64,000 nucleotides of DNA from Sandaracinus amylolyticus (GTDB lineage: Bacteria; Myxococcota_A; Polyangia; Polyangiales; Sandaracinaceae), in assembly GCF_021631985.1 (NCBI RefSeq), contig NZ_CP070225.1, forward strand, positions 2,976,001-3,040,000. The letters are read 5' to 3'. A program made the translations under genes and the position numbers. The notes beneath the pieces are model-generated. The model did not search any database. It was not told the DNA's origin and saw nothing but the letters and a program-made list of their open reading frames with translations. This document shows, in pieces, positions 1 through 64,000 of the stretch; the stretch's first letter is position 1, and every line of letters begins with the position of its first letter.

Positions 1-2
1 GG

Positions 3-104
3 CGCGAGGTCTGCGACACCATCCCGCGCGGCCCAGCGCCGCGAACGGGCCCGGCTCGTCCATCGCGGACGGTCGCGCCTCGCACGGAGGAGCTCGGCGT
101 ATGA
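3..104 (+). CDS. 3' end of an upstream gene, unidentified (cut by window edge)
   Basis: Reading frame 3 is open from the window edge to a TGA at 102-104. Its stop shares the four bases ATGA with the start of the next gene, the same overlap geometry used many times in this window. That makes a real upstream gene in the same operon plausible. Only 33 residues are visible, rich in Pro, Arg and Ala, with no recognisable motif. The frame of the ligase is also open here, so the call rests only on the overlap pattern. Confidence 0.4.
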   Translation, partial: REVCDTIPRGPAPRTGPARPSRTVAPRTEELGV

Positions 105-1099
105 AGAGCGGTGGCAAGCAGTTCGGGCGCGTCGGTGTGCTGATGGGCGGTCTCGGCGCCGAGCGCGACATCTCGCTCGCGACCGGCGAGGCGATCGCGA
201 AGGCGCTCGAGGAGCGCGGACACGACGTGGTGCGCGTGATCGTCGATCGCGACGTGGACCGCGTGCTGCGCCAGACCCCGATCGACGTCGCGTTCCTCGC
301 GCTGCACGGCACGTACGGCGAGGACGGCTGCATCCAGGGGATGCTGGAGATGATGGGGATCCCGTACACGGGGTCCGGCGTGCTCGCGAGCGCGCTCGCG
401 ATGGACAAGCTGAAGAGCAAGGAGCTCTTCCGCCTCTACAACGTGCCGACGCCGCCGTACTACGTGGCGGAGTCGGATCAGCTCGACCGGCTCGAGGAGC
501 TGCACGGTTCGTTCGGCTTCCCGGTGTTCGTGAAGCCGCGTCGCTCCGGGTCGAGCGTGGGTGCGGGCAAGGCGAACGACATGGCCGAGCTGCGGGCGCG
601 CTGTGAGGATGCCGCTCGTTACGACCGGTCGATCCTCGTGGAGCGCTTCGTCGCGGGCAAGGAAGTGCGCGTCGCGGTGCTCGACGGTCGCGCGCTCGGT
701 GCGATCGAGATCGTGCCGAAGGGCGAGTTCTACGACTACCGCAGCAAGTACTCGAAGGGCCGCAGCGAGTACCACTTCCCCGCGCGCCTCGCGCCGACCC
801 GCTACAAGGGCGTGCTCACGCTCGCGGAGCGCGCGCACCGTGCGCTCGGCTGCGAGGGCGCGACCGGCGTCGATCTCCTCGTGACCGAGGGGGAGAACGA
901 GTACGTGCTCGAGGTGAACACCATCCCGGGCATGACGCCGACCTCGCTCCTGCCGAAGATCGCGGCGGGCGCAGGCTACGAGTTCGGCGATCTCTGCGAG
1001 GCGCTCCTCTCGCGCGCGGCGCTCGGCGCGCCTTCGGACGCGGAGCGCGACGAGGAGAGCGCGATCGGGTCGAGCGCGGCGGTCGTCGCCGCGGAGTGA
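101..1099 (+). CDS. ddl: D-alanine--D-alanine ligase (ATP-grasp)
   Basis: Cytoplasmic enzyme joining two D-Ala residues with ATP to make the dipeptide end of the peptidoglycan precursor. The 332-residue protein has the family order: an N-terminal substrate domain with ALHGTYGEDGCIQG near residue 67, the YTGSGVLASALAMDK stretch near 89, the ATP-grasp loop KPRRSGSSVG near 145 and the metal/substrate motif EVNTIPGMTPTS near 271. Length is normal for Ddl; the last 25 or so residues are a low-complexity Ala/Glu/Ser tail. The ATG at 101 is preceded by GGAGGAG (84-90) and overlaps the preceding stop. The stop directly abuts the stop of a convergent lipoprotein gene. No other cell-wall genes of the dcw type are visible, so this copy sits outside that cluster or is a second Ddl. 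Confidence 0.9.
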   Translation: MKSGGKQFGRVGVLMGGLGAERDISLATGEAIAKALEERGHDVVRVIVDRDVDRVLRQTPIDVAFLALHGTYGEDGCIQGMLEMMGIPYTGSGVLASALAMDKLKSKELFRLYNVPTPPYYVAESDQLDRLEELHGSFGFPVFVKPRRSGSSVGAGKANDMAELRARCEDAARYDRSILVERFVAGKEVRVAVLDGRALGAIEIVPKGEFYDYRSKYSKGRSEYHFPARLAPTRYKGVLTLAERAHRALGCEGATGVDLLVTEGENEYVLEVNTIPGMTPTSLLPKIAAGAGYEFGDLCEALLSRAALGAPSDAERDEESAIGSSAAVVAAE

Positions 1100-2317
1100 T
1101 CACTCGCGCGGTCGGAGGTCGACCGCGTAGTCGCCCGCACCGCCGAGCGCAGTGATCGTCACGTCGAGCGTCGCGGGATCGCCGCAGCGCTCGACGGTCG
1201 GCGAGCGCGACTCGGTGCGCGCGACGTCGCGCACGTCGAGGGCGAGGCGCGCGATGGTGCCCGCCTCGGGTCGCGCGACGAGCTCCACGCAGCCGCGCGG
1301 GACGCGCACCCGATGCGCCGCGACCTCGCCGCGCGCGAGCGTCCCGCGGGCCACGCGACGCCCTCCGCTCGCGGCGATCGCATCGCGCGGGACCCCGCCG
1401 AGCCACAGCCCGGCCGAGCCTCCGAGTCGATCGTCGTCGCCCTCGGCGATGGTGATCGAGACGACGCCCTCGGCGTCGCCGCTCCAGAGCTCGATCGCGC
1501 GCTCGACGTCCTCGGTCTCGCAGCGCTGGAGCACGTTCTCCGATGCGTCGGCGTCGGCGAGCGGGCGACCGGCGAGATCGAGGAGCCGCATCGCGACGCT
1601 CGCGAGCGGGGCGCGCGGCGTCGCGATCACCGCGTAACAACGTCCGGCGCGAGCACGCAGGGGAACGCGAACGCGCTGGTCGCGCGCGAGCGTCACCTCG
1701 AGCGGTGCGGCGGTGATCTCGAGGCCGCGGCGGAGCAGCGCGATCTCGAGCTCGCTGCGGGCCTCGCCATCGCGGGCGATCCCCGGCGTGCCTCCGAGCT
1801 CGCGCGCGACGACGTGCAGCGCGTCGCTCGGGATCGCGAGCGATGCGACGAGCACCGCGCCCGAGCCGTCGTACGCATCGAGCACGAGCCACGCGCGCGA
1901 GGACGCGTGCTCGGTCGCGCAGAAGACGATCGCGGGGTGGGAATCGGGCGCGACGTCCTCGGTGATCAGCGCGCCCTCGGGCGTGAAGAGACGCGCGTCG
2001 AGATCGCGCATCCCGCTCGAGGCCAAGGTGGCGAGGACCGCGCACGTGCCCGCGGGCAGCTCGAGCTCGAGCGCGCGGGTGCCGCGCGCCGCGAGGAAGA
2101 AGCGCGACTCGATCGTGGTCGAGGGCAGCGCCTCGTAGGGCTCGAGGCGCGCCGCGAGCGCACGGGCGCGCACCGCGAGGGGGTCCGGATCGCGCGACCA
2201 CGCCGGGCCCGGGAGCTCCTCGGCGCCGGTGGTGGTCGTCGTCGCCTCGGCGCGCTCCACGCTCGCCGGCTCGCCGCATCCGATCACCAGCATCGCGATC
2301 ACGAGCGCCCGCCTCAC
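1100..2317 (-). CDS. Predicted lipoprotein, three PPC-like two-cysteine modules
   Basis: 405 residues with a lipoprotein signal (MRRALVIAMLVIGC, Cys14), so probably anchored in an envelope membrane. After a Thr-rich linker it carries about three modules of 110-120 residues (roughly 60-170, 170-290, 290-405). Each has a GTC/GRC/RGC cysteine, a hydrophobic strand, an acidic DLD-type stretch and a second cysteine about 50 residues later. The layout resembles bacterial pre-peptidase C-terminal (PPC) beta-sandwich domains, but this is by eye. It is the last gene of a four-gene minus-strand run and overlaps the gene before it by ATGA (2314-2317). No enzymatic motif is visible; a binding or scaffold role is a guess. 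Confidence 0.75.
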   Translation of the reverse strand: MRRALVIAMLVIGCGEPASVERAEATTTTTGAEELPGPAWSRDPDPLAVRARALAARLEPYEALPSTTIESRFFLAARGTRALELELPAGTCAVLATLASSGMRDLDARLFTPEGALITEDVAPDSHPAIVFCATEHASSRAWLVLDAYDGSGAVLVASLAIPSDALHVVARELGGTPGIARDGEARSELEIALLRRGLEITAAPLEVTLARDQRVRVPLRARAGRCYAVIATPRAPLASVAMRLLDLAGRPLADADASENVLQRCETEDVERAIELWSGDAEGVVSITIAEGDDDRLGGSAGLWLGGVPRDAIAASGGRRVARGTLARGEVAAHRVRVPRGCVELVARPEAGTIARLALDVRDVARTESRSPTVERCGDPATLDVTITALGGAGDYAVDLRPRE

Positions 2318-3543
2318 GGCGTCACCTCACCCGTCACGAGGAGGAAGCGTCCCGTCGCGTCCTGCGCGCGCACTTCGACGCGCAGCGTCCGTGCTTCCTG
2401 GGCGCACGACCACACCACCGGGATCGCGCCGCGATCGACCGACGGCGCGCCCTCGTCCCAGCCCACGAGCCGCGCTTGCTCGTCCGCGACGCGCACGTCG
2501 AGATCGCCACCCTCGAGCTCGCGCGATCGCAGCGCCGCGATCGCGACGCAGCCCGCCCCGACCTCGACGTCGAACGCCTGCGCTCCGCGCCCGTCGGCGA
2601 TGCCCCACGCGATCGCGCGCGCCACCATCCCGCGATCCCGCAGCATCGCCCCGAGCTCGGCGCTCTCGACCGACGCGCGCGCATCGACCCGCGCCGCGTC
2701 GAGGACCTCTCCGTCGAGCACCCGGTGTCGCAGCGCGTACGCGCCCGTGCCCGCCCGCGCGTGGACCTGCACCACGACCCCTCCCGGCGCGTCCGGACAG
2801 AGCACCACGCTCGCATCGCGTCGCCTGCGATCATCGCGCGCGATCTCGCGCCCGTCGGCACCGATCACCACCAGCGCCAGCGCGCGCACCTCGGGCCCCG
2901 CGATCGCGTCGATGCGATGACAACCCTCGCGCTCGATCGCCACGCGATGCAGCTCGGTCGCGCCGGGATCGAGCCAGCCGCGCATCGGCTGTCCCACCGT
3001 GCGCCAGCCGCCGGCGCGCGCATCGGCGTCCTCGATCGCCCGGTCGAGCGAGCGCATCGCGGGCGTTTCGCCCGCATCGGTCAGCGGTCGTCCCCGACCT
3101 GCGGATCGCGCGAAACAGGCGCCCACCTCGCGCCCCAGCTCCGGCGCGCGCTCGGGCGCGTCGTCGATCGCGAGCACGCGCACCTCGCCGCGCCCGGCAT
3201 GCACGTGCACCACCGCCGCCACGACGAGCCCGGCCTCGCCGCACGCGCGCACCCATCCCCACGCGCGCGGCTCGACGTCTTCTTCGATCACGTCGCCCGC
3301 GGTCGTGTGCGCGAGCAGATCCACGTCGCGCACGCCCGCGCTCCCGAACGCCAGGAACGCGACGCACCCGTCGCGCGCGAGCCGATGCTCGACGACGTGG
3401 CTCTGGCGCTCGAGCAGGAACGCGCGTGCGCTCGCCCCCACCGACAGCCGCGCGCGCGCCGCGCGCTCACACGCGTCGATGTCCTGCGCCCGCGCCTGCG
3501 TCGCGATCGACATCGCGACCAGGATCACGATCGCGACCCTCAC
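2314..3543 (-). CDS. Predicted secreted protein, paralogue in the PPC-like cluster
   Basis: 409 residues starting with an ordinary signal peptide (MRVAIVILVAMSIATQARAQ, cleavage probably after ARA) and no lipobox, unlike its three neighbours. It repeats the cluster's module about three times: a cysteine in a GC context, a segment such as GSAGVRDVDLLA, then an acidic stretch and a second cysteine. It overlaps both flanking genes by four bases, which implies one transcript and translational coupling. Probably periplasmic. No homologue of known function is recognised; its paralogy to the neighbours is the main annotation. Confidence 0.72.
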   Translation of the reverse strand: MRVAIVILVAMSIATQARAQDIDACERAARARLSVGASARAFLLERQSHVVEHRLARDGCVAFLAFGSAGVRDVDLLAHTTAGDVIEEDVEPRAWGWVRACGEAGLVVAAVVHVHAGRGEVRVLAIDDAPERAPELGREVGACFARSAGRGRPLTDAGETPAMRSLDRAIEDADARAGGWRTVGQPMRGWLDPGATELHRVAIEREGCHRIDAIAGPEVRALALVVIGADGREIARDDRRRRDASVVLCPDAPGGVVVQVHARAGTGAYALRHRVLDGEVLDAARVDARASVESAELGAMLRDRGMVARAIAWGIADGRGAQAFDVEVGAGCVAIAALRSRELEGGDLDVRVADEQARLVGWDEGAPSVDRGAIPVVWSCAQEARTLRVEVRAQDATGRFLLVTGEVTP

Positions 3544-5222
3544 GGCGCGCCGCCCACGAGGATCGCGAACTGCACCTCGCCGCCACCTTCGCCCGCGATC
3601 GCCTCGAGGCGCAGCGGCGTGTCGAGCTCACCCGCGCACCGCGAGACGGTCGCGTGCGACGACGGCCCGGCCTCGCTCGCGACCAGCGCGCCCGTGGGAT
3701 CGCGCAGGAAGAGGTCGACGTCGTTCACGCCCTCGGCGCCCGCCGCCGCGATCGCGATGCAACGACCGGCGGGGATGAGCACGTCGCGCGAGAACGGCGT
3801 GGAGTCCCCGAGCGTCGCGGCGAAGCGCTCGAGCTCGAGGTACCCGCGGGCCCGCGGGCCCGCGGTCGCTTCCTCGAGCCGCAGCCCCTGCACTCCGGTG
3901 ATCGCCGCCGGCGCACCGAGCACCGCGAGCGCGTACCGACCATCGCGACCGTAGGCCTTCACCGCGACCCGCAGCACCGTCGCCTCGGCCCGGCACGCGC
4001 GCACGCGCGCGGTCGCGTGCATCGCCGTGTCCGCGTCGAGCTCGCGCCCCGTCGCGTCCGCGAGATACAGGTCCACGTCCATGCCCGCGTGCGACGCCGA
4101 TGCGACGATCAGCGCGCACCCCGGCCCGGCGACGACCTCGTGCATCCGCGTCTCGCCCGGCGCGATCGACGCATCGCGGCTCGCGAATACCGGCGCCGAG
4201 AACCCTCGCGCCGCGAGCTCCGCCGCGAGCACGCCGAGCGCCACGTCGGGCGCCGCTGCCTCGCTGCGCTCCGCGTCGAGCGCGCCCGCGATCTCCTCGG
4301 GCTCCTGCCGCGCGAACCCCGCCGCGGGCGCGGCGAGCACCATCACGCCGATCGCCCCCTCGCCCTCGAACGCGCGCGCCTCGACGATGAAGAGCCCCGA
4401 CGCCTCGGGGCAGTGCTCGACCGTCGGCTCCGCATCGGTCCCGAGATCGCGCCCGACCTCCACGCCGCCGGGATCGAACAAGAAGAGATCGACATCGCGC
4501 GTCCCCGCGCCGCCACGCGCCGTCGCGACGTAACACTGCCCGCCCTCGAAGCGCATCGGCATCCGCAGCGCGCCGCCCTCCCCGACCCACTCCACGCGCG
4601 GCGCCTCGGCCGGCGAGAGCCCGCGCGCCCGCAGCGCGCTGCGCGTCTCCGCGAGCCGCGCCTCGACGTCGGGGAACGGCACACGCGGCGCGAGCACGTC
4701 GTCGAAGAGCCCCTCGAATCCGTCGCCCTCGCCGACGCGGCTGTGCATCTCCGCGATCGACACCGAGCCCGTCCCGTCGCGCGCTTCGATCGCGAGGTAG
4801 AACGGTGCGTCGCGCCCCCCTCCGGGCTCGCGATCCGGGCATACGTGCACCAGCCCGCCCTCGCCCGGCACGTCGTCGAGCGCGGCCTCCTCGCCCTCGC
4901 GATCGTAGAGCGTCAGACGCAGATCGCGCAGCGCGCTGCTCGCGAGCCCGACGAACGTCGTGCAGCTGCCGACCTCGAGATCGAGCGGGAGCACGACCCC
5001 GCGATCCTCGATGACGAACACGCGCGCCGTCGGCGGTCGCTCCTCGTACCCACGCGCGACCATTCGCTCGCGCAGGCGCGCGTGGCGCCGGCTGAGCGCG
5101 TCGAGCGGCCCCTCGGCGCGCGGCAGGCTGCCGACGATCGGCGCCTCCTCGTGCTGCGGCTCCTCGCACGCGATCGCCGCGCACGCGAGCATCCCGAGCG
5201 CGACGATCCTGGTGCGGCTCAC
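3540..5222 (-). CDS. Predicted lipoprotein, four PPC-like two-cysteine modules
   Basis: 560 residues, the longest of the four paralogues. The lipoprotein signal is MSRTRIVALGMLACAAIAC with Cys19. About four modules follow, with very clear repeated signatures: GSCTTFVGLASSALRDLRL, GQCYVATARGGAGTRDVDLF, GCALIVASASHAGMDVDLY and GRCIAIAAAGAEGVNDVDLF, each followed by an LxDxxG segment and a second cysteine. The DVDLYL..DPxG pattern is what suggests a PPC-like fold. It overlaps the upstream gene by four bases (5219-5222) and the downstream one likewise. The cysteine pairs probably form one disulfide per module, consistent with export. Function unknown. Confidence 0.75.
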   Translation of the reverse strand: MSRTRIVALGMLACAAIACEEPQHEEAPIVGSLPRAEGPLDALSRRHARLRERMVARGYEERPPTARVFVIEDRGVVLPLDLEVGSCTTFVGLASSALRDLRLTLYDREGEEAALDDVPGEGGLVHVCPDREPGGGRDAPFYLAIEARDGTGSVSIAEMHSRVGEGDGFEGLFDDVLAPRVPFPDVEARLAETRSALRARGLSPAEAPRVEWVGEGGALRMPMRFEGGQCYVATARGGAGTRDVDLFLFDPGGVEVGRDLGTDAEPTVEHCPEASGLFIVEARAFEGEGAIGVMVLAAPAAGFARQEPEEIAGALDAERSEAAAPDVALGVLAAELAARGFSAPVFASRDASIAPGETRMHEVVAGPGCALIVASASHAGMDVDLYLADATGRELDADTAMHATARVRACRAEATVLRVAVKAYGRDGRYALAVLGAPAAITGVQGLRLEEATAGPRARGYLELERFAATLGDSTPFSRDVLIPAGRCIAIAAAGAEGVNDVDLFLRDPTGALVASEAGPSSHATVSRCAGELDTPLRLEAIAGEGGGEVQFAILVGGAP

Positions 5223-5764
5223 CCGGGATCCCGCTCCGCCGGCGCGACCGAGGGCGCGACCGCGCGCAGCACGTCGTCGACCCGGAACGCGATGCCGGTG
5301 GGCCCCCGGAACGTGCGCGTCGCGTAGAGCCCGCTGCCCGCCGACGCGCGGGCCGCGACGAAGTACGTCCCGTTCTGCGCGGGGCAGAAGCGTAGCGCCG
5401 CGATCGGTCCCTGCTCCGCATCGCGCGCGACCTCGGCGCCATCCCCGTCGAACACGCGCAGATCGAGCTCGCGCATCGCGCTCGATCCCACGCCCAGCGC
5501 GACGTAGCAGCTGCCGGTGCGCATCGAGGTCGATCGCACCTCGGTCGCCTGCTCGAGCAGGAACCCGCGCGCCGTGTCGCCCTCGGTCGTGAACCCGCGC
5601 GTGCGGATCACCCGCGACGCCGCCTCCAGCATCGTGTCGACGCGGGGCGATCGGAACTCTGCGGCGCGCGGCGGCGCTTCGACGCCCGCATCGGGCGCCG
5701 CGGTGCTCGTCCCACAGCCGACGAGCGCGAGCACCATCGCGGCGATCCTCGCCTCTGCGCGCAT
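5219..5764 (-). CDS. Predicted lipoprotein, single PPC-like module
   Basis: 181 residues, first gene of the four-gene run. The frame is open further upstream, but the ATG at 5764 gives a proper lipoprotein signal (MRAEARIAAMVLALVGC, Cys17), so I place the start there. One copy of the module follows: GSCYVALGVGSSAMRELDLR, then VFDGDGAEVARD and a second cysteine (RFCPAQNG). The sequence GFLLEQATEV before the module matches AFLLERQSHV in the secreted paralogue, so the homology extends beyond the cysteine core. Its last four bases overlap the next gene. Role unknown. Confidence 0.72.
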   Translation of the reverse strand: MRAEARIAAMVLALVGCGTSTAAPDAGVEAPPRAAEFRSPRVDTMLEAASRVIRTRGFTTEGDTARGFLLEQATEVRSTSMRTGSCYVALGVGSSAMRELDLRVFDGDGAEVARDAEQGPIAALRFCPAQNGTYFVAARASAGSGLYATRTFRGPTGIAFRVDDVLRAVAPSVAPAERDPG

Positions 5765-5807
5765 ACCGCGCACGGGGTTAGCACACCCATGCGCGGGCAG
5801 CAGAGGA

Positions 5808-6839
5808 TCAGCCGGGAGGCAGCTGGAGCGGGGTACCGCCGCCGGAGCTCCCCCCGCGCCCGCGCTGCTCGATCGCCGTGATCGCCTGATCGATCGAGTT
5901 GCGCATCGCGCCGACCTCGGACCCACGACGACGGCGCAGCGAGGGCACGACGAGCGCATCGCCGACCTGACCGAGCGACTCGATCACCCGCTGCCGCACG
6001 TCGCGCGACGGGTGCTCGAGCAGCCGCACCAGCGCGTCCACCTTCTCCGGGCCCTGCAGCGCGGCGAGCGACGAGACCGCCTCGATGCGCTCGTCGAGAT
6101 CGTGCGTGTCGTCGCGGACGTACGCCTCGAGCGGCTGCAACGACGCTGCGTCGCGGATGCGCCCGAGCGACCGGATGACGTCGAGCCGCACGCTCTTCTC
6201 GGGATCGCCGAGCAGCCGGATCAGCGCCGGCGTCGCGCGCGTGTCGCGGATCACGCCGAGCGCGAGCGCCGCCCACTGCCGCGCCGAGCCATCGGCATCG
6301 CCGAGCAGCTCGATCAGCGCCGGCACCGCCGCGGGATCGGGCAGGCGCCAGATCGCCGCCGCCGCGACGACGCGCACGTCGACGACCGGATCACGCAGCG
6401 CACGCACGAGATCGGGCACCGCATCGCGCGTCCCGAGCCGACCCAGCGCGCGCCCCGCGGAGGCGCGCACGCGCCAGTCGGTGTCGTTCCGAATCATCTC
6501 GCGGAGCACCGGCGAGATCTGCTCGCGCTGCCGATACGCCCGGCGCCCCAGCACGTCGGCCGCCGACGCCCGCTCCTCGGGCGTCCCGGTCCGCAGCTGG
6601 TTCATGGCGCTCTGGTACTCCTCGTCGCTCATGCTCTGCGCATGCGCGACCGAGGGCGCGACCGCGATCGTCGCGACGACCGCGGACGGGACGCCCACGC
6701 ACAACGCGGCCGCGATCACGAGACGCCGCGCCCACGTCCCGGGCGTCCCACGGCGCTCGGTGGGTCGCGACCCCACCTCGCGCGACGAGAGCATCGTGTT
6801 CGAAAGCATCGTGTCCCCCATCGCCGGGACGCGGTGCAT
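5808..6839 (-). CDS. HEAT-repeat protein with N-terminal export signal
   Basis: Up to 343 residues. A long basic N-region, a hydrophobic stretch (RLVIAAALCVGVPSAVVATI) and an AHA cleavage site suggest export. The rest is a run of about six HEAT/PBS-lyase-type helical repeats, for example DWRVRASAGRALGRLGTRDA, ending in a Gly-rich tail and PPG. Such scaffolds bind other proteins. The start is uncertain: ATGs at 6839, 6821 and 6812 are in frame, and the 6812 one has GGGGGA just upstream. It is separated from the lipoprotein run by about 40 bases and could be its promoter-proximal neighbour. Function beyond a scaffold cannot be assigned. Confidence 0.75.
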   Translation of the reverse strand: MHRVPAMGDTMLSNTMLSSREVGSRPTERRGTPGTWARRLVIAAALCVGVPSAVVATIAVAPSVAHAQSMSDEEYQSAMNQLRTGTPEERASAADVLGRRAYRQREQISPVLREMIRNDTDWRVRASAGRALGRLGTRDAVPDLVRALRDPVVDVRVVAAAAIWRLPDPAAVPALIELLGDADGSARQWAALALGVIRDTRATPALIRLLGDPEKSVRLDVIRSLGRIRDAASLQPLEAYVRDDTHDLDERIEAVSSLAALQGPEKVDALVRLLEHPSRDVRQRVIESLGQVGDALVVPSLRRRRGSEVGAMRNSIDQAITAIEQRGRGGSSGGGTPLQLPPG

Positions 6840-6909
6840 CGACGAGCGCTCGGCTCGAGCGGCGTCCCCAGGGCGATGGTACCACAGACGCCGCCGCGCC
6901 TTGGGTGAT

Positions 6910-8679
<1,770 letters not shown>

Positions 8680-8723
8680 GCCGCTCTCCCTCGGCCGGCG
8701 ACTCCTGAGGTCCGGAAACCGTC

Positions 8724-8811
8724 GCCGGGAGGTCAGGGTACATTCTCCCGGCGCGCGTGGGCAATCTCTGCGCGGGAGATTCTTGACAACGCCGATGGGG
8801 GAATCCAAAAC
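8724..8811 (+). promoter_or_regulatory. Candidate promoter/operator region of the Rrf2-cysteine operon
   Basis: In the divergent gap between the kinase and the Rrf2 gene there is a perfect 8-bp inverted repeat, GCCGGGAG (8724-8731) and CTCCCGGC (8745-8752), and downstream a consensus -35 box TTGACA (8783-8788). The -10 is weak (CAAAAC at 17 bp spacing). Rrf2 proteins usually bind dyads at their own promoter, so autoregulation is plausible but unproven. Confidence 0.4.
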
Positions 8812-8881
8812 CGTCTCTTGGCTCCGCGTTTCTCGCGTGAAAGTGCGCGGTTCGGAGCTCCGATTCCCACAAGGAGCGGCG

Positions 8882-9343
8882 GTGAAGCTGTCGAACAAGG
8901 GCCGTTACGGCGTCCGCGCGATCTTCGACATCGCCTTCCACAACGAGGGGCGCGCCACGCAGATCAAGGAGATCGCGGAGCGCCAGGCGATCCCGCCCCG
9001 CTTCCTCGAGCAGATCTTCCAAGACCTCAAGCGCGCCGGTCTGGTCGCGTCGCGCCGTGGTCCGCGCGGCGGATACCAGCTCGCGAAGGCACCCGCGGAG
9101 ATCCGCCTCGGCGACATCGTGCGCGCCCTCGAGGGCCCGATCGCGGTGTCGGCGCCGAAGGACGACGCGAGCGCGCAGGAAGGCGACGCGACGAGCCGCC
9201 AGGTGACCGAGGAGGCGTTCGCCGAGGTCAGCAAGCGCATCGAGGCGTGCTTCGACGACGTCACGATCGAGGATCTCTGCGAGCGCGGCGAGGCGCTGGG
9301 GTATCGCCGCCGTCCGCCGAGCCGCTACGTCTACGTGATCTGA
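8882..9343 (+). CDS. Rrf2-family transcriptional regulator
   Basis: 153 residues starting at the GTG 8882, which follows AAGGAG at good spacing and gives the canonical N-terminus MKLSNKGRYGVRAI. The winged-helix part (residues 1-75) has the family signatures QIKEIAERQAIPPRFLEQIF and SRRGPRGGYQL. It lacks the three clustered cysteines that hold the iron-sulfur cluster in IscR; only two cysteines (ACFDDVTIEDLC) are present. In that respect it is closer to CymR, the cysteine-metabolism repressor of Firmicutes. Its stop overlaps the ATG of cysK (TGATG), so it heads the cysteine operon and is likely its regulator. That assignment is inference from context. Confidence 0.88.
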   Translation: MKLSNKGRYGVRAIFDIAFHNEGRATQIKEIAERQAIPPRFLEQIFQDLKRAGLVASRRGPRGGYQLAKAPAEIRLGDIVRALEGPIAVSAPKDDASAQEGDATSRQVTEEAFAEVSKRIEACFDDVTIEDLCERGEALGYRRRPPSRYVYVI

Positions 9344-10302
9344 TGGAGCGGCGAGGCGCGCGCGAGGTGGCACCGGTCGTCGACTCGGTGCTCGACCTGA
9401 TCGGCGAGACCCCGATGGTCCGGCTGCGACGCATCACGCGCGGCGGGAACGTCTGGGCGAAGTGCGAGCACCTGAACCCCGGCGGCTCGGTGAAGGATCG
9501 CATCTGCCTCGCGATGATCGAGCGCGCCGAGCGCGAAGGACGGCTGCGTCCCGGCGACACGGTGGTCGAGCCGACGAGCGGCAACACCGGCATCGGGCTC
9601 GCGCTCGTGTGCGCGACGAAGGGCTATCGCCTCGTGCTCACGATGCCCGCGAGCATGTCGCTCGAGCGGCGCCAGCTGCTCAAGTCGTACGGCGCGCAGA
9701 TCGTGCTCACCGAGCCCGAGCGCGTGATGGAAGGCGCGATCGCGGAGGCCGAGCGCATCGCGGCCGAGCGCGGCGCGTTCATGCCCTCGCAGTTCGACAA
9801 CCCCGCGAACCCCGCGATCCACGAGCACTCGACCGCCGACGAGATCCTGCGCGCGATGGGCGACGAGCCGGTCGACGCGCTGGTCGCGGCAGTCGGCACC
9901 GGCGGCACCGTGAGCGGCGTGGGGCGCGTGCTGAAGCAGCGCTGGCCCGACGTGCGCGTGATCGCGGTCGAGCCCGAGGCGAGCCCGGTGCTGCGCGGGG
10001 GTGTCGCCGGCCCCTCGAAGATCCAGGGGATCGGCGCGGGGTTCGTGCCCGGTAACTTCGACGGCAGCGTCGTCGACGAGATCCGCGGCGTCGAGGATCG
10101 CGTCGCATGGGACACCAAGCTCCGCCTCGCGCGCGAAGAAGGCCTGCTCGTCGGCATCAGCGCGGGCGCGAACGTCGCGGTCGCGATCGACGTCGCCGAG
10201 GAGCTCCGCGGTGTCGTGCGTGATCGCGAGCCGAACGTGATCACGATCCTCTGCGACACCGGCGAGCGCTACTTCTCGCTCGAGGCGCACTTTGCGGAGT
10301 GA
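9343..10302 (+). CDS. cysK: Cysteine synthase A (O-acetylserine sulfhydrylase)
   Basis: 319-residue PLP enzyme making cysteine from O-acetylserine and sulfide. Hallmarks are the PLP lysine in NPGGSVKDR (Lys51), the substrate/PLP loop TSGNTG (78-83), the phosphate loop GTGGTVSG and the C-terminal CDTGERY. MSLERRQLLKSYGAQIVLT is typical of CysK rather than of CysO-dependent CysM. The ATG overlaps the Rrf2 stop. The gene's 3' end overlaps the possible TTG start of the E1-like gene, so the operon is translationally packed. Having this free-sulfide enzyme in the same operon as a carrier-protein-dependent CysM suggests two parallel routes to cysteine. Confidence 0.92.
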   Translation: MERRGAREVAPVVDSVLDLIGETPMVRLRRITRGGNVWAKCEHLNPGGSVKDRICLAMIERAEREGRLRPGDTVVEPTSGNTGIGLALVCATKGYRLVLTMPASMSLERRQLLKSYGAQIVLTEPERVMEGAIAEAERIAAERGAFMPSQFDNPANPAIHEHSTADEILRAMGDEPVDALVAAVGTGGTVSGVGRVLKQRWPDVRVIAVEPEASPVLRGGVAGPSKIQGIGAGFVPGNFDGSVVDEIRGVEDRVAWDTKLRLAREEGLLVGISAGANVAVAIDVAEELRGVVRDREPNVITILCDTGERYFSLEAHFAE

Positions 10303-11026
10303 GAAGCACAGCGTGCTCGTGATCGGCGCCGGCGGGCTCGGATGCGCGGCGGGGATCGCGCTCGCGCGCAGCGGGATCGAGCTCGACGTGACGTTCGTCG
10401 ATCCCGATCGCGTCGAGCGCAGCAACCTGCATCGCCAGGTGCTCTTCGACGATCGCGACGTCGGGCATCCGAAGGCGGAGCGCGCTGCCGAGAAGATGCA
10501 CGCGATCTCCGGCGGCGCGATCACCGCACGCGGCGTGATCGATCGCGTCGACGTGACCAACGCCGAGGCGCTCTCGCGCGCCCACGACGTCGTGATCGAA
10601 GGCACCGATCGCCACGAGTCGAAGTTCCTCGCGGCCGACGCCGCGGCGCTCGCGCGCACCCCGGTCGTGCACGGCGGCGTGGTGCGCTGGGCGGGCTGGG
10701 CGATGGCGAGCACGCCCTTCGAGAGCGCGTGCCTGCGCTGCGTCTTCGAGGACGTGCCGCGCGACACCGACGTCGAGACCTGCGCCGAGGCCGGCGTGAT
10801 CGGCCCCGCGGTCGGCATCATCGGCGCGCTCGAGGCCGCGCTCGCGGTCCAGATCCTCGAGGGACGCCGCGAGGCCGCGGGCGTGCTCCATCGCTTCGAC
10901 GTTCGCACCGCGAGCGCCCGCACCAGCCGCGTGAAGTCGCGCGCGAGCTGCCCGCTGTGTGGAGAGCGCGCGACCATCCGCGCGCTCGACGAAGACCGCT
11001 ACGCCGCGCGTGCATGCGCGACGTGA
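10292..11026 (+). CDS. ThiF/MoeB-type E1-like adenylyltransferase for the CysO sulfur carrier
   Basis: 244 residues from a TTG at 10292; a GTG at 10313 is an alternative start. It has the nucleotide fold GAGGLG (12-17), the ATP-contact motif RSNLHRQ (43-49), four zinc cysteines as CLRC (147/150) and CPLC (220/223), and the catalytic-type cysteine in TCAEAGVIGP (Cys164). No rhodanese domain is attached, unlike mycobacterial MoeZ. By family chemistry it should adenylate the C-terminal glycine of a small ubiquitin-like protein so that sulfur can be added. The sulfur carrier gene lies 43 bases downstream, so CysO is the likely partner. The N-terminus is short for MoeB, which leaves the start open. 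Confidence 0.88.
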   Translation: MRSEKHSVLVIGAGGLGCAAGIALARSGIELDVTFVDPDRVERSNLHRQVLFDDRDVGHPKAERAAEKMHAISGGAITARGVIDRVDVTNAEALSRAHDVVIEGTDRHESKFLAADAAALARTPVVHGGVVRWAGWAMASTPFESACLRCVFEDVPRDTDVETCAEAGVIGPAVGIIGALEAALAVQILEGRREAAGVLHRFDVRTASARTSRVKSRASCPLCGERATIRALDEDRYAARACAT

Positions 11027-11069
11027 CCCGTTCTGCTCGGAAGACAGAGCCGTTCAGGAGAAGAGAGCC

Positions 11070-11342
11070 ATGACGATCAAGGTCCGCATCCCCACCCCGC
11101 TCCGCACCCTCACCGGCGGTCAGGACGAGGTCAAGGCCGAGGGCACGACGGTGCGCGCGGTCATCGATCACCTCGAGGCGCAGTACCCCGGCCTCAAGGA
11201 TCGCGTCTGCGACGAGAAGGGCGTGCGCCGCTTCGTGAACGTGTTCCTCAACGAAGAGGACATCCGCTTCCTCGACGGCCTCGACAGCGCGGTGCGCGCC
11301 GGGGACTCGGTCGAGATCATCCCCGCGATCGCCGGCGGGTGA
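11070..11342 (+). CDS. cysO: MoaD/ThiS-like sulfur carrier protein (CysO type)
   Basis: 90-residue beta-grasp protein ending exactly in Gly-Gly (IPAIAGG), the site that becomes a thiocarboxylate. The ATG at 11070 has AGGAG (11056-11060) upstream. NVFLNEEDIRFLDGLDS and the GDSVEIIPAIAGG end fit the MoaD/ThiS family; the length matches mycobacterial CysO (about 93). Placed between its presumed activating enzyme and CysM, followed by a JAMM peptidase, it is almost certainly the cysteine-pathway carrier rather than a molybdopterin subunit. No residues follow the GG, so no unmasking cleavage is needed. Confidence 0.9.
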   Translation: MTIKVRIPTPLRTLTGGQDEVKAEGTTVRAVIDHLEAQYPGLKDRVCDEKGVRRFVNVFLNEEDIRFLDGLDSAVRAGDSVEIIPAIAGG

Positions 11343-11348
11343 TCGTCG

Positions 11349-12281
11349 ATGCTCGCACGAGCGCGTCGCATCGCTGACGTCACCGAGGCGGTCGGCAACA
11401 CGCCGCTCGTGCGGCTGCGTCACCTCGAGGCGAAGGAGTGCCCGGGCGTCGAGCTCTGGCTGAAGCTCGAGTACTGCAACCCGGGCGGCTCGGTGAAGGA
11501 TCGCCCTGCCCTGCAGATGATCCGCGATGCGATCGCGAGTGGTCGCCTCACCAGCGACAAGATCCTGATCGACAGCACGAGCGGGAACACGGGCGTCGCG
11601 TACTCGCTCTTCGGCGCGGCGCTCGGCATCCGCGTGCAGCTCGTGATGCCGAGCAACGTGTCGCAGGCGCGCAAGGACATCACGCGCGCGTTCGGCACCG
11701 AGCTGATCCACAGCGATCCGATGGAGGGCTCGGACGGCGCGATCCGCCTCGTGAAGACGATCGTGGACGAGAATCCCGATCGTTACTTCTATCCGGATCA
11801 GTACTCGAACGCGTCGAACCCGCGCGCGCACTACCTCGGCACGGGGCGCGAGATCCTCGAGCAGGTCGGCGATCGCCTCACGCACTTCTGCGCGGGGCTC
11901 GGCACGACGGGCACGATGATGGGCACCACGCGCCGCCTGAAGGAGCGCTCGAGCGCAATCCAGTGCGTCGCGCTCGAGCCCGCCGAGGCGATGCACGGGC
12001 TCGAGGGGCTCAAGCACATGGGCAGCTCGATCGTCCCGCCGATCTACGACCCGACGATCTTCGACGAGATCCTGCCGGTCCCGACCGAAGAGGGCTGGGA
12101 CATGGCGGACCGCATCGCGCGCGAGGAGGGCCTGCACGTCGGGCACTCGACGGGCGGCAACGTGTGGGGCGCGATCCAGCTCGCGAAGCGCATCGAGCGC
12201 GGGTGCGTCGTCACCGTCGCGTGCGATCGCGGCGATCGCTACTTCGCGCCGATGCGATGGGAGAAGCGCTATGAGTGGTGA
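11349..12281 (+). CDS. cysM: Cysteine synthase, CysM type (uses CysO thiocarboxylate)
   Basis: 310-residue PLP enzyme. PLP lysine in NPGGSVKDRPA (Lys50), SGNTG at 78-82. The segment THFCAGLGTTGTMMGT and IYDPTIF closely match what I recall of M. tuberculosis CysM, which takes O-phosphoserine and CysO-COSH rather than free sulfide. In the Mycobacterium pathway the sulfur goes from the carrier to aminoacrylate, giving a CysO-cysteine adduct. The substrate choice here is inferred from context. The start lies six bases after the cysO stop, and the last 11 bases overlap the mec gene. Confidence 0.88.
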   Translation: MLARARRIADVTEAVGNTPLVRLRHLEAKECPGVELWLKLEYCNPGGSVKDRPALQMIRDAIASGRLTSDKILIDSTSGNTGVAYSLFGAALGIRVQLVMPSNVSQARKDITRAFGTELIHSDPMEGSDGAIRLVKTIVDENPDRYFYPDQYSNASNPRAHYLGTGREILEQVGDRLTHFCAGLGTTGTMMGTTRRLKERSSAIQCVALEPAEAMHGLEGLKHMGSSIVPPIYDPTIFDEILPVPTEEGWDMADRIAREEGLHVGHSTGGNVWGAIQLAKRIERGCVVTVACDRGDRYFAPMRWEKRYEW

Positions 12282-12774
12282 GAAGCCGTGGATCGAGGGT
12301 GATCTCGCGATCACGAAGAGCGCGATCGACGCGATCTACGCGCACGCGAAGGAGACGTACCCGAGCGAGTGCTGCGGGTTCGTGTCGGGCCCGGCGGACG
12401 ACGTCGCGCGCTGCGACGAGGCGGTGCGCGAGGTGAACGAGGCGGACAAGTACCATCGCCTCGACCCCGAGCGCTTCCCGCGCACGGCGCGCACGTACTT
12501 CAAGATCCACGAGCTGCGCGCGGCGCGCGCGTTCGAGCGCGGCGAGGCGAGCGGCAGGCCGATCAAGGTCATCTACCACTCGCACTGCGACGCGGGCTCG
12601 TACTTCAGCGCCGAGGACGCGGCGACGTTCGCGTCGGAAGGCGCGCTGATGTGGCCGTGCGCGTTCGTCGTCGTGAGCGTGATCGAGGGCGAGCCCAAGG
12701 GACATCAGCTCTGGGTGCACGTCCCGGGCACGAACGAGTTCCGGGAAGCGCCGATCCGCACCGTCGAAGGCTGA
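12271..12774 (+). CDS. mec: JAMM/MPN+ metalloprotease (Mec) releasing cysteine from CysO
   Basis: 167-residue zinc peptidase. The JAMM set is complete: Glu33 (PSECCG), then H103-S-H105 and seven residues to S113 and D116 (HSHCDAGSYFSAED). Mycobacterial Mec removes the C-terminal cysteine from CysO-Cys, regenerating the carrier; the neighbourhood here supports the same job. The ATG at 12271 overlaps the end of cysM. It is the last gene of the operon; a duplicated palindromic element follows 10 bases downstream. A protein deubiquitinase-like role is unlikely given the context. Confidence 0.9.
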   Translation: MSGEKPWIEGDLAITKSAIDAIYAHAKETYPSECCGFVSGPADDVARCDEAVREVNEADKYHRLDPERFPRTARTYFKIHELRAARAFERGEASGRPIKVIYHSHCDAGSYFSAEDAATFASEGALMWPCAFVVVSVIEGEPKGHQLWVHVPGTNEFREAPIRTVEG

Positions 12775-12784
12775 ATCGCGCGAG

Positions 12785-12974
12785 TTCAACGGCTCGCTGC
12801 GCAGCCAGCTCCCGTCCGTGCCCGAGACGGGCACTCCCGTCCGCCGGCTGCTTCGCGAGCACTCCTGTCGAGTCCCGATTTCAACGGCTCGCTGCGCAGC
12901 CAGCTCCCGTCCGTGCCCGAGACGGGCACTCCCGTCCGCCGGCTGCTTCGCGAGCACTCCTGTCGAGTCCCGAT
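12785..12974. repeat. Perfect 95-bp direct tandem duplication of a palindromic element
   Basis: Two identical head-to-tail copies, 12785-12879 and 12880-12974. Each contains an outer imperfect inverted repeat (GCTCGC..GCAGCC against GGCTGC..GCGAGC) and an inner perfect hairpin GTGCCCGAGACGGGCAC. No coding sequence or transposase is linked to it. It begins 10 bases after the mec stop, so it may act as the operon's 3' structure. A diverged relative lies at 30.92-31.01 kb, sharing GGCTCGCTG, CTCCCGTCC and GCGAGCACTCC in the same order. Confidence 0.9.
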
Positions 12975-13258
12975 TTCGGCCGCAGAACGCGATTTAGCGG
13001 CGCCCGATCGCGTCCAGCGCGCGCTGGACGCGGTTCTAGGCCGCCGAATCGCGTCCAGTGGCCACTAGAGCCAATTCTCCGGCTCCCAACCGCTTCAATT
13101 CCGCTCTGACTGCGTGTGGGGGATTCCCAATCGCCTTCTGGGCGCGCTGGAGGCGAGTTGGCGGCGCGAAATCGCGTTCTCGGCGCCGAGGAAGCGGTCC
13201 GGCGCGACGGCTCCTGGGACGTCCCCGGAGACTCGCGCGGCGTGGGCCCAAACGCATC
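12975..13258. other. Non-coding stretch with palindromes
   Basis: About 280 bases without a convincing gene. Besides the 24-bp palindrome listed separately it holds AGTGGCCACT and CTCGGCGCCGAG, both perfect palindromes, and recurring ATCGCGTCCAG-like words. No RNA gene was recognised, and the short frames present have no ribosome site or motif. Confidence 0.6.
13009..13032. repeat. 24-bp perfect palindrome
   Basis: CGCGTCCAGCGC followed immediately by its exact reverse complement GCGCTGGACGCG, with no spacer. It could be a protein-binding site or part of a repeat family; the half-site word GCGTCCAG recurs about 30 bases further on. No gene covers it. Confidence 0.85.
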
Positions 13259-13288
13259 GAGCCCGCGCTCCCTTCGGGAGGCGGGCTC
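13259..13288 (-). terminator. Likely intrinsic terminator of rplS
   Basis: Stem GAGCCCGC (13259-13266) with GCGGGCTC (13281-13288), and an inner stem CTCCC/GGGAG closed by a TTC loop, with one bulged base. It lies about 40 bases past the rplS stop on the minus strand. A short TTT follows a few bases further, so the U-tract is weak. Confidence 0.65.
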
Positions 13289-13326
13289 ATCTCGCCTTGC
13301 GGCGGGACTGCGATCCCTCGAAGGGA

Positions 13327-13707
13327 TCAGCTCTGGGGCGCCGAGTCCTGCTCGACGTTGCGGCTCTGCTTGAGGCGGGCGGCCTTGCCCTCGAGCTCAC
13401 GCAGGTAGTAGAGGCGGCTGCGGCGGACCGCGCCACGGCTCACGATCTCGAGCTTCTCGATGCGCGGCGAGTGCTGCGGGAAGATGCGCTCCACGCCGAC
13501 GCCGAAGCTGACCTTGCGGACGGTGAACGTCGCGCCGATGCCGCCGCCGTTCTTGCGGATGACGACGCCCTGGAAGACCTGGACGCGCTCCTTCTCGCCC
13601 TCGCGGATGCGGTAGTGAACGCGCACCTGGTCGCCGGCGCGGAAGGTCGGGAGCTGCCGCTGGAACGCGGCCGCGATCGCGGTGATCTTCGGAACGGTAT
13701 TGGACAT
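13327..13707 (-). CDS. rplS: 50S ribosomal protein L19
   Basis: 126 residues; binds 23S rRNA at the 30S-50S interface. [20 protein letters not shown] and [15 protein letters not shown] are the L19 signatures, followed by [24 protein letters not shown]. The frame is open to 13743, but the ATG at 13707 ([11 protein letters not shown]) gives the usual N-terminus. In most bacteria rplS closes the rpsP-rimM-trmD operon. Here an oppositely oriented bcp gene sits between it and that cluster, and rplS has its own promoter just upstream. The tail after the conserved core (about 12 residues) is polar and variable. Confidence 0.95.
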
Positions 13708-13733
13708 GTCGGACGACTCTCGAAGGGGCGCAG

Positions 13734-13762
13734 TGACTAGCATCGCGTCCTTGCTCAGTCAA
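13734..13762 (-). promoter_or_regulatory. Predicted sigma-70-type promoter of rplS
   Basis: On the minus strand TTGACT (13762-13757), exactly 17 bases, then TAGTCA (13739-13734), about 27 bases before the rplS start. The spacing and the TA-starting -10 match the rpsP promoter found in this window. It explains how rplS is expressed although separated from the trmD operon. Confidence 0.6.
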
Positions 13763-13788
13763 TCGCGAGAGCCCAAGACAGCCACACC

Positions 13789-14268
13789 ATGCTCGAGATC
13801 GGACAGCAAGCCCCCGCGTTCTTCGGACGCGATCAGAACGGCAACGAGGTGCGCTCCGAGGATCTCCTCGCGAAAGGCCCGGTCGTTCTCTACTTCTACC
13901 CGAAGGACTTCACGCCCGGCTGCACCCGCGAGGCGTGCATGTTCCGCGACGCGTTCGAAGATCTGCAGGGGCAAGGCGCCACGATCGTCGGCGTGAGCGC
14001 GGACAGCGGCGAGAGCCACAAGCGCTTCGCCGAGCGGTACCAGCTGCCCTTCTCGCTGCTCTCCGATCCCGATCGGAAGCTCGCGCGCGACTACGCGATC
14101 GTGCGCCCGCTCGGGCTCGGCGCGCGGCGCGTGACCTTCGTGATCGGGCGCGACGGGAAGATCCGCGGCGCGTTCCACCACGAGATCTCGATGTCGCGCC
14201 ACGTGACCGACGTGAAGGATCTCCTCACGCGCCTGCAGGGCGAGACCAGCGCGTCCGCCGGGCGCTGA
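13789..14268 (+). CDS. bcp: Thioredoxin-dependent peroxiredoxin, BCP/PrxQ type
   Basis: 159 residues. Reduces hydrogen peroxide and organic peroxides with a reactive cysteine in FTPGCTREAC: Cys45 is peroxidatic, and Cys50, five residues on, is the resolving cysteine typical of the BCP/PrxQ branch. Cytosolic, with no signal. The gene runs against its neighbours: it is divergent from rplS and convergent with the RNA methyltransferase gene, its stop abutting that gene's stop. It therefore interrupts the usual ribosomal-protein/RNA-modification operon. Confidence 0.92.
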   Translation: MLEIGQQAPAFFGRDQNGNEVRSEDLLAKGPVVLYFYPKDFTPGCTREACMFRDAFEDLQGQGATIVGVSADSGESHKRFAERYQLPFSLLSDPDRKLARDYAIVRPLGLGARRVTFVIGRDGKIRGAFHHEISMSRHVTDVKDLLTRLQGETSASAGR

Positions 14269-14838
14269 TCAGCGATCGCCGAGCAGGCGATCGAAGGTGA
14301 TCGCGGCCGCGGCGCGCACCGAGAGGTGGTTGTAGTCCGAGCCCGGCTGGATCGGCGCGAGCACCACGTCGGCGCGATCCATCAGCGTCGAGTGCAGCCC
14401 GTGCGCGGTGCCGAAGAGGATCAGCACGGGCCGCGCGGACGTCTCGAGCAGCGCGCGGCCGTCGGCCCACGACGTGAGCGTCTTGCCGGGCGGCGCCTTC
14501 GCGGCGGTCACCCAGAGCGCGGGCGCGCTGCCCTCGCGCTCGGCGATCGCGGCGATCGCGGCATCGACGCTCTCGATCGGCGCGCAGATCGACAGCGCGC
14601 GCGTGCGCTCCGGGACCCGACGCGCGCCCGCGCCGTTGGCCCAGTGATCGAGGATGCGCTCGACGAGCAGGCGCTGCGCCGCGATCGGCGAGACGACCCA
14701 GTAGCCGGCGAGCCCGAACGTGCGCGCGCTGCGCGCGAGATCGTGCACGTCGACGTTGGTGATCGCCGACGCGATCGGGTGCCCTGCGCGATCGCGCACC
14801 GGGTGATGCACCAGCGCGCAGTGCACGCGCGCCTTCAC
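14269..14838 (-). CDS. SAM-dependent RNA methyltransferase (SPOUT-like, TrmD-associated)
   Basis: 189 residues from a GTG at 14838 that overlaps the trmD stop (GTGA), preceded by AGGAGAGG. Features fit the small SPOUT-like RNA methyltransferase family (Methyltrn_RNA_4 type) that in many deltaproteobacteria and relatives lies next to, or is fused to, TrmD: HPVRDRAGHPIASAITNVD at the start, LILFGTAHGL as the glycine loop for SAM near residue 145, and GSDYNHLSVRAAAAI near the end. Target base unknown. Last gene of the rpsP operon; its stop abuts bcp. Confidence 0.78.
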   Translation of the reverse strand: MKARVHCALVHHPVRDRAGHPIASAITNVDVHDLARSARTFGLAGYWVVSPIAAQRLLVERILDHWANGAGARRVPERTRALSICAPIESVDAAIAAIAEREGSAPALWVTAAKAPPGKTLTSWADGRALLETSARPVLILFGTAHGLHSTLMDRADVVLAPIQPGSDYNHLSVRAAAAITFDRLLGDR

Positions 14839-15602
14839 GCGCCCTCTCCTTCGCGGCGGATCGCGTCGAGGAGCTTCTGCTCCTCCGCGTCGGGCGGGAA
14901 CGTCTCGAGGAGATCGGGACGTCGCGCGAGGGTGCGGCGCAGCGACTCCTTCTTGCGCCACTTCGCGACCTGCGCGTGGTGCCCGCTGAGCAGCACGTCG
15001 GGCACCTTCTCGCCGCGGAACTCCGCGGGCCGCGTGTAGTGCGGGTACTCGATGCGCCCCTGCGCGTGGGACTCCTCGTGCGTCGACTCGGGGTTGCCGA
15101 GCACGCCCGGGAGCAGACGCCCGACCGCCTCGACGATGACCATCGCGCCGACCTCGCCGCCCATCAGCACGAAGTCGCCGAGCGAGATCTCGCGATCGCA
15201 GCGGATGCGTGCGCGCTCGTCGACGCCCTCGTAGCGGCCGCACACGAGCGTGAGCGCCTTCTGCGTGCTCGCGAGCTCCCGCGCGATGCGCTGGGTGAAG
15301 GGCTCGCCCTGCGGCGTGAGGAGGATCCGCAGCGGTCGCGCCCCACCGTCCTCGCGCGCGCTCTCGCGTGCTTCGGCGGAGTCCATCGCGTCGACCAGCG
15401 GGCCCGGCATCATGACCATGCCGCTGCCGCCGCCGTAGGGCGCGTCGTCCACGGTGCGGTGGCGATCCTTCGTGAACTCGCGCGGCGTGATCGGATGGAT
15501 CTCGAGCGCGCCCGACTCGACCGCCTTGCCCACGAGCCCGGTGCGCACGAACGAGTCGAGCATCTCGGGCAGCACGGTGACGACGTAGAAGCGCATCTTC
15601 AT
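14835..15602 (-). CDS. trmD: tRNA (guanine-N1)-methyltransferase
   Basis: 255 residues; methylates G37 next to the anticodon to prevent frameshifting. The trefoil-knot SAM site is seen in CGRYEGVDERA and ISLGDFVLMGGEVGA, with DDAPYGGGSGMVM earlier and YPHYTRPAEFRGEKVPDVL, which is nearly invariant in TrmD. The ATG at 15602 overlaps the rimM stop (ATGA); a second ATG two codons in is possible. It overlaps the downstream RNA methyltransferase likewise, so the two should be translated together. Confidence 0.96.
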   Translation of the reverse strand: MKMRFYVVTVLPEMLDSFVRTGLVGKAVESGALEIHPITPREFTKDRHRTVDDAPYGGGSGMVMMPGPLVDAMDSAEARESAREDGGARPLRILLTPQGEPFTQRIARELASTQKALTLVCGRYEGVDERARIRCDREISLGDFVLMGGEVGAMVIVEAVGRLLPGVLGNPESTHEESHAQGRIEYPHYTRPAEFRGEKVPDVLLSGHHAQVAKWRKKESLRRTLARRPDLLETFPPDAEEQKLLDAIRREGEGA

Positions 15603-16144
15603 CCTGCGGCGGGATCGACGGGCTCGAAGTCCGCGGTGTGCGCGACCTCGATGCGACCGCCCTCGACGTCCACGTCGATCACGTAGGGCTCGATGAGCGG
15701 GATCTCGATGACCCCGCGCGCGGTCGGCACCCGCAGGCAGTCGACGCTCGGGTACGAGAGCACTTCGTCGACGACGCCGAGCTCCACTCCGTCTTCGACG
15801 ACGCGGAGGCCGATCAGATCGACGTGGTAGACCTCGTCCTCGTCGGGCTCGGGCATCCACGCGCGACGCGCGGCGATCTCCGCGCCTCGCAGCGCCTCGG
15901 CCTGCTCGACCGTCGTCACGCCCTCGAGCCGCAGCACGTCGGCGTCGCCGCTGCGCTTGCTTTCGAGCACGGCGTGCTCGCGATCGCCGGACTTCGCGCG
16001 CACGACGACGCGCTCCAGCTCGAGCAGGAGCGGCGAGTCGGGGTTGAATCGGTGGACGCGGACTTCGCCGCGCACACCGTGCGGTCGCGTGATCGCGCCG
16101 AGGACGACGACGTCGTCGCTCTCGGCCCGCAGGTCGCGCCCCAC
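15599..16144 (-). CDS. rimM: Ribosome maturation factor RimM
   Basis: 181 residues; helps assemble the 30S head through S19. LGAITRPHGVRGEVRVHRFN is the N-terminal barrel signature, and the PRC-barrel half follows (YHVDLIGLRVVEDGVELG, VPTARGVIEIPLIEPYV). The GTG at 16144 has GAGG eight bases upstream and lies 13 bases after the KH gene; the open frame further upstream overlaps that gene and is not conserved-looking. Four-base overlap with trmD. Confidence 0.94.
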   Translation of the reverse strand: MGRDLRAESDDVVVLGAITRPHGVRGEVRVHRFNPDSPLLLELERVVVRAKSGDREHAVLESKRSGDADVLRLEGVTTVEQAEALRGAEIAARRAWMPEPDEDEVYHVDLIGLRVVEDGVELGVVDEVLSYPSVDCLRVPTARGVIEIPLIEPYVIDVDVEGGRIEVAHTADFEPVDPAAG

Positions 16145-16157
16145 GGTGGTCGCCTCG

Positions 16158-16403
16158 TTACTCGAGGATCTCGAGGATCGCGCGCTTGCGCAGGCGCGCG
16201 GACGTCGCGGCGAGCAGCGTACGGATCGCACGCGCGGTGCGCCCGTCCTTGCCGATCACCTTGCCGAGATCGTCCTCGGCGACCGAGAGCTCGTAGACGG
16301 TCGCGCGATCGCCGTCGACCGCTTGCACGCGCACCTCGTCGGGCTCGTCGACGAGGTTGCGCGCGATGAACGTCAGGAGCTCTTCGAGCTTCGGCTCGTC
16401 CAT
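16158..16403 (-). CDS. khpA: KH-domain RNA-binding protein KhpA
   Basis: 81 residues, a single KH domain with the GxxG loop in GKVIGKDGRTARAIR. The family (YlqC/KhpA) binds RNA and in several bacteria acts with KhpB in cell-division or small-RNA control. Its place between rpsP and rimM is the standard one. The start codon follows about 14 bases after the rpsP stop. Confidence 0.93.
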   Translation of the reverse strand: MDEPKLEELLTFIARNLVDEPDEVRVQAVDGDRATVYELSVAEDDLGKVIGKDGRTARAIRTLLAATSARLRKRAILEILE

Positions 16404-16417
16404 GGACGACGAAGCGC

Positions 16418-16672
16418 TCAGGCGATCGCCTGGGTCGCGCGGCGGTAGTCGTTCAGCACGTGGCGAACGCGCGTCGAGGTCTGCGCGCCCACGCCGACCC
16501 AGTGGTCCACGCGGCTGAGGTCGATGCGCGCGGTCTCGATCGGCTTGGCCGGATCGTACGTGCCGATCTGCTCGAGGAAGCGCCCGTCACGCGGGTTCTC
16601 CGAGTCCGTGACGACGACGTGGTAGTAGGGGCGCTTCTTGGTGCCGAAGCGAGCGAGCCGGATCGTGACCAT
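16418..16672 (-). CDS. rpsP: 30S ribosomal protein S16
   Basis: 84 residues, normal length. MVTIRLARFGTKKRPYYHVVVTDS and RDGRFLEQIGTYDP are unmistakable S16. First gene of rpsP-khpA-rimM-trmD-RNA methyltransferase, with a good promoter 67 bases upstream and a leader that can form a hairpin (GCGCCC 16708-16713 with GGGCGC 16719-16724). Confidence 0.97.
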   Translation of the reverse strand: MVTIRLARFGTKKRPYYHVVVTDSENPRDGRFLEQIGTYDPAKPIETARIDLSRVDHWVGVGAQTSTRVRHVLNDYRRATQAIA

Positions 16673-16738
16673 CGATATGCCTCGAGAACAGAGCGTAGAA
16701 CGCAGAAGCGCCCAGGACGGGCGCCGAAAGGGTCGCGA

Positions 16739-16767
16739 AAGCTAGCGGAGGCTCCTCGGAGCGTCAA
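16739..16767 (-). promoter_or_regulatory. Predicted promoter of the rpsP operon
   Basis: Minus strand TTGACG (16767-16762), 17 bases, TAGCTT (16744-16739). Same architecture as the rplS promoter. Nothing else is coded in this gap, which separates rpsP from the divergent cytochrome gene. Confidence 0.6.
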
Positions 16768-16824
16768 GGACGGGCCCGTGAGCACGGTGGTCAGCGCGGT
16801 GGCCAGGCGCTAGAACGGGGCGCG

Positions 16825-18525
16825 ATGTCGATTGCCTCCGGCTCTCGCCGCGCGATGCTCGTCGGTCTCGTCTCGCTGATCGCCCTCACGCTCGCGGGCG
16901 CATCGTGCTCCGGGGGCACGCGCGAGACCACCCCGAGCGCGCCCGAGGTCGCCGAAGCCCGGCTGCCGCGCACCGATCTTCGGCTGCTCGTGGTGACCGA
17001 CATGATGGGCTACCTCGAGCCCTGCGGGTGCACGAGCCGGCCGCTCGGCGGGATCGATCGCCTCGCGGCGGCGGTGCGTGCGCAGCGCAGCGGGGACGTG
17101 CCGACGCTCTTCCTCGCGGCGGGTGATCTCTTCTTCGACGGGACCTCGCACGGAGTCGAGGGCGCCGAGGCGGCGACGCAGGAGATCTGGAAGGCGGAGA
17201 CGATGGCCGACGTGCTCGGCGGGCTTCAGCTCGCGGCCGCGGTGCCCGGTCCGCTCGATCTGCGCTTCGGTGCGACGACCTTCGACGCGCTCGCCGAGCG
17301 CGCGTCGTTCCCGCTGCTCGCGGCCGGCGTGCGGATCGCGCGCGGTGCTGGGGAGCCGAGCGCACCGGCGCCCGAGCCGCGGACCCTCGAGGCGCGCGTG
17401 ATGCGCGAGGTCGGAGGCGTGCGCGTCGGGATCGTCGGGCTCTCCGAGATGACCGACGTCGCGGGCGTGATCGCGAGCGAGACCGATCTGATGGAGGTCG
17501 CGCGTCGCGAGGTCGCGGCGCTGCGCAGCGAGGGCGCGCAGCTGGTGCTCGTGCTGGCGCGCGCGCCGCGGCGCACGGTGCGTCGCATCGCGAGCGACGT
17601 CGAGGGCATCGACTTCGTGGTGCAGGCGGGGCTCGACACCGCGGAGCCGCACCTGCCGGCCGACACCGGTGGCGCGACGATCCTCCACGCGTCGCACCAC
17701 GGTCAGGGTCTGCTCGTCGTCGATCTCGCGCGCGGGGAGCGCGGGCAGTGGATGGACGCGAGCACGTGGACGCGCACCGCGGAGCGCGATCGGCTGCGCG
17801 AGGAAGCGGACACGCTGCGCACGCGCATCGGTGAGTGGGAGCGCGATCCGAACGTGTCGGAGGCCGACGTGGTGCAGCAGCGCGCGCGCCTCGCGGAGCT
17901 CGAGGAGCGCATCCGTGCGGTCACGCGCGCGCCGGAGATCCAGACGCCCGCGTTCGCCGCGCGCTTCGTCGAGCTCGCGCCCGAGGCCGAGCGCGATGCC
18001 GCGACGACCGGCGTGCTCGATCGTTACTTCCGGCGCGTGAACGATCACAACCGCGAGGCGTTCGCCTCGCTCGTGCCGCGCCCCGCGCCCGAAGGGCAGC
18101 CGAGCTACGTGGGCACCCAGGCGTGCGGCAGCTGTCACGCGGAGGAGCTCGCGTGGTGGCGCACCACGATGCACGGGCAGGCGTACCGGACGCTCCAGGA
18201 GCGTCACAAGGAGTACAACCTCAGCTGCGTCGGCTGCCACGTGACCGGGTACAACCAGCCCGGCGGATCGACGGTGGCGCACGTGGGCCCGCTGCAGGAC
18301 GTGGGCTGCGAGAACTGCCACGGGCCGGGCTCGCAGCACGTTGCGGATCCGCAGGGCGCGCACGTGAACGTGCGGCTCGACGCGCCGGAGGAGGTCTGCG
18401 TGCGCTGCCACAACACCGAGCACAGCGACCGGTTCCACTACCCGACGTACCGTCGGATGATGATGGCGCCCGGGCATGGCATGCCCTCGGCGTCGGCGCA
18501 GGGCGCGGCTGCGGAGGGCAGCTGA
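16825..18525 (+). CDS. Degenerate 5'-nucleotidase-like domain fused to a tetraheme cytochrome c
   Basis: 566 residues, exported (hydrophobic MLVGLVSLIALTLAGASC, possibly lipid-modified at Cys28). Residues about 50-300 follow the UshA/SoxB metallophosphoesterase layout, starting with LRLLVVTDMMGYLEPCGCTS and AAGDLFFDG. The metal ligands are largely missing: the expected D-x-H is TDMMG and the GNHE position reads PGPL. A coiled coil spans about 315-370. The C-terminal part carries four CxxCH heme sites at 434-438, 468-472, 495-499 and 525-529, spaced like cytochrome c554-type domains. It probably works as a periplasmic electron carrier or binding protein rather than a phosphatase. One base separates it from rlpA. 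Confidence 0.85.
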   Translation: MSIASGSRRAMLVGLVSLIALTLAGASCSGGTRETTPSAPEVAEARLPRTDLRLLVVTDMMGYLEPCGCTSRPLGGIDRLAAAVRAQRSGDVPTLFLAAGDLFFDGTSHGVEGAEAATQEIWKAETMADVLGGLQLAAAVPGPLDLRFGATTFDALAERASFPLLAAGVRIARGAGEPSAPAPEPRTLEARVMREVGGVRVGIVGLSEMTDVAGVIASETDLMEVARREVAALRSEGAQLVLVLARAPRRTVRRIASDVEGIDFVVQAGLDTAEPHLPADTGGATILHASHHGQGLLVVDLARGERGQWMDASTWTRTAERDRLREEADTLRTRIGEWERDPNVSEADVVQQRARLAELEERIRAVTRAPEIQTPAFAARFVELAPEAERDAATTGVLDRYFRRVNDHNREAFASLVPRPAPEGQPSYVGTQACGSCHAEELAWWRTTMHGQAYRTLQERHKEYNLSCVGCHVTGYNQPGGSTVAHVGPLQDVGCENCHGPGSQHVADPQGAHVNVRLDAPEEVCVRCHNTEHSDRFHYPTYRRMMMAPGHGMPSASAQGAAAEGS

Positions 18526-18526
18526 C

Positions 18527-18976
18527 GTGCGCGTCGCGCTCGTCGTGATCGCGATCGTGATCGCGGGGTGCGGAGGCGCGCCACGATCGCGCGCCACGAC
18601 GAGCAGCGCGACGCCGGTCGTGCTCCCCGTGAGCGACTGGCGCGCGGCGTACTCGGATCGTCGCGCGCTGCGCTCGATGGTGGGCGCGGCGAGCTACTAC
18701 CACGACTCGCTCGCAGGCCGATCGACCGCGAGCGGCGAGCCGTACGATCCGACCGAGTACACTGCGGCGAATCGCGATCTGCCGTTCGGCACCGTGCTCC
18801 GCATCGTGCGCATCGACACCGGACGCTCGGTGATCGTGCGGGTGAACGATCGTGGCCCCTTCGGTCGTCGCCGGCGCTTGCTCGATCTCTCGCGCGCAGC
18901 CGCGGAGGAGCTCGGCATGATCGAGCGCGGCGTGGTGCGGGTGCGCGCCGAGGTGCTCGAGCTCGGCGAGCGTTAG
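18527..18976 (+). CDS. rlpA: RlpA-like lipoprotein (double-psi beta-barrel)
   Basis: 149 residues from the GTG at 18527, one base after the cytochrome stop; this start gives a lipoprotein signal, VALVVIAIVIAGC. The core has the RlpA pattern: GAASYYHDSLAGRSTASGE, TAANRDLPFGTVLRI, VRVNDRGPFGRRRRLLDLS and AAAEELG. RlpA proteins bind or cleave stripped peptidoglycan glycans at division sites. There is no SPOR domain, so it is the short form. The 3' end overlaps the convergent kinase gene by four bases. Confidence 0.88.
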   Translation: MRVALVVIAIVIAGCGGAPRSRATTSSATPVVLPVSDWRAAYSDRRALRSMVGAASYYHDSLAGRSTASGEPYDPTEYTAANRDLPFGTVLRIVRIDTGRSVIVRVNDRGPFGRRRRLLDLSRAAAEELGMIERGVVRVRAEVLELGER

Positions 18977-20184
18977 ATCACGAGCCCGATCAGCAGGCCC
19001 ATCAGGAAGACCACGAGCGCGAGCGCGACGATCATCGGCAGCGTGCGCAGCGGCTCGGGGACCCGATCGAGCCACGGCTTCGGCCCGGGCGGCGCGCTGG
19101 TGCGGCTCGAGAGCGTGGAGCCGGCGTGGATCGCGGTCTGGATCTCCGCGAGCGAGATCGCCGGCTGCGTGGTGATCTCCGACGAGTAGTCGAGGTCGCT
19201 CGCGGGGCGCGGCGCAGGCGCTTCGATCGCGCTCACGATCTCGGTGCGCCCTCCGTCGAGCGGCGCGACGTCGAGCTCGTCGTGCTCGCTCGGATCGAAG
19301 CGCACGCCGCCCGCGAAGGGCTCGAGCGCGCGCGCCAGCGTGGCGACCGAGTCGGGGCGCATCGCGCGATCGCGGCTGAGCGCGGCGCGCACCAGTGCAT
19401 CGAGCTGCGCGGGCACGTCGGGACGCACACCGCGCAGCGGCGCGGGCGTCTCGTGCATCACGAGCCGGAAGAGATCGGGAAGCGTCTCCGCCTCGAAGGG
19501 CACCCTCCCCGCGATGCCCTCGTAGAGCATCACACCGATCGAGTAGACGTCGCCGCGCGCGTCGACCTTGCCCGGCTCGAGGATCTGCTCGGGCGCCATG
19601 TAGAGCGGGCTGCCGAGGAACACCCCGGCGTGCGTGAGCTCGCGCCCGTCGACCGGCTGCTTGAGCTTCGAGATCCCGAAGTCGAGCACCTTCGCGCCGC
19701 CCGGCCATCCGCGTCGCGGCGCCGCGAGGAACACGTTGTCGGGCTTCAGATCGCGATGGATGATCCCGCGCTCGTGCGCCGCCGCCACGCCGCGCAGCGC
19801 GGGCATCAGCGTCGCGATCACGCTCTCGACGCGATGGGGGCCGCGCGCGAGGAACGCGGTGAGCGGCTCGCCGCTCAGCAGCTCCATCACGAGGAAGAGC
19901 GTCCCGCGCTCGCGTCCCGCGTCGAACACCGCGACGACGTTCGGATGATCGATCTCCGCCGCGGCGCGCGCCTCGCGCAGGAAGCGCGCGGTGAGCGACT
20001 CGCTCGATGCGAGATCGGGGCGCAGCCACTTGATCGCGACGCGCTTGCCGGTGAGCTCGTGCGCGGCCTCGTACACCACGCCGGTCGCGCCCGAGCCGAG
20101 CACGCGCGCGATCACGTAGCGTCCGCCGACTCGCTGGCCGGGACGCGGCAGATCCTCGTGCTCCAGGCCCTCGAGATCGCTCAC
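18973..20184 (-). CDS. Membrane-anchored Ser/Thr protein kinase
   Basis: 403 residues. Kinase domain about 20-285: GSGATGVVYEA, VAIKWL, HRDLKPDNVF, VLDFGISKL, GSPLYMAPEQ. A Pro/Ser/Thr-rich linker follows and then a single hydrophobic segment at the very C-terminus (LPMIVALALVVFLMGLLIGL). There is no extracellular sensor domain beyond it, so any signal must be sensed through the membrane helix or by partners. Start GTG at 20184. Upstream on the same strand is a stand-alone receiver protein only 21 bases away, which suggests cotranscription. Confidence 0.88.
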   Translation of the reverse strand: MSDLEGLEHEDLPRPGQRVGGRYVIARVLGSGATGVVYEAAHELTGKRVAIKWLRPDLASSESLTARFLREARAAAEIDHPNVVAVFDAGRERGTLFLVMELLSGEPLTAFLARGPHRVESVIATLMPALRGVAAAHERGIIHRDLKPDNVFLAAPRRGWPGGAKVLDFGISKLKQPVDGRELTHAGVFLGSPLYMAPEQILEPGKVDARGDVYSIGVMLYEGIAGRVPFEAETLPDLFRLVMHETPAPLRGVRPDVPAQLDALVRAALSRDRAMRPDSVATLARALEPFAGGVRFDPSEHDELDVAPLDGGRTEIVSAIEAPAPRPASDLDYSSEITTQPAISLAEIQTAIHAGSTLSSRTSAPPGPKPWLDRVPEPLRTLPMIVALALVVFLMGLLIGLVI

Positions 20185-20205
20185 CGGGCCCGAGTCTGAC
20201 TCGCG

Positions 20206-20592
20206 TCAGCCGTGCCGTACCAGCTGGAGCAGCACGTCGGGCATGACCGGCTTGAGCAGCCAGCGATCCAGGAGCCCGGGCTCGGCGCGCTCCCCGAGGT
20301 GCTCGCGCGCGTAGCCGCTCATCGCGACGAGGCGCATGCGGCGCTCGGGATCCTCGGCGCGGATGGCGCGCGCGAGCGTGAACCCGTCGAGCTCCGGCAG
20401 CCCGAGATCCATGAGCACGAGATCCGGCCTCTCGCGCAGCGCGAGCTCGAGCCCGCCACGGCCGTCCGCCGCTTGCAGCACCTCGAGCCCGGCGTGCTCG
20501 AAGTAGAGACGGATCATCTCGCGCACGTCGTCGTTGTCCTCGACGATCAGCACACGCCGGAGCGCTGGTGCGCTCGTCTCCGCTTCGGACAT
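20206..20592 (-). CDS. Single-domain response regulator (CheY-like receiver)
   Basis: 128 residues from the ATG at 20592. A complete receiver: acidic pocket VEDNDD, phospho-acceptor Asp in LVLMDLGLPELDG, the Ser/Thr switch in VAMSGYA and the Lys in LKPVMPD. No output domain, so it must act by protein contact. Lies 21 bases upstream of the membrane kinase on the same strand and is probably its operon partner. The frame is open to 20667 but that start is less likely. Confidence 0.87.
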   Translation of the reverse strand: MSEAETSAPALRRVLIVEDNDDVREMIRLYFEHAGLEVLQAADGRGGLELALRERPDLVLMDLGLPELDGFTLARAIRAEDPERRMRLVAMSGYAREHLGERAEPGLLDRWLLKPVMPDVLLQLVRHG

Positions 20593-20770
20593 CGCCGTCG
20601 CATCTAGACGCAACCGCGGACCCTCACAAGCGGGGTCGCTCGTGACGTGACGCCCCACCTGAGGCACCGGATCGCGCGCCGCACGGTCTCACGTCGCTCG
20701 ATCCGAGCACGCTCTCACGTGGCTCGGTGCTTGCCTCGTTGGGAACCCTGCGGCGGAGGAACGTTGAGCC

Positions 20771-21151
20771 ATGCAGCTCGAGGGCATCACGGCGCTCGTC
20801 GTCGACGATCACAGGGACACGCTGGAGCTCGCGGGCATGGTGCTCGAATGGGACGGTGCTCACGTTCTGGAAGCCAAGTCTGCGGAGGAAGCTCTGAAGT
20901 TGCTCGATCGGAACGCGGTGGACGTGGTGGTCTGCGACATCTACCTGCCTCGGCTCGACGGCCGCGCGTTCGTGCGCGAGCTGCGCCGGCGGCACGATCA
21001 GAAGCGCGAGATCCCCGCGCTCGCGGTGTCGGGTGATGCGGATCCCGAGCGCGTCCAGCTCGCGCTCGACGCGGGGTTCGACAAGTTCCAGGCGAAGCCG
21101 CTCGATACCGACGTGCTCGTCGAGCAGGTGCGCAGGCTGGTGGGACGGTGA
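20771..21151 (+). CDS. Single-domain response regulator
   Basis: 126 residues, only a receiver: VVDDHRD, Asp in VVVCDIYLPRLDG, AVSGDA and AKPLDTD. The ATG is at 20771. It overlaps the next receiver gene by four bases, so two receivers are translated as a pair. No histidine kinase is in sight, typical for myxobacterial orphan regulators. Confidence 0.86.
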   Translation: MQLEGITALVVDDHRDTLELAGMVLEWDGAHVLEAKSAEEALKLLDRNAVDVVVCDIYLPRLDGRAFVRELRRRHDQKREIPALAVSGDADPERVQLALDAGFDKFQAKPLDTDVLVEQVRRLVGR

Positions 21152-21579
21152 GCGACGGAGCGGTCCGCACGCGCGCCGCGCGGGTGCTCGTCGTCGAGGA
21201 TGCGCCCGACCTCCGCGCGCTCTACGTCACCTGGCTCCTCGGGCACGGCTACGACGTCGACGAAGCGTCCGACGGCCGGCGCGCGTGGGAGCGCATTCGT
21301 GCGCGACGGCCCGACGTGGTGCTCCTCGATCTCGGCCTGCCCACGATCGATGGTCAGCGCGTCGCGACGTGGCTGCGCCTCGATCGACAGCGGCGTGCTC
21401 CGGCCGTGATCGTGATCACGGGACAGCTCGAGCCCGACGCGATCCAGGCGGCGCGCGATGCGGGCGTCGACGCGGTGCTCTTCAAGCCGTGCGGCGAAGC
21501 CGAGATCACCGAGGCGATCGAGGCGCAGCTCGCGCGCATCGCGCACGCCGACGCGCGCACCGGGTCGAGCACGGCGTGA
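21148..21579 (+). CDS. Single-domain response regulator
   Basis: 143 residues from a GTG that overlaps the previous stop (GTGA). Receiver signatures: VVEDAPD, Asp in VVLLDLGLPTIDG, VITGQL and FKPCGE. The C-terminus adds a short polar tail and no output domain. Paired with the previous receiver; the two are diverged from one another and not a recent duplication. Confidence 0.86.
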   Translation: MSDGAVRTRAARVLVVEDAPDLRALYVTWLLGHGYDVDEASDGRRAWERIRARRPDVVLLDLGLPTIDGQRVATWLRLDRQRRAPAVIVITGQLEPDAIQAARDAGVDAVLFKPCGEAEITEAIEAQLARIAHADARTGSSTA

Positions 21580-21637
21580 GGGAAGCGGGCGTGATTCCCT
21601 CACATGTGATGGGTCGCGCGGCTATCCTGATGGCTCG

Positions 21638-21955
21638 ATGCGCAAGAGGACGCAGTCGCGTGTCGCGCGGATCGCCGTGCTCCTCGAGGGCGACGTTCCG
21701 CGCGTGGTGACCACCATCGCGCCGGGCGCGGATCTGCCCAAGCTCGCGCGCGAGCTCCTGCAGGCGCGACCGAGTGGGACGCGCGTCGTGCTGCGGAACG
21801 CGTGGGGCGAGCCGGTGCTCGAGTGGACGCGCGGCGCGGACGGCGCGATCGACGAGCACTACCGCGCCGCGGCGGTGATCAGCGCGCCCTCGAGCCCCCC
21901 GGCCTCTTGGCTGCGCGACGACGAGAACGGGGAGCCCGAGGACGACGACGAGTAG
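21638..21955 (+). CDS. Small hypothetical protein
   Basis: 105 residues from the ATG at 21638, basic at the start and strongly acidic at the end (EPEDDDE). No recognised domain, signal or membrane segment. It follows the paired receivers by 58 bases on the same strand and is convergent with another receiver. Coding is supported by codon pattern and placement only. Confidence 0.55.
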   Translation: MRKRTQSRVARIAVLLEGDVPRVVTTIAPGADLPKLARELLQARPSGTRVVLRNAWGEPVLEWTRGADGAIDEHYRAAAVISAPSSPPASWLRDDENGEPEDDDE

Positions 21956-21961
21956 CCGTCC

Positions 21962-22429
21962 TCACGCCATGCGGCGTGCAGCGCGGATCGGCGCGAGCGC
22001 GCGCTCGATCGCGACGAGCAGGCCGGCGGGCGAGACCGGCTTCTCGAGGATGCTCGCGAAGAGCTCGCGGTCCGGGATCATCACGTCGTGGATCGAGCGC
22101 GTGAGCAGCACGACCCGCGGCGCGTGCGGCCCGTGTTTGTCCCGCAGGCGCGTGCAGAGCGTCGTCGCGTCGAACTCACCCATGCGGTGGTCGGTGATCA
22201 CGGCGTCGAAACGGACGGTCGCGAGGACGTCGAGCGCCTCGCGTGGCGAGGTGAAGCCGCGCGCGCGGAAGCGCGCCCCGGCGAGGGTCCGCAGGACGAG
22301 GTTCACCCGCGGTGGTCGGTCGTCGATCACGGCGACCCGAGGCTGGCCGATCAGCGAGTCGGTGGTGTGCACGATCGCCGGGACATCGTCGCGTGCACGC
22401 ACGCCACAACGCTCCGTGCCCAGGGGCAC
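21962..22429 (-). CDS. Diverged single-domain response regulator
   Basis: Up to 155 residues with a receiver fold: VIDDRPPR pocket, Asp in AVITDHRMGEFDA, VLLTRSI and EKPVSP. The loop after the Asp (HRMGEFDATT) differs from the three other receivers nearby, so it is a distant relative. The GTG at 22429 is the annotated start, but the first 25 or so residues look non-conserved and a downstream GTG may be used. No output domain. Confidence 0.75.
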   Translation of the reverse strand: MPLGTERCGVRARDDVPAIVHTTDSLIGQPRVAVIDDRPPRVNLVLRTLAGARFRARGFTSPREALDVLATVRFDAVITDHRMGEFDATTLCTRLRDKHGPHAPRVVLLTRSIHDVMIPDRELFASILEKPVSPAGLLVAIERALAPIRAARRMA

Positions 22430-22431
22430 GC

Positions 22432-22461
22432 TTGCACCGCGCGGCCCGGCTCGGTTAGTAC
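22432..22461 (+). promoter_or_regulatory. Predicted promoter of the small cysteine-rich lipoprotein gene
   Basis: TTGCAC (22432-22437), 18 bases, TAGTAC (22456-22461), about 22 bases before the ATG at 22483, which itself has GGAGG five bases upstream. Confidence 0.4.
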
Positions 22462-22482
22462 TGCCGCTCTCCGGAGGTCCCC

Positions 22483-22776
22483 ATGCGCTCGTCCTGGCTC
22501 CCGTGCTCGCTCGTGATCGCCGCCTTCCTCGCGCTCGCCGGCTGCGGAGCGGGAGCCGTGGGTGAGGCGTGCGAGCGTCCGGGAAGCACGGACGACTGCG
22601 TCGACGACGCGATCTGCGCGACCGACCCGTCGGACACCGGCGATGCTGCGGATCCGGTGTGGGACTCGTACACCTGCCGCGCGCTCTGCGTCGACGAGAG
22701 CGACTGCCCCGCCGATCAGGAGTGCCGCGGCGTGACGGGCGCGTTCGCGACGCGGGCCTGCCAGCCGGTGCGCTGA
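22483..22776 (+). CDS. Small cysteine-rich lipoprotein
   Basis: 97 residues with a clear lipoprotein signal (LVIAAFLALAGC, Cys21). The mature part has seven further cysteines in an acidic, Asp-rich sequence (for example CVDESDCPADQEC), which implies a disulfide-stabilised extracytoplasmic protein. Myxobacteria encode many such short lipoproteins of unknown function. Strong ribosome site GGAGG. It lies just upstream of a TetR regulator on the same strand. Confidence 0.75.
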   Translation: MRSSWLPCSLVIAAFLALAGCGAGAVGEACERPGSTDDCVDDAICATDPSDTGDAADPVWDSYTCRALCVDESDCPADQECRGVTGAFATRACQPVR

Positions 22777-22802
22777 GCTCGGGACACGGGACTTCCGCGC
22801 GC

Positions 22803-23438
22803 GTGCCGCCCTACCCGAAATCCGAGAAGAGCGCAGCGCAGATCGTCGCGGCGGCGACGCGGGTGCTCGCGCAGAAGGGCTACGCGCGCACGTCGCTCCT
22901 CGACATCGCGCGCGAGGCCGGCATGTCGAAGGGCGCGCTCCACTATCACTTCCCGACGAAGGAATCGCTCGTCGAGAAGGTGCTCGAGAACGCGCTCTCG
23001 ACGATCACCGATCGCACGCTCTCGGCGTGGGAGCAGGCGGCGAGCGACCCGTTCCAGGTCGATCTCTTCGAGGCCATGCGCACCGCGATCCGCGAGCTCT
23101 GGGAGGTGCGTCGCACGCGCACCGACGAGGTCGCGGTCATCGCCGATCTGCTCGCGCAGGCGCTCTACGATCCCGCGCTGCGCCCGCGCCTCGCGGAGTA
23201 CTACCGCACCGCCGCGGAGCAGGTGAACGAGCGCCTCTTGCCGAACCTCGCGCGCGTGGGGCTGCGCCCGAAGGTCGCGCCCGAGATGCTGCCGCGCATC
23301 CTCGTCGGGCTGCTCGACGGCCTCGTGATGCAGCACTTCGTCGACGACCACGCGATCGACTCGGGCGAGCTCGTGAAGGCCGTCGAAGCGATGGCCGGCG
23401 CGCTGTTCGAGCTCGCGCCGCCTCCTCCGAGCGCGTGA
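22803..23438 (+). CDS. TetR-family transcriptional regulator
   Basis: 211 residues from the GTG at 22803. The helix-turn-helix is classical: AATRVLAQKGYARTSLLDIAREAGMSKGALHYHFPTKESL (residues about 18-55, quoted here by its parts: AQKGYARTSLLDIAREAG and SKGALHYHFPTKE). The ligand domain is all-alpha and generic. Its stop overlaps the ATG of holB (TGATG), an unusual operon mate for a TetR protein, so its target cannot be guessed from position. Confidence 0.86.
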   Translation: MPPYPKSEKSAAQIVAAATRVLAQKGYARTSLLDIAREAGMSKGALHYHFPTKESLVEKVLENALSTITDRTLSAWEQAASDPFQVDLFEAMRTAIRELWEVRRTRTDEVAVIADLLAQALYDPALRPRLAEYYRTAAEQVNERLLPNLARVGLRPKVAPEMLPRILVGLLDGLVMQHFVDDHAIDSGELVKAVEAMAGALFELAPPPPSA

Positions 23439-24433
23439 TGGCCGATCCGTTCGAGGCGATCCTCGCCCAGGACACGGCGGTCGCGATCCTGCGCGCCGCG
23501 GTCGCGCGCAACCGTCTGCCGTCCGCGTACCTCTTCGAAGGACCGAGCGGCGTCGGCAAGCAGAAGGCGGCGATCGCGCTCGCGCAGGCGATCATCGGGG
23601 CCGACGCTCCCGACGCCTCGCGCGCCGAGGTGCTGCGCCGCATCGGCGCGGGCACGCACCCCGACGTGCGCCTGTTCCGCCCGCGCGACGAGGGCGATCG
23701 CAACATCCAGGTCGACACGGTGCGCGAGCAGATCCTGCCCTTCGCGCAGTACGCGCCGTTCGAGGCGAAGCACGCGTTCCTGATCCTCCCCGAGGCCGAC
23801 GTCTCGTTCCCCGAGAACCACCCCGAGGGCGCGAACGCGCTGCTCAAGACGCTCGAGGAGCCTCGCCCCGGCGTGCACTTCGTCCTGCTCGCGGAGCGCC
23901 CCGATCGCCTGCTCGTGACGATTCGCTCGCGCTGCCAGAAGGTCCGCTTCGCGCGCCTTCCTCCGAATGCGCTCGCGACGATCCTCGATCGCGAGAGCGC
24001 CGACGCGGCCCACCGCACCGCGGCGATCGCGCTCGCGGACGGGCGCGCCGATCGCGCGATCTCGCTCTCGCAGGAGGGCGCGGCCGACGCGCTGCTCGAG
24101 GGCGCGCTGCGCATCGACGAGGTCACGTCGCGCGGGGTGCCCGGCGAGCTCATCGGGCTCGCCGAGGAGCTCGCGAAGAACGCCGACGTCGAGCACGTGC
24201 TCGACGCGCTGAGCACCTACTATCGCGACGTCGCCGCGGCCGCGCTGGGGCTGCCCGACGACGCGCTCGCGTTCCGGCACCAGGCCGAGCGCATCCGCGC
24301 GCGCGCCGAGGTCGTCGGCGCCGAGCGCGCGGCGCGCGCGTGCGAGCGCATCCGCGACGCCGAGGAGCGCCTCGAGCAGAACGCGAACAAGGAGATCCTC
24401 CTCGGTCGCGTGCTCTTCGAGATCGGCCGCTGA
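23438..24433 (+). CDS. holB: DNA polymerase III subunit delta'
   Basis: 331-residue clamp-loader subunit. Walker A is FEGPSGVGKQKAA (about 35-45), the sensor/arginine finger is the SRC motif in TIRSRCQKVRF, and HPEGANALLKTLEEP is the family's Walker-B-side signature. The zinc-binding cysteines found in E. coli delta' are absent. The start ATG overlaps the TetR stop. It is followed after about 50 bases by metG; the pairing of a delta' gene with metG is seen in other bacteria. Confidence 0.9.
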   Translation: MADPFEAILAQDTAVAILRAAVARNRLPSAYLFEGPSGVGKQKAAIALAQAIIGADAPDASRAEVLRRIGAGTHPDVRLFRPRDEGDRNIQVDTVREQILPFAQYAPFEAKHAFLILPEADVSFPENHPEGANALLKTLEEPRPGVHFVLLAERPDRLLVTIRSRCQKVRFARLPPNALATILDRESADAAHRTAAIALADGRADRAISLSQEGAADALLEGALRIDEVTSRGVPGELIGLAEELAKNADVEHVLDALSTYYRDVAAAALGLPDDALAFRHQAERIRARAEVVGAERAARACERIRDAEERLEQNANKEILLGRVLFEIGR

Positions 24434-24483
24434 CACGGGGTCTGGCGCGCGGGCCGAGCGCGGGTACGCTCGCCGTCCCTCCG

Positions 24484-26523
24484 ATGCAGCCGAAGCCCTT
24501 CTACGTCACGACGCCCATCTACTACGTCAACGGCAAGCCCCACATCGGGCATGCCTACTCGACCGTCGCCGCCGACGTGCTCTCTCGCTACGCGCGGGTG
24601 CGCGGGCGCAACGCACGCTTCCTGACCGGCACCGACGAGCACGGGCAGAAGATCGAGCGCGTCGCCGCGGATCAGGGCCTGCCTCCGGCCGAGTACTGCG
24701 ACCGCATGATCCCGGCGTTCCGCCAGTGCTGGGAAGCGCTGCACTGCGAGTACGACGACTTCATCCGCACCACCTCGCCGCGCCACATGCAGTTCGCGGA
24801 GGAGATGTGGCGCCGCTGCGAGGCCGCGGGCGACATCTACCTCGGCGAGTACGAGGGCTGGTACTCGGTCGCCGACGAGACGTTCTACACGGAGAAGGAG
24901 CTCGTCGACGGCAAGGCGCCGACCGGTCGTCCCGTCGAGCGCGTGAAGGAGCCGAGCTACTTCTTCCGGCTCTCGAAGTACACCGACAAGCTGCTCGCGT
25001 TCTACGAGGCGCACCCCGACTTCGTGCGCCCCGAGGGCCGCTTCACCGAGGTGAAGTCGTTCGTGCGCGAGGGGCTGCGCGACCTCTCGCTCTCGCGCAC
25101 CACGTTCCGCTGGGGCATCCCGGTGCCGGGCGCGCCCGACCACGTGATGTACGTGTGGTTCGACGCGCTCACGAACTACGTGAGCGCGCTCGGCGGCGAT
25201 CACGCGCCGCTCTACTCGGAGTTCTGGGAGCCGAACGCGCGCGCGGTGCACCTCGTCGGCAAGGACATCCTGCGCTTCCACGCGGTGTACTGGCCCGCGT
25301 TCCTGATGAGCGCGGGGCTGCCGCCGCCCTCGCAGGTGTGGTCGCACGGCTGGATGACCGTGAACGGCGCGAAGATGAGCAAGACGGAGGGCAACTTCCT
25401 CCCGCCCGAGCCCATCGCCGACGCCGTCGGCGCCGACGCGCTCCGCTACTACCTGATGCGCGACATCGCGTTCGGTCAGGACGGCGACTTCAGCCACCAG
25501 AACCTGCTCGCGCGCTACCACGGCGATCTCGGCAACGGGCTCGGGAACCTGCTGAACCGCATCGTGTCGAGCATCGTCCCGAAGAGCCTCGACGGGCGCG
25601 TGCCGCGCATCGACGTGAGCGCGCTCGGCGATCGCGAGAAGGAGCTCGTGCAGACCGCGGAGCGCGCCGCGAAGCGCGCCGGGCAGCTGCTCGACGACAT
25701 CGCGCCGCACCGCGCGCTCGAGGCGATCTGGGAGCTCGTCGCGGCGGCGAACAAGTACGTCGATCAGACCGAGCCGTGGCAGCTCGCGAAGAAGGGCGAC
25801 ACGCGCCGTCTCGAGGAGGTCAGCTACGCCGTGCTCGAGTCGCTGCGCTGGCTGAGCGTGATGCTCTGGCCCTTCCTGCCGGAGAAGAGCGACGCGATGC
25901 GCGCGCAGCTCGGCCTCGCGCCGATGATGCCGACGGTCGGGCTCGACGGGTGGCCGAGCGCGTGGGGCGGGCTCGTCGGGGGGACGCAGGTGCGCCCGGG
26001 CGCACCGCTCTTCCCGCGCTTCGACGAGGACCAGCAGCGCGCGATCTACGAGCGGCTCGGCGCGCCGATGCCGGATGCGCTGAAGAAGACGTCGGCGGGC
26101 ACGCCCGCTGCGAAGAGCAAGAGCGAAGCGAAGAAGAGCGAGCCGAAGATGGAAGCGAAGCCCGAAGCGAAGAAGGAAGCCCCGGCCCTGCCCGAGGGCG
26201 TGATCTCGATCGACGATCTCGTGAAGGTCGACATGCGGCTCGGCCTCGTGAAGAGCGGCGAGCGCGTGCCCAAGAGCGACAAGCTGCTCGAGCTGAAGGT
26301 CGACATCGGCGAGCCCGAGCCGCGCACGATCCTCGCGGGCATCGGCAAGCACTACGAGCCCGAGCAGCTCGTCGGCCGGCGCATCGCAGTGGTCGTGAAC
26401 CTCGCGCCGCGCCCGATGATGGGCCGCACGTCGCACGGCATGGTGCTCGCCGTGAGCGACGACGCGGGGCTCAGCGTGCTCTCGCCCGACAAGGAGATCA
26501 CGCCCGGCGTCAAAGTGAAGTGA
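24484..26523 (+). CDS. metG: Methionyl-tRNA synthetase
   Basis: 679 residues. Class I signatures: HIGH at 20-23 (GKPHIGHAYS) and KMSKT near 296-300. FLTGTDEHGQKIE and VMYVWFDALTNY are typical MetG. The zinc-knuckle cysteines of the E. coli type are missing, so it is the short-insertion form. Near 540-560 a lysine/alanine/glutamate-rich linker joins a C-terminal EMAP/Trbp tRNA-binding domain (SIDDLVKVDMRLGLVKSGE to the end), which commonly dimerises MetG. The stop overlaps the next gene's ATG. Confidence 0.95.
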   Translation: MQPKPFYVTTPIYYVNGKPHIGHAYSTVAADVLSRYARVRGRNARFLTGTDEHGQKIERVAADQGLPPAEYCDRMIPAFRQCWEALHCEYDDFIRTTSPRHMQFAEEMWRRCEAAGDIYLGEYEGWYSVADETFYTEKELVDGKAPTGRPVERVKEPSYFFRLSKYTDKLLAFYEAHPDFVRPEGRFTEVKSFVREGLRDLSLSRTTFRWGIPVPGAPDHVMYVWFDALTNYVSALGGDHAPLYSEFWEPNARAVHLVGKDILRFHAVYWPAFLMSAGLPPPSQVWSHGWMTVNGAKMSKTEGNFLPPEPIADAVGADALRYYLMRDIAFGQDGDFSHQNLLARYHGDLGNGLGNLLNRIVSSIVPKSLDGRVPRIDVSALGDREKELVQTAERAAKRAGQLLDDIAPHRALEAIWELVAAANKYVDQTEPWQLAKKGDTRRLEEVSYAVLESLRWLSVMLWPFLPEKSDAMRAQLGLAPMMPTVGLDGWPSAWGGLVGGTQVRPGAPLFPRFDEDQQRAIYERLGAPMPDALKKTSAGTPAAKSKSEAKKSEPKMEAKPEAKKEAPALPEGVISIDDLVKVDMRLGLVKSGERVPKSDKLLELKVDIGEPEPRTILAGIGKHYEPEQLVGRRIAVVVNLAPRPMMGRTSHGMVLAVSDDAGLSVLSPDKEITPGVKVK

Positions 26524-27581
26524 TGTTCGTCCCGCCGCCGCTCGCGCCCACGATCGAAGCTGCGCTCCGCGACGTCGCGGCGCGCACGCCGGAGGCGCGC
26601 GCGGCGGCGCTCGAGGTGCTCGCGACCGTCGACACCGACGAGCTCCGGGCGCGCGCGATCGAGGCGGCACGCTCGAGGCTGGACGACGAGGCCGCGGTGG
26701 TGCGCGTCGCTGCGCTGGTCGCGCTCGGACGTCTGCGCGACGACGCGTCGATCGACGCGATCCTCGGGAAGCTCGAGCGCGACGACGATCCGGTGGTGCG
26801 CGAGGTCGCGCTGATCGCGGCCGCGGAGATCGGCGGCGATCGCGCGCTCGACGCGGTGACCGCGGCGCTCGAGGATCCGCGCCCCGAGGTGCGCTTCCAG
26901 GCGGTCGCGGCGATCGCAGAGCTCTCGCCGGAGCGCGCATCCGGGCACGTGCTGGAGCGGCTCGAGGACGACGACGCGCGAGTGCGCGCCCACGCGGCGA
27001 GCTCGCTCGCGCTGCTCGGCGATCGACCCGCCTCGCGCGACGCCCTCGCGGCGCGCCTCGATGATCTCAGCGCCGAGGTGCGCGCCGAGTCGGCGCTCGC
27101 GCTCGCCACGCTCGGCGACGATCGCGCGGTGCCCACCCTGCGCCGCCTGCTCGACGATCCCGAGCGCGGCCTCGCCGCGGCCGAGGCGCTGGGCGCGCTC
27201 TCTCCCAAGGGCGCAGCACGCGACGACCTCGCGCGCATCGCGCGTGCGTTCCTCAAGCCGCTGATGCTCAAGGCCGCTGCGTCCGCGGCGCTCGCGCGCG
27301 CCGGTGACGCGCGCGGCGTCGAAGGCCTTCGCAGTGTGCTCAAGGCCCTGCGCGCCGACGGGCGCACCTACGCGGTGGTCGCGATCGGCGAGCAGCGCAT
27401 CGCCGCGCTGGTGCCCGAGATCGTCGCGCTCGCCGATCGACCGCGCGGCGCCGATCCCGTCGCGATCGCCGAGACTCTCGCGCGCTTCGCCAACGAGAGC
27501 CCCGAGGCGCGCGCTGCGCTCGAGCGCCTCGCGACCCGCGACGACGAGGTGGGTGCCCGCGCGAGAGAGCTGCTCGCGTGA
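26523..27581 (+). CDS. HEAT-repeat scaffold protein
   Basis: 352 residues made almost entirely of HEAT/PBS-lyase repeats of about 31 residues (for example DPRPEVRFQAVAAIAEL, DDARVRAHAASSLALLG, SAEVRAESALALATLGD). No signal or membrane segment, so cytosolic. Such proteins hold partners; the partner here is unknown. The ATG overlaps the metG stop (TGATG), implying coexpression with metG and holB. Confidence 0.85.
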   Translation: MFVPPPLAPTIEAALRDVAARTPEARAAALEVLATVDTDELRARAIEAARSRLDDEAAVVRVAALVALGRLRDDASIDAILGKLERDDDPVVREVALIAAAEIGGDRALDAVTAALEDPRPEVRFQAVAAIAELSPERASGHVLERLEDDDARVRAHAASSLALLGDRPASRDALAARLDDLSAEVRAESALALATLGDDRAVPTLRRLLDDPERGLAAAEALGALSPKGAARDDLARIARAFLKPLMLKAAASAALARAGDARGVEGLRSVLKALRADGRTYAVVAIGEQRIAALVPEIVALADRPRGADPVAIAETLARFANESPEARAALERLATRDDEVGARARELLA

Positions 27582-27610
27582 CGTCTGGATCCGTGGCACC
27601 AGATCGTCCG

Positions 27611-27922
27611 ATGTTGCGCCGCTCGTTCGTCGCCCTGCTCGCTGCCCTGCCCTTCGTCGTATCGAGCGCGCGCGCCCAGGACGCGACGGTCACCGGCACG
27701 ATCGAGCGCGTCGACACCGCGCAGAACGCGATCGTGATCCGCGCCGCGAGCGGCGAGCGCACCGGTCGACTGAGCCCGCAGACGCTGATCACGATCGACG
27801 GCTTCCCGGGCGACGTGCGCGATCTGCGCCCTGGCCAGCAGGTCTCGGCGCAGTTCGCGCTCACGCGCGGCGGCGCGACGCGCTCCGACGTCGTGCGCAT
27901 CGACGTCCGCACCCGCCGCTGA
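27611..27922 (+). CDS. Small secreted protein, DUF5666-like beta fold
   Basis: 103 residues from the ATG at 27611 with a signal peptide ending in SSARA-Q. The mature part (TVTGTIERVDTAQNAIVIRA, then GQQVSAQFALTRGG) looks like the small beta-barrel repeats called DUF5666, which are common in high-GC bacteria. A GTG at 27578 overlapping the previous stop would add 11 residues, but it places a polar stretch before the signal. Function unknown. Confidence 0.68.
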   Translation: MLRRSFVALLAALPFVVSSARAQDATVTGTIERVDTAQNAIVIRAASGERTGRLSPQTLITIDGFPGDVRDLRPGQQVSAQFALTRGGATRSDVVRIDVRTRR

Positions 27923-27960
27923 CCAAATCCGCGTTCGAGGACGCACTGGGGCGAGCCCGT

Positions 27961-28077
27961 GTCTCGACGCGGTGCACGCCGTCTCGCGACGAGGTCCGTC
28001 TTTCGACGGGAAATTCCGTCTCGCGACGAGCCCAGCCGTCTCGCGACGAGCCCAGCCGTCTCGCGACGAGCCTGGCG
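27961..28077. repeat. Tandem array of 20-bp units with a TCGCGA core
   Basis: Units beginning GTCTCGCGACGAG repeat about every 20 bases. Copies at 28018-28037 and 28038-28057 are identical; 28058-28077 starts the same and differs at the end. Diverged units precede them (27961-27980, a 17-base one at 27981-27997, and 27998-28017). It lies between convergent genes and contains no spacers, so it is a short direct-repeat array. Each unit has the palindrome TCGCGA. Confidence 0.85.
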
Positions 28078-28100
28078 GTCTTCGGACGCCGCGAGCGGGC

Positions 28101-29192
28101 TCAGAGCACCACGAGGTCGTCGCGATGCACGATCTCGTCGCCGCCGTGGAACCCGAGGATCGACGCGATGTCGCGGGTGTTCGCGCCCGCGAGCTTCGCG
28201 ACGTCGCGGGTGCCGTAGCGCGCGAGCCCGCGCGCGATCTCCGCGCCCGCGGGATCACACAGGGTCACCGCGTCGCCCGGCGAGAAGTCGCCGCGCACCC
28301 CGATCACACCCGCCGGGAGCAACGAGCGCCCGCCCGATCGGATCGCCTTCGCCGCGCCTTCGTCGAGCAGCAGCGTGCCGCGCGGGCGCAGCGTGAACGC
28401 GATCCAGTGCTTGCGGCTCGCGAGCTTCGCGCCGAGCGGCGCGATCAGGGTGCCCACGTCGTCGCCCGACACCACGCGCTCGAGCGCGCGCCCATCGCGC
28501 GCATCCGCGATCACCACCGGCACGCCGCGCTTCGCGGCGCGTCGCGCCGCCTCGAGCTTGCTCGCCATCCCGCCGGTCCCGAGATCGCTCGAGCTCGCGC
28601 CGACGAGCGCGAGCGCCTCGCTCACGTCGCTCACCAGCGGCACGCGCTTGCCCTCGCGATCGAGCAGCCCCTCGACGTCGCTCAGCAGCACCAGGAGGTC
28701 AGCGCCCGCGAGCGTCGCGACCATCGCCGCGAGCTGATCGTTGTCGCCGAACTTGATCTCCTCGACCGCGACGGTGTCGTTCTCGTTGATCACCGGCACC
28801 GCGCCGAGCTCCCACAGCGCGTCGAGCGCCGCGCGCGCGTTCAGATAGCGCTCCCGATCCGCGAGATCCGCGTGCGTCAGCAGCAGCTGCGCGACCGGCA
28901 CGCCGTAGGGCGCGAACGACTCTTCCCACGCGCGCATCAGCCGGCTCTGCCCGACCGCCGCGCACGCCTGCAGCTGCGCGATCTCGGTCGGCCGTTTCTC
29001 GAAGCCGAGCGCGCTGCGCCCCAGCGCGATCGCGCCCGACGACACCACCAGCACCGCGCGACGCTCGGCGCGCAGCGCCGCGATCTGCTTCGCGAGCGCT
29101 TCGAACCGCGGCCCGCCGCCGTCGCCCACCAGCGACTTGCTGCCGACCTTCACCACCACGCGACGCCCGTCGGGCGCCGTCCGCTCGTTCAT
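28101..29192 (-). CDS. proB: Glutamate 5-kinase
   Basis: 363 residues; first step of proline synthesis, phosphorylating glutamate. The amino-acid kinase domain has VVVKVGSKSL at the start, VVSSGAIALG, INENDTVAVEEIKFGDNDQL and GTGGMASKLEAA; a C-terminal PUA domain follows (about 275-363, with GVIGVRGDFSPGDAV). The ATG at 29192 overlaps the stop of the upstream membrane-protein gene. No proA or obg is nearby in the window. Confidence 0.94.
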   Translation of the reverse strand: MNERTAPDGRRVVVKVGSKSLVGDGGGPRFEALAKQIAALRAERRAVLVVSSGAIALGRSALGFEKRPTEIAQLQACAAVGQSRLMRAWEESFAPYGVPVAQLLLTHADLADRERYLNARAALDALWELGAVPVINENDTVAVEEIKFGDNDQLAAMVATLAGADLLVLLSDVEGLLDREGKRVPLVSDVSEALALVGASSSDLGTGGMASKLEAARRAAKRGVPVVIADARDGRALERVVSGDDVGTLIAPLGAKLASRKHWIAFTLRPRGTLLLDEGAAKAIRSGGRSLLPAGVIGVRGDFSPGDAVTLCDPAGAEIARGLARYGTRDVAKLAGANTRDIASILGFHGGDEIVHRDDLVVL

Positions 29193-29932
29193 CGCGCCAG
29201 CTCTCCGGAGCGCGCGGCGATCGCCGCGTCGAAGTGATCGCGCATGCGCTGCACGAGATCGTCGGGCGCGTCCGCGGCGCCGTCGAGCAGCGCGTCCACG
29301 AAGCGCTCGACCGGCCCGCGGCCCTCGGTGTCGAGCTGGAAGGCGGCCTTCGCGGCGCGCGCGATCAGCTCCGCGATCCCGACCGGCACCGTACGCAGCG
29401 CCTCGAGCCCCGAGTCCGCCCACGCCTGCTCCATCGCGCTGCGCACGATCGTCGCTTCGAGCTCTCCGAGCGGCGCGCCCACGCGGCGATCCGAGGTCGC
29501 GAGATAGTGATCGAGCAGCAGCGCGGAGAGGAACGTCGCGGTCGCGTCCTCGATGCGCGATGCGATCCGGATCGGCGTGAGCGCGCGCGTGATCGCCGAT
29601 CGCAGGAGGCGCGCAGGCGCGCTCCCGAGCGGCGACGAGAGCCCCGGTCGCGCGAGCACCGCACGTCCCTCGGGCGTGAGCCGAACTCCGCGACGCGCCG
29701 CGACCCGACGCATCGCCGAGCCCCGCGCGAGCTTCGCGAGGATCGCATCGACGAAGGGCACCGGCACCACCGACGCCGCGCCTGCGACCGCCGCGTACAC
29801 CACGACCCCGCCGGTCGCGGGACGCGCGAGCGCGCGCGGGGTCTCGCGCACGATCTCCGCAGCGTGGAGATCCGGCTCGGTGGTCACCTCGGCGTCGATG
29901 ACGCTCGCCTCGTTCTCTCGCTCGATCGTCAC
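29189..29932 (-). CDS. Hypothetical protein with hydrophobic hairpin
   Basis: 247 residues from a GTG at 29932. A weakly hydrophobic stretch near 40-70 (GGVVVYAAVAGAASVVPVPF, then VDAILAKLA) could insert into a membrane as a hairpin; the rest is helical and charged. No family recognised with confidence. It overlaps proB by four bases and is divergent from the prepilin peptidase gene. Confidence 0.65.
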   Translation of the reverse strand: MTIERENEASVIDAEVTTEPDLHAAEIVRETPRALARPATGGVVVYAAVAGAASVVPVPFVDAILAKLARGSAMRRVAARRGVRLTPEGRAVLARPGLSSPLGSAPARLLRSAITRALTPIRIASRIEDATATFLSALLLDHYLATSDRRVGAPLGELEATIVRSAMEQAWADSGLEALRTVPVGIAELIARAAKAAFQLDTEGRGPVERFVDALLDGAADAPDDLVQRMRDHFDAAIAARSGELAR

Positions 29933-29983
29933 GCGCGCAGCATAGCCTCGCGGAACAACCACGACGACCCGCCGCGTCGTACC

Positions 29984-30913
29984 ATGTGCACCTCGATGCT
30001 CGCTTCCGAGCTCCCTGCGTGGATGGCACGTCTCGTCGCGTTCGTGTTCGGCGCGCTCTGGGGCAGCTTCTTCAACGTCGCGATCTATCGCTGGCCGCGC
30101 GAGATGTCGGTGGTGAGCCCGCCGAGCCACTGCCCGGCGTGCGGCAAGCCGATCCCCGCGTGGCGCAACATCCCGCTGCTCGCGTACCTCGTGCAGCGCG
30201 GGAAGGCCGCGTGCTGCGGCGCGCGCATGACGCCGCGCTACTTCTTCGTCGAGCTGCTCTCGGGCGTGATCGCGGTCGCGATCGCGGAGCGCTTCGTGGT
30301 GAACGCCGAGCCGATGACCGACCTCGGCGATGCCGCGATCGAGACGCTGCTCTGGTTCGTGTTCGCAGGCGGGCTGATCATCGCGACGTTCGTCGATCTC
30401 GAGTGGATGGAGATCCCCGACGAGGTGTCGATCGGCGGCACCGCGCTGGCGCTCGCGACCGCGACGTGGCGTCCGAGCGTGCCGCTCGAGGAGGTCGCGC
30501 TCGGCGCGGGCGCCGGGTTCCTCGTCGTTCAGCTGCTGCTGGTGTGGAGCTGGGAGCGGCTCACCGGCGAGCGCGGGATGGGCGAAGGCGACTCGAAGCT
30601 CGCGATGTACATCGGCGCGTTCCTCGGCTGGCGCGGCGCGCTCTTCGCGCTGGTCGCGGGATCGTTCCAGGGGATCGTCGCGTGGGTGATCGCGCGCGCC
30701 GCGGGCGCGAAGATCGGCCCGAGCACCGATCACTCGCACGAAGAAGACGTCGCGAAGGACGAGCCCGCGAAGGACGAGGAGAAGAAAGAAGACGAAGAGG
30801 ACGCGCATCCCTCGCGGCGCATCCCCTTCGGCCCCTTCCTCGCGCTCGGCGCGATCGAATTCCTCTTCTTCGGCGGCGCGATCGTCGACTGGTATCTGTC
30901 GTTCTTCGAGTGA
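29984..30913 (+). CDS. pilD: Prepilin peptidase (type IV leader peptidase)
   Basis: 309 residues, polytopic. Cleaves and methylates type IV prepilins and pseudopilins. The N-terminal part has GSFFNVAIYRWP and CPACGKPIPAWRNIPLLAYL. The aspartic protease pair is in FVDLEWMEIPD and the GEGDSKL motif. Two oddities: the second zinc cysteine pair, normally CxxC, reads KAACCGA with adjacent cysteines; and a 30-residue Glu/Lys/Asp-rich insertion (around 250-280) precedes the last membrane helix. Myxobacterial gliding and pili depend on such an enzyme. A terminator-like element follows. Confidence 0.9.
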   Translation: MCTSMLASELPAWMARLVAFVFGALWGSFFNVAIYRWPREMSVVSPPSHCPACGKPIPAWRNIPLLAYLVQRGKAACCGARMTPRYFFVELLSGVIAVAIAERFVVNAEPMTDLGDAAIETLLWFVFAGGLIIATFVDLEWMEIPDEVSIGGTALALATATWRPSVPLEEVALGAGAGFLVVQLLLVWSWERLTGERGMGEGDSKLAMYIGAFLGWRGALFALVAGSFQGIVAWVIARAAGAKIGPSTDHSHEEDVAKDEPAKDEEKKEDEEDAHPSRRIPFGPFLALGAIEFLFFGGAIVDWYLSFFE

Positions 30914-30923
30914 GCGAGTGTTC

Positions 30924-31005
30924 AAAAAATCGGCTCGCTGGCGGAGGGCCCTCCCGTCCGCGTCCGTGCGCCGCACGCTCCCGTGCGGGCCCTCCGCCAG
31001 CGAGC
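30924..31005 (-). terminator. Strong terminator formed by a palindromic repeat element
   Basis: Perfect 19-bp inverted repeat 30933-30951 and 30987-31005, with an inner hairpin, followed on the minus strand by CGATTTTTTG (A6 at 30924-30929 on the plus strand). It should end transcription of the minus-strand TPR gene that stops at 31026. It shares ordered blocks with the 95-bp repeat at 12.8 kb, so it is also a dispersed repeat. Confidence 0.75.
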
Positions 31006-31025
31006 ACTCCAGCTGGACTGAGCTC

Positions 31026-32474
31026 TCACCCGATCCGCACGATCCGATGCACCGCGACGCCCTCGCCCACCCGCGGCGCGACCACGCGGTCCTGGGTCTC
31101 GGCGAGCGGGTCGGGCGGCGGTGACGCTGCGATCGAGAGCGCCTTCGGACGACGGCCGAGCAGCGTGGGCTCGTCGTCGTCGATCAGCGGCGTCTCCTCG
31201 GTCGGCGGCTCGACCGCGACATACGAGCGCCGCGCCTCGCGTGCGTGCGCGATGTCGCTCACGTCGCGCCGCACCGTCGCCTCGCCGGGCAGCGGCGCGT
31301 CTCCGCGCGCGATCATCAGCTCGAGATCGCGCACCTTCGCGGCGAGCGCGACGCGCGCCGGGTTCAGCGCGAGCAACGTGCGGTACATCTCGAGCGCGCG
31401 CTCGGGACGCCCGCTGCGCAGCACCAGCTCCGCCTCTTGCTCGGGCAGCAGCACGCCGGTCGCGACCTCGTCGTCCCACTCGTTCTTCGGCGGCGGGACC
31501 GGCGTCGACTTCGCGCCCGGCACCCAGCCCTCGCCGGTCGGTCGCGCCTTGCGCTTGTCGAGCCATCCCGCGGGCTTCGGCGGCTCGCTCGCGATCACAC
31601 GGCTCGCATCGATCGCCCCGCGGAGCGCGATCAGATCGCGCAGCCGCTCCCGCGCGACGTGATCGTTCGCCTGCTCGAGCACCATGCGCCGCAGCGCGCG
31701 CTCCGCCTCGGCGAGGTTCCCCATGCGCATCTGGAACACGACGAAGCCCTGCCCCGAGAGCGGCACCGTGCCCTTGATCGCGACCGGAGGCTCATCGCCG
31801 ATGCGCTCGGTCGCCGCGACGATTCGCGCGAGCACCGCGACGATCTCCGGCGCGTCCACCGGTGCCGACCGCGCGATCGCGAGCGCGCCCGGCAGATCGC
31901 GATCCGCGACCCGCTCCGCGATCGCCACGCGCAGCGGCTCGGGCAAGCGCGGGATCACGACCTCGTCCGATGCACCCGCCGCGGTCGGCGCGTGCACCGA
32001 GAACCCGCGCAACAACCGCGCAGCGAGCGGCACCCGCGCGCGCAGCCACGCATCGCAGACCGCGAGCTCCCGCTCGAGCGGGTCGAGCGCCGCGACCGAT
32101 CCTGCGATCGCCTCGTCCCACCGCGCACGCTGCGCGCCGGCGAGCGTGGACGGTGGATCTTCGAGCACTTGATCGAGCGCCGCCGCGAGCTCGACCGCGC
32201 CCCTCGCCGCGATGCGCGCGCCGCGCGCCACCGCACGCGCCTCGACGAGCATCCCGGCCGCAGCGAGCGCCTCGGCGAGCCCGGCGTCGAGCAGCACCAT
32301 CGGCCCGCTCGGGCTGTCCTGTGGACGCGCGCGCATCGCGCCCAACAGAGCCTCGCAGCGCCCGCGATCCGGCCCGGAACGTCTCGCGGCGGACTCGAGC
32401 AGCAGCATCGCGTGATCGCGCGCGCCCTCCGCGACGAGAGCGCGCGCGACGTGATCGATCGGCGGCAGCGGCAT
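31026..32474 (-). CDS. TPR-like protein, function unknown
   Basis: 482 residues, soluble, helical. Two stretches look like TPR units: MRMGNLAEAERALRRMVLEQ near 260 and LVLRSGRPERALEMYRTLLA near 355, each followed by the next helix. The C-terminal 100 residues are Pro/Asp-rich and probably disordered, including IDDDEPTLLGRR. This linker style is common in myxobacterial regulatory scaffolds. It stands alone between two terminator-flanked genes. Confidence 0.65.
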   Translation of the reverse strand: MPLPPIDHVARALVAEGARDHAMLLLESAARRSGPDRGRCEALLGAMRARPQDSPSGPMVLLDAGLAEALAAAGMLVEARAVARGARIAARGAVELAAALDQVLEDPPSTLAGAQRARWDEAIAGSVAALDPLERELAVCDAWLRARVPLAARLLRGFSVHAPTAAGASDEVVIPRLPEPLRVAIAERVADRDLPGALAIARSAPVDAPEIVAVLARIVAATERIGDEPPVAIKGTVPLSGQGFVVFQMRMGNLAEAERALRRMVLEQANDHVARERLRDLIALRGAIDASRVIASEPPKPAGWLDKRKARPTGEGWVPGAKSTPVPPPKNEWDDEVATGVLLPEQEAELVLRSGRPERALEMYRTLLALNPARVALAAKVRDLELMIARGDAPLPGEATVRRDVSDIAHAREARRSYVAVEPPTEETPLIDDDEPTLLGRRPKALSIAASPPPDPLAETQDRVVAPRVGEGVAVHRIVRIG

Positions 32475-32522
32475 CGCGCGATCGATCCTACACGAGCGCG
32501 CTCGGCCCGCTCCGTCTTCCGC

Positions 32523-33194
32523 TCAGGCGGGCGCGTTCGGCAGCGGACGGAACCAGCGGAGCACGAGGATCAGATCGATCACGACGAACGCGATGCAGAG
32601 CAGCACGAGCCCGACGGCCCACGCGTACGAGGGCGGGCTCTCGTCCACGAGCACCACGAACGACTCCGCGCTCGCCGGCGTGCCCATCTCGTCCGCGAGG
32701 TGTCCCTGCACGCCGCGCATGCGCGCGCCGAGCTGTCCGAACGTCACGAGCCGCCCCGCGTACTCGGTCCGCCCGCTGCGCGCGAGCGACTCCGGCATGT
32801 GCACGAACACGGTGCGCTGCCCGGCGAGCGGGAACACGACGTAGCTCTCGCCGGTCACGATCCGCTGGTAGCGCACCGTGGTCGACGCCATCGGCGTGCC
32901 CGCGACGCGCACGAACGTGTTCGTCTCGAGGGTCGCGGGATCGATCTCGGTGACGCTCCCGAGATCGCGCGCCTGCCCTGGCGCGAAGAAGTACGCGAGA
33001 TCGAATCGCAGCGACGTCGCGAGCGCGATCGACGCGACGACCACCATCGCCATCAGCGTGAGGGTCGCGATCCGGCGCCCCGAGGGCGGTGCGGGCAGCG
33101 CGAGGAGCTCGGGATCGACGTCGTCCCGGGTGCGCCCGCTCGTCAACGTGGGGCCCTGGGGCATCCCCAGCGGGGTCTGGTCGGTACGTGCCAC
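32523..33194 (-). CDS. Membrane protein with two transmembrane helices and a periplasmic domain
   Basis: 223 residues from a GTG at 33194. TM1 is around 45-62 (LTLMAMVVVASIALATSL), TM2 near 193-212 (WAVGLVLLCIAFVVIDLILV). Between them is a beta-rich extracytoplasmic domain of about 130 residues starting FFAPGQARDLGSV. Seems to be a myxobacterial conserved unknown. The downstream gene is 49 bases away on the same strand, so cotranscription with the TPR protein is possible. Confidence 0.65.
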   Translation of the reverse strand: MARTDQTPLGMPQGPTLTSGRTRDDVDPELLALPAPPSGRRIATLTLMAMVVVASIALATSLRFDLAYFFAPGQARDLGSVTEIDPATLETNTFVRVAGTPMASTTVRYQRIVTGESYVVFPLAGQRTVFVHMPESLARSGRTEYAGRLVTFGQLGARMRGVQGHLADEMGTPASAESFVVLVDESPPSYAWAVGLVLLCIAFVVIDLILVLRWFRPLPNAPA

Positions 33195-33259
33195 GCGGCT
33201 TGTGACACCGGTCTAGGCGAAAGGTTCGTGATTGTCGAGAGTGGCTCGACGGAACGCGA

Positions 33260-33291
33260 AAACGCCGGATCCCGTGAGGAATCCGGCGTTT
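33260..33291 (-). terminator. Intrinsic terminator after the 114-residue gene
   Basis: Perfect stem of 11 bp, AAACGCCGGAT (33260-33270) with ATCCGGCGTTT (33281-33291), loop of 10, and TTTTCG following on the minus strand. It ends transcription of the gene whose stop is at 33313. Confidence 0.8.
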
Positions 33292-33312
33292 CTCGTCCGG
33301 CTGGAACCCGGC

Positions 33313-33657
33313 TCAGGCCTTGGCGGCCTTGGCGGCCTTGCGGGCCGCCATGAGCTGATCGACCAGGCGCGGCGTCGACATGCGCTCGAGGCGGGTCTTG
33401 TACCCCTCGTCCTTCGAGCGCTTCTCCGCCTCGAGGATCGCCGAGATCAGGCCGCCGCGGCCGCCGAACTCGCTCTTCACGCTCGTGAGCACCGCGTGGA
33501 GGTGCAGGAGCTTCTTGTTCGAGACGCAGTCGAGGCCCTTGTCCCCGTCCACGCGGTCGATCCAGAGGTCCCCCTGGGCGAGCTCCTTCACCGCGGAGAC
33601 GAGACCGGCCTTGTCGTTGAAGCGTTCCTTGACCTGCGCGAGCGGCGAGCTCTTCAT
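33313..33657 (-). CDS. Small conserved cytosolic protein of unknown function
   Basis: 114 residues, Lys/Ala-rich at the C-terminus (AARKAAKAAKA), otherwise a mixed helical protein (LVSAVKELAQGDLWIDRVDGDKGLDCVS is its central part, cited as LAQGDLWIDRVDG). No known domain is recognised. It has its own promoter-like region and its own strong terminator, so it is a monocistronic and probably well-expressed gene; the style resembles a small nucleic-acid-associated or ribosome-associated protein, but that is speculation. Confidence 0.7.
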   Translation of the reverse strand: MKSSPLAQVKERFNDKAGLVSAVKELAQGDLWIDRVDGDKGLDCVSNKKLLHLHAVLTSVKSEFGGRGGLISAILEAEKRSKDEGYKTRLERMSTPRLVDQLMAARKAAKAAKA

Positions 33658-33690
33658 GACGGACTGACTCCTGAACCTCGAAGGGCGCGT

Positions 33691-33720
33691 GGGTTAGCAC
33701 GCACCGTGGCGACCACGCAA
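33691..33720 (-). promoter_or_regulatory. Possible promoter of the 114-residue gene
   Basis: Minus strand TTGCGT (33720-33715), 18 bases, TAACCC (33696-33691), 33 bases before the start at 33657. Weak -10; the word GTGCTAACCC also occurs upstream of the lipoprotein gene starting at 5764. Confidence 0.35.
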
Positions 33721-33788
33721 GCGACGAGCGCCCGCTGCGTGCGCCTCGTTGTAACCCGCGCGGGAGCGGTCCACCATCGCCGACTCCC

Positions 33789-37386
<3,598 letters not shown>

Positions 37387-37394
<8 letters not shown>

Positions 37395-38343
37395 CGCGCG
37401 CGACGATCATCACCGAGTCGTACTTCCGCGCGGCGGGCGCGAACGCGGTGCGCGCGAGCAGGCCCCACGCGCGGCGCGCGCTGTTGCGCGCGAAGCCGTT
37501 CGACCCGCGCGCGTAGAGCGCGTCGTGGATGCGCTGCTCCTCGTCGACCCAGGGCTCCGCGATCTGCCGGTAGTAGCCGGTGTAGCGGACTTCCTCGACG
37601 TGCAGGCGCTGCGCGCCGCAGAGCCCGCGCAGGCTGCGCTCGCTGAAGAACAGGAGGTGGCGCGGCACGTCGAACCACGCCCACGCCGGGCCCGATCGCT
37701 CGAGCGCGCGGCACGCGTTGTTCGGCACCTCGCACACGAAGCGGCCCGAGGGCTCCAGCAGGCGCGCGACGTTCGCCATCGCGGCGACGGGATCCACGCA
37801 GTGCTCGAGCACGTGGATCATGACGACCACGTCGAAGCGCCGTCCGTCGAGCGCTGCGGGGAGCCGCTCGGCCGTGCCTTCGTGCACGTCGAGCCCGCGC
37901 TCGCGGGCGATCGCGCGCGCGGCGGGATCGATCTCGACGCATGTCAGGTGGTGTCCGAGGTCGCGCATGCGACCGGCCGCGAGCCCGTTGCCGCAGCCGA
38001 TCTCGCAGATGCGCAGCGGCGGGCCCGAGAGCACGTCCGCGAGCGCGTCGGGCGTGGGCTTGCGGCGGTCGGCGCGCCACGCGAGGTGCTCGCGCACGCG
38101 CTGCTCTAGCGTGCGGCGGCGCGGTCGGCCCCAGTGCGGATCGTGGGTGTAGTAGTCGAGGTCGTACGCGCGAGCGACCTCGTCCGGCGTCGGGCTCGGG
38201 TGCAACATCCCGAACGCGCAGCGATCGCACCAGTACGTCAGGTACGCGGCGCGCTCGTCGGGGCGCCGCCAGTCGCCGGGCACGCGCAGCCAGGGGCGCA
38301 TCGGATCGTGGGAGATCGGGCACGTCGGAGCGGGGCCGCGCAC
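37387..38343 (-). CDS. SAM-dependent methyltransferase with N-terminal zinc-finger-like segment
   Basis: 318 residues from a GTG at 38343. Motif I CEIGCGNGLAAGRM (about 113-126), VEIDPAARAIA and the post-II HVLEHCVDPVAAM mark a class I methyltransferase. The N-terminus (CPISHDPM ... YWCDRCAFGML) looks like the short metal-binding lead often found on polysaccharide or lipid methyltransferases in surface gene clusters. No glycosyltransferases are beside it. Overlaps dnaE at the 3' end. Confidence 0.85.
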
Positions 38344-38394
38344 GTCTCTTGGTACCCGTGGTCCAGGAGCCCGCGCAAGAGACGTCCCGCGCCG

Positions 38395-38439
38395 AAAAGC
38401 ACGAAGCGCGAGCCGCAGTGACCTGCGCTCGCGCTTCGT
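38395..38439 (-). terminator. Strong intrinsic terminator
   Basis: Perfect 13-bp inverted repeat ACGAAGCGCGAGC (38401-38413) and GCTCGCGCTTCGT (38427-38439), with GCAG/CTGC pairing inside the loop, and GCTTTTCGG following on the minus strand. It ends the 38460-38888 gene before the methyltransferase gene begins. Confidence 0.8.
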
Positions 38440-38459
38440 CGTTCGTGCTGGAGCGGGCG

Positions 38460-38888
38460 TCAGGCCGCGAGCGGGAGCGCCATCGGGCGGGCCGCCGGCG
38501 CGCGCTCGCTCACGACCTCGACGCCGCTCGCGTGGAGCTGGTCGCTGACGATCTGTGCCAGCGCTTCCATCGCGAGGCGGGTGCGCGGCGTGCCGTCGAG
38601 GTGCAGGCGCCCCGCGTACGGCATGCGCGAGGTGAGCGCCCGCACGACCAGCGCACGCGCGGCGAGCACCTCGGGATCACACGCGAGCCCGCCGACGAGC
38701 ACCGCCTCGTCGACGACCGTCTCGTGCTGCATCTCCGCGCGGACGCGCGCCGCGAACGAGCTCGCGGTCTCGGCGGGACGCTGCGCGAGGATGCGGACGT
38801 CGGCGCCGGTCGAGCACAGCTGGTCCATCCAGCTCTGCCACTCGCTGTCGCGCTCTGCGACCAGCACTACCGTCGTCGTCTCGCCCAT
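38460..38888 (-). CDS. Hypothetical cytosolic protein
   Basis: 142 residues, ATG at 38888 with GGAGGAGATC just before it. Alternating strands and helices (TTTVVLVAERDSEWQSWMDQ, EAVLVGGLACDPEVLAAR) suggest an alpha/beta fold; it ends in a low-complexity tail ARPMALPLAA. No family recognised. A good ribosome site and a terminator of its own support it as a real monocistronic gene. Confidence 0.68.
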   Translation of the reverse strand: MGETTTVVLVAERDSEWQSWMDQLCSTGADVRILAQRPAETASSFAARVRAEMQHETVVDEAVLVGGLACDPEVLAARALVVRALTSRMPYAGRLHLDGTPRTRLAMEALAQIVSDQLHASGVEVVSERAPAARPMALPLAA

Positions 38889-39020
38889 GATCTCCTCCGC
38901 CGCCTCTTGGTGTCCGCGCTGCCGCTCCGTCTCGGCGCCTCGTGAGCGCCTGCTCGTTCGTGGAGGTCGCTCTCAGCAACGCACGTGCCAGCGAACTCTC
39001 GTGCGCTCTGCTGCATTCCG

Positions 39021-39079
39021 CCCCCGATCGAGCGCGTCCGCCGCGCCACACCTGTGTCGTGGCGGTCGGGGCCTTTTTT
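39021..39079 (+). terminator. Orphan terminator, possible end of a small RNA
   Basis: Nested stems (CCCCGATCG with CGGTCGGGG; CCGCC..CAC with GTGGCGG) followed by GCC and six T's (39074-39079). No plus-strand gene lies upstream; the nearest gene is the divergent one starting at 38888. It therefore either ends a non-coding RNA or is a boundary element. Confidence 0.55.
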
Positions 39080-39334
39080 CGCGTGCGCCAGGGCTCACCA
39101 CGCCTTCGGACGTCCGAGGTTTGCCGGAGTTCCGTCACACGTCGGCGCCGAACGTCGGATGCGCTGCGGCGCACGTCGTGCGCCGTGGGTGTGCGGTGGC
39201 GGGTGGCGTAGCCACCATGACAACCGTGGCATGTGGTTGACGTCGGGCGTGCCACCGCGTCAATCGGCTGGCAGGCGCGGCACAGGGGTGGCGTCACCCG
39301 TTTGACGCACTGCGTAACCCACATCCCACTCTCC

Positions 39335-39363
39335 TTGACCGATCGGGCGCGCCGGAGTAAAGG
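39335..39363 (+). promoter_or_regulatory. Predicted promoter of the tRNA pair
   Basis: TTGACC (39335-39340), 17 bases, TAAAGG (39358-39363), with the tRNA starting at 39380. The -10 is only half-matching, but the spacing is ideal and no other gene could use it. Confidence 0.5.
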
Positions 39364-39379
39364 CTCGCGGCTCTCCCGA

Positions 39380-39452
39380 GGGCCGTTAGCTCAGCCGGCA
39401 GAGCAGCGGGCTTTTAACCCGACGGTGGCAGGTTCGAGCCCTGCACGGCCCA
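39380..39452 (+). tRNA. tRNA-Lys (anticodon TTT)
   Basis: 73 bases folding as a full cloverleaf: acceptor GGGCCGT with ACGGCCC, D-arm GCTC..GAGC, anticodon loop CTTTTAA with TTT at 39413-39415, T-arm with GGTTCGAGCC, discriminator A. It matches the E. coli tRNA-Lys layout. CCA is not encoded. Confidence 0.96.
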
Positions 39453-39529
39453 AACACCCCGCGCTCTCGCCGAGGGAGCAGGGCGCGCAAGCCACGCGCG
39501 TCGAGCCCGTTCCGATCACCAGTACCGCC

Positions 39530-39602
39530 GTCCCCATCGTCTAGAGGCCCAGGACTCCACCCTTTCACGGTGGCTACGAGGGTTCGAATCCCTCTGGGGA
39601 CG
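39530..39602 (+). tRNA. tRNA-Glu (anticodon TTC)
   Basis: 73 bases, cloverleaf with acceptor GTCCCC and GGGGAC, anticodon stem CCACC/GGTGG and loop CTTTCAC (TTC at 39564-39566), T-arm GAGGGTTCGAATCCCTC, discriminator G. CCA not encoded. It lies 77 bases after tRNA-Lys, so they probably share a transcript. Confidence 0.96.
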
Positions 39603-39642
39603 TAATCGATCGAGCCGCGTCGCAGACGGCTAGGATCCCGGC

Positions 39643-40284
39643 GTGGAGCAGATTCACCGGGAGGAAGCTGCGGCGCTGCGCGAGCGCATCCGGGACGGCC
39701 GAGCGGAGCGACACGAAGTCGCGGGTGCGCTCAGGGACGTTCCGCCCGGGGCGCGCGACGGCTGGCTGGATCCCCTGTTGGGGCTCGACGCACTCCCCGA
39801 CGACGGGCCCGAGCTCCCGCCCGACTGCGTTCCGTATCTGCCGTGCTCGGCCGACGTGCTGCTGCGTGTCGTCGACGAGGCGTCGATCGGCGCATCGGAC
39901 GTGTTCGTCGACGTCGGCGCGGGGATCGGACGAGCCGCGGCGTGCGTGAACCTGATCACGGGCGCCACGGCGATCGGTCTCGAGATCCAGCCTCGGCTCG
40001 TCCGGGCCGCGCGCGAGATGGCGGAGGGCCTTCGCCTGTCGCGCGCGGCGTTCATCGTGGGTGACGCAGTGGAGCTCACCCGCTCTCTTCCGAGCGGAAC
40101 GGTGTTCTTTCTCTACTGTCCGTTCGGTGGCCGGCGTCTCGCGAGCTGGCTGGCCGCGCTCGATCCGATCGCGCGCTCGAGGCCCATTCGGATCTGCTGC
40201 GTCGATCTCACGCTGCCACCGCGTCCGTGGCTCACGTGCACCTCGATCACCGGCGAGCTCGCGATCTACCGAAGCATGGCGTGA
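39643..40284 (+). CDS. Class I SAM-dependent methyltransferase, small
   Basis: 213 residues from a GTG. Motif I is VFVDVGAGIGRAAACVN, followed by GLEIQPRLVRAAREMAE and VGDAVEL; GTVFFLYCPFGG occupies the motif IV position. The pattern resembles the DOT1/SAM-binding type fold used for diverse small targets. No substrate can be inferred. It directly follows the tRNA genes, but no evidence links it to tRNA. Confidence 0.75.
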   Translation: MEQIHREEAAALRERIRDGRAERHEVAGALRDVPPGARDGWLDPLLGLDALPDDGPELPPDCVPYLPCSADVLLRVVDEASIGASDVFVDVGAGIGRAAACVNLITGATAIGLEIQPRLVRAAREMAEGLRLSRAAFIVGDAVELTRSLPSGTVFFLYCPFGGRRLASWLAALDPIARSRPIRICCVDLTLPPRPWLTCTSITGELAIYRSMA

Positions 40285-40288
40285 CGCG

Positions 40289-42013
40289 TCAGCGCTGGTA
40301 CACGCGCACGTAGTCGACGAGCATCCGCTGCGGCCAGACGTTCGGATCCACGCCGCGCGCGCCGCCCCAGTCGCCGCCGACCGCGAGGTTCAGGATGATG
40401 TGGAAGCGCTTGTCGAACGGCCACGCGTCGTCGCCGGTTCGATCGTTGGGCGACGTGTAGTAGCGGACGCCGTCGACGTAGAAGTCGATGCGGTCCGGGG
40501 TCCACTCCGCGGCGTACACGTGGTAGCCGCTGGTCGCGCCCGGCACGCGCGTCTGCGAGGTGCGCTGGTTCGGGCTCCGCCAGTTGTACGCGAGCGTGTG
40601 GGTCGTCGCGTGGACGACGTCGGCGTCGTATCCGACGTGCTCCATGATGTCGATCTCGCCGCACGCGGGCCATCCGCGGTGCTGATCGTCGGGCATCATC
40701 CAGAACGCCGGCCACGTGCCCCAGCCTCCGGGGACCTGGATGCGCGCTTCGAAGCGACCGTAGGTCCAGCTGGCGCGCCCCTGGGTCTTGATGCGGCCCG
40801 ACGAGTACTCGCCGCCGAAGAAGTCGCGGCGCGCCTCGATCACGAGGTGGCCGTCCTCGACGCGCACGTTCTCGCGGCGGCGGTCGGTGTAGCTCTGGAG
40901 CTCGTTGTTCACCCAGCCGGGGCGCTGGACTTCGTAGACCCACTTCGACTCGTCGAGCGTCGTGCCGTCGAACTCGTCGGACCACACGAGGCGCCAGCTC
41001 GGCCCGATGCCGACGACGAAGCGCTCCCACGCGCCGTACGCCGCGCCGTACGCGTGCACCGCGGCGCCGCCGCCGTTCTCGGCCAAGACCCACGCGCCCG
41101 ACGCGAGGGCTTGCAGGCCCACGACGTCGCCGCTGCGCACGACGCCGGAGCCGGCCTCGCGCACGATGCGGAACGTCTCCCAGTCGAGCGCCTCCACGCC
41201 CGCTGCGTCGAGCGCGGCGCCGCCACCGTCGACCGCCCGGAAGAAGCGGCCGTTGCCGGTCACCACCGCGACGAGATCGCCGCTCTGCAGCGCGCCGCCG
41301 TTGCCGTCGATCAGCGTGAACGTCTCCCACGCGTCGGCGACGCTCGCCGACGCGACCACCGCGCCGCCGCCGTTGTCGACGGCGCCGACGAAGCGATCCG
41401 AGCCCGCCGCGCGAAACGTCACGCCCGCCACCCGCGTGCCCTCGACGTCGATGGCGCCGAGCTGGATCGCGAAGCGCTCCCACGCGCCGAGCGCGGCTCC
41501 GTAGGCGTGCACCGGCCCTTCCCCGCCGAGCTCGGCCGAGACCCAGTGCCCCGACGTGATCGCCTGGAGGCCGATGACGTCGCCGCTCCGGATGACGCCG
41601 GCGCCGTCCTTCACGATGCGGAAGGTCTCCCATCCGCTCGCGGTCCGGCTCGCGGCGTTGAGCGAGCTGCCTCCGCCGTTGGCGGCCTGGAGGTAGTGGC
41701 CGCTCCCGGTGCGCAGGTGCACGGTGTCGCCGCTCTCGAGCGCGCCACCGTCGACGTCGACGAGGTCGAAGCGCTCCCACGCGTCCGCGACGGTCGCGGT
41801 GGCGACCACGCCGCCGCCGCCGTTGTCGAGCGCGCCGACGAAGCGATTGCCCAGCGTCGCGCGCAGCGTCACGCCGGAGATCCGCGTCGAGAGCGCTTCC
41901 TGGGTGCTCTCGAGATCGGTGTCGTCGAGAGGCGCGCACGCGCCGAGGAGGCTGGCCGCGAGCAGCACGTGGGACGTCGATGCGATGCGCGCTCGGGCGA
42001 CGCGTTGGACCAT
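40289..42013 (-). CDS. GH16 beta-glucanase lipoprotein with two beta-trefoil-like modules
   Basis: 574 residues. The ATG at 42013 has GAGGGAG before it and gives a lipobox LLGAC (Cys26), so it is a surface lipoprotein. Two repeats of about 149 residues (46-187, 195-336) share RFVGA(L/V)DNGGG and GGAL(E/Q)SGD and look like fascin/beta-trefoil carbohydrate-binding modules. The catalytic domain (about 340-574) has the GH16 signature EIDIMEHVG with Glu453 as nucleophile and Glu458 as acid/base, and ends DYVRVYQR. Laminarinase/beta-1,3-glucanase is the likely specificity. Fits a micropredator or polysaccharide degrader. Confidence 0.9.
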   Translation of the reverse strand: MVQRVARARIASTSHVLLAASLLGACAPLDDTDLESTQEALSTRISGVTLRATLGNRFVGALDNGGGGVVATATVADAWERFDLVDVDGGALESGDTVHLRTGSGHYLQAANGGGSSLNAASRTASGWETFRIVKDGAGVIRSGDVIGLQAITSGHWVSAELGGEGPVHAYGAALGAWERFAIQLGAIDVEGTRVAGVTFRAAGSDRFVGAVDNGGGAVVASASVADAWETFTLIDGNGGALQSGDLVAVVTGNGRFFRAVDGGGAALDAAGVEALDWETFRIVREAGSGVVRSGDVVGLQALASGAWVLAENGGGAAVHAYGAAYGAWERFVVGIGPSWRLVWSDEFDGTTLDESKWVYEVQRPGWVNNELQSYTDRRRENVRVEDGHLVIEARRDFFGGEYSSGRIKTQGRASWTYGRFEARIQVPGGWGTWPAFWMMPDDQHRGWPACGEIDIMEHVGYDADVVHATTHTLAYNWRSPNQRTSQTRVPGATSGYHVYAAEWTPDRIDFYVDGVRYYTSPNDRTGDDAWPFDKRFHIILNLAVGGDWGGARGVDPNVWPQRMLVDYVRVYQR

Positions 42014-42136
42014 GACTCGCTCCCTCTGCCGATCGCGTCGATGGGTGACGCGCGGCCGTGCCTGGTGACCCGCGGTCACGCATTCGGGTCACGCGGCGAT
42101 GGCGAATGCGTGTGTCGTCGCGCACGCTGGCTCGCG

Positions 42137-42628
42137 ATGACCGATCTCTCGTTCGCGCGCGCCGGCGCCGAGCACCACGCGCGCTTCGAGGAGATCCGCG
42201 CGGCGGCGTTCGCGCCCGTGTTCGCGTCGTTCCGCGCGATCCTCGGGGACGAGCTCTACGCGCTCGCGCAAGCACGCGACGATGCGGCGCAGCCTGCGCT
42301 GCTGGCCTCGTTGCTGCTGCCCGACTCCGGCTGGGAGGTCTACGCGGCCACGCGCGACGGGATCGTCGTCGGGTTCGTCTCGGTGCGGCTCGACGATGCG
42401 ACGAAGGCCGGCGAGATCGGGCTCAACGCCGTTCACCCCGATCACGGCGGGCACGGCATCGGCACCGCGATGTACGACTTCGCCCTGGCCCGCATGCGCG
42501 AGGCGGGCATGCGCGTCGCCACCGTCTCGACCGGCGGCGATCCCAGCCACGCACCGGCGCGCCGCGCGTACGAGAAGGCAGGCTTCGACGCGCAGATCCC
42601 GAGCGTGTGGATGTGCCGCGCGCTGTGA
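42137..42628 (+). CDS. GNAT-family N-acetyltransferase
   Basis: 163 residues. The acetyl-CoA loop is VHPDHGGHGIGTAMYDFAL (motif A, R/Q-x-x-G-x-G/A variant), preceded by GFVSVRLDD and followed by YEKAGFDA, typical of GNAT enzymes. Substrate unknown. The ATG at 42137 is about 120 bases from the divergent GH16 gene. Confidence 0.85.
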   Translation: MTDLSFARAGAEHHARFEEIRAAAFAPVFASFRAILGDELYALAQARDDAAQPALLASLLLPDSGWEVYAATRDGIVVGFVSVRLDDATKAGEIGLNAVHPDHGGHGIGTAMYDFALARMREAGMRVATVSTGGDPSHAPARRAYEKAGFDAQIPSVWMCRAL

Positions 42629-42653
42629 TCCCGAGGGCGCTATACCGTCGACC

Positions 42654-43799
42654 GTGTCGAACCAAGCGCCGCGCGGCATCGCGCCCGAGCTGCTCGTCTC
42701 GCAAGTCCGCAACACCGCGCCGTACGTCTTCGACGAAGGCGTGATCGAGACGCCGCCCGCGACGTTCGTGCGCGAGCTCGATCGCGCGATGCCCGCGACG
42801 CTCTCGCACTTCGAGTACTTCCGGCTCTGCCTCGGCGCGCACTACCTCACGTGCGCGACGCCGGTGCCGACCGACGTCGACAACCAGATCCGCCGCAAGC
42901 TCTGGGCGCCCGGGCTTCCGCTGGTCACCGCGCTCGAGATGGGACGGCTCGTGCTCGAGAGCCGCGACTGGGACTTCACGGTGCTCACCAGCCGCTCGAG
43001 CTACGGCGCGAAGGGGACCGAGTGGGAGCACGTCGCGCTCAACGGGCACGCCGGTGAGTGGTTCACCGTCGCGGCCGGTGCGTACGCGGCGCTCGGTCAG
43101 TACCGCGCCGCCGACGCGAAGACCCTGCGCGCGTCGCTGCTCGACGCGATCGCGCGCGAGACCGAGCGGCACTCGCAGATCTTCGGCTCGCTGTGGCGCG
43201 CGAAGGACGGGCTCGGCGCGCTGCTCGCGTCGGTGAGCATCGCGCACAACTTCGGCGATCTCGATCGTGTCGTGGACATGTGGGATCTGCCGATCACCGA
43301 CCCGCTTCGTCGCGACTTCTACAACCTGACGATCACGCCCTTCGATCCCGAGCGGAACCTGCGCCACATGGGGCGGCTCTGGACCGCGGGCGAGCTCTAC
43401 AAGTCGGTGATCGACGGCTCGTCGATGGCGCTCGAGAACCACCGGCACTTCGCGCTGCGCAAGCCTCGCGGGCTCCGCGCGCGGCCCGAGCTGCGCGTGC
43501 CGCTCGGGCCCTTCTTCGACGAGTGGGGCGGGCGCGTGGCGACGATGCTCGAGGGCGAGAGCCTGCTCGAGACGATCGATGCGCTCGTGAGCGGATGCGA
43601 GCGGATGCCTGCGACGGCGGGCTATGCGCGCGCGCTCCACGCGATCCGAGGCGCGCGGCCCGAGCTGCGCGAGCGCTCCGATGCGCTCACCAAGAGCCCG
43701 CATTTCCGCGCGCTCCTCGAGATGCCGCGCGAGACGTTCGAGGCGCGCTGGCACGATGCCGCGCTCGCGCTGCTCGACGAGATCCCCGGCCGCGCCTGA
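42654..43799 (+). CDS. Hypothetical protein, 381 residues, unrecognised
   Basis: GTG start at 42654, 25 bases after the GNAT gene, so perhaps cotranscribed. Rich in aromatics and His (HFEYFRLCLGAHYL, HVALNGHAGEWFTVAAGAYA, HRHFALRKPRG), soluble, no signal, mostly helical by composition. ARETERHSQIFGSLW suggests a helical bundle with possible metal or cofactor ligands, but I cannot place it in a family. Confidence 0.65.
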   Translation: MSNQAPRGIAPELLVSQVRNTAPYVFDEGVIETPPATFVRELDRAMPATLSHFEYFRLCLGAHYLTCATPVPTDVDNQIRRKLWAPGLPLVTALEMGRLVLESRDWDFTVLTSRSSYGAKGTEWEHVALNGHAGEWFTVAAGAYAALGQYRAADAKTLRASLLDAIARETERHSQIFGSLWRAKDGLGALLASVSIAHNFGDLDRVVDMWDLPITDPLRRDFYNLTITPFDPERNLRHMGRLWTAGELYKSVIDGSSMALENHRHFALRKPRGLRARPELRVPLGPFFDEWGGRVATMLEGESLLETIDALVSGCERMPATAGYARALHAIRGARPELRERSDALTKSPHFRALLEMPRETFEARWHDAALALLDEIPGRA

Positions 43800-43850
43800 C
43801 GCAGCGACCGCGGGCTCGCTGGTCCGCGCGATGCTCTTCGATCGAAGCGC

Positions 43851-44513
43851 ATGGCCGGCGAGATCGACGTCCCCGAGCCGCCCGAGCTGCCTCCGCTGGA
43901 GAGCCGGGCGGCCATGCTCGCGGTGGCGCTGATCACGATCGCTTCGCTCACCAGCACGTGGTGCGCGTTCCAGTCGGCGCTCTGGGACGGCCGTCAGGCG
44001 TTCGCCATCATGGACGGGCTCGACCACAACGTGCGCTCGACCGAAGCACACATCGAGGGCAACCAGCGCATGCTCCTCGACGTCTCGACGTTCGTCGCGT
44101 GGAACGAGGCCCAGCTGCGCGACGACGCGCGCGGCAGCGCGTTCTACGAGGCGCGGTTCCGCCCCGAGCTCCGCGCTGCGTTCGACGCATGGCGCGAGGC
44201 GGTCGCACGCGATCCGAGCGCCGCACCGTCGTCGCCCTTCGTGATGCCGGAGTACTCCCGGCACGAGTGGTCGCGCGGCGAGGGGCTCGCGCGCGACGCG
44301 CACGCCTCGACGCTCGAGGCGATGCGGTACAACCGCACCTCCGACGACTACGGGCTCATGACGGTGCTCTTCGCGATGACCACGATCCTCGCGGGCCTCG
44401 CCGACAAGCTCCGCGATCGCCGCGGCCGCGAGGTCCTGCTCGGGCTCGCGACGCTGATCCTCGCGGGCAGCCTCCTCCGCGTCGCGACGATGCCGGTGGC
44501 GTGGATGGGTTGA
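43851..44513 (+). CDS. Membrane protein (DUF4337-like)
   Basis: 220 residues. A first hydrophobic segment near 22-40 (MLAVALITIASLTSTWCAFQ), a long soluble middle, then two segments near the C-terminus (YGLMTVLFAMTTILAGLA and EVLLGLATLILAGSLLRVA). This one-plus-two layout resembles the DUF4337 family found widely in proteobacteria. Function unknown. Confidence 0.62.
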   Translation: MAGEIDVPEPPELPPLESRAAMLAVALITIASLTSTWCAFQSALWDGRQAFAIMDGLDHNVRSTEAHIEGNQRMLLDVSTFVAWNEAQLRDDARGSAFYEARFRPELRAAFDAWREAVARDPSAAPSSPFVMPEYSRHEWSRGEGLARDAHASTLEAMRYNRTSDDYGLMTVLFAMTTILAGLADKLRDRRGREVLLGLATLILAGSLLRVATMPVAWMG

Positions 44514-44702
44514 CGCTCCGGGACCCTGCGTCTCGCAGCCGTCGCCCGACAGGGCCCGATGTCACGCACTGCGCGACGAGGCGCGAACGATCCCGCGCGT
44601 GCGCCTCGTGGCACGCCCATCGCTCGGCGGGCGGCCGTGGACTCCCAGCGCAGCGGCACGCGCTCGCGCGCTCGCATCGACGCGATCCCAAGGAGATCGA
44701 CG

Positions 44703-47075
44703 ATGGCGAACGACTACGACGAGTACGAGCCCGGCAAGCCGTTCCCGGGTCGCATCGGCATGACGGTGGACGAGTCCACGCCGGCGTGGCCCGTGGCCCG
44801 GCGCGCGAAGGACGGCGCGCCGAACGTGCTCGTCTTCGTGCTCGACGACGTCGGCTTCGGACAGCTCTCGTGCTTCGGCGGGCTCTGCAAGACGCCGAAC
44901 CTCGACCGTCTCGCGGCGCGTGGCCTGCGCTACACGAACATGCAGACCACCGCGCTCTGCTCGCCGACGCGAGGGGCGCTGCTGACCGGGCGCAACCACC
45001 ACACGATCGGCCTCTCCGCGATCACCGAGCTCTCGATGGGATTTCCCGCGCACAACGGGATGGTGGGGTTCGAGCACGGATTCTTGTCGGAGATGCTGCT
45101 CGAGCACGGATACAACACGTTCGCCGTCGGCAAATGGCATCTCACGCCGCCCGAGGAGACCACGCAGGCTGGCCCCTTCACCCGCTGGCCGCTCGGTCGC
45201 GGGTTCGAGCGCTACTACGGGTTCCTCGGCGGCGACACCGACCAATGGCATCCCGATCTCACCGAGGACAACCGCTCGGTCACGCCTCCGCGCACGCCGG
45301 AGGAGGGCTATCACCTCAATGCCGATCTCGCCGACCGCGCGATCCAGATGATCCAGGACGCCGACGCGAGCGCGCCCGAGAAGCCCTTCTTCCTCTACTA
45401 CGCGACCGGCGCCGGGCACGCGCCGCACCACGTCGAGAAGTCGTGGATCGATCGTTATCGAGGCCGCTTCGACATGGGCTGGGACGAATACCGGAAGCAG
45501 GTGTTCGCGCGGCAGCTCGAGATGGGATTGATCCCCGCGAACACCAAGCTCTCGGCGCGCGATCCCGACGTGCCCGCGTGGGACGGCCTCTCGCCCGACG
45601 AGAAGCGGATGTACGCGCGGCAGATGGAGGTCTACGCGGCGTTCCTCAGCCAGACCGACCACCACTTCGGCCGCATCCTCGAATGCCTCGAGCGCATCGG
45701 AGAGCTCGACAACACGCTCGTCATCGCGATCTCCGACAACGGCGCGAGCGCCGAGGGCGGCGTCCACGGCACGTTCAACGAGGTGCTGTTCTTCAACGGC
45801 GTGCCCGAGCGCCTCGAGGACAATCTCCAGCACTACGACGACTGGGGCGGTCCCGACACGTTCCCGCACTACGCCTGGGGCTGGACGTGGGCCGGCGACA
45901 CGCCGTTCCGGAGGTGGAAGCGCGAGACCTATCGCGGCGGCACGAGCGACCCGTGCATCGTGTCCTGGCCGCGCGGCATCCCCGCGGCGGGCGAGATCCG
46001 CACGCAGTACCTGCACGTGATCGACATCGTCCCGACCATCCTCGAGAAGCTCGGCCTCGAGGCGCCGGAGACGATCCGCGGCGTCACGCAGTCGCCCATC
46101 GAAGGCGTCAGCTTCGCGCACACGCTCGACGATGCAGCCGCGCCGACCAAGCACCTGACTCAGTACTTCGAGATGTTCGGACATCGCGCGATCCATCACG
46201 ACGGTTGGCGCGCAGTCTGTCCCTTCCCCGGTCCGAGCCTGACCGAGGGTGCCAGTCGAGGGTGGCAGTTCGGCGCGACGTCACTGACGCGCGAAGTGCT
46301 CGAAGAGCTCGATCGCAGCGGCTGGGAGCTCTACCACCTCGACGAGGATCCGTCGGAGACGCGCAACCTCGCGGCGGAGCAGCCGGAGATGCTCCGCAGC
46401 ATGATCCGGCGCTGGTACGTCGAGGCCGGTCGGTACGGCGTGATGCCGCTCGCGGCGGGCGACGTGAAGCGCATCAACGTCCCGCGGCCGACGGTCGCGC
46501 GGCCCCGCGATCGCTACGTGCTCCAGCCCGGCGGGGCGCCGATTCCGTTCGCCGCCGCGCCCCGCGTGTACAACCGCCCGCACAGCATCACTGCCAAGGT
46601 GCGGATCCCGGACGGCGGCGCAGAGGGCGTGATCCTCGCGCACGGAAATCGGCACGGCGGATATTCGCTCTACGTCGCCGACGGCCGGCTGCATCACGTC
46701 CACAACTACCTCGGGCTCCACAAGATGAAGGTGAGCTCGAATGTCGTGCTGCCCTCGGGCGAGCACACGCTGCGCTACGAATTCGAGCCCACCGGAGCGC
46801 CGGATCTCGCGGTCGGCAAGGGTGTGCCGGGGCGCAGTCAGCTCTACCTGGACGGTCGTCTCGTGGGCAGCGTCGTGCTCCCGTTCACCGTGCCCACCGT
46901 GTTCGGCGTCGCGGGGCTGAGCTGCGGGCGCGACCACTACGACTCGGTGGTTCCTTCCGAATACCGTCCGCCGTTCGCCTTCACCGGCGAGCTCGTCCAG
47001 GTGGTGATCGACCTGTCCGGAGAGCTGACTCGCGATCCGCAGCGCGACATCGATCGTCTCATGGCGCAGCAGTGA
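44703..47075 (+). CDS. Arylsulfatase (AtsA type), copy 1
   Basis: 790 residues, no signal peptide. Formylglycine site CSPTRGALLTG with Cys86, metal ligands in LDDVGFGQ, and the N-terminal PFPGRIGMTVDESTPAWP seen in cytosolic AtsA-type enzymes. The last 200 residues form a beta-sandwich domain (YNRPHSITAKVRIPDGG to the end) typical of this class. Hydrolyses sulfate esters; needs a formylglycine-generating enzyme, which is not in the window. The ATG at 44703 follows AAGGAGATCGACG; the open frame upstream is not conserved-looking. A near-identical copy lies at 49035. Confidence 0.92.
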   Translation: MANDYDEYEPGKPFPGRIGMTVDESTPAWPVARRAKDGAPNVLVFVLDDVGFGQLSCFGGLCKTPNLDRLAARGLRYTNMQTTALCSPTRGALLTGRNHHTIGLSAITELSMGFPAHNGMVGFEHGFLSEMLLEHGYNTFAVGKWHLTPPEETTQAGPFTRWPLGRGFERYYGFLGGDTDQWHPDLTEDNRSVTPPRTPEEGYHLNADLADRAIQMIQDADASAPEKPFFLYYATGAGHAPHHVEKSWIDRYRGRFDMGWDEYRKQVFARQLEMGLIPANTKLSARDPDVPAWDGLSPDEKRMYARQMEVYAAFLSQTDHHFGRILECLERIGELDNTLVIAISDNGASAEGGVHGTFNEVLFFNGVPERLEDNLQHYDDWGGPDTFPHYAWGWTWAGDTPFRRWKRETYRGGTSDPCIVSWPRGIPAAGEIRTQYLHVIDIVPTILEKLGLEAPETIRGVTQSPIEGVSFAHTLDDAAAPTKHLTQYFEMFGHRAIHHDGWRAVCPFPGPSLTEGASRGWQFGATSLTREVLEELDRSGWELYHLDEDPSETRNLAAEQPEMLRSMIRRWYVEAGRYGVMPLAAGDVKRINVPRPTVARPRDRYVLQPGGAPIPFAAAPRVYNRPHSITAKVRIPDGGAEGVILAHGNRHGGYSLYVADGRLHHVHNYLGLHKMKVSSNVVLPSGEHTLRYEFEPTGAPDLAVGKGVPGRSQLYLDGRLVGSVVLPFTVPTVFGVAGLSCGRDHYDSVVPSEYRPPFAFTGELVQVVIDLSGELTRDPQRDIDRLMAQQ

Positions 47076-47079
47076 GCGA

Positions 47080-47670
47080 TCAGCGGAAGTAGTACATGAA
47101 CCCGGCGGCGCCCAGCAGCCTCCCGCCGATCGACACGTGCTCGAAGTCGCCGTCCAAGAAGAGCAGATTCCCGCCGATGGTGGCCTCGAGCGCGATGTTC
47201 CGGCCGATGAAGGAGCGGATCTTCGCGCCCGCGAGGACCTCTCCGAGCACCTGCAGCTGTCCGCCTGCGGGCTCCAGATATCCGACGCCTCCGCCGACTC
47301 CGAGCGAGAAGTCGGCGATGGGCCCGCGGTGGACCGGGAAGAACACGCGGACGGTCCCGCGCACCGAGCTCTCGAAGTCGTCGGAGAGGAAGACGCCGAG
47401 GAGCGCATCGATGTGGAGGACGCCGAGATCGTAGGTCGCGCCGAACGCGCCCGCGCCCGCCGTCGGCGCGGGCGCGAGGAGCACGACCTGCGTTCCGAGC
47501 CCGAACACCGGGATCGCGAGCTCGGGGACCATCGTCGGCTGCTGCGCGCCTGCACGTGCTTCGGCCGGAGCGTCCGCCGCAGGCGATTCCTCCTCCTGGG
47601 CGCGAGCACGCCCTCCGAGCGCGGCGATCAGCAGCGCCGAGAGAAGGACCGAATCGACGGGACTTCGCAT
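47080..47670 (-). CDS. Secreted/outer-membrane protein, small beta-barrel-like
   Basis: 196 residues with signal peptide MRSPVDSVLLSALLIAALGG ending near ARAQ. An acidic, Ala/Pro-rich lead precedes alternating beta strands (VVLLAPAPTAGAGAFGATYD, SLGVGGGVGYLEP, IGGNLLFLDGDFEHVSIGG), and the protein ends FMYYFR. It resembles a small outer-membrane barrel, but no family is recognised. Lies between the two sulfatase copies, convergent with copy 1. Confidence 0.65.
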   Translation of the reverse strand: MRSPVDSVLLSALLIAALGGRARAQEEESPAADAPAEARAGAQQPTMVPELAIPVFGLGTQVVLLAPAPTAGAGAFGATYDLGVLHIDALLGVFLSDDFESSVRGTVRVFFPVHRGPIADFSLGVGGGVGYLEPAGGQLQVLGEVLAGAKIRSFIGRNIALEATIGGNLLFLDGDFEHVSIGGRLLGAAGFMYYFR

Positions 47671-47902
47671 CTTCAGCTACCCGGCCGACTCCGACGGGAG
47701 CGAAGGCCGAGCCAGTCGCGGCGCTCGAGCGATCTCCAACGGCGCGCCCACGACGTCCCTCGATCGCCATCGGTGCGCGCGCCGCACCAGCCCGCGCGCG
47801 GGGAGGACGCACGCCGCGTCCGCACCCGGGGCTCACGCGCGCATCGTGCGGAATCGAGGCGCTGCGGCCCGCCGGCACGTGAGTTGCGCGAATCCTCGAG
47901 CC

Positions 47903-48910
47903 GTGACCCGACGAAACCCGATCGCCGTGGTGCTCGCGCCGGCAGCGTCCGCGTGCGTGCTCCTCCTCGCGGGCTCCGCGCTCGCGCAGACGGCACCGCT
48001 CCCGGCCGAGGATCCGCACGCCACCGCTCGGTCGGCGCGCAGCGTCGGTGGCCACGCGTACTCGGAGTTCGAGTACATCGAGCACCCCTTCGTCGCGACG
48101 CGCGTCACGAGCCGCACGGGCCTCGGGGTCGCGCAGTTCGAGCTGCGCGGACAGCCCGTGCCCCGGCTCGACCTGGAAGGTGATCTCGCGCAGCTGGATC
48201 AGCGATTCGCGCTCGGCATCGCCATCACCGAGTGGCTCGGGCTCGAGGTCGGGGTGCAGGGTGGCGCGATCGCGGGCGTCGACTACGACGCCGGGCTCGT
48301 CATCGGCGCGAACGGCTTCGGCGGCGGGCGGCTGTCCGGCGTCCTGCGCGTCGTCGAGACGGACGCGTTCCTCCTGTCGCTGCGCGTCGACGTGAGCGCG
48401 GCCGCCGCTGCCGGCATCTCGCCCGCGCGGACGGTCGTCCCTCTGCTCACGGGCCAACAGCCGCCGGAGAGCCGCCTCCGCTCGCCCGAGTTCTCGGGCA
48501 GCCGCGGGACCGTCGGAGGCTCGGTCACGGCGGTGCTCACGGCGACCGAGTGGCTCGGCTTCGCCGGCAGCTTCCGCGCCGATGCGCGCCGCGTGGAGCT
48601 CGACGACATCGAGGACGACGAGGGCTGGCTCGGCGGCGCGCTCGGCGCGTCGCTCAACTTCGGATCGCTCGGTGTGCCGCTGCAGATCCTGCTCGGCTCG
48701 CGCGTGAGCTGGAGCTTCGCCGACGAGATCGACGATCTCGCGCTCTCGGTGATCGAGCCGGCGGACGAGGTCGTCGTCGAGCCCGAGCTCGGGTTCTACT
48801 ACTTCGATCCGAAGATCCCCGAGCTCGAGCTCGGTCTCAGCACGTCGTTCGCGTTCTCCGACGACACGCGGCGCGGGCGCGTGGGCCTGAACCTCGCGTA
48901 TTGGTTCTGA
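47903..48910 (+). CDS. Predicted outer-membrane beta-barrel protein
   Basis: 335 residues from a GTG with signal peptide ending LAGSALA-Q. Many amphipathic strands (FGGGRLSGVLRVVETDA, GLGVAQFELRG, WLGGALGASLNFGS) and a C-terminal phenylalanine in LNLAYWF, the usual outer-membrane assembly signal. It stands directly upstream of sulfatase copy 2 (125 bases). A transport or surface role tied to the sulfatases is an inference. Confidence 0.72.
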   Translation: MTRRNPIAVVLAPAASACVLLLAGSALAQTAPLPAEDPHATARSARSVGGHAYSEFEYIEHPFVATRVTSRTGLGVAQFELRGQPVPRLDLEGDLAQLDQRFALGIAITEWLGLEVGVQGGAIAGVDYDAGLVIGANGFGGGRLSGVLRVVETDAFLLSLRVDVSAAAAAGISPARTVVPLLTGQQPPESRLRSPEFSGSRGTVGGSVTAVLTATEWLGFAGSFRADARRVELDDIEDDEGWLGGALGASLNFGSLGVPLQILLGSRVSWSFADEIDDLALSVIEPADEVVVEPELGFYYFDPKIPELELGLSTSFAFSDDTRRGRVGLNLAYWF

Positions 48911-49034
48911 GCGGCTCGCGCGCCTTTCGTCGTCCTCTCGCCTCGCGGGGGGTCCCCCGCCACACCCGGCGCCGCGACGCGGATCACGGGTACCTGGGTT
49001 GCACGCCGAGCGTCGCTCCGAAGGAGGAGAGACG

Positions 49035-51407
49035 ATGGCGAGCGACTACGACGAGTACGAGCCCGGGCAGCCCTTCCCGGGGCACATCGGCATGACCGTG
49101 GACGAGTCCACGCCCGCGTGGCCGATCGCCCGGCGCGCGAAGGACGGCGCGCCCAACGTGCTGATCTTCGTCCTCGACGACGTCGGCTTCGGACAGCTCT
49201 CGTGCTTCGGCGGGCTCTGCGAGACGCCGAACCTCGATCGGCTAGCGGCGCGTGGCCTGCGCTACACGAACATGCAGACCACGGCGCTCTGCTCGCCGAC
49301 GCGCGGCGCGCTGCTGACCGGGCGCAACCACCACACGATCGGCCTCTCCGCGATCACCGAGCTCTCGATGGGATTTCCCGCGCACAACGGGATGGTGGGA
49401 TTCGAGCACGGATTCTTGTCGGAGATGCTGATCGAGCACGGATACAACACGTTCGCAGTCGGCAAATGGCATCTCACGCCGCCGGAGGAGGCCACTCCGG
49501 CAGGTCCTTTCCATCGCTGGCCGCTCGGGCGCGGATTCGAGCGCTATTACGGATTCCTCGGCGGCGACACCGACCAATGGCATCCGGATCTCATCGAGGA
49601 CAATCGCTCGGTCCGCGCGCCGCGCACGCCGGAGGAGGGCTATCACCTCAATGCCGATCTCGCCGAGCGCGCGATTCAGATGATCCAGGACGCCGACGCG
49701 AGCGCGCCCGAGAAGCCCTTCTTCCTGCTCTACGCGACCGGCGCCGGGCACGCGCCGCACCACGTCGAGAAGGAGTGGATCGATCGATATCGAGGTCGCT
49801 TCGACGAGGGGTGGGACGCGCATCGAGCGCACGTGTTCGCGCGTCAGCTCCAGATGGGCCTGATTCCCGCGAACACGCGGCTCTCCGCGCGCGACCCCGA
49901 CGTGCCCGCGTGGGACACGCTCTCGCCCGACGAGAAGCGGATGTACGCGCGGCAGATGGAGGTCTACGCGGCGTTCCTCACCCAGACCGACTACCACTTC
50001 GGTCGAGTGCTCGAGTACCTCGAGCGCCTCGGTGAGCTCGACAACACGCTGATCATCGCGATCTCCGACAACGGTGCGAGCGCCGAGGGTGGCCTCCACG
50101 GCACGTGCAACGAGATGTTGTTCTTCAACGGCGCGCCCGAGCGCCTCGAGGACAACCTCCGGCACTACGACGACTGGGGCGGTCCCGACACGTTCCCGCA
50201 CTACAGCTGGGGCTGGACGTGGGCCGGCGACTCGCCGTTCCGGCGCTGGAAGCGCGAGACCTATCGCGGCGGCACGAGCGATCCTTGCATCGTGTGCTGG
50301 CCGCGGAGGATCCGCGCGGCGGGCGAGGTCCGGACGCAGTACACGCACGTCATCGACGTCGTGCCCACGGTGCTCGAGGCGCTCGGTCTCGACGCGCCGC
50401 GCGCGATCCGTGGTGTGACGCAGTCGGCGATCGAAGGCGTCAGCTTCGCGCACACGCTCGACGACGGAGACGCGCCGAGCGCGCACGTCACTCAGTACTT
50501 CGAGATGTTCGGACACCGCGCGCTCTATCACGACGGCTGGCGCGCAGTCTGTCCGTTCCCCGGACCGAGCCTGACCGAGGCTGCCAGTCGAGGGTGGCAG
50601 TTCGGCAGGACGTCATTGACGCGCGAAGTGCTCGAGGAACTCGATCGGACTGGCTGGCAGCTCTATCACCTGATCTCCGATCCGTCGGAGACGCACGACC
50701 TCGCGGAGGAGCAGCCGGAAGTGCTCCGCAGCATGATCCGGCACTGGTACGTCGAGGCCGGACGCTGCGGGGTGATGCCGCTCGCGGCGGCCGACGTGCA
50801 GCGCCTGCTGGTGCCGCGACCGAAGCTCGCGCGGCCGCGCGATCGCTACGTGCTCCACCCGGGTGGCGCGCCGGTCCCCTTCGCCGCGGCGCCGCGCATC
50901 TACAATCGTCCGCACAGCATCACGGCGGAGGTGCGGATTCCCGAGGGCGGCGCCGAGGGCGTGATCCTCGCGCACGGAAATCGGCACGGCGGATATTCGC
51001 TCCACCTCGCCGATGGCCGCCTGCACTACGTCTACAACTACCTCGGTCTCCGCTACACGAAGGTGAGCTCGAACGTCGTGGTGCCCTCGGGCGAGCACAC
51101 GCTGCGCTACGAATTCGAGCCCACCGGCGCGCCGGACTTCACGAGCGGCAGGGGCGTGCCGGGGAACGGTCGGCTCTACCTCGACGGGCGCCTCGTGGGG
51201 AGCGCCCCGCTCCCGTTCACCGTGCCGCTCGTATTCGGCCTCACGGGGCTGAGCTGCGGGCACTACCACTACGACTCGGTGATCCCGTCCGAGCATCGTG
51301 CGCCGTTCGATTTCACCGGTGAGCTCGTCGAGGTGGTGATCGACATGTCGGGCGCGCTGACGCGCCATCCGCAGCGCGATCTCGATCGGCTCGTCGCACA
51401 GCAGTGA
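49035..51407 (+). CDS. Arylsulfatase (AtsA type), copy 2
   Basis: 790 residues, the same length as copy 1; I counted only five differences in the first 60 residues. Cys86 in CSPTRGALLTG is kept, as are LDDVGFGQ and the C-terminal beta domain. The start has AAGGAGGAGAGACG before the ATG. Some positions in the active half differ (for example CNEMLFFN for FNEVLFFN), so specificity may have shifted. The stop is followed by the alpha/beta hydrolase gene after 48 bases. Confidence 0.92.
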   Translation: MASDYDEYEPGQPFPGHIGMTVDESTPAWPIARRAKDGAPNVLIFVLDDVGFGQLSCFGGLCETPNLDRLAARGLRYTNMQTTALCSPTRGALLTGRNHHTIGLSAITELSMGFPAHNGMVGFEHGFLSEMLIEHGYNTFAVGKWHLTPPEEATPAGPFHRWPLGRGFERYYGFLGGDTDQWHPDLIEDNRSVRAPRTPEEGYHLNADLAERAIQMIQDADASAPEKPFFLLYATGAGHAPHHVEKEWIDRYRGRFDEGWDAHRAHVFARQLQMGLIPANTRLSARDPDVPAWDTLSPDEKRMYARQMEVYAAFLTQTDYHFGRVLEYLERLGELDNTLIIAISDNGASAEGGLHGTCNEMLFFNGAPERLEDNLRHYDDWGGPDTFPHYSWGWTWAGDSPFRRWKRETYRGGTSDPCIVCWPRRIRAAGEVRTQYTHVIDVVPTVLEALGLDAPRAIRGVTQSAIEGVSFAHTLDDGDAPSAHVTQYFEMFGHRALYHDGWRAVCPFPGPSLTEAASRGWQFGRTSLTREVLEELDRTGWQLYHLISDPSETHDLAEEQPEVLRSMIRHWYVEAGRCGVMPLAAADVQRLLVPRPKLARPRDRYVLHPGGAPVPFAAAPRIYNRPHSITAEVRIPEGGAEGVILAHGNRHGGYSLHLADGRLHYVYNYLGLRYTKVSSNVVVPSGEHTLRYEFEPTGAPDFTSGRGVPGNGRLYLDGRLVGSAPLPFTVPLVFGLTGLSCGHYHYDSVIPSEHRAPFDFTGELVEVVIDMSGALTRHPQRDLDRLVAQQ

Positions 51408-51455
51408 CGTCGATTCCGTGGCGGGTCGAGCCGGTCGCCACCAAGCTCGCAGACG

Positions 51456-52313
51456 ATGATGGAGTCGAGCTTCGAGCCCGCGCGTCGTGGGCGCACGCGA
51501 CTGCCGAGCGGACGGATGCTGGGCTGGTCGGAGCAAGGGCCGGAGCACGGTGCGCCGGCGCTCTTCTTCGGCGGCGCAGGGACGAGCGGGACGCTCATGA
51601 TGCGGCGCGACGCGGTCGAGCGCGCGGGGGTGCGCCTCGTCGCGATCGATCGCCCGGGGCTCGGGGCCTCGGATCCGCTCGCGCATCGCACGCTCGCGGA
51701 CTGGGTCGAGGACGTGCGCGCCTTCGTGAGCGCGCGCGCGCTGGGCACGCCGGCGATCGTCGCGTTCTCGCAGGGCGCGCCGTTCGGGATCGCGTGCGCG
51801 GCCGACGAGATCGGTCGCGCGCTGGTGATCGTGTCGGGCACCGACGAGCTCGCGGCGCCGCACCTGTTGCCCCTGCTGGTGCCCGACGTGCGCGGCATCG
51901 TGCAGCGCGTGGCGAGCGATCCGGAAGGGACCGAGGCGTTCTTCCGCGGGATGACGCCGGCGATGATGCGCGAGATGGTGCTCGCGATGATCGGCGACGC
52001 CGATCGCGCGGTGTACGCGGAGCCGGCGTTCGACGCGACGTACCGACGCGCGCTCGACGAGGGCTTCGCGCAGGGCGCCGAGGGCTATGCGCGCGACACC
52101 GTGCTCGCGATGAGCGCGTGGCCCTTCGATCTCGGGCGCATCGCGATGCCGGTCGCGCTCTGGTACGGCGCAGAGGACTCGAGCCCGGTGCACTCACCGG
52201 ATCTCGGCGCGTCGCTCGCGCATCGCATCCCGAACGCGCGACGCACCGTGGTCGAAGGCGCGGGCGGCGCGATCCTGTGGACCCACGGCGACGCGATTCT
52301 GGGGTCGATCTAG
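51456..52313 (+). CDS. Alpha/beta hydrolase
   Basis: 285 residues. Nucleophile elbow AFSQGAPFG (Ser in the usual place, though the elbow lacks the first Gly), Asp in WYGAEDSS and His in ILWTHGDA give a plausible triad. VAIDRPGLGASDP is the family's early loop. Intracellular. A 14-bp perfect palindrome follows its stop. Substrate unknown; it may form a unit with sulfatase copy 2. Confidence 0.8.
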   Translation: MMESSFEPARRGRTRLPSGRMLGWSEQGPEHGAPALFFGGAGTSGTLMMRRDAVERAGVRLVAIDRPGLGASDPLAHRTLADWVEDVRAFVSARALGTPAIVAFSQGAPFGIACAADEIGRALVIVSGTDELAAPHLLPLLVPDVRGIVQRVASDPEGTEAFFRGMTPAMMREMVLAMIGDADRAVYAEPAFDATYRRALDEGFAQGAEGYARDTVLAMSAWPFDLGRIAMPVALWYGAEDSSPVHSPDLGASLAHRIPNARRTVVEGAGGAILWTHGDAILGSI

Positions 52314-52336
52314 AAAGCCGTCGCCGTCGCCGACCA

Positions 52337-52386
52337 CGTCGCCGTCAACGTCAACGATCGCGTTGACGTTGACGTGAACGGCGACG
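52337..52386. terminator. Convergent-gene hairpin (long perfect inverted repeat)
   Basis: Stem CGTCAACGTCAACG (52343-52356) with CGTTGACGTTGACG (52361-52374), loop ATCG, and an outer CGTCGCC (52337-52343) with GGCGACG (52380-52386). It lies between the convergent hydrolase and MopE-like genes. No U-tract, so it may act as a bidirectional 3' end rather than a classical terminator. Confidence 0.6.
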
Positions 52387-52391
52387 AGTCG

Positions 52392-53636
52392 TCAGCGGCG
52401 ACGGCGCGCGAGCCCGAGGAGCGCGAGCGCAACGAGCCACGTCATCGCCGCGCTGCTCGCGCCCGATCCGATCGCACATCCGCCCGACACCGCGGGGGGC
52501 GGCGTGGTCGTGCTGCCGTCGAGGCGGACCACGCCGCCGTCGCGACGCGGCGTGCCTTCGCCGACGCAGATGCCGAGATCGCACATCTGTCCCGAGGGGC
52601 AGAGATCCGATTCCTCGTCGGTCGCACCGTCGCAGTCGTCGTCCCACGCGTTGCAGGTCTCGACGCCGGGATCGCCGGGCATGCAGTCGCGCTCGTCGCA
52701 CGAGAGCGAGGCGCGCGCGCACATGCCGACGCCGCACACCGGACGCACGCGCTCGTCGACACGGCCGTCGCAGTCCTCGTCGCGACCGCCGCACACCTCG
52801 GTCGCGCCGGGGTTGGTGCCGGGATCGCGATCGTCGCAGTCGTCGTTGCCCACGCCGTAGCCGGGGCGATCGCAGCCGGTGACGGGCTCGCCTTCACGAC
52901 CGCCGTAGCCATCGCCGTCGGCGTCGGGATAGAGCGTCGCGGTCGCGGTGCCCTCGTCGGTCGTGCCGTCGCAGTCGTCGTCGCGGCGGTTGCACGCCTC
53001 GGTGCCGTCGGGGTGCGCCATCCCGTCGTTGTCGTCGCAGTCGTCGTCGCGCGCCGACCATCCGTCGCGCGCCTCGCACGCGGTGATCGATCCGCGCGAG
53101 GCCGCGCCGTATCCGTCGCCGTCGAGATCGCCGTAGAACGTCGAGCCGGCACAGCCCCACACCAGGCTCCGCCGGATCGTCGCGCCGCCGTCGCCGCGGG
53201 AGCTGCCGTCGCGGTTCGCCGACATGCCGCCGATGACGAACTGCACGTCACCCACGCCGCTCGGGACGACGTAGTCGACCTCGAACGTGACCCAGCCGCC
53301 GCTCGCAGTGCGAGGCGTGCTGTGCACGATGACGTCCTCACCGGTCGCGCGCGTGCCCTCGCCGACGGTGCGGAGCGAGCCCGGGCCGCTCGTCGCGATG
53401 CGGAACCCACCGGCGCTGCCGTTGGCCGCTTCGATCTCGATGCGGAGGCGCGCCGTCGAGCCGGGCGACGGCATCGCCGGCGTGGTCGTGAAGCGCATCA
53501 TCGGCGCGCGTCCGCCGCTGTGACAGCCGGAGCAATCGGCGACATCGATGCCTCGGCCGTACGCGTGGGCGGTCGCGCTCGCGAGCCACATCGAGGAGGC
53601 GAACAGAAGACCGACGCTCCACTGCTGGCTGGTCAT
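52392..53636 (-). CDS. MopE-like metal-motif protein with CxxCH lead and MYXO-CTERM-like tail
   Basis: 414 residues from the ATG at 53636, signal peptide ending TAHA. A heme-type CSGCH (35-39) comes first, then about 100 residues like the choice-of-anchor V domain. From about 165 to 350 there are repeated MopE metal-binding motifs (DLDGDGYG, RDDDCDD, RRDDDCDGTTDE, RDEDCDGRVDE). The end (GGCAIGSG, then a hydrophobic stretch and GLARRRR) is a MYXO-CTERM-type sorting tail, pointing to surface display. Likely a calcium- or copper-binding surface protein. The single CxxCH is not enough to claim electron transfer. Confidence 0.85.
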   Translation of the reverse strand: MTSQQWSVGLLFASSMWLASATAHAYGRGIDVADCSGCHSGGRAPMMRFTTTPAMPSPGSTARLRIEIEAANGSAGGFRIATSGPGSLRTVGEGTRATGEDVIVHSTPRTASGGWVTFEVDYVVPSGVGDVQFVIGGMSANRDGSSRGDGGATIRRSLVWGCAGSTFYGDLDGDGYGAASRGSITACEARDGWSARDDDCDDNDGMAHPDGTEACNRRDDDCDGTTDEGTATATLYPDADGDGYGGREGEPVTGCDRPGYGVGNDDCDDRDPGTNPGATEVCGGRDEDCDGRVDERVRPVCGVGMCARASLSCDERDCMPGDPGVETCNAWDDDCDGATDEESDLCPSGQMCDLGICVGEGTPRRDGGVVRLDGSTTTPPPAVSGGCAIGSGASSAAMTWLVALALLGLARRRR

Positions 53637-53790
53637 CCGGCGCGCAGAGTATCGCGCGTCGAGTGATTGCGCATGCAACAGCGCGTGGCGGAGTGACGGC
53701 GGGTGACGGACGGGTCCGTCTGATCGTGGTGCGAATTGCCAAGAGAATCGCGGCTCGGAGGACGGTCGCGCGCTTGCTCGGGCGCGGTGC

Positions 53791-54984
53791 ATGGACCGGA
53801 CGACGACATGGGTGTGGGCGGTGTTGGTGGTGATCGCGGGGTGCTCGGCCGAGATCGACGACGGCGAGGAGACGGTGCGCTACGAGGGCCCCGGAGACTC
53901 GATCGCGATCGACGAGACGAAGCTCGACGCGGCGACCGATGCACGGGCGCGCGCAGAAGGGCTCACGGTGTGGATCGATCTTGCGATCGACGGGCACGTG
54001 GAGGGCGGCGTCGCGCGCTTCGTGATCGCGGGGCGTGCGTCGCGCGACGTGCTCGAGGTGAGCGGCGAGATGGGCGTGTCGCGCGTCGTGTCGGCGCGGC
54101 GCTTCGAGATCGAGCTCGATGCGGACGAGATGGAGCACGTCGCGATGGGCGCGCCGCTGCGTGTCGCGCTGCGCGCCCTGCGTGCGCCCCACGCCCGGTA
54201 CGTGGTGCGGCTCCGCGCGCGAGCACGCATCGGTGCGGGCAGCGGAGCGCGCGAGGTGCGGATCGCATCGGCGCTCGCGCCGGTGCTGATCGACGACGAG
54301 GTGCGGTACCGCGGCGCGATCGCGCTCGACGAGGGGCTCACCGACCCCCGGATGATCGTGCCGATCCACGGCGAGATCGCGCTGGACGGTGCGCTCCGCT
54401 TCGACCTGCCGTTCGACGTCGTCGCGCGCGCTGCGTCGGAGCGGAGCGAGCGCCTCGTGATCGTCGCGCGTCGCCGTGCCGGCACCGTGAGGCGGACCGC
54501 GGAGATCGAGCTCGTCGTCTCGGAGCTCGCGATCACGCACCACGATCCCGACGCGGTGTGGCCCGACGACACGTGCGAGCCAGGCGTGCTCGCGTGCCTC
54601 GATGCGCGCGGTGGGCTCGCCGGGGACACCTCGTCGTGTGGCGACGCATGGCGCGTCACGCGCTGTCGCGAAGAGGTCGGCGCGCCGTCGCTCGCAGCGC
54701 GCTTCGCCGAGGATCTCGGGGCGCATCTCGTCGAGTGGTACGCGGTGCACGGCGCCGACGTGCGCGCCGCCGGGGGTGCATCGCTCGAGGACGCGCAGCG
54801 CGCGATCGAGGCATCGCGCGTCGAGGAGCTCGTCCACGCGGCAGAGGACCCACAGGGGCACGATCTCGCGACCACGCGCGTGCTGCGACATCGCGACGTC
54901 GTCTTCCCCGGCAGCGACATCGTGTGGCACGGCGCGTATGGCCGCGAGAGCGAGGATCTCCTCGAGATCTACGCGTTCGAGTGA
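53791..54984 (+). CDS. Predicted lipoprotein of unknown function
   Basis: 397 residues, lipobox VLVVIAGC (Cys18). Mostly beta-rich sequence (VWIDLAIDGHVEGGVARFVIAG, RVALRALRAPHARYVVRLRA) followed by a helical C-terminal part with cysteines (TCEPGVLACLDARGG, SSCGDAWRVTRC). No known domain recognised. It is divergent from the MopE-like gene and its stop overlaps the lipase gene start (GTGA), so the two are likely partners. Confidence 0.65.
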   Translation: MDRTTTWVWAVLVVIAGCSAEIDDGEETVRYEGPGDSIAIDETKLDAATDARARAEGLTVWIDLAIDGHVEGGVARFVIAGRASRDVLEVSGEMGVSRVVSARRFEIELDADEMEHVAMGAPLRVALRALRAPHARYVVRLRARARIGAGSGAREVRIASALAPVLIDDEVRYRGAIALDEGLTDPRMIVPIHGEIALDGALRFDLPFDVVARAASERSERLVIVARRRAGTVRRTAEIELVVSELAITHHDPDAVWPDDTCEPGVLACLDARGGLAGDTSSCGDAWRVTRCREEVGAPSLAARFAEDLGAHLVEWYAVHGADVRAAGGASLEDAQRAIEASRVEELVHAAEDPQGHDLATTRVLRHRDVVFPGSDIVWHGAYGRESEDLLEIYAFE

Positions 54985-56120
54985 GCTACACCGAACGGGT
55001 GCGGCACCACGTGTACCTCGTGCCGGGGTTCTTCGGCTTCGCGAACTTCGGCGACTTCCGCTACTTCGCGCACGTACGAGAGCACCTGCTCGCGTGGACG
55101 CGGATGCGCGGCATCGACGCGGTGATCCACTACGCGCCGACGTTCCCCACCGCATCGCTGCGCCGTCGCGCGGGACGGCTCCTCGAGCTCATGGCGGAGA
55201 GCGCGGACGGCGACGGGCCGATCCACCTGATCGGCCACTCCACCGGTGGGCTCGATGCACGGCTCGCGGTCGCGCCGCGCGCGTCGCTGCACTGCGCCGT
55301 CGATCCCGAGCCGCTCGCGTCGCGCGTGTGCAGCGTGGTCGCGGTGACGTCGCCGCACTACGGGGCGCCGACGGCCGCGTTCTTCACGAGCCTGCTCGGG
55401 CAGCGGCTGCTCTTCCTGCTCTCGCTCGTGACCATCTACGCGATCCGCGTGGGCACGATCCCGCTGCCCGCGCTCATGGTGCTCGCGAGCGCGCTGGGCT
55501 CGGCAGGCGCAGGAAGGCTGATCGCGGGGGGCGTGATCGAGCAGGTCTACGACCTCGTCATCAAGGACTTCAGCCCCGAGCGGCGCCTGCAGATCGAGCA
55601 GGTGTTCGCGCAGGTGCGGAACGATCAGACGCTGCTGGTGCAGCTCACGCCCGAGGGGCTCGATCTGTTCAACGCGCTGGCGACCGAGCGCGACGGAGTG
55701 CGCCGCGGATGCGTCGTGGCGCAGGCGAAGCCGCCGGCGCTCGGACGTCAGGCGCGCGTGGGCCCGAGCCCCACGAACCAGGCGATGTACAACGTGTACC
55801 GCGCGCTCTACGCGATCGCGTCGACGCTGCCCGAGCACCTGCTCCCGGTGCCCGACGACGCGCAGGCCAAGGTGCTGATCGACGCGTACGGCCGCATCCC
55901 GAGCGCGAAGGGCAACGACGCGATGGTGCCCACGCGCTCGCAGGTCTGGGGCGAGGTGGTGCACGCCGCATGGGCCGATCATCTCGACGTGATCGGGCAC
56001 TTCCACGCGCCGCATCGTGCACCGCTCCACGTCGACTGGATGCGCACGATGAGTGACTTCGGGCAGCGGGAATTCGAGGCGATGTGGGACGACGTCGCGC
56101 GCTTCGCGTTCACCACGTGA
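54981..56120 (+). CDS. Lipase/esterase-like alpha/beta hydrolase
   Basis: 379 residues from a GTG overlapping the lipoprotein stop. The nucleophile elbow GHSTGGLDARL fits triacylglycerol lipases and PGAP1-like hydrolases; VYLVPGFFGFANFGDF is the oxyanion-region start. A long, partly hydrophobic lid-like stretch (LLFLLSLVTIYAIRVGTIPL) may contact membranes. No export signal is visible, which is odd for a lipase; perhaps the lipoprotein partner matters. Catalytic His probably in HLDVIGHFH. Confidence 0.78.
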   Translation: MSYTERVRHHVYLVPGFFGFANFGDFRYFAHVREHLLAWTRMRGIDAVIHYAPTFPTASLRRRAGRLLELMAESADGDGPIHLIGHSTGGLDARLAVAPRASLHCAVDPEPLASRVCSVVAVTSPHYGAPTAAFFTSLLGQRLLFLLSLVTIYAIRVGTIPLPALMVLASALGSAGAGRLIAGGVIEQVYDLVIKDFSPERRLQIEQVFAQVRNDQTLLVQLTPEGLDLFNALATERDGVRRGCVVAQAKPPALGRQARVGPSPTNQAMYNVYRALYAIASTLPEHLLPVPDDAQAKVLIDAYGRIPSAKGNDAMVPTRSQVWGEVVHAAWADHLDVIGHFHAPHRAPLHVDWMRTMSDFGQREFEAMWDDVARFAFTT

Positions 56121-56191
56121 GCGCACCGGGGGCGTGGCGAGCGCCCGAGCCCGGGGCTACCTGAGAGAGAGCCGCTCTGTATGGTGGGCGT

Positions 56192-56782
56192 GTGAGCCAC
56201 GGGACCGAGACCAGCTTGCTGCGCGAGCTCGCGCGGCCGTGGAACCTCATGAGCCTCGTGCGGCTCCCGCTGGCCGTGCTCGCGCTGCTCGTGCGCGCAG
56301 AGCCGCTCGCGGTGCTCGGGCTCATGATCGTCGCCGGGATCTCGGACGCGCTCGACGGTGTGATGGCGCGCCGCGCGAATGCGGATCCCAAGCTGGGTGA
56401 GTGGCTCGACCCGGTCTGCGACAAGGTCTTCGTGCTCGCGGTGCTCGCGGGCGTGTGGATCGAGCGACAGCCTCCGTGGTGGCTGCTCGTGCTGACCGCG
56501 ACGCGCGAGATCCTGGTGGTGCCCGCGGGGCTCATGCTCGCGGTGTCGGTGGGGACGTTCCGCTCGCGCATCGAGTACTGCGCGCGACCGAGCGGGAAGG
56601 CGACGACGGTGGCGCAGTTCCTCGTGCTCGGCGCGCTGCTCTTCGACCTGCCGCAGGTCGCCCTCCCCGCTGCGATCGCAGCGGCGGTGCTCGGGCTCGC
56701 GGCGGGTGTGGAGTACGGCGTGCGCGCGCGCGCGTGCCTCGATGCGCCCGGGCCCACGCGCGCGGCCGGCGCTGCCGAGTAG
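56192..56782 (+). CDS. CDP-alcohol phosphatidyltransferase
   Basis: 196 residues, polytopic. The whole signature D-G-x2-A-R-x8-G-x3-D-x3-D is present from DGVMAR through GEWLDPVCDK. Transfers an alcohol to CDP-diacylglycerol in phospholipid synthesis (PgsA/Pls-type). Length and membrane pattern fit a phosphatidylglycerophosphate synthase-like enzyme, but substrate is not certain. Confidence 0.88.
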   Translation: MSHGTETSLLRELARPWNLMSLVRLPLAVLALLVRAEPLAVLGLMIVAGISDALDGVMARRANADPKLGEWLDPVCDKVFVLAVLAGVWIERQPPWWLLVLTATREILVVPAGLMLAVSVGTFRSRIEYCARPSGKATTVAQFLVLGALLFDLPQVALPAAIAAAVLGLAAGVEYGVRARACLDAPGPTRAAGAAE

Positions 56783-56794
56783 TACGCTGACGCG

Positions 56795-57184
56795 ATGCTC
56801 AGCACGGACTGTCCGCGGTGCGCGACGACGATGCATCCGGTGCGGCTCGGGCTGCGGCACGGAGGCGCGTACCGCGAGGCCGCGGGGACGAGCGAGGCCG
56901 AGCGCGGTTGGCAGTGCCCGCGCTGCGCGCTCGGCGTCGTTCCGGGGACGCTCGTCGACTGGCTGATGAAGCGCGTGCCGGTCGGCGGTGGGCCGAGCGA
57001 GCGCCATCGCGCGCGGGTCCGCACGCCCTGCCCTGCCTGCTTCGCGAGCGTCGATCAAGTCGTGCTCGACTGGGGCAGCGAGCTCGTCGAGATCGAGCAG
57101 TGCGCGCGCTGTCGCACGATGCTCGTCGACCCCGGCGAGCTGCCGAAGGTGTTCGCCATCGAGCACGACGCGCACCGCGCGTGA
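56795..57184 (+). CDS. Small zinc-ribbon protein (TFIIB-finger type)
   Basis: 129 residues with four CxxC knuckles: CPRC (6-9), CPRC near 41, CPAC near 79 and CARC near 102. The ends resemble the zf-TFIIB family (LVDPGELPKVF). Two zinc sites are likely. Only 12 bases after the phosphatidyltransferase gene, so cotranscribed. Function unknown. Confidence 0.72.
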   Translation: MLSTDCPRCATTMHPVRLGLRHGGAYREAAGTSEAERGWQCPRCALGVVPGTLVDWLMKRVPVGGGPSERHRARVRTPCPACFASVDQVVLDWGSELVEIEQCARCRTMLVDPGELPKVFAIEHDAHRA

Positions 57185-57188
57185 TCGA

Positions 57189-57935
57189 TCAGCTGTCGAC
57201 GACGATCGACCAGCCGCGCGCGGCTTCTTGCGCGAGCGCGCGATAGAACGGCGCGAGCTGCGCGAGCTCCGCGATGCTGCGTCCCTGCACGCGCTGCTCG
57301 CTCGCGTGCGCGGCGATGCGGGCGTGGAGCTCGGCGTGGAGGTGCAGGCTCGTCGCGTCGCGGCCGGGGTTCATCAGCGCGACGAGGATCTGCGCGCTGT
57401 CGAGGCGCTTGCGCGAGAAGAGCCCGCCCCAGCGGTGCTCGAGCGGCGCGGGGAGCTCGGCGAGCGAGCCCGAGCGCACGTCGCCGCCACGGCGCGTGTG
57501 CCAGCCGGTGCCCGACGCGGGCAGTCGCGCGAGGACGGCCTCGTGGAAGCGCTGCGCGATCGATCCGTGGGTCGCGACCTCGCGCGCGAAGAGATCGAAG
57601 AGCGCGCGCTCGCTCGCCGCGTCGACCGGATACGTGACGTAGCGATAACAACCGAGCGGTGCGCCGCCGCCGAGCGGACAGCTCGCGCACGCGGGCACGC
57701 CGGCCGCGAACGACGCGACCTCGGCCCGGATCTGCTCGTAGCCGAGCTCGCGCTGCACCGGGCCCTCGGGGCGGTTCACGAGGAGCTGGATGCGCACGGT
57801 CGCGCGCGCATCGGGCGGCACCTGCGCTTCGATCGCGGTCTGGTACGCGCGCATCTTGAGCTTGCCGAGGAAGCCCTGGGGGCCGAGCCCGCGCTGGAGC
57901 CCGCAGTCGCGCCACCCGATCAGATCTGCGCCCAT
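57189..57935 (-). CDS. Hypothetical protein with a cysteine cluster
   Basis: 248 residues, ATG at 57935 after GGGGGAGG. A CASC...GCYRY cluster (CASCPLGGGAPLGCYRYV) near 83-100 suggests metal or disulfide. The rest is alpha/beta-like, ending ARGWSIVVDS. No family recognised. It is 15 bases after the 1213-residue TPR gene on the same strand, so the two form an operon, and it is convergent with the zinc-ribbon gene. Confidence 0.65.
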   Translation of the reverse strand: MGADLIGWRDCGLQRGLGPQGFLGKLKMRAYQTAIEAQVPPDARATVRIQLLVNRPEGPVQRELGYEQIRAEVASFAAGVPACASCPLGGGAPLGCYRYVTYPVDAASERALFDLFAREVATHGSIAQRFHEAVLARLPASGTGWHTRRGGDVRSGSLAELPAPLEHRWGGLFSRKRLDSAQILVALMNPGRDATSLHLHAELHARIAAHASEQRVQGRSIAELAQLAPFYRALAQEAARGWSIVVDS

Positions 57936-57950
57936 CGTGCCTCCCCCGTT

Positions 57951-60900
57951 TCAGTGCGGCGTGAGCGCGGCCAGGCGCTCGTCGTTCTCGGGATCGCTGG
58001 GATCGAGCCGGCGATCGATCGCGTAGGTGGCGCGCAGATCCTCGCGCCCACGGATCGGCGCGAGACGCGCGAGCAGCGCGGCGTCGGCCGCGCCCTCGGC
58101 GATCCAGAGCTCGTCCACGCGCAGCGCGCTCGGGTCGAGGCCACTCAGCGCAGCGGCTGCGTCGCGCACGTCGCTCGACGCGCGCACCTGCGCGGTCTGC
58201 GCCGGATCGATGGACGCGTGATGGAGCACTGCGACCGGAGAGAAGCGACGACGCTCGCTCTCCCAGCGCGCCCGGAGCGCCTCGTCGCGCAGCAGCGCGC
58301 GAAGGACGTGTGCCTGCGCGAGCATCGACGCGGCACCGAGCTCGGGCCACGTCGCGACCGCTTCGCGGTACGCCTCGATCGCTCCGTCGACGTCGGCGTC
58401 GCGCCCCTCGCTGCGCGCTGCGGCGCGCTCGATCAGCGCGTTCGCGCGGATCGTGAGGAGCGTCGCGATCGCGCGGGCGTCGCGGCCGCGACGGGCGCGC
58501 GCCAGACGATCGTCGGCATCGGCGAGCGCACGCTCGGCGTGGACGACGATCTCGGCGTCCCACTCGCCGCGCTCCCACGCCGCGCGCTGCTCGTTCGGCT
58601 CGAGCTCGCCCACCCGCGCGATGCGCGCCTCGAGGTCGGCGAGCGCGCTCGCGTCGGCGAAGCGGCGCAGCAGCGAGAGCTCGCGATCCCACGCGCCCGC
58701 GCGTCGCGGCGCGAGTACCTGCTCCTGGTGCGTCAGCTCGGTGGCGCGGCGGATCCCGGCATCGTCGCGCAGCGCCGCGATCACCTCGGCGCGGTGCGCG
58801 CCCGTGGTCATGATCCCGAGCACTGCGTCGGCCTGGGCGCGATCGAGCCGCAGCGCGCGCCCATCGAGCCATCGCGCGAGCACGCGCAGCGTGCCGCGGA
58901 AGCGATGGGCGTCCGCGAGGTTCGAGATCGCGATGCTCTGATCGGGCGCGAGGCGCACCGCGCGCTCGAGCCGCTCGATCGCCGCGTCGAGGTGCGTGGG
59001 ATCGGCCGTTGCCTCGTAGCGCGCCTCGAACGCGACCGCTGCGTTGTTGAGCGCGGCCATGTCGCGATCACCGCGTCGATCCCAGTCGCGCGCGACCTCC
59101 GCGAAGAGACGATCCGCCTCGTCGTAGCGGCGCTCGCGCAGCGCGCGCTGCCCGCGCACCTCGGTCAGGCGCGTGCGCACCTCGGGCGTGCCCTGCGGCG
59201 CGCGCGAGAGCCACGTCTCGGTGTCCTCGATGCGCTCGGCGAGGATCGACAGCAGCATCGCGGCCTGCCCCGCCTGCGGCTGCTGGCCGCGCTCGTACAC
59301 GCCCGTCGCGATCTCTCTCGCGCGCGGCTCGAGACCGAGCCCGCGATATGCGTACGCGACCTGCAGCGCGAGGTCCTCGTCGCCCGATGCGAGCACCGAC
59401 TGGAGCTCCTGCTCGCCCTGCGCCTCGCGGCCGAGCCGGTAGTACACCTGGCCGAGCCCGAGGTGGTACGCGGGCACGCTCCCCGCCTCGTCCTGGATCG
59501 CGAGGAAGAGCCGCTCCGCGTCCGCGAGCGCGCGATCACGCTCCGCGCCGCTGCGCTCTCCGCCGCGACGCAGCTCGATCATCGCGAGCTGGAGCACCGA
59601 CGGGACGATCGGCGCGATCGCCTCGTACCGAGCGCGCGCCGCGGCGAGCTCGGGATCGCGCGAGAGCTCGCTCGCGAGGTGCTCGAACACGATCGCGCGC
59701 GCCTCGTCGTCGCTCGCGAGCTGCAGGCGCGCCTGCACGTCGGCGGGGCCGAGGCCGAGCTCGAGGCGCGAGATCAGCGACTCGGTGCGCTCGCGCTCGA
59801 TGCGCGACATCGCCTGCTGCGCGTCGCGGAGCTCGCCGAGCCGCGGCATCACGCGCCGCGCGAGGAGCGCGCGCGCATCGTCGAGGTGACCCGCGTCGAG
59901 CTCGGCGGCCGCGAGGCTCGAGAGCGCAGCGGGCGCGAGCGAGCCCGGGCTCCCGAGCGCACGGAGCGCGGTGATCGCGGCCGCGGTCTCGCCGCGCGCA
60001 CGAGAGAGATCGGCGAGCGCGGCGACGCACTCGTGATCGTCCGGGAAGCGCGCCAGTGACGCGCGGAGGAGCGCTTCGTCGCCCGATCCCAGCGCGGTCG
60101 CACGCTCGGGGTCGGCCTGCATCGCCTCGGCGCTCGCGAGCGCCTCGTTCACGCGATCACGCAGCGGCAGCGAATCCATGCGCGCCGCGCTCGCCCACGC
60201 GCGCAGCGATCGCGACGCCGCGAGCACGAGCGAGGGCGACGCGATCACGTGCTCGACGATCGGCGCGGCGGCGCGCACGCCCGCTTCGTCGAGCCCGCCC
60301 GCGACGTGCTCGTCGAGCGCCTCGAGCGGCCACTCCGACCCGAGGAGCTCGCCGAGCGCGCGATGCAGCGCGCTCCGTCGCGCGTCGAGCGGCGACGAGG
60401 ACTGCGGCGTGGTGACCGCGATCCCTCGCTCCACCACGGTGAGCGCCGCGCGCAGCGCGCTCTCCCCGCTCTCGCCGAGCTCCCCTGCCCACGTCGTGAC
60501 GCGCTCCTGCAGACGTCGCTCGGGCGCACCGCTGCGCGCGTACTGCGGCACCGCCTGCCAGCGCGTGATCGCGCGCTCGAACGCATCGAGCCGATCCTCG
60601 GTGAGGGGCGACGGAACAGTGCTCGCGAGCAGATCGACGTAGCGCGCGCCCACCGCCTCGCGGTCGCCGAGCCCGAGATCGTAGCCGGGCCCCGCGAGCA
60701 GTCCGTCGTACGCGACGAGCGTCGCCTCGACGTCGCCACGCGCGTCGACCGCGCGCGCCTCCTCGAGCGCGATCGCCGCGAGCCGCGACGGCGAGCTCAG
60801 GTAGCTCGAGACCGCCGTCGACAGAGCGCCGAGCACGATCGCCGCGAGCAGCGCCCAGCGCCAACCCCGTGCGAACGCCGAGAGAGGCTCCTTCGAGAGG

Positions 60901-61592
60901 AAGAGATACGAGCCGTTGCCCTGATCGATCACGCGGTACGCGCCGAGCGGGAAGATCGGGACGAAGAGCGCCGAGATGCAGTGCGTGGTGACGTACGAGC
61001 CGTCGTCGCGGCGATCGCGCTCGCCGTAGATGCCCACGCCGAACCCGTTCAGGCGGAAGAGCGCGGGCGCGCCGTCGGTGAGCGGGCGCGACCCGTTCAG
61101 CACGATGTCGATCAGCTTGCGGAGACCGGCGTCCTTCGCGGTGCGACGCGCGTCGCGCAGGATGCGATCCCCGGCGTCGAAGTCGCCCTGTCGATGGTTC
61201 CAGCGCGCGCGGCACAGCGCGACGTGGGTCGTGGGCTCGCGCATCGCGCCCTCGAGCTCTTCCGCGACGAGCCCTCGTGGCCCGATCTTCTGCGCCGCGC
61301 GCAGCAGACGAAGCGCACCGCTCTCGTCCCCCGACGCGCGCACGAGCGCGCCGAGCTCGATCGCGAGGAACGCGACGTTGTCCGCGACCTTCTCGCGCGC
61401 GTCCGCAGGCAGATCGATCGCGAGCGTCGCGAAGCTCGCGAGCACCTCGTCCTCCATCCGCCGCCGGAGCTCGGTGACGGTCGCGCGGAGGCGCGGCCAA
61501 TCGGCACGCGCGGGATCGGGCTCGTGATCGCGGTGATCGACAGCCTTCGCGACCGCGTCCATCGCCTGGGTCAGCGTCTGGATCGGATCCAT
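57951..61592 (-). CDS. Large TPR-rich membrane protein (1213 residues)
   Basis: Begins with a helical region, then at about 170-240 a conserved cysteine-poor segment (FGVGIYGERDRRDDGSY, FVPIFPLGAYRVIDQGNGSY) and one transmembrane helix (about 244-265, RWALLAAIVLGALSTAVSSY). The remaining 900 residues are tandem TPR-like helical pairs (AITALRALGSPGSLAPAALS, YYRLGREAQGEQELQSVLAS and many more). Such proteins act as scaffolds. The soluble 900-residue side may face either compartment. Cotranscribed with the cysteine-cluster protein. Confidence 0.8.
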   Translation of the reverse strand: MDPIQTLTQAMDAVAKAVDHRDHEPDPARADWPRLRATVTELRRRMEDEVLASFATLAIDLPADAREKVADNVAFLAIELGALVRASGDESGALRLLRAAQKIGPRGLVAEELEGAMREPTTHVALCRARWNHRQGDFDAGDRILRDARRTAKDAGLRKLIDIVLNGSRPLTDGAPALFRLNGFGVGIYGERDRRDDGSYVTTHCISALFVPIFPLGAYRVIDQGNGSYLFLSKEPLSAFARGWRWALLAAIVLGALSTAVSSYLSSPSRLAAIALEEARAVDARGDVEATLVAYDGLLAGPGYDLGLGDREAVGARYVDLLASTVPSPLTEDRLDAFERAITRWQAVPQYARSGAPERRLQERVTTWAGELGESGESALRAALTVVERGIAVTTPQSSSPLDARRSALHRALGELLGSEWPLEALDEHVAGGLDEAGVRAAAPIVEHVIASPSLVLAASRSLRAWASAARMDSLPLRDRVNEALASAEAMQADPERATALGSGDEALLRASLARFPDDHECVAALADLSRARGETAAAITALRALGSPGSLAPAALSSLAAAELDAGHLDDARALLARRVMPRLGELRDAQQAMSRIERERTESLISRLELGLGPADVQARLQLASDDEARAIVFEHLASELSRDPELAAARARYEAIAPIVPSVLQLAMIELRRGGERSGAERDRALADAERLFLAIQDEAGSVPAYHLGLGQVYYRLGREAQGEQELQSVLASGDEDLALQVAYAYRGLGLEPRAREIATGVYERGQQPQAGQAAMLLSILAERIEDTETWLSRAPQGTPEVRTRLTEVRGQRALRERRYDEADRLFAEVARDWDRRGDRDMAALNNAAVAFEARYEATADPTHLDAAIERLERAVRLAPDQSIAISNLADAHRFRGTLRVLARWLDGRALRLDRAQADAVLGIMTTGAHRAEVIAALRDDAGIRRATELTHQEQVLAPRRAGAWDRELSLLRRFADASALADLEARIARVGELEPNEQRAAWERGEWDAEIVVHAERALADADDRLARARRGRDARAIATLLTIRANALIERAAARSEGRDADVDGAIEAYREAVATWPELGAASMLAQAHVLRALLRDEALRARWESERRRFSPVAVLHHASIDPAQTAQVRASSDVRDAAAALSGLDPSALRVDELWIAEGAADAALLARLAPIRGREDLRATYAIDRRLDPSDPENDERLAALTPH

Positions 61593-61633
61593 GCGAGGGA
61601 GGGTCTACGCTCGCCCCCTCGCGTTCCATCCCT

Positions 61634-63205
61634 CTATTCCGCGCGATCGAGCACGGCGTAGCGGAACCCCGCGCGGATCAGCGCGGGCACCAGCGCCTCG
61701 GGCACCTCGCGCGCGTCGAGGATCTCGGTGCGCCCGTGATCGTTCTCGTCCGCGAACACGAGCCAGCGCAGGCGATAGCCCGCGCCCTCCCAGCGCGCGC
61801 GATCGAGCCCGTAGAACATGTCGAGGTCGGGCTCGATCCAGCACGCGACGAGATCGGGACGACGCCCCAGCACGTAGTCGGGATCGTACGCGTCGTGACC
61901 GACGTCGAAGCGCGTGCGCTCGCGATGTGCGAGCTCGCGATCGTTGAGCCCGAGCATGTCGATCGCGCGCAGGCCCGAGAAGAACGGGATCTTCCCCGCA
62001 GCGTCGACCGCGATGGTCGCGCCCCCGGGGGCGTGCTCCGCGAGGTGACGGCCCAGCGCCACCCAGCGATCGGTGCGCGTCGTCGTGTAGCGGAAGCGCA
62101 GATCGAACACGCACGGCAAGAGCTGCACGACCACGAGCGCGCCCGCGATCGCCGGGATCCACCGCGCGAGGCTCGTGCTCGCGGCGATCGAGAGCGCGAG
62201 CGCGCTGCCGACGAGATAGAGCCCGACGAGGAAGCGCTCCTGGAACACGTCGCCGCCGACCCAGACCCAGTACGCGACCACACCCGCGCCGAGGAACGCG
62301 GCGTAGCTCGGCACCAGGCGTCCGCCCCGACGCGCGAGGATCCACGCGGCACCGATCGCGACGAGCTCGAGCGCGAACCCCTGCTGCGTCGCGACGATCC
62401 CGAGCTGCACGAGGCCCGCAGGCACGCGCATCCAGAACGGCGCGGAGACCTTCGCGTAGTACGTGTTGGGAAGGACGTCGCCGTAGTACGAGAGACGGAA
62501 CGCGAGGACGGCCGCGAACGCGAGCGCACCGGCCGTCGCGAGCGCGCCCGCGACGCCGAAGTGACGTCGCAGCGCGAGGAACACGACCGCGATGCCAACG
62601 CCGATGAACCCGTCGGCGCGCACCAGCACCGCGCCGATCGCGATCACCGCCATCGCGACGAGCTCGAGCGGGCGCGCGCGATCACGTTCCGCGACTCCGT
62701 CGACCAGTCGCCACAGCGCGATCTGCAGCAGCACGACGACCGGCGTCTCGAGCCCCGACGCGACCGCGATCCACAGCGCGGGCTGGATCGCGACCACCCA
62801 CGGCGCGATCGACCGCAGATGCGCGGGGAGCGCGCGCCGCAGCCACGACGCGACGAGCCCCGCGGCCCCGAGCGCCGCGAGCACGTTGAGCCCGACCGCC
62901 CACACGATCACTCCGTCGCGACCGAGCAGCGCGAGCCCGGGCACGCAGAGCAGCAGGTACCCGAGGTTCGTGAAGCCCTCGACGCGCTCGCCCGCGTTGA
63001 ACACGAGCCCGTCGCCCGCGAGCAATCGCTCGGCGTAGCGGAACGAGATGAACGCGTCGTCACTGCCCAGCGCGTGGCCCGAGAGATCGGAGTGCGAGTA
63101 GCCGAACGACGCGTGCGCGATGCACACCGCGGCGAGCGCGATGCCCGCGAGCGCCCACGAGATCCGCTCCCCGCGGCTCCAGGCTGGTGCTGATTCCGTG
63201 ACCAA
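61634..63205 (-). CDS. GT-C glycosyltransferase, AftB-like
   Basis: 523 residues, about 10 membrane helices. [34 protein letters not shown] and [11 protein letters not shown] are the AftB-type signatures (a GT-C family including mycobacterial arabinofuranosyltransferase). It uses a lipid-linked sugar donor outside the membrane. Acceptor unknown; myxobacteria have no arabinogalactan, so it likely decorates another surface glycan. The only in-frame start at the beginning is a TTG at 63205 without a clear ribosome site, so the N-terminus may be off by a little. Confidence 0.8.
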
Positions 63206-63269
63206 GCGCCCGAGCTTAGGGGACGCCCGGGACCGGGCAAGCAGCTCGAAGACCGTCGGAAATCAGCAC

Positions 63270-64000
63270 TCAGATCTCGAGCGCGAGCGCGAGCAGATCG
63301 TCACTCCGCTCGACGTCGCGCACCCACGCGTCGGGCAGCGCGCCGAGCCCTGCCCGCGCACCGGCGAGCGCGCCGGCGAGGGTCGCGAGGCTGTCGCTGT
63401 CGCCGGGGCTGTTCGCGCCCTCGAGGATCGCGCGCTCGGGATCGTCGGGCGAGCGCGCGAAGAGGTAGACCGCCGCCGCGATCGCCTCGTGGGCCGCCCA
63501 GCCGCGCAGTCGATCGAGCGTCGTCTCGGGCGCCACGCCGCCGTCGGCGTCGTCGAGCGCCTCCGCCATCATCACCGCGGTGCGCGCGCTGTAGCGCGCC
63601 GCGGCCGCGATCATCTCGCTGAGCACGACGCGCGTGGGATCGCCGCGCAGCACGCGCGCGACGCCGATCGCCATCGCCGCGCTCGCCGCGAGCGCGATCG
63701 GATCACGATGCGTGAGCTTGCTGTGGGCGACCGACCACTCCTCGCAGCGCGAGAGATCGTGCGCGTAGAGCAGGCCGAACGGATACGCGCGCATCACCGA
63801 TCCACATCCGCCCGCGGTCGCTCCGCCGGCGCGCGACCAGTGCTCACCGCGCGCGAGCGCGCGCGATCCGCTCAGGCACGCGTTGCCCGGCGCGCGATGT
63901 CCGCCCTGCGGGCGCTCCGCCCACTCCACGAACGATCGCGCCATGTGCTGCATCGTCGCGTCGAGATCCGCGCCCTCGCGGCGCGACCACAGCAGCGAGC
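63270..64000 (-). CDS. ADP-ribosylglycohydrolase-family protein (5' end beyond window)
   Basis: The frame stays open through the last base of the window. Family features: EGADLDATMQHMARSFVEW near the edge (the position of the metal-binding DDT motif, here D-x-D-x-T), RAPGNACLSG, GGCGSVMRAYPFGLL and GDSDSLATLAGALAGA near the end. These enzymes remove ADP-ribose from proteins or small molecules using two Mg ions. At least the N-terminal part of the active site is outside the window, so activity cannot be judged. Confidence 0.82.
   Translation of the reverse strand, partial: SLLWSRREGADLDATMQHMARSFVEWAERPQGGHRAPGNACLSGSRALARGEHWSRAGGATAGGCGSVMRAYPFGLLYAHDLSRCEEWSVAHSKLTHRDPIALAASAAMAIGVARVLRGDPTRVVLSEMIAAAARYSARTAVMMAEALDDADGGVAPETTLDRLRGWAAHEAIAAAVYLFARSPDDPERAILEGANSPGDSDSLATLAGALAGARAGLGALPDAWVRDVERSDDLLALALEI

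Follow-up and report, generated by a model that had tools for sequence, protein, structure and literature searches.

Probable carrier-protein cysteine operon of Sandaracinus amylolyticus with an armless E1, and a putative E1 subunit in its myxobacterial relatives

Which enzyme activates the sulfur carrier of a myxobacterial cysteine operon whose own E1 lacks its N-terminal arm? We observed that positions 8882-12774 on the + strand of the window, a 64,000-nucleotide stretch of the Sandaracinus amylolyticus genome, hold six overlapping or closely spaced genes in the order rrf2-cysK-E1-cysO-cysM-like-mec (Table 1). A reading made from the sequence only had claimed this six-gene set, and its coordinates and order were borne out by the open reading frames and by a Pfam match for each product. 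Locus comparison recovered the identical gene set and order in many other genomes, so the cluster is not a product of chance, and comparable operons are widespread in Myxococcota. It is reasonable to read the operon as cysteine-making. This reading is not new, as the gene content was outlined in 2006 under operon types 4c/4d in the part of Iyer, Burroughs and Aravind (PMC1779556) available to us. The pathway is of a known kind, and the variant of its activating enzyme is the new part.

Table 1 Operon features in the window, with positions counted from its first nucleotide.
Feature	Positions	Strand	Description	Pfam match
Promoter/operator-like element TTCTTGACAACGCCGATG	8780..8797	+	-35-like TTGACA, then CCGATG; conserved	
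rrf2	8882..9343	+	Rrf2-family regulator, 153 aa, GTG start	PF02082, 134.8 bits
cysK	9343..10302	+	O-acetylserine sulfhydrylase, 319 aa, overlaps rrf2 by 1 bp	PALP, 262 bits
E1	10292..11026	+	ThiF/MoeB-like adenylyltransferase, armless, 244 aa, TTG start	PF00899, 174.2 bits
cysO	11070..11342	+	ThiS/MoaD-fold sulfur carrier, 90 aa, AIAGG end	PF02597, 70.8 bits
Site where X is missing	11343..11348	+	6 bp in window	
cysM-like	11349..12281	+	PLP synthase, 310 aa, HGLEGLKHM motif	PF00291, 204.6 bits
mec	12271..12774	+	JAMM metalloprotease, 167 aa, overlaps cysM by 11 bp	PF14464, 64.8 bits

The motifs claimed for the enzymes could be read from the sequence, namely the SVKDR lysine of both synthases, the GG end of the carrier and the JAMM signature E...HSH...SAED of the protease. 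The full JAMM motif (E, HxH and SxxD) accompanies the PF14464 match, and Mec residues E33, H103, H105, S113 and D116 are invariant across 10 aligned sequences including the window. A normal CysK does stand beside the carrier route (TIGR01139, 390 bits against a curated cut-off of 351), and the carrier is of the CysO type. Its best PDB sequences are 4n6e_B (89.9 bits) and 3dwg_C (85.4 bits), and the match to the latter, which we take to be M. tuberculosis CysO, spans 90 of the 90 residues of the window CysO. The synthase did not prove to be a mycobacterial-type CysM: it scores 225 bits to 2bht, presumably E. coli CysM, versus only 180 to 3dwg_A, presumably the mycobacterial CysM, and falls below the TIGR01138 CysM cut-off (337 versus 394 bits). 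The Lys of the synthase's GLKHM motif is present at 122 of 122 loci (99 distinct sequences). In mycobacterial CysM, Arg220 binds phosphoserine; the Lys presumably lies at this site.

The set had also been placed under a single regulator, and in agreement with this we found one promoter-like element 5' of rrf2. Its core, TTGACNNNNCCGATG, occurs with at most two mismatches in 59 of 66 distinct rrf2 upstream regions, the window's included, and exactly in 49; among 1,320 base-shuffled control regions, one had an exact match and 19 had at most two mismatches. TTCTTGACWNNNCCGATG has no exact match in the 11-Mb genome other than the one before rrf2. A search of this genome for a wider Rrf2 regulon found none: a single site matched exactly, and sites with two mismatches numbered 12 versus 6 in the reversed control. 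The protein exceeds the cut-off of the Rrf2 superfamily model TIGR00738 and stays below those of the CymR (94.4 versus 195 bits) and IscR (103.1 versus 207.55 bits) models. Two cysteines were seen in it by eye. Rrf2 would control the whole set from one promoter, with this element as its presumed target.

The operon probably builds cysteine on a carrier protein, with the split activating enzyme of a myxobacterial clade. The E1 would adenylate the GG end of CysO, and a sulfur donor encoded outside the operon would convert the activated CysO to its thiocarboxylate. The CysM-like enzyme would join this thiocarboxylate to PLP-bound aminoacrylate to give CysO-cysteine, from which Mec would release cysteine, while CysK in parallel would make cysteine from free sulfide. 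We infer the sulfur transfer chain and the CysM substrate. No sulfur donor was found among the flanking genes with a Pfam match (5 of 10 frames); these neighbours are a Ser/Thr kinase, AhpC/TSA, an RNA methyltransferase, RimM and cytochrome c.

We next consider the E1. In MoeB and ThiF, an N-terminal arm, RYxRQ, bears an 'arginine finger' (ThiF Arg11, MoeB Arg14). The window E1 matches positions 20-237 of the 238 of PF00899, and the arm is missing. A dedicated short E1 without rhodanese had been proposed; the protein indeed consists of the ThiF domain only, but it is not simply a short MoeB, since the arm is gone as well. We inspected 109 operon E1 loci (91 plus 18 new), four of them cut at a contig end, and saw the arm at none. 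A profile of the operon E1s aligned with residues 30-257 of MoeB (E 6e-56; MoeB profile of 16 sequences of the same order, L174 numbering), and these residues lie within the MoeB part (266 aa) of the rhodanese-MoeB fusion that this genome encodes. A 261-aa open frame extends the window E1 upstream by 17 codons and contains no arm; we attributed 'RHRRA'-like matches to the end of cysK, translated in the E1 frame, and discarded them. On sequence evidence, the catalytic chain of the myxobacterial operon E1 lacks the arm. The enzyme itself looks intact in its motifs. Both CXXC pairs claimed for it are there, as is the cysteine of TCAEAG, and they are conserved in the E1s of relatives; it also has the nucleotide loop, the ATP-site Arg, Lys and Asp, and the catalytic Cys. 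Residues G10, N43, R46, K59, D104, C145, C148, C162 and C218 are conserved in every row with a letter there among 75 distinct E1s, and the window E1 retains all positions with at least 93% conservation among them. Its dN/dS against a congener is 0.19.

In most E1-bearing relatives the cysO-cysM gap, 6 bp in the window, is ~300 bp and holds a mini pseudo-E1 gene. This separate gene, X, encodes the arm on a miniature pseudo-E1 of ~90-140 aa; of the 53 E1-bearing relatives scored, 41 carry it 3' of cysO. The X profile matched MoeB residues 3-59 (probability 98, E 2e-13) and, weakly and in the same order, residues 200-220 (probability 7); against PDB sequences it matched ThiF, Uba4 and MoeB (E 9e-8 to 2e-6), with an Arg of X aligned to the second Arg of ThiF RYSRQ. 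Of the 76 X rows, 73 have a letter at this finger position, 70 with R and 3 with K; it is better conserved than the residues flanking it. X is under purifying selection (dN/dS 0.15-0.41 in 15 of 15 pairs), and 40 of 45 members examined had no Pfam match. At the level of sequence, then, X co-occurs with an armless E1 and keeps a conserved Arg.

To compare folds, we used predicted structures. X alone (pLDDT 87.5, pTM 0.78) matched Uba4 (Z 9.1), ThiF (8.8), MoeB (8.6), SAE1 (7.7) and APPBP1 (7.4) over 107-112 residues, with the best unrelated rows at Z 4.7; Foldseek alone gave no match to the X structure below E 0.001. E1, CysO and X of one relative, L121, were also modelled as a single AlphaFold chain (pLDDT 84.6, pTM 0.73). 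It aligned over 297-308 residues with single-chain pseudo-dimeric E1s (Z 22.9-26.5, rmsd 3.3-3.6) and over 212-224 with one-subunit chains. The docking view comes from one chain with read-through linkers and three fully paired rows, its ranges being first and last residues; in it, X seems to occupy the place on E1 that the second half of a pseudo-dimeric E1 would take. We infer that X is an E1 subunit.

The distribution of X was assessed in two overlapping locus sets. The first, of 81 loci including the window, comprised 41 with E1 and X, 12 with E1 alone, 10 with neither, none with X alone and 18 set aside (13 without CysO, 5 at contig edges); the second, of 80, comprised 59, 1, 4, 1 and 15, respectively. 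At two of the 12 E1-alone loci the arm is fused to Mec, and a like fusion occurs in L173. The X-Mec arm match persisted with a profile lacking the L173 row (E 5e-6 and 1e-4) and is further supported by 26-bit matches, by a MoeB N-terminal match of the L173 fusion and by the sequences themselves; Pfam did not detect the arm part in three such fusions. The Mec-arm fusion was seen in one family. Neither X nor a fused arm is present at 10 of the 53 scored E1 loci. X without an adjacent E1 is rare among the scored loci, with none in 63 and one in 65, in addition to two X-Mec fusions, L085 and L241; the single locus, L134, has no adjacent E1 in the 1.9 kb covered upstream of CysO. CysO and Mec lack an adjacent E1 at 10 of 63 scored loci. 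No CysM lies in the examined stretch at 9 of the 41 E1-and-X loci, and in two genomes, G328 and G343, the closest CysM in the genome has 42-43% identity; the E1-CysO-X module is therefore not tied to the CysM-like synthase.

The window's genus is apparently without X, and X is also missing from seven genomes of family f13, so armless E1s can occur where X is absent. Genome searches for an X placed elsewhere gave no stand-alone copy among the first 150 of 392 and 150 of 332 candidates scored, where a very diverged copy is possible. A separate inactive adenylation-domain relative with an arm, seen in relatives, is absent from the window genome among the candidates scored. The sole clear arm found in the genome is RYSRH, on a full-length rhodanese-MoeB fusion at 3.18 Mb whose rhodanese-like part is, by eye, N-terminal. 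In the E1 tree, the window's genus is nested in a clade of 38, of which 35 bear X (support 0.98), and the deepest branch carries X; inner supports are partly low and the outgroup is MoeB of the same order only.

These observations suggest that a MoeB/ThiF homodimer became asymmetric in a myxobacterial clade. The catalytic chain would have lost its arm, and the neighbouring X would have kept the arginine-finger arm and the minimal fold to dock at the place of the second MoeB subunit. X would have been lost later in the window's genus, where the armless E1 may work alone or in partnership with the full-length rhodanese-MoeB, whose gene lies outside the operon. We lean slightly towards an independent two-subunit E1 in myxobacteria, in which an armless catalytic chain receives the finger in trans from a mini pseudo-E1, dedicated to a sulfur carrier and fused to Mec in one family; the window's Sandaracinus-like genus would have lost the mini-subunit, leaving its E1 partnerless or borrowing the rhodanese-MoeB arm. 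Counted against this split E1 were the window and f13 without X, X without an adjacent E1 (L134, L085, L241) and the CysM-less loci.

According to the part of PMC13139853 available to us, the arginine finger is not essential to catalysis in MoeB or ThiF, and TcdA lacks it, so an armless E1 working alone is conceivable. The same report was counted against the split E1, as a non-essential finger gives no evident reason for a separate arm, and it favours a conventional CysO pathway whose E1 is a MoeB-like homodimer. There the arm would be dispensable and X a leftover, or a tether of E1, CysO and Mec, with no contribution to adenylation. The loci without X or a fused arm and the highly conserved positions kept by the window E1 agree with this, and the X-Mec fusion fits a tether. 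However, the purifying selection on X, a finger Arg or Lys conserved above its flanks and the rarity of X without an adjacent E1 make us regard it as unlikely. For the window's genus alone, the full-length rhodanese-MoeB may activate CysO as MoeZ does in mycobacteria, with the operon E1 on its way out. No clear arm other than that of the fusion was found in the genome, and CysO with Mec can stand without an adjacent E1. Against this, the window E1 keeps the residues conserved among the 75 distinct E1s and has the dN/dS of 0.19 to its congener; we consider this reading improbable too.

Also doubtful is a SAMP/Urm1-like conjugation or general sulfur transfer, with the carrier placed on lysines or used for other thiolations, Mec acting as a desampylase and the cysteine synthases as mere neighbours. 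NCBIfam calls the carrier SAMP1 (61.5 against a cut-off of 60), the sole NCBIfam match of the protease is a desampylase, below cut-off, and CysM is missing from some E1-and-X loci and has no close copy in G328 and G343. Against this, most scored loci have CysM and CysK next to CysO and Mec, the window's cysM and mec genes overlap, the Lys motif of CysM is invariant, and the nearest solved relatives of the carrier include what we take to be CysO (3dwg_C).

Symmetric bacterial MoeB/ThiF dimers are the presumed ancestors of eukaryotic E1s, one half having lost catalysis. The two-subunit E1 proposed here looks like a separate bacterial run of E1 asymmetry on a much smaller scale, with intermediates at hand: the arm in a mini-gene, the arm fused to a protease, and the arm lost. 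If true, a small system becomes available for testing what the second half of an E1 is for, and if X supplies the E1 arm, a function is suggested for a small gene mostly unmatched in Pfam. In the open-licence PMC literature we recognised no earlier description of a bacterial E1 that is split or heterodimeric in this way.

Among known systems, the M. tuberculosis CysO activator is MoeZ, which has a C-terminal rhodanese. The window operon instead has a dedicated E1 with neither rhodanese nor N-terminal arm, its CysM has Lys at the presumed Arg220 site, and it adds CysK and Rrf2, to which relatives add X. It resembles the mycobacterial CysO-CysM-Mec system, whose chemistry is described in the part of PMC3227635 available to us, in that a JAMM protease and a CysM-class synthase adjoin a CysO-related carrier with a GG end. 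Operon types 4c/4d likewise bring together a ThiS/MoaD-like carrier, an E1-like enzyme (4c), a JAB peptidase and a cysteine synthase; the type 4c E1 is fused to rhodanese, unlike the window E1, and a split arm, X and Rrf2 are not among the features described in the available part of PMC1779556. SAE1/SAE2 and NAE1(APPBP1)/UBA3 also pair one catalytic adenylation unit with an inactive relative, and the X fold is near SAE1 and APPBP1, whereas X lacks a separate catalytic-cysteine or ubiquitin-fold domain, is far smaller at its ~90-140 aa, occurs in a sulfur-carrier setting of two small genes and is absent in some lineages including the window's. In bacterial BilD, inactive and active halves lie within one chain, according to the available part of PMC11354881. 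Finally, the operon E1 shares GxGGxG, the ATP-site Arg, Lys and Asp, the TC-AG cysteine and the zinc cysteines with the MoeB/ThiF homodimers, and differs from them in a chain without the N-terminal arm that carries Arg14 or Arg11.

The sequence-only reading had described a six-gene carrier-protein cysteine operon under an Rrf2 regulator. Its gene order and coordinates were right and each gene has a clear family match; this observation is confirmed, and its interpretation is partly supported. The genome comprises 10.96 Mb in two contigs, and a second genome of the same genus (G377) carries the operon on a 9,853-base contig. A Mec search gave matches in 240 of 377 genomes of the phylum. We fetched 80 stretches (74 from Mec matches and 6 added separately; set 1, 81 loci with the window) and 80 of 85 confirmed candidates (set 2, which overlaps set 1), and searched both sets with profiles for the six proteins. 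The order rrf2-cysK-E1-cysO-(X)-cysM-mec recurs across the window's order and parts of its class. Two head-to-tail copies of a 95-bp stretch directly follow mec in the window.

Positions of the features discussed (G000:C1, contig of the window's own genome; L003 and L134, fetched loci)
Feature	Position	Strand	Remark
Promoter-like element TTCTTGACAAnnCCGATG	window 8780-8797		upstream of rrf2; sole exact site in genome
Promoter-like element to rrf2	window 8780-8882		TTGAC to rrf2 profile match, 99 bp
Six-gene operon	window 8882-12774	+	
Paired 95-bp copies	window 12785-12977		
Rhodanese-MoeB fusion	G000:C1:3181706-3182896 = L003 1444-2634		397 aa; rhodanese-like part called by eye
Serine acetyltransferase-like gene, near a PALP gene	G000:C1:3922451-3924237		
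CysO-X-Mec	L134 1874-2967		

The operon's E1-like adenylyltransferase had been described as a short form lacking a rhodanese domain. This description is incomplete, as the N-terminal RYxRQ arm bearing the arginine finger is also absent: the Pfam match begins at position 20, and no arm was found in the 109 operon E1 loci searched (91 plus 18 new; four are cut by a contig end). The operon E1 profile matches the rhodanese-MoeB fusion of the window's genome from residue 30 of its MoeB part onward, and this full-length protein has an RYSRH arm. According to PMC13139853, the arginine finger enters the partner's ATP site (Arg11 in ThiF, Arg14 in MoeB), is not essential in ThiF/MoeB and is absent in TcdA.

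Most E1-bearing relatives have ~300 bp extra between cysO and cysM, encoding a mini pseudo-E1 of ~90-140 aa (X) that starts like the arm missing from E1. X aligned with the MoeB part over residues 3-59 (E 2e-13) and weakly over residues 200-220, and its profile matched ThiF, Uba4 and MoeB among PDB sequences (E 9e-8 to 2e-6). Of 76 distinct X sequences, 73 have a residue aligned with ThiF Arg11: 70 carry Arg there and the other 3 carry Lys. The dN/dS of X was 0.15-0.41 in all 15 pairs. Pfam gave a weak ThiF match in 5 of 45 X sequences and none in the other 40. AlphaFold predicted a confident small fold for X alone, with Uba4, ThiF, MoeB, SAE1 and APPBP1 as best structural relatives; Foldseek alone returned no match to this fold at E < 0.001. 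When E1, CysO and X of locus L121 were modelled as a chain, 297-308 residues aligned with single-chain UBA1, UBA6 and UBA7, compared to only 212-224 with one-subunit E1 chains, as would be expected if E1 and X form two halves of a pseudo-dimer.

After exclusion of 18 set 1 loci (no CysO or contig edge), the remaining 63 comprised 41 with E1 and X, 12 with E1 but no X, 10 with neither and none with X alone. In set 2, with 15 loci excluded, the corresponding counts were 59, 1, 4 and 1. The lone X lies in a Sandaracinaceae record (L134) as CysO-X-Mec, with no E1 within 1.9 kb upstream. The 12 X-less E1 loci of set 1 belong to the window's genus (3) and families f13 (7) and f23 (2); in both f23 loci a ~350-aa Mec protein carries the arm at its N-terminus, and L085 and L241 (also f23) carry the same fusion, with E1 not found within the stretch. 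Fused Mec proteins of ~350 aa, in which the JAMM domain follows a pseudo-E1 part (RYGRQLLV...) at the N-terminus, were seen at L083, L085, L173, L233, L234 and L241. When X was sought genome-wide in 16 genomes, the X-less ones matched clearly, among the candidates scored, only in frames of 392-663 aa and in the f23 fusions, with a few weak matches besides; the frames are taken to be full-length MoeB proteins, as checked in the window's genome alone. A tree of the E1 sequences, with MoeB of the window's order as root, has some low inner supports. Its deepest branch carries X, the window's genus is nested in a clade of 38 of which 35 have X (support 0.98), and the arm-Mec fused form has f13 as its sister (0.91). 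Two losses of X would explain E1 without X.

The carrier's nearest solved sequences in a PDB search were 4n6e_B and 3dwg_C, which we take to be CysO proteins, in agreement with the CysO-type carrier proposed. The protease belongs to the Prok-JAB family with a complete JAMM motif, and the first synthase scored above the CysK cut-off, as claimed for both. The proposed CysM-type synthase held in part: it is CysM-like, yet falls below the CysM cut-off and scored higher against 2bht (225 bits; presumably E. coli CysM) than against 3dwg_A (180 bits; presumably mycobacterial CysM). The lysine of its GLKHM-like motif is invariant across all 122 loci, which comprise 99 distinct sequences. Synthases 74-98% identical to the window's CysM occur in G177, G012 and G149. 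CysM is absent from the stretch in 9 of the 41 E1+X loci of set 1, and the best synthase of G328 and G343, genomes of the same family, is only 42-43% identical to the window's CysM; these cases speak against a strict tie to cysteine. The clusters at L054, L057, L101, L130, L135, L212, L220, L222, L228 and L229 have E1, CysO and X but no CysM in the stretch, and may represent a carrier module without a synthase. Elsewhere in the window's genome, a serine acetyltransferase-like gene (158.8 bits, below the CysE cut-off) lies near another PALP gene; the two are perhaps the genome's general cysteine pair.

Of 66 distinct regions upstream of rrf2, 59 contain the promoter-like element, its core differing at no more than two positions. 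The simplest reading is a putative single autoregulated promoter for the whole gene set. Since the -35-like TTGAC begins just 35-38 bp ahead of the rrf2 profile match in 49 of these 59 regions, rrf2 mRNA may be leaderless there; in the window this distance is 99 bp.

MoeZR, with its rhodanese domain, loads mycobacterial CysO (PMC3227635), and type 4c operons, reported in 2006, combine a carrier, an E1-like protein, a JAB protein and a cysteine synthase, 4d being the same without E1 (PMC1779556). The pathway is thus of a known kind. The rhodanese-like part of the window genome's fusion is N-terminal and followed by MoeB, whereas that of MoeZR is C-terminal (PMC3227635). What is new is the E1, probably split and, in the window's genus, armless and partnerless.
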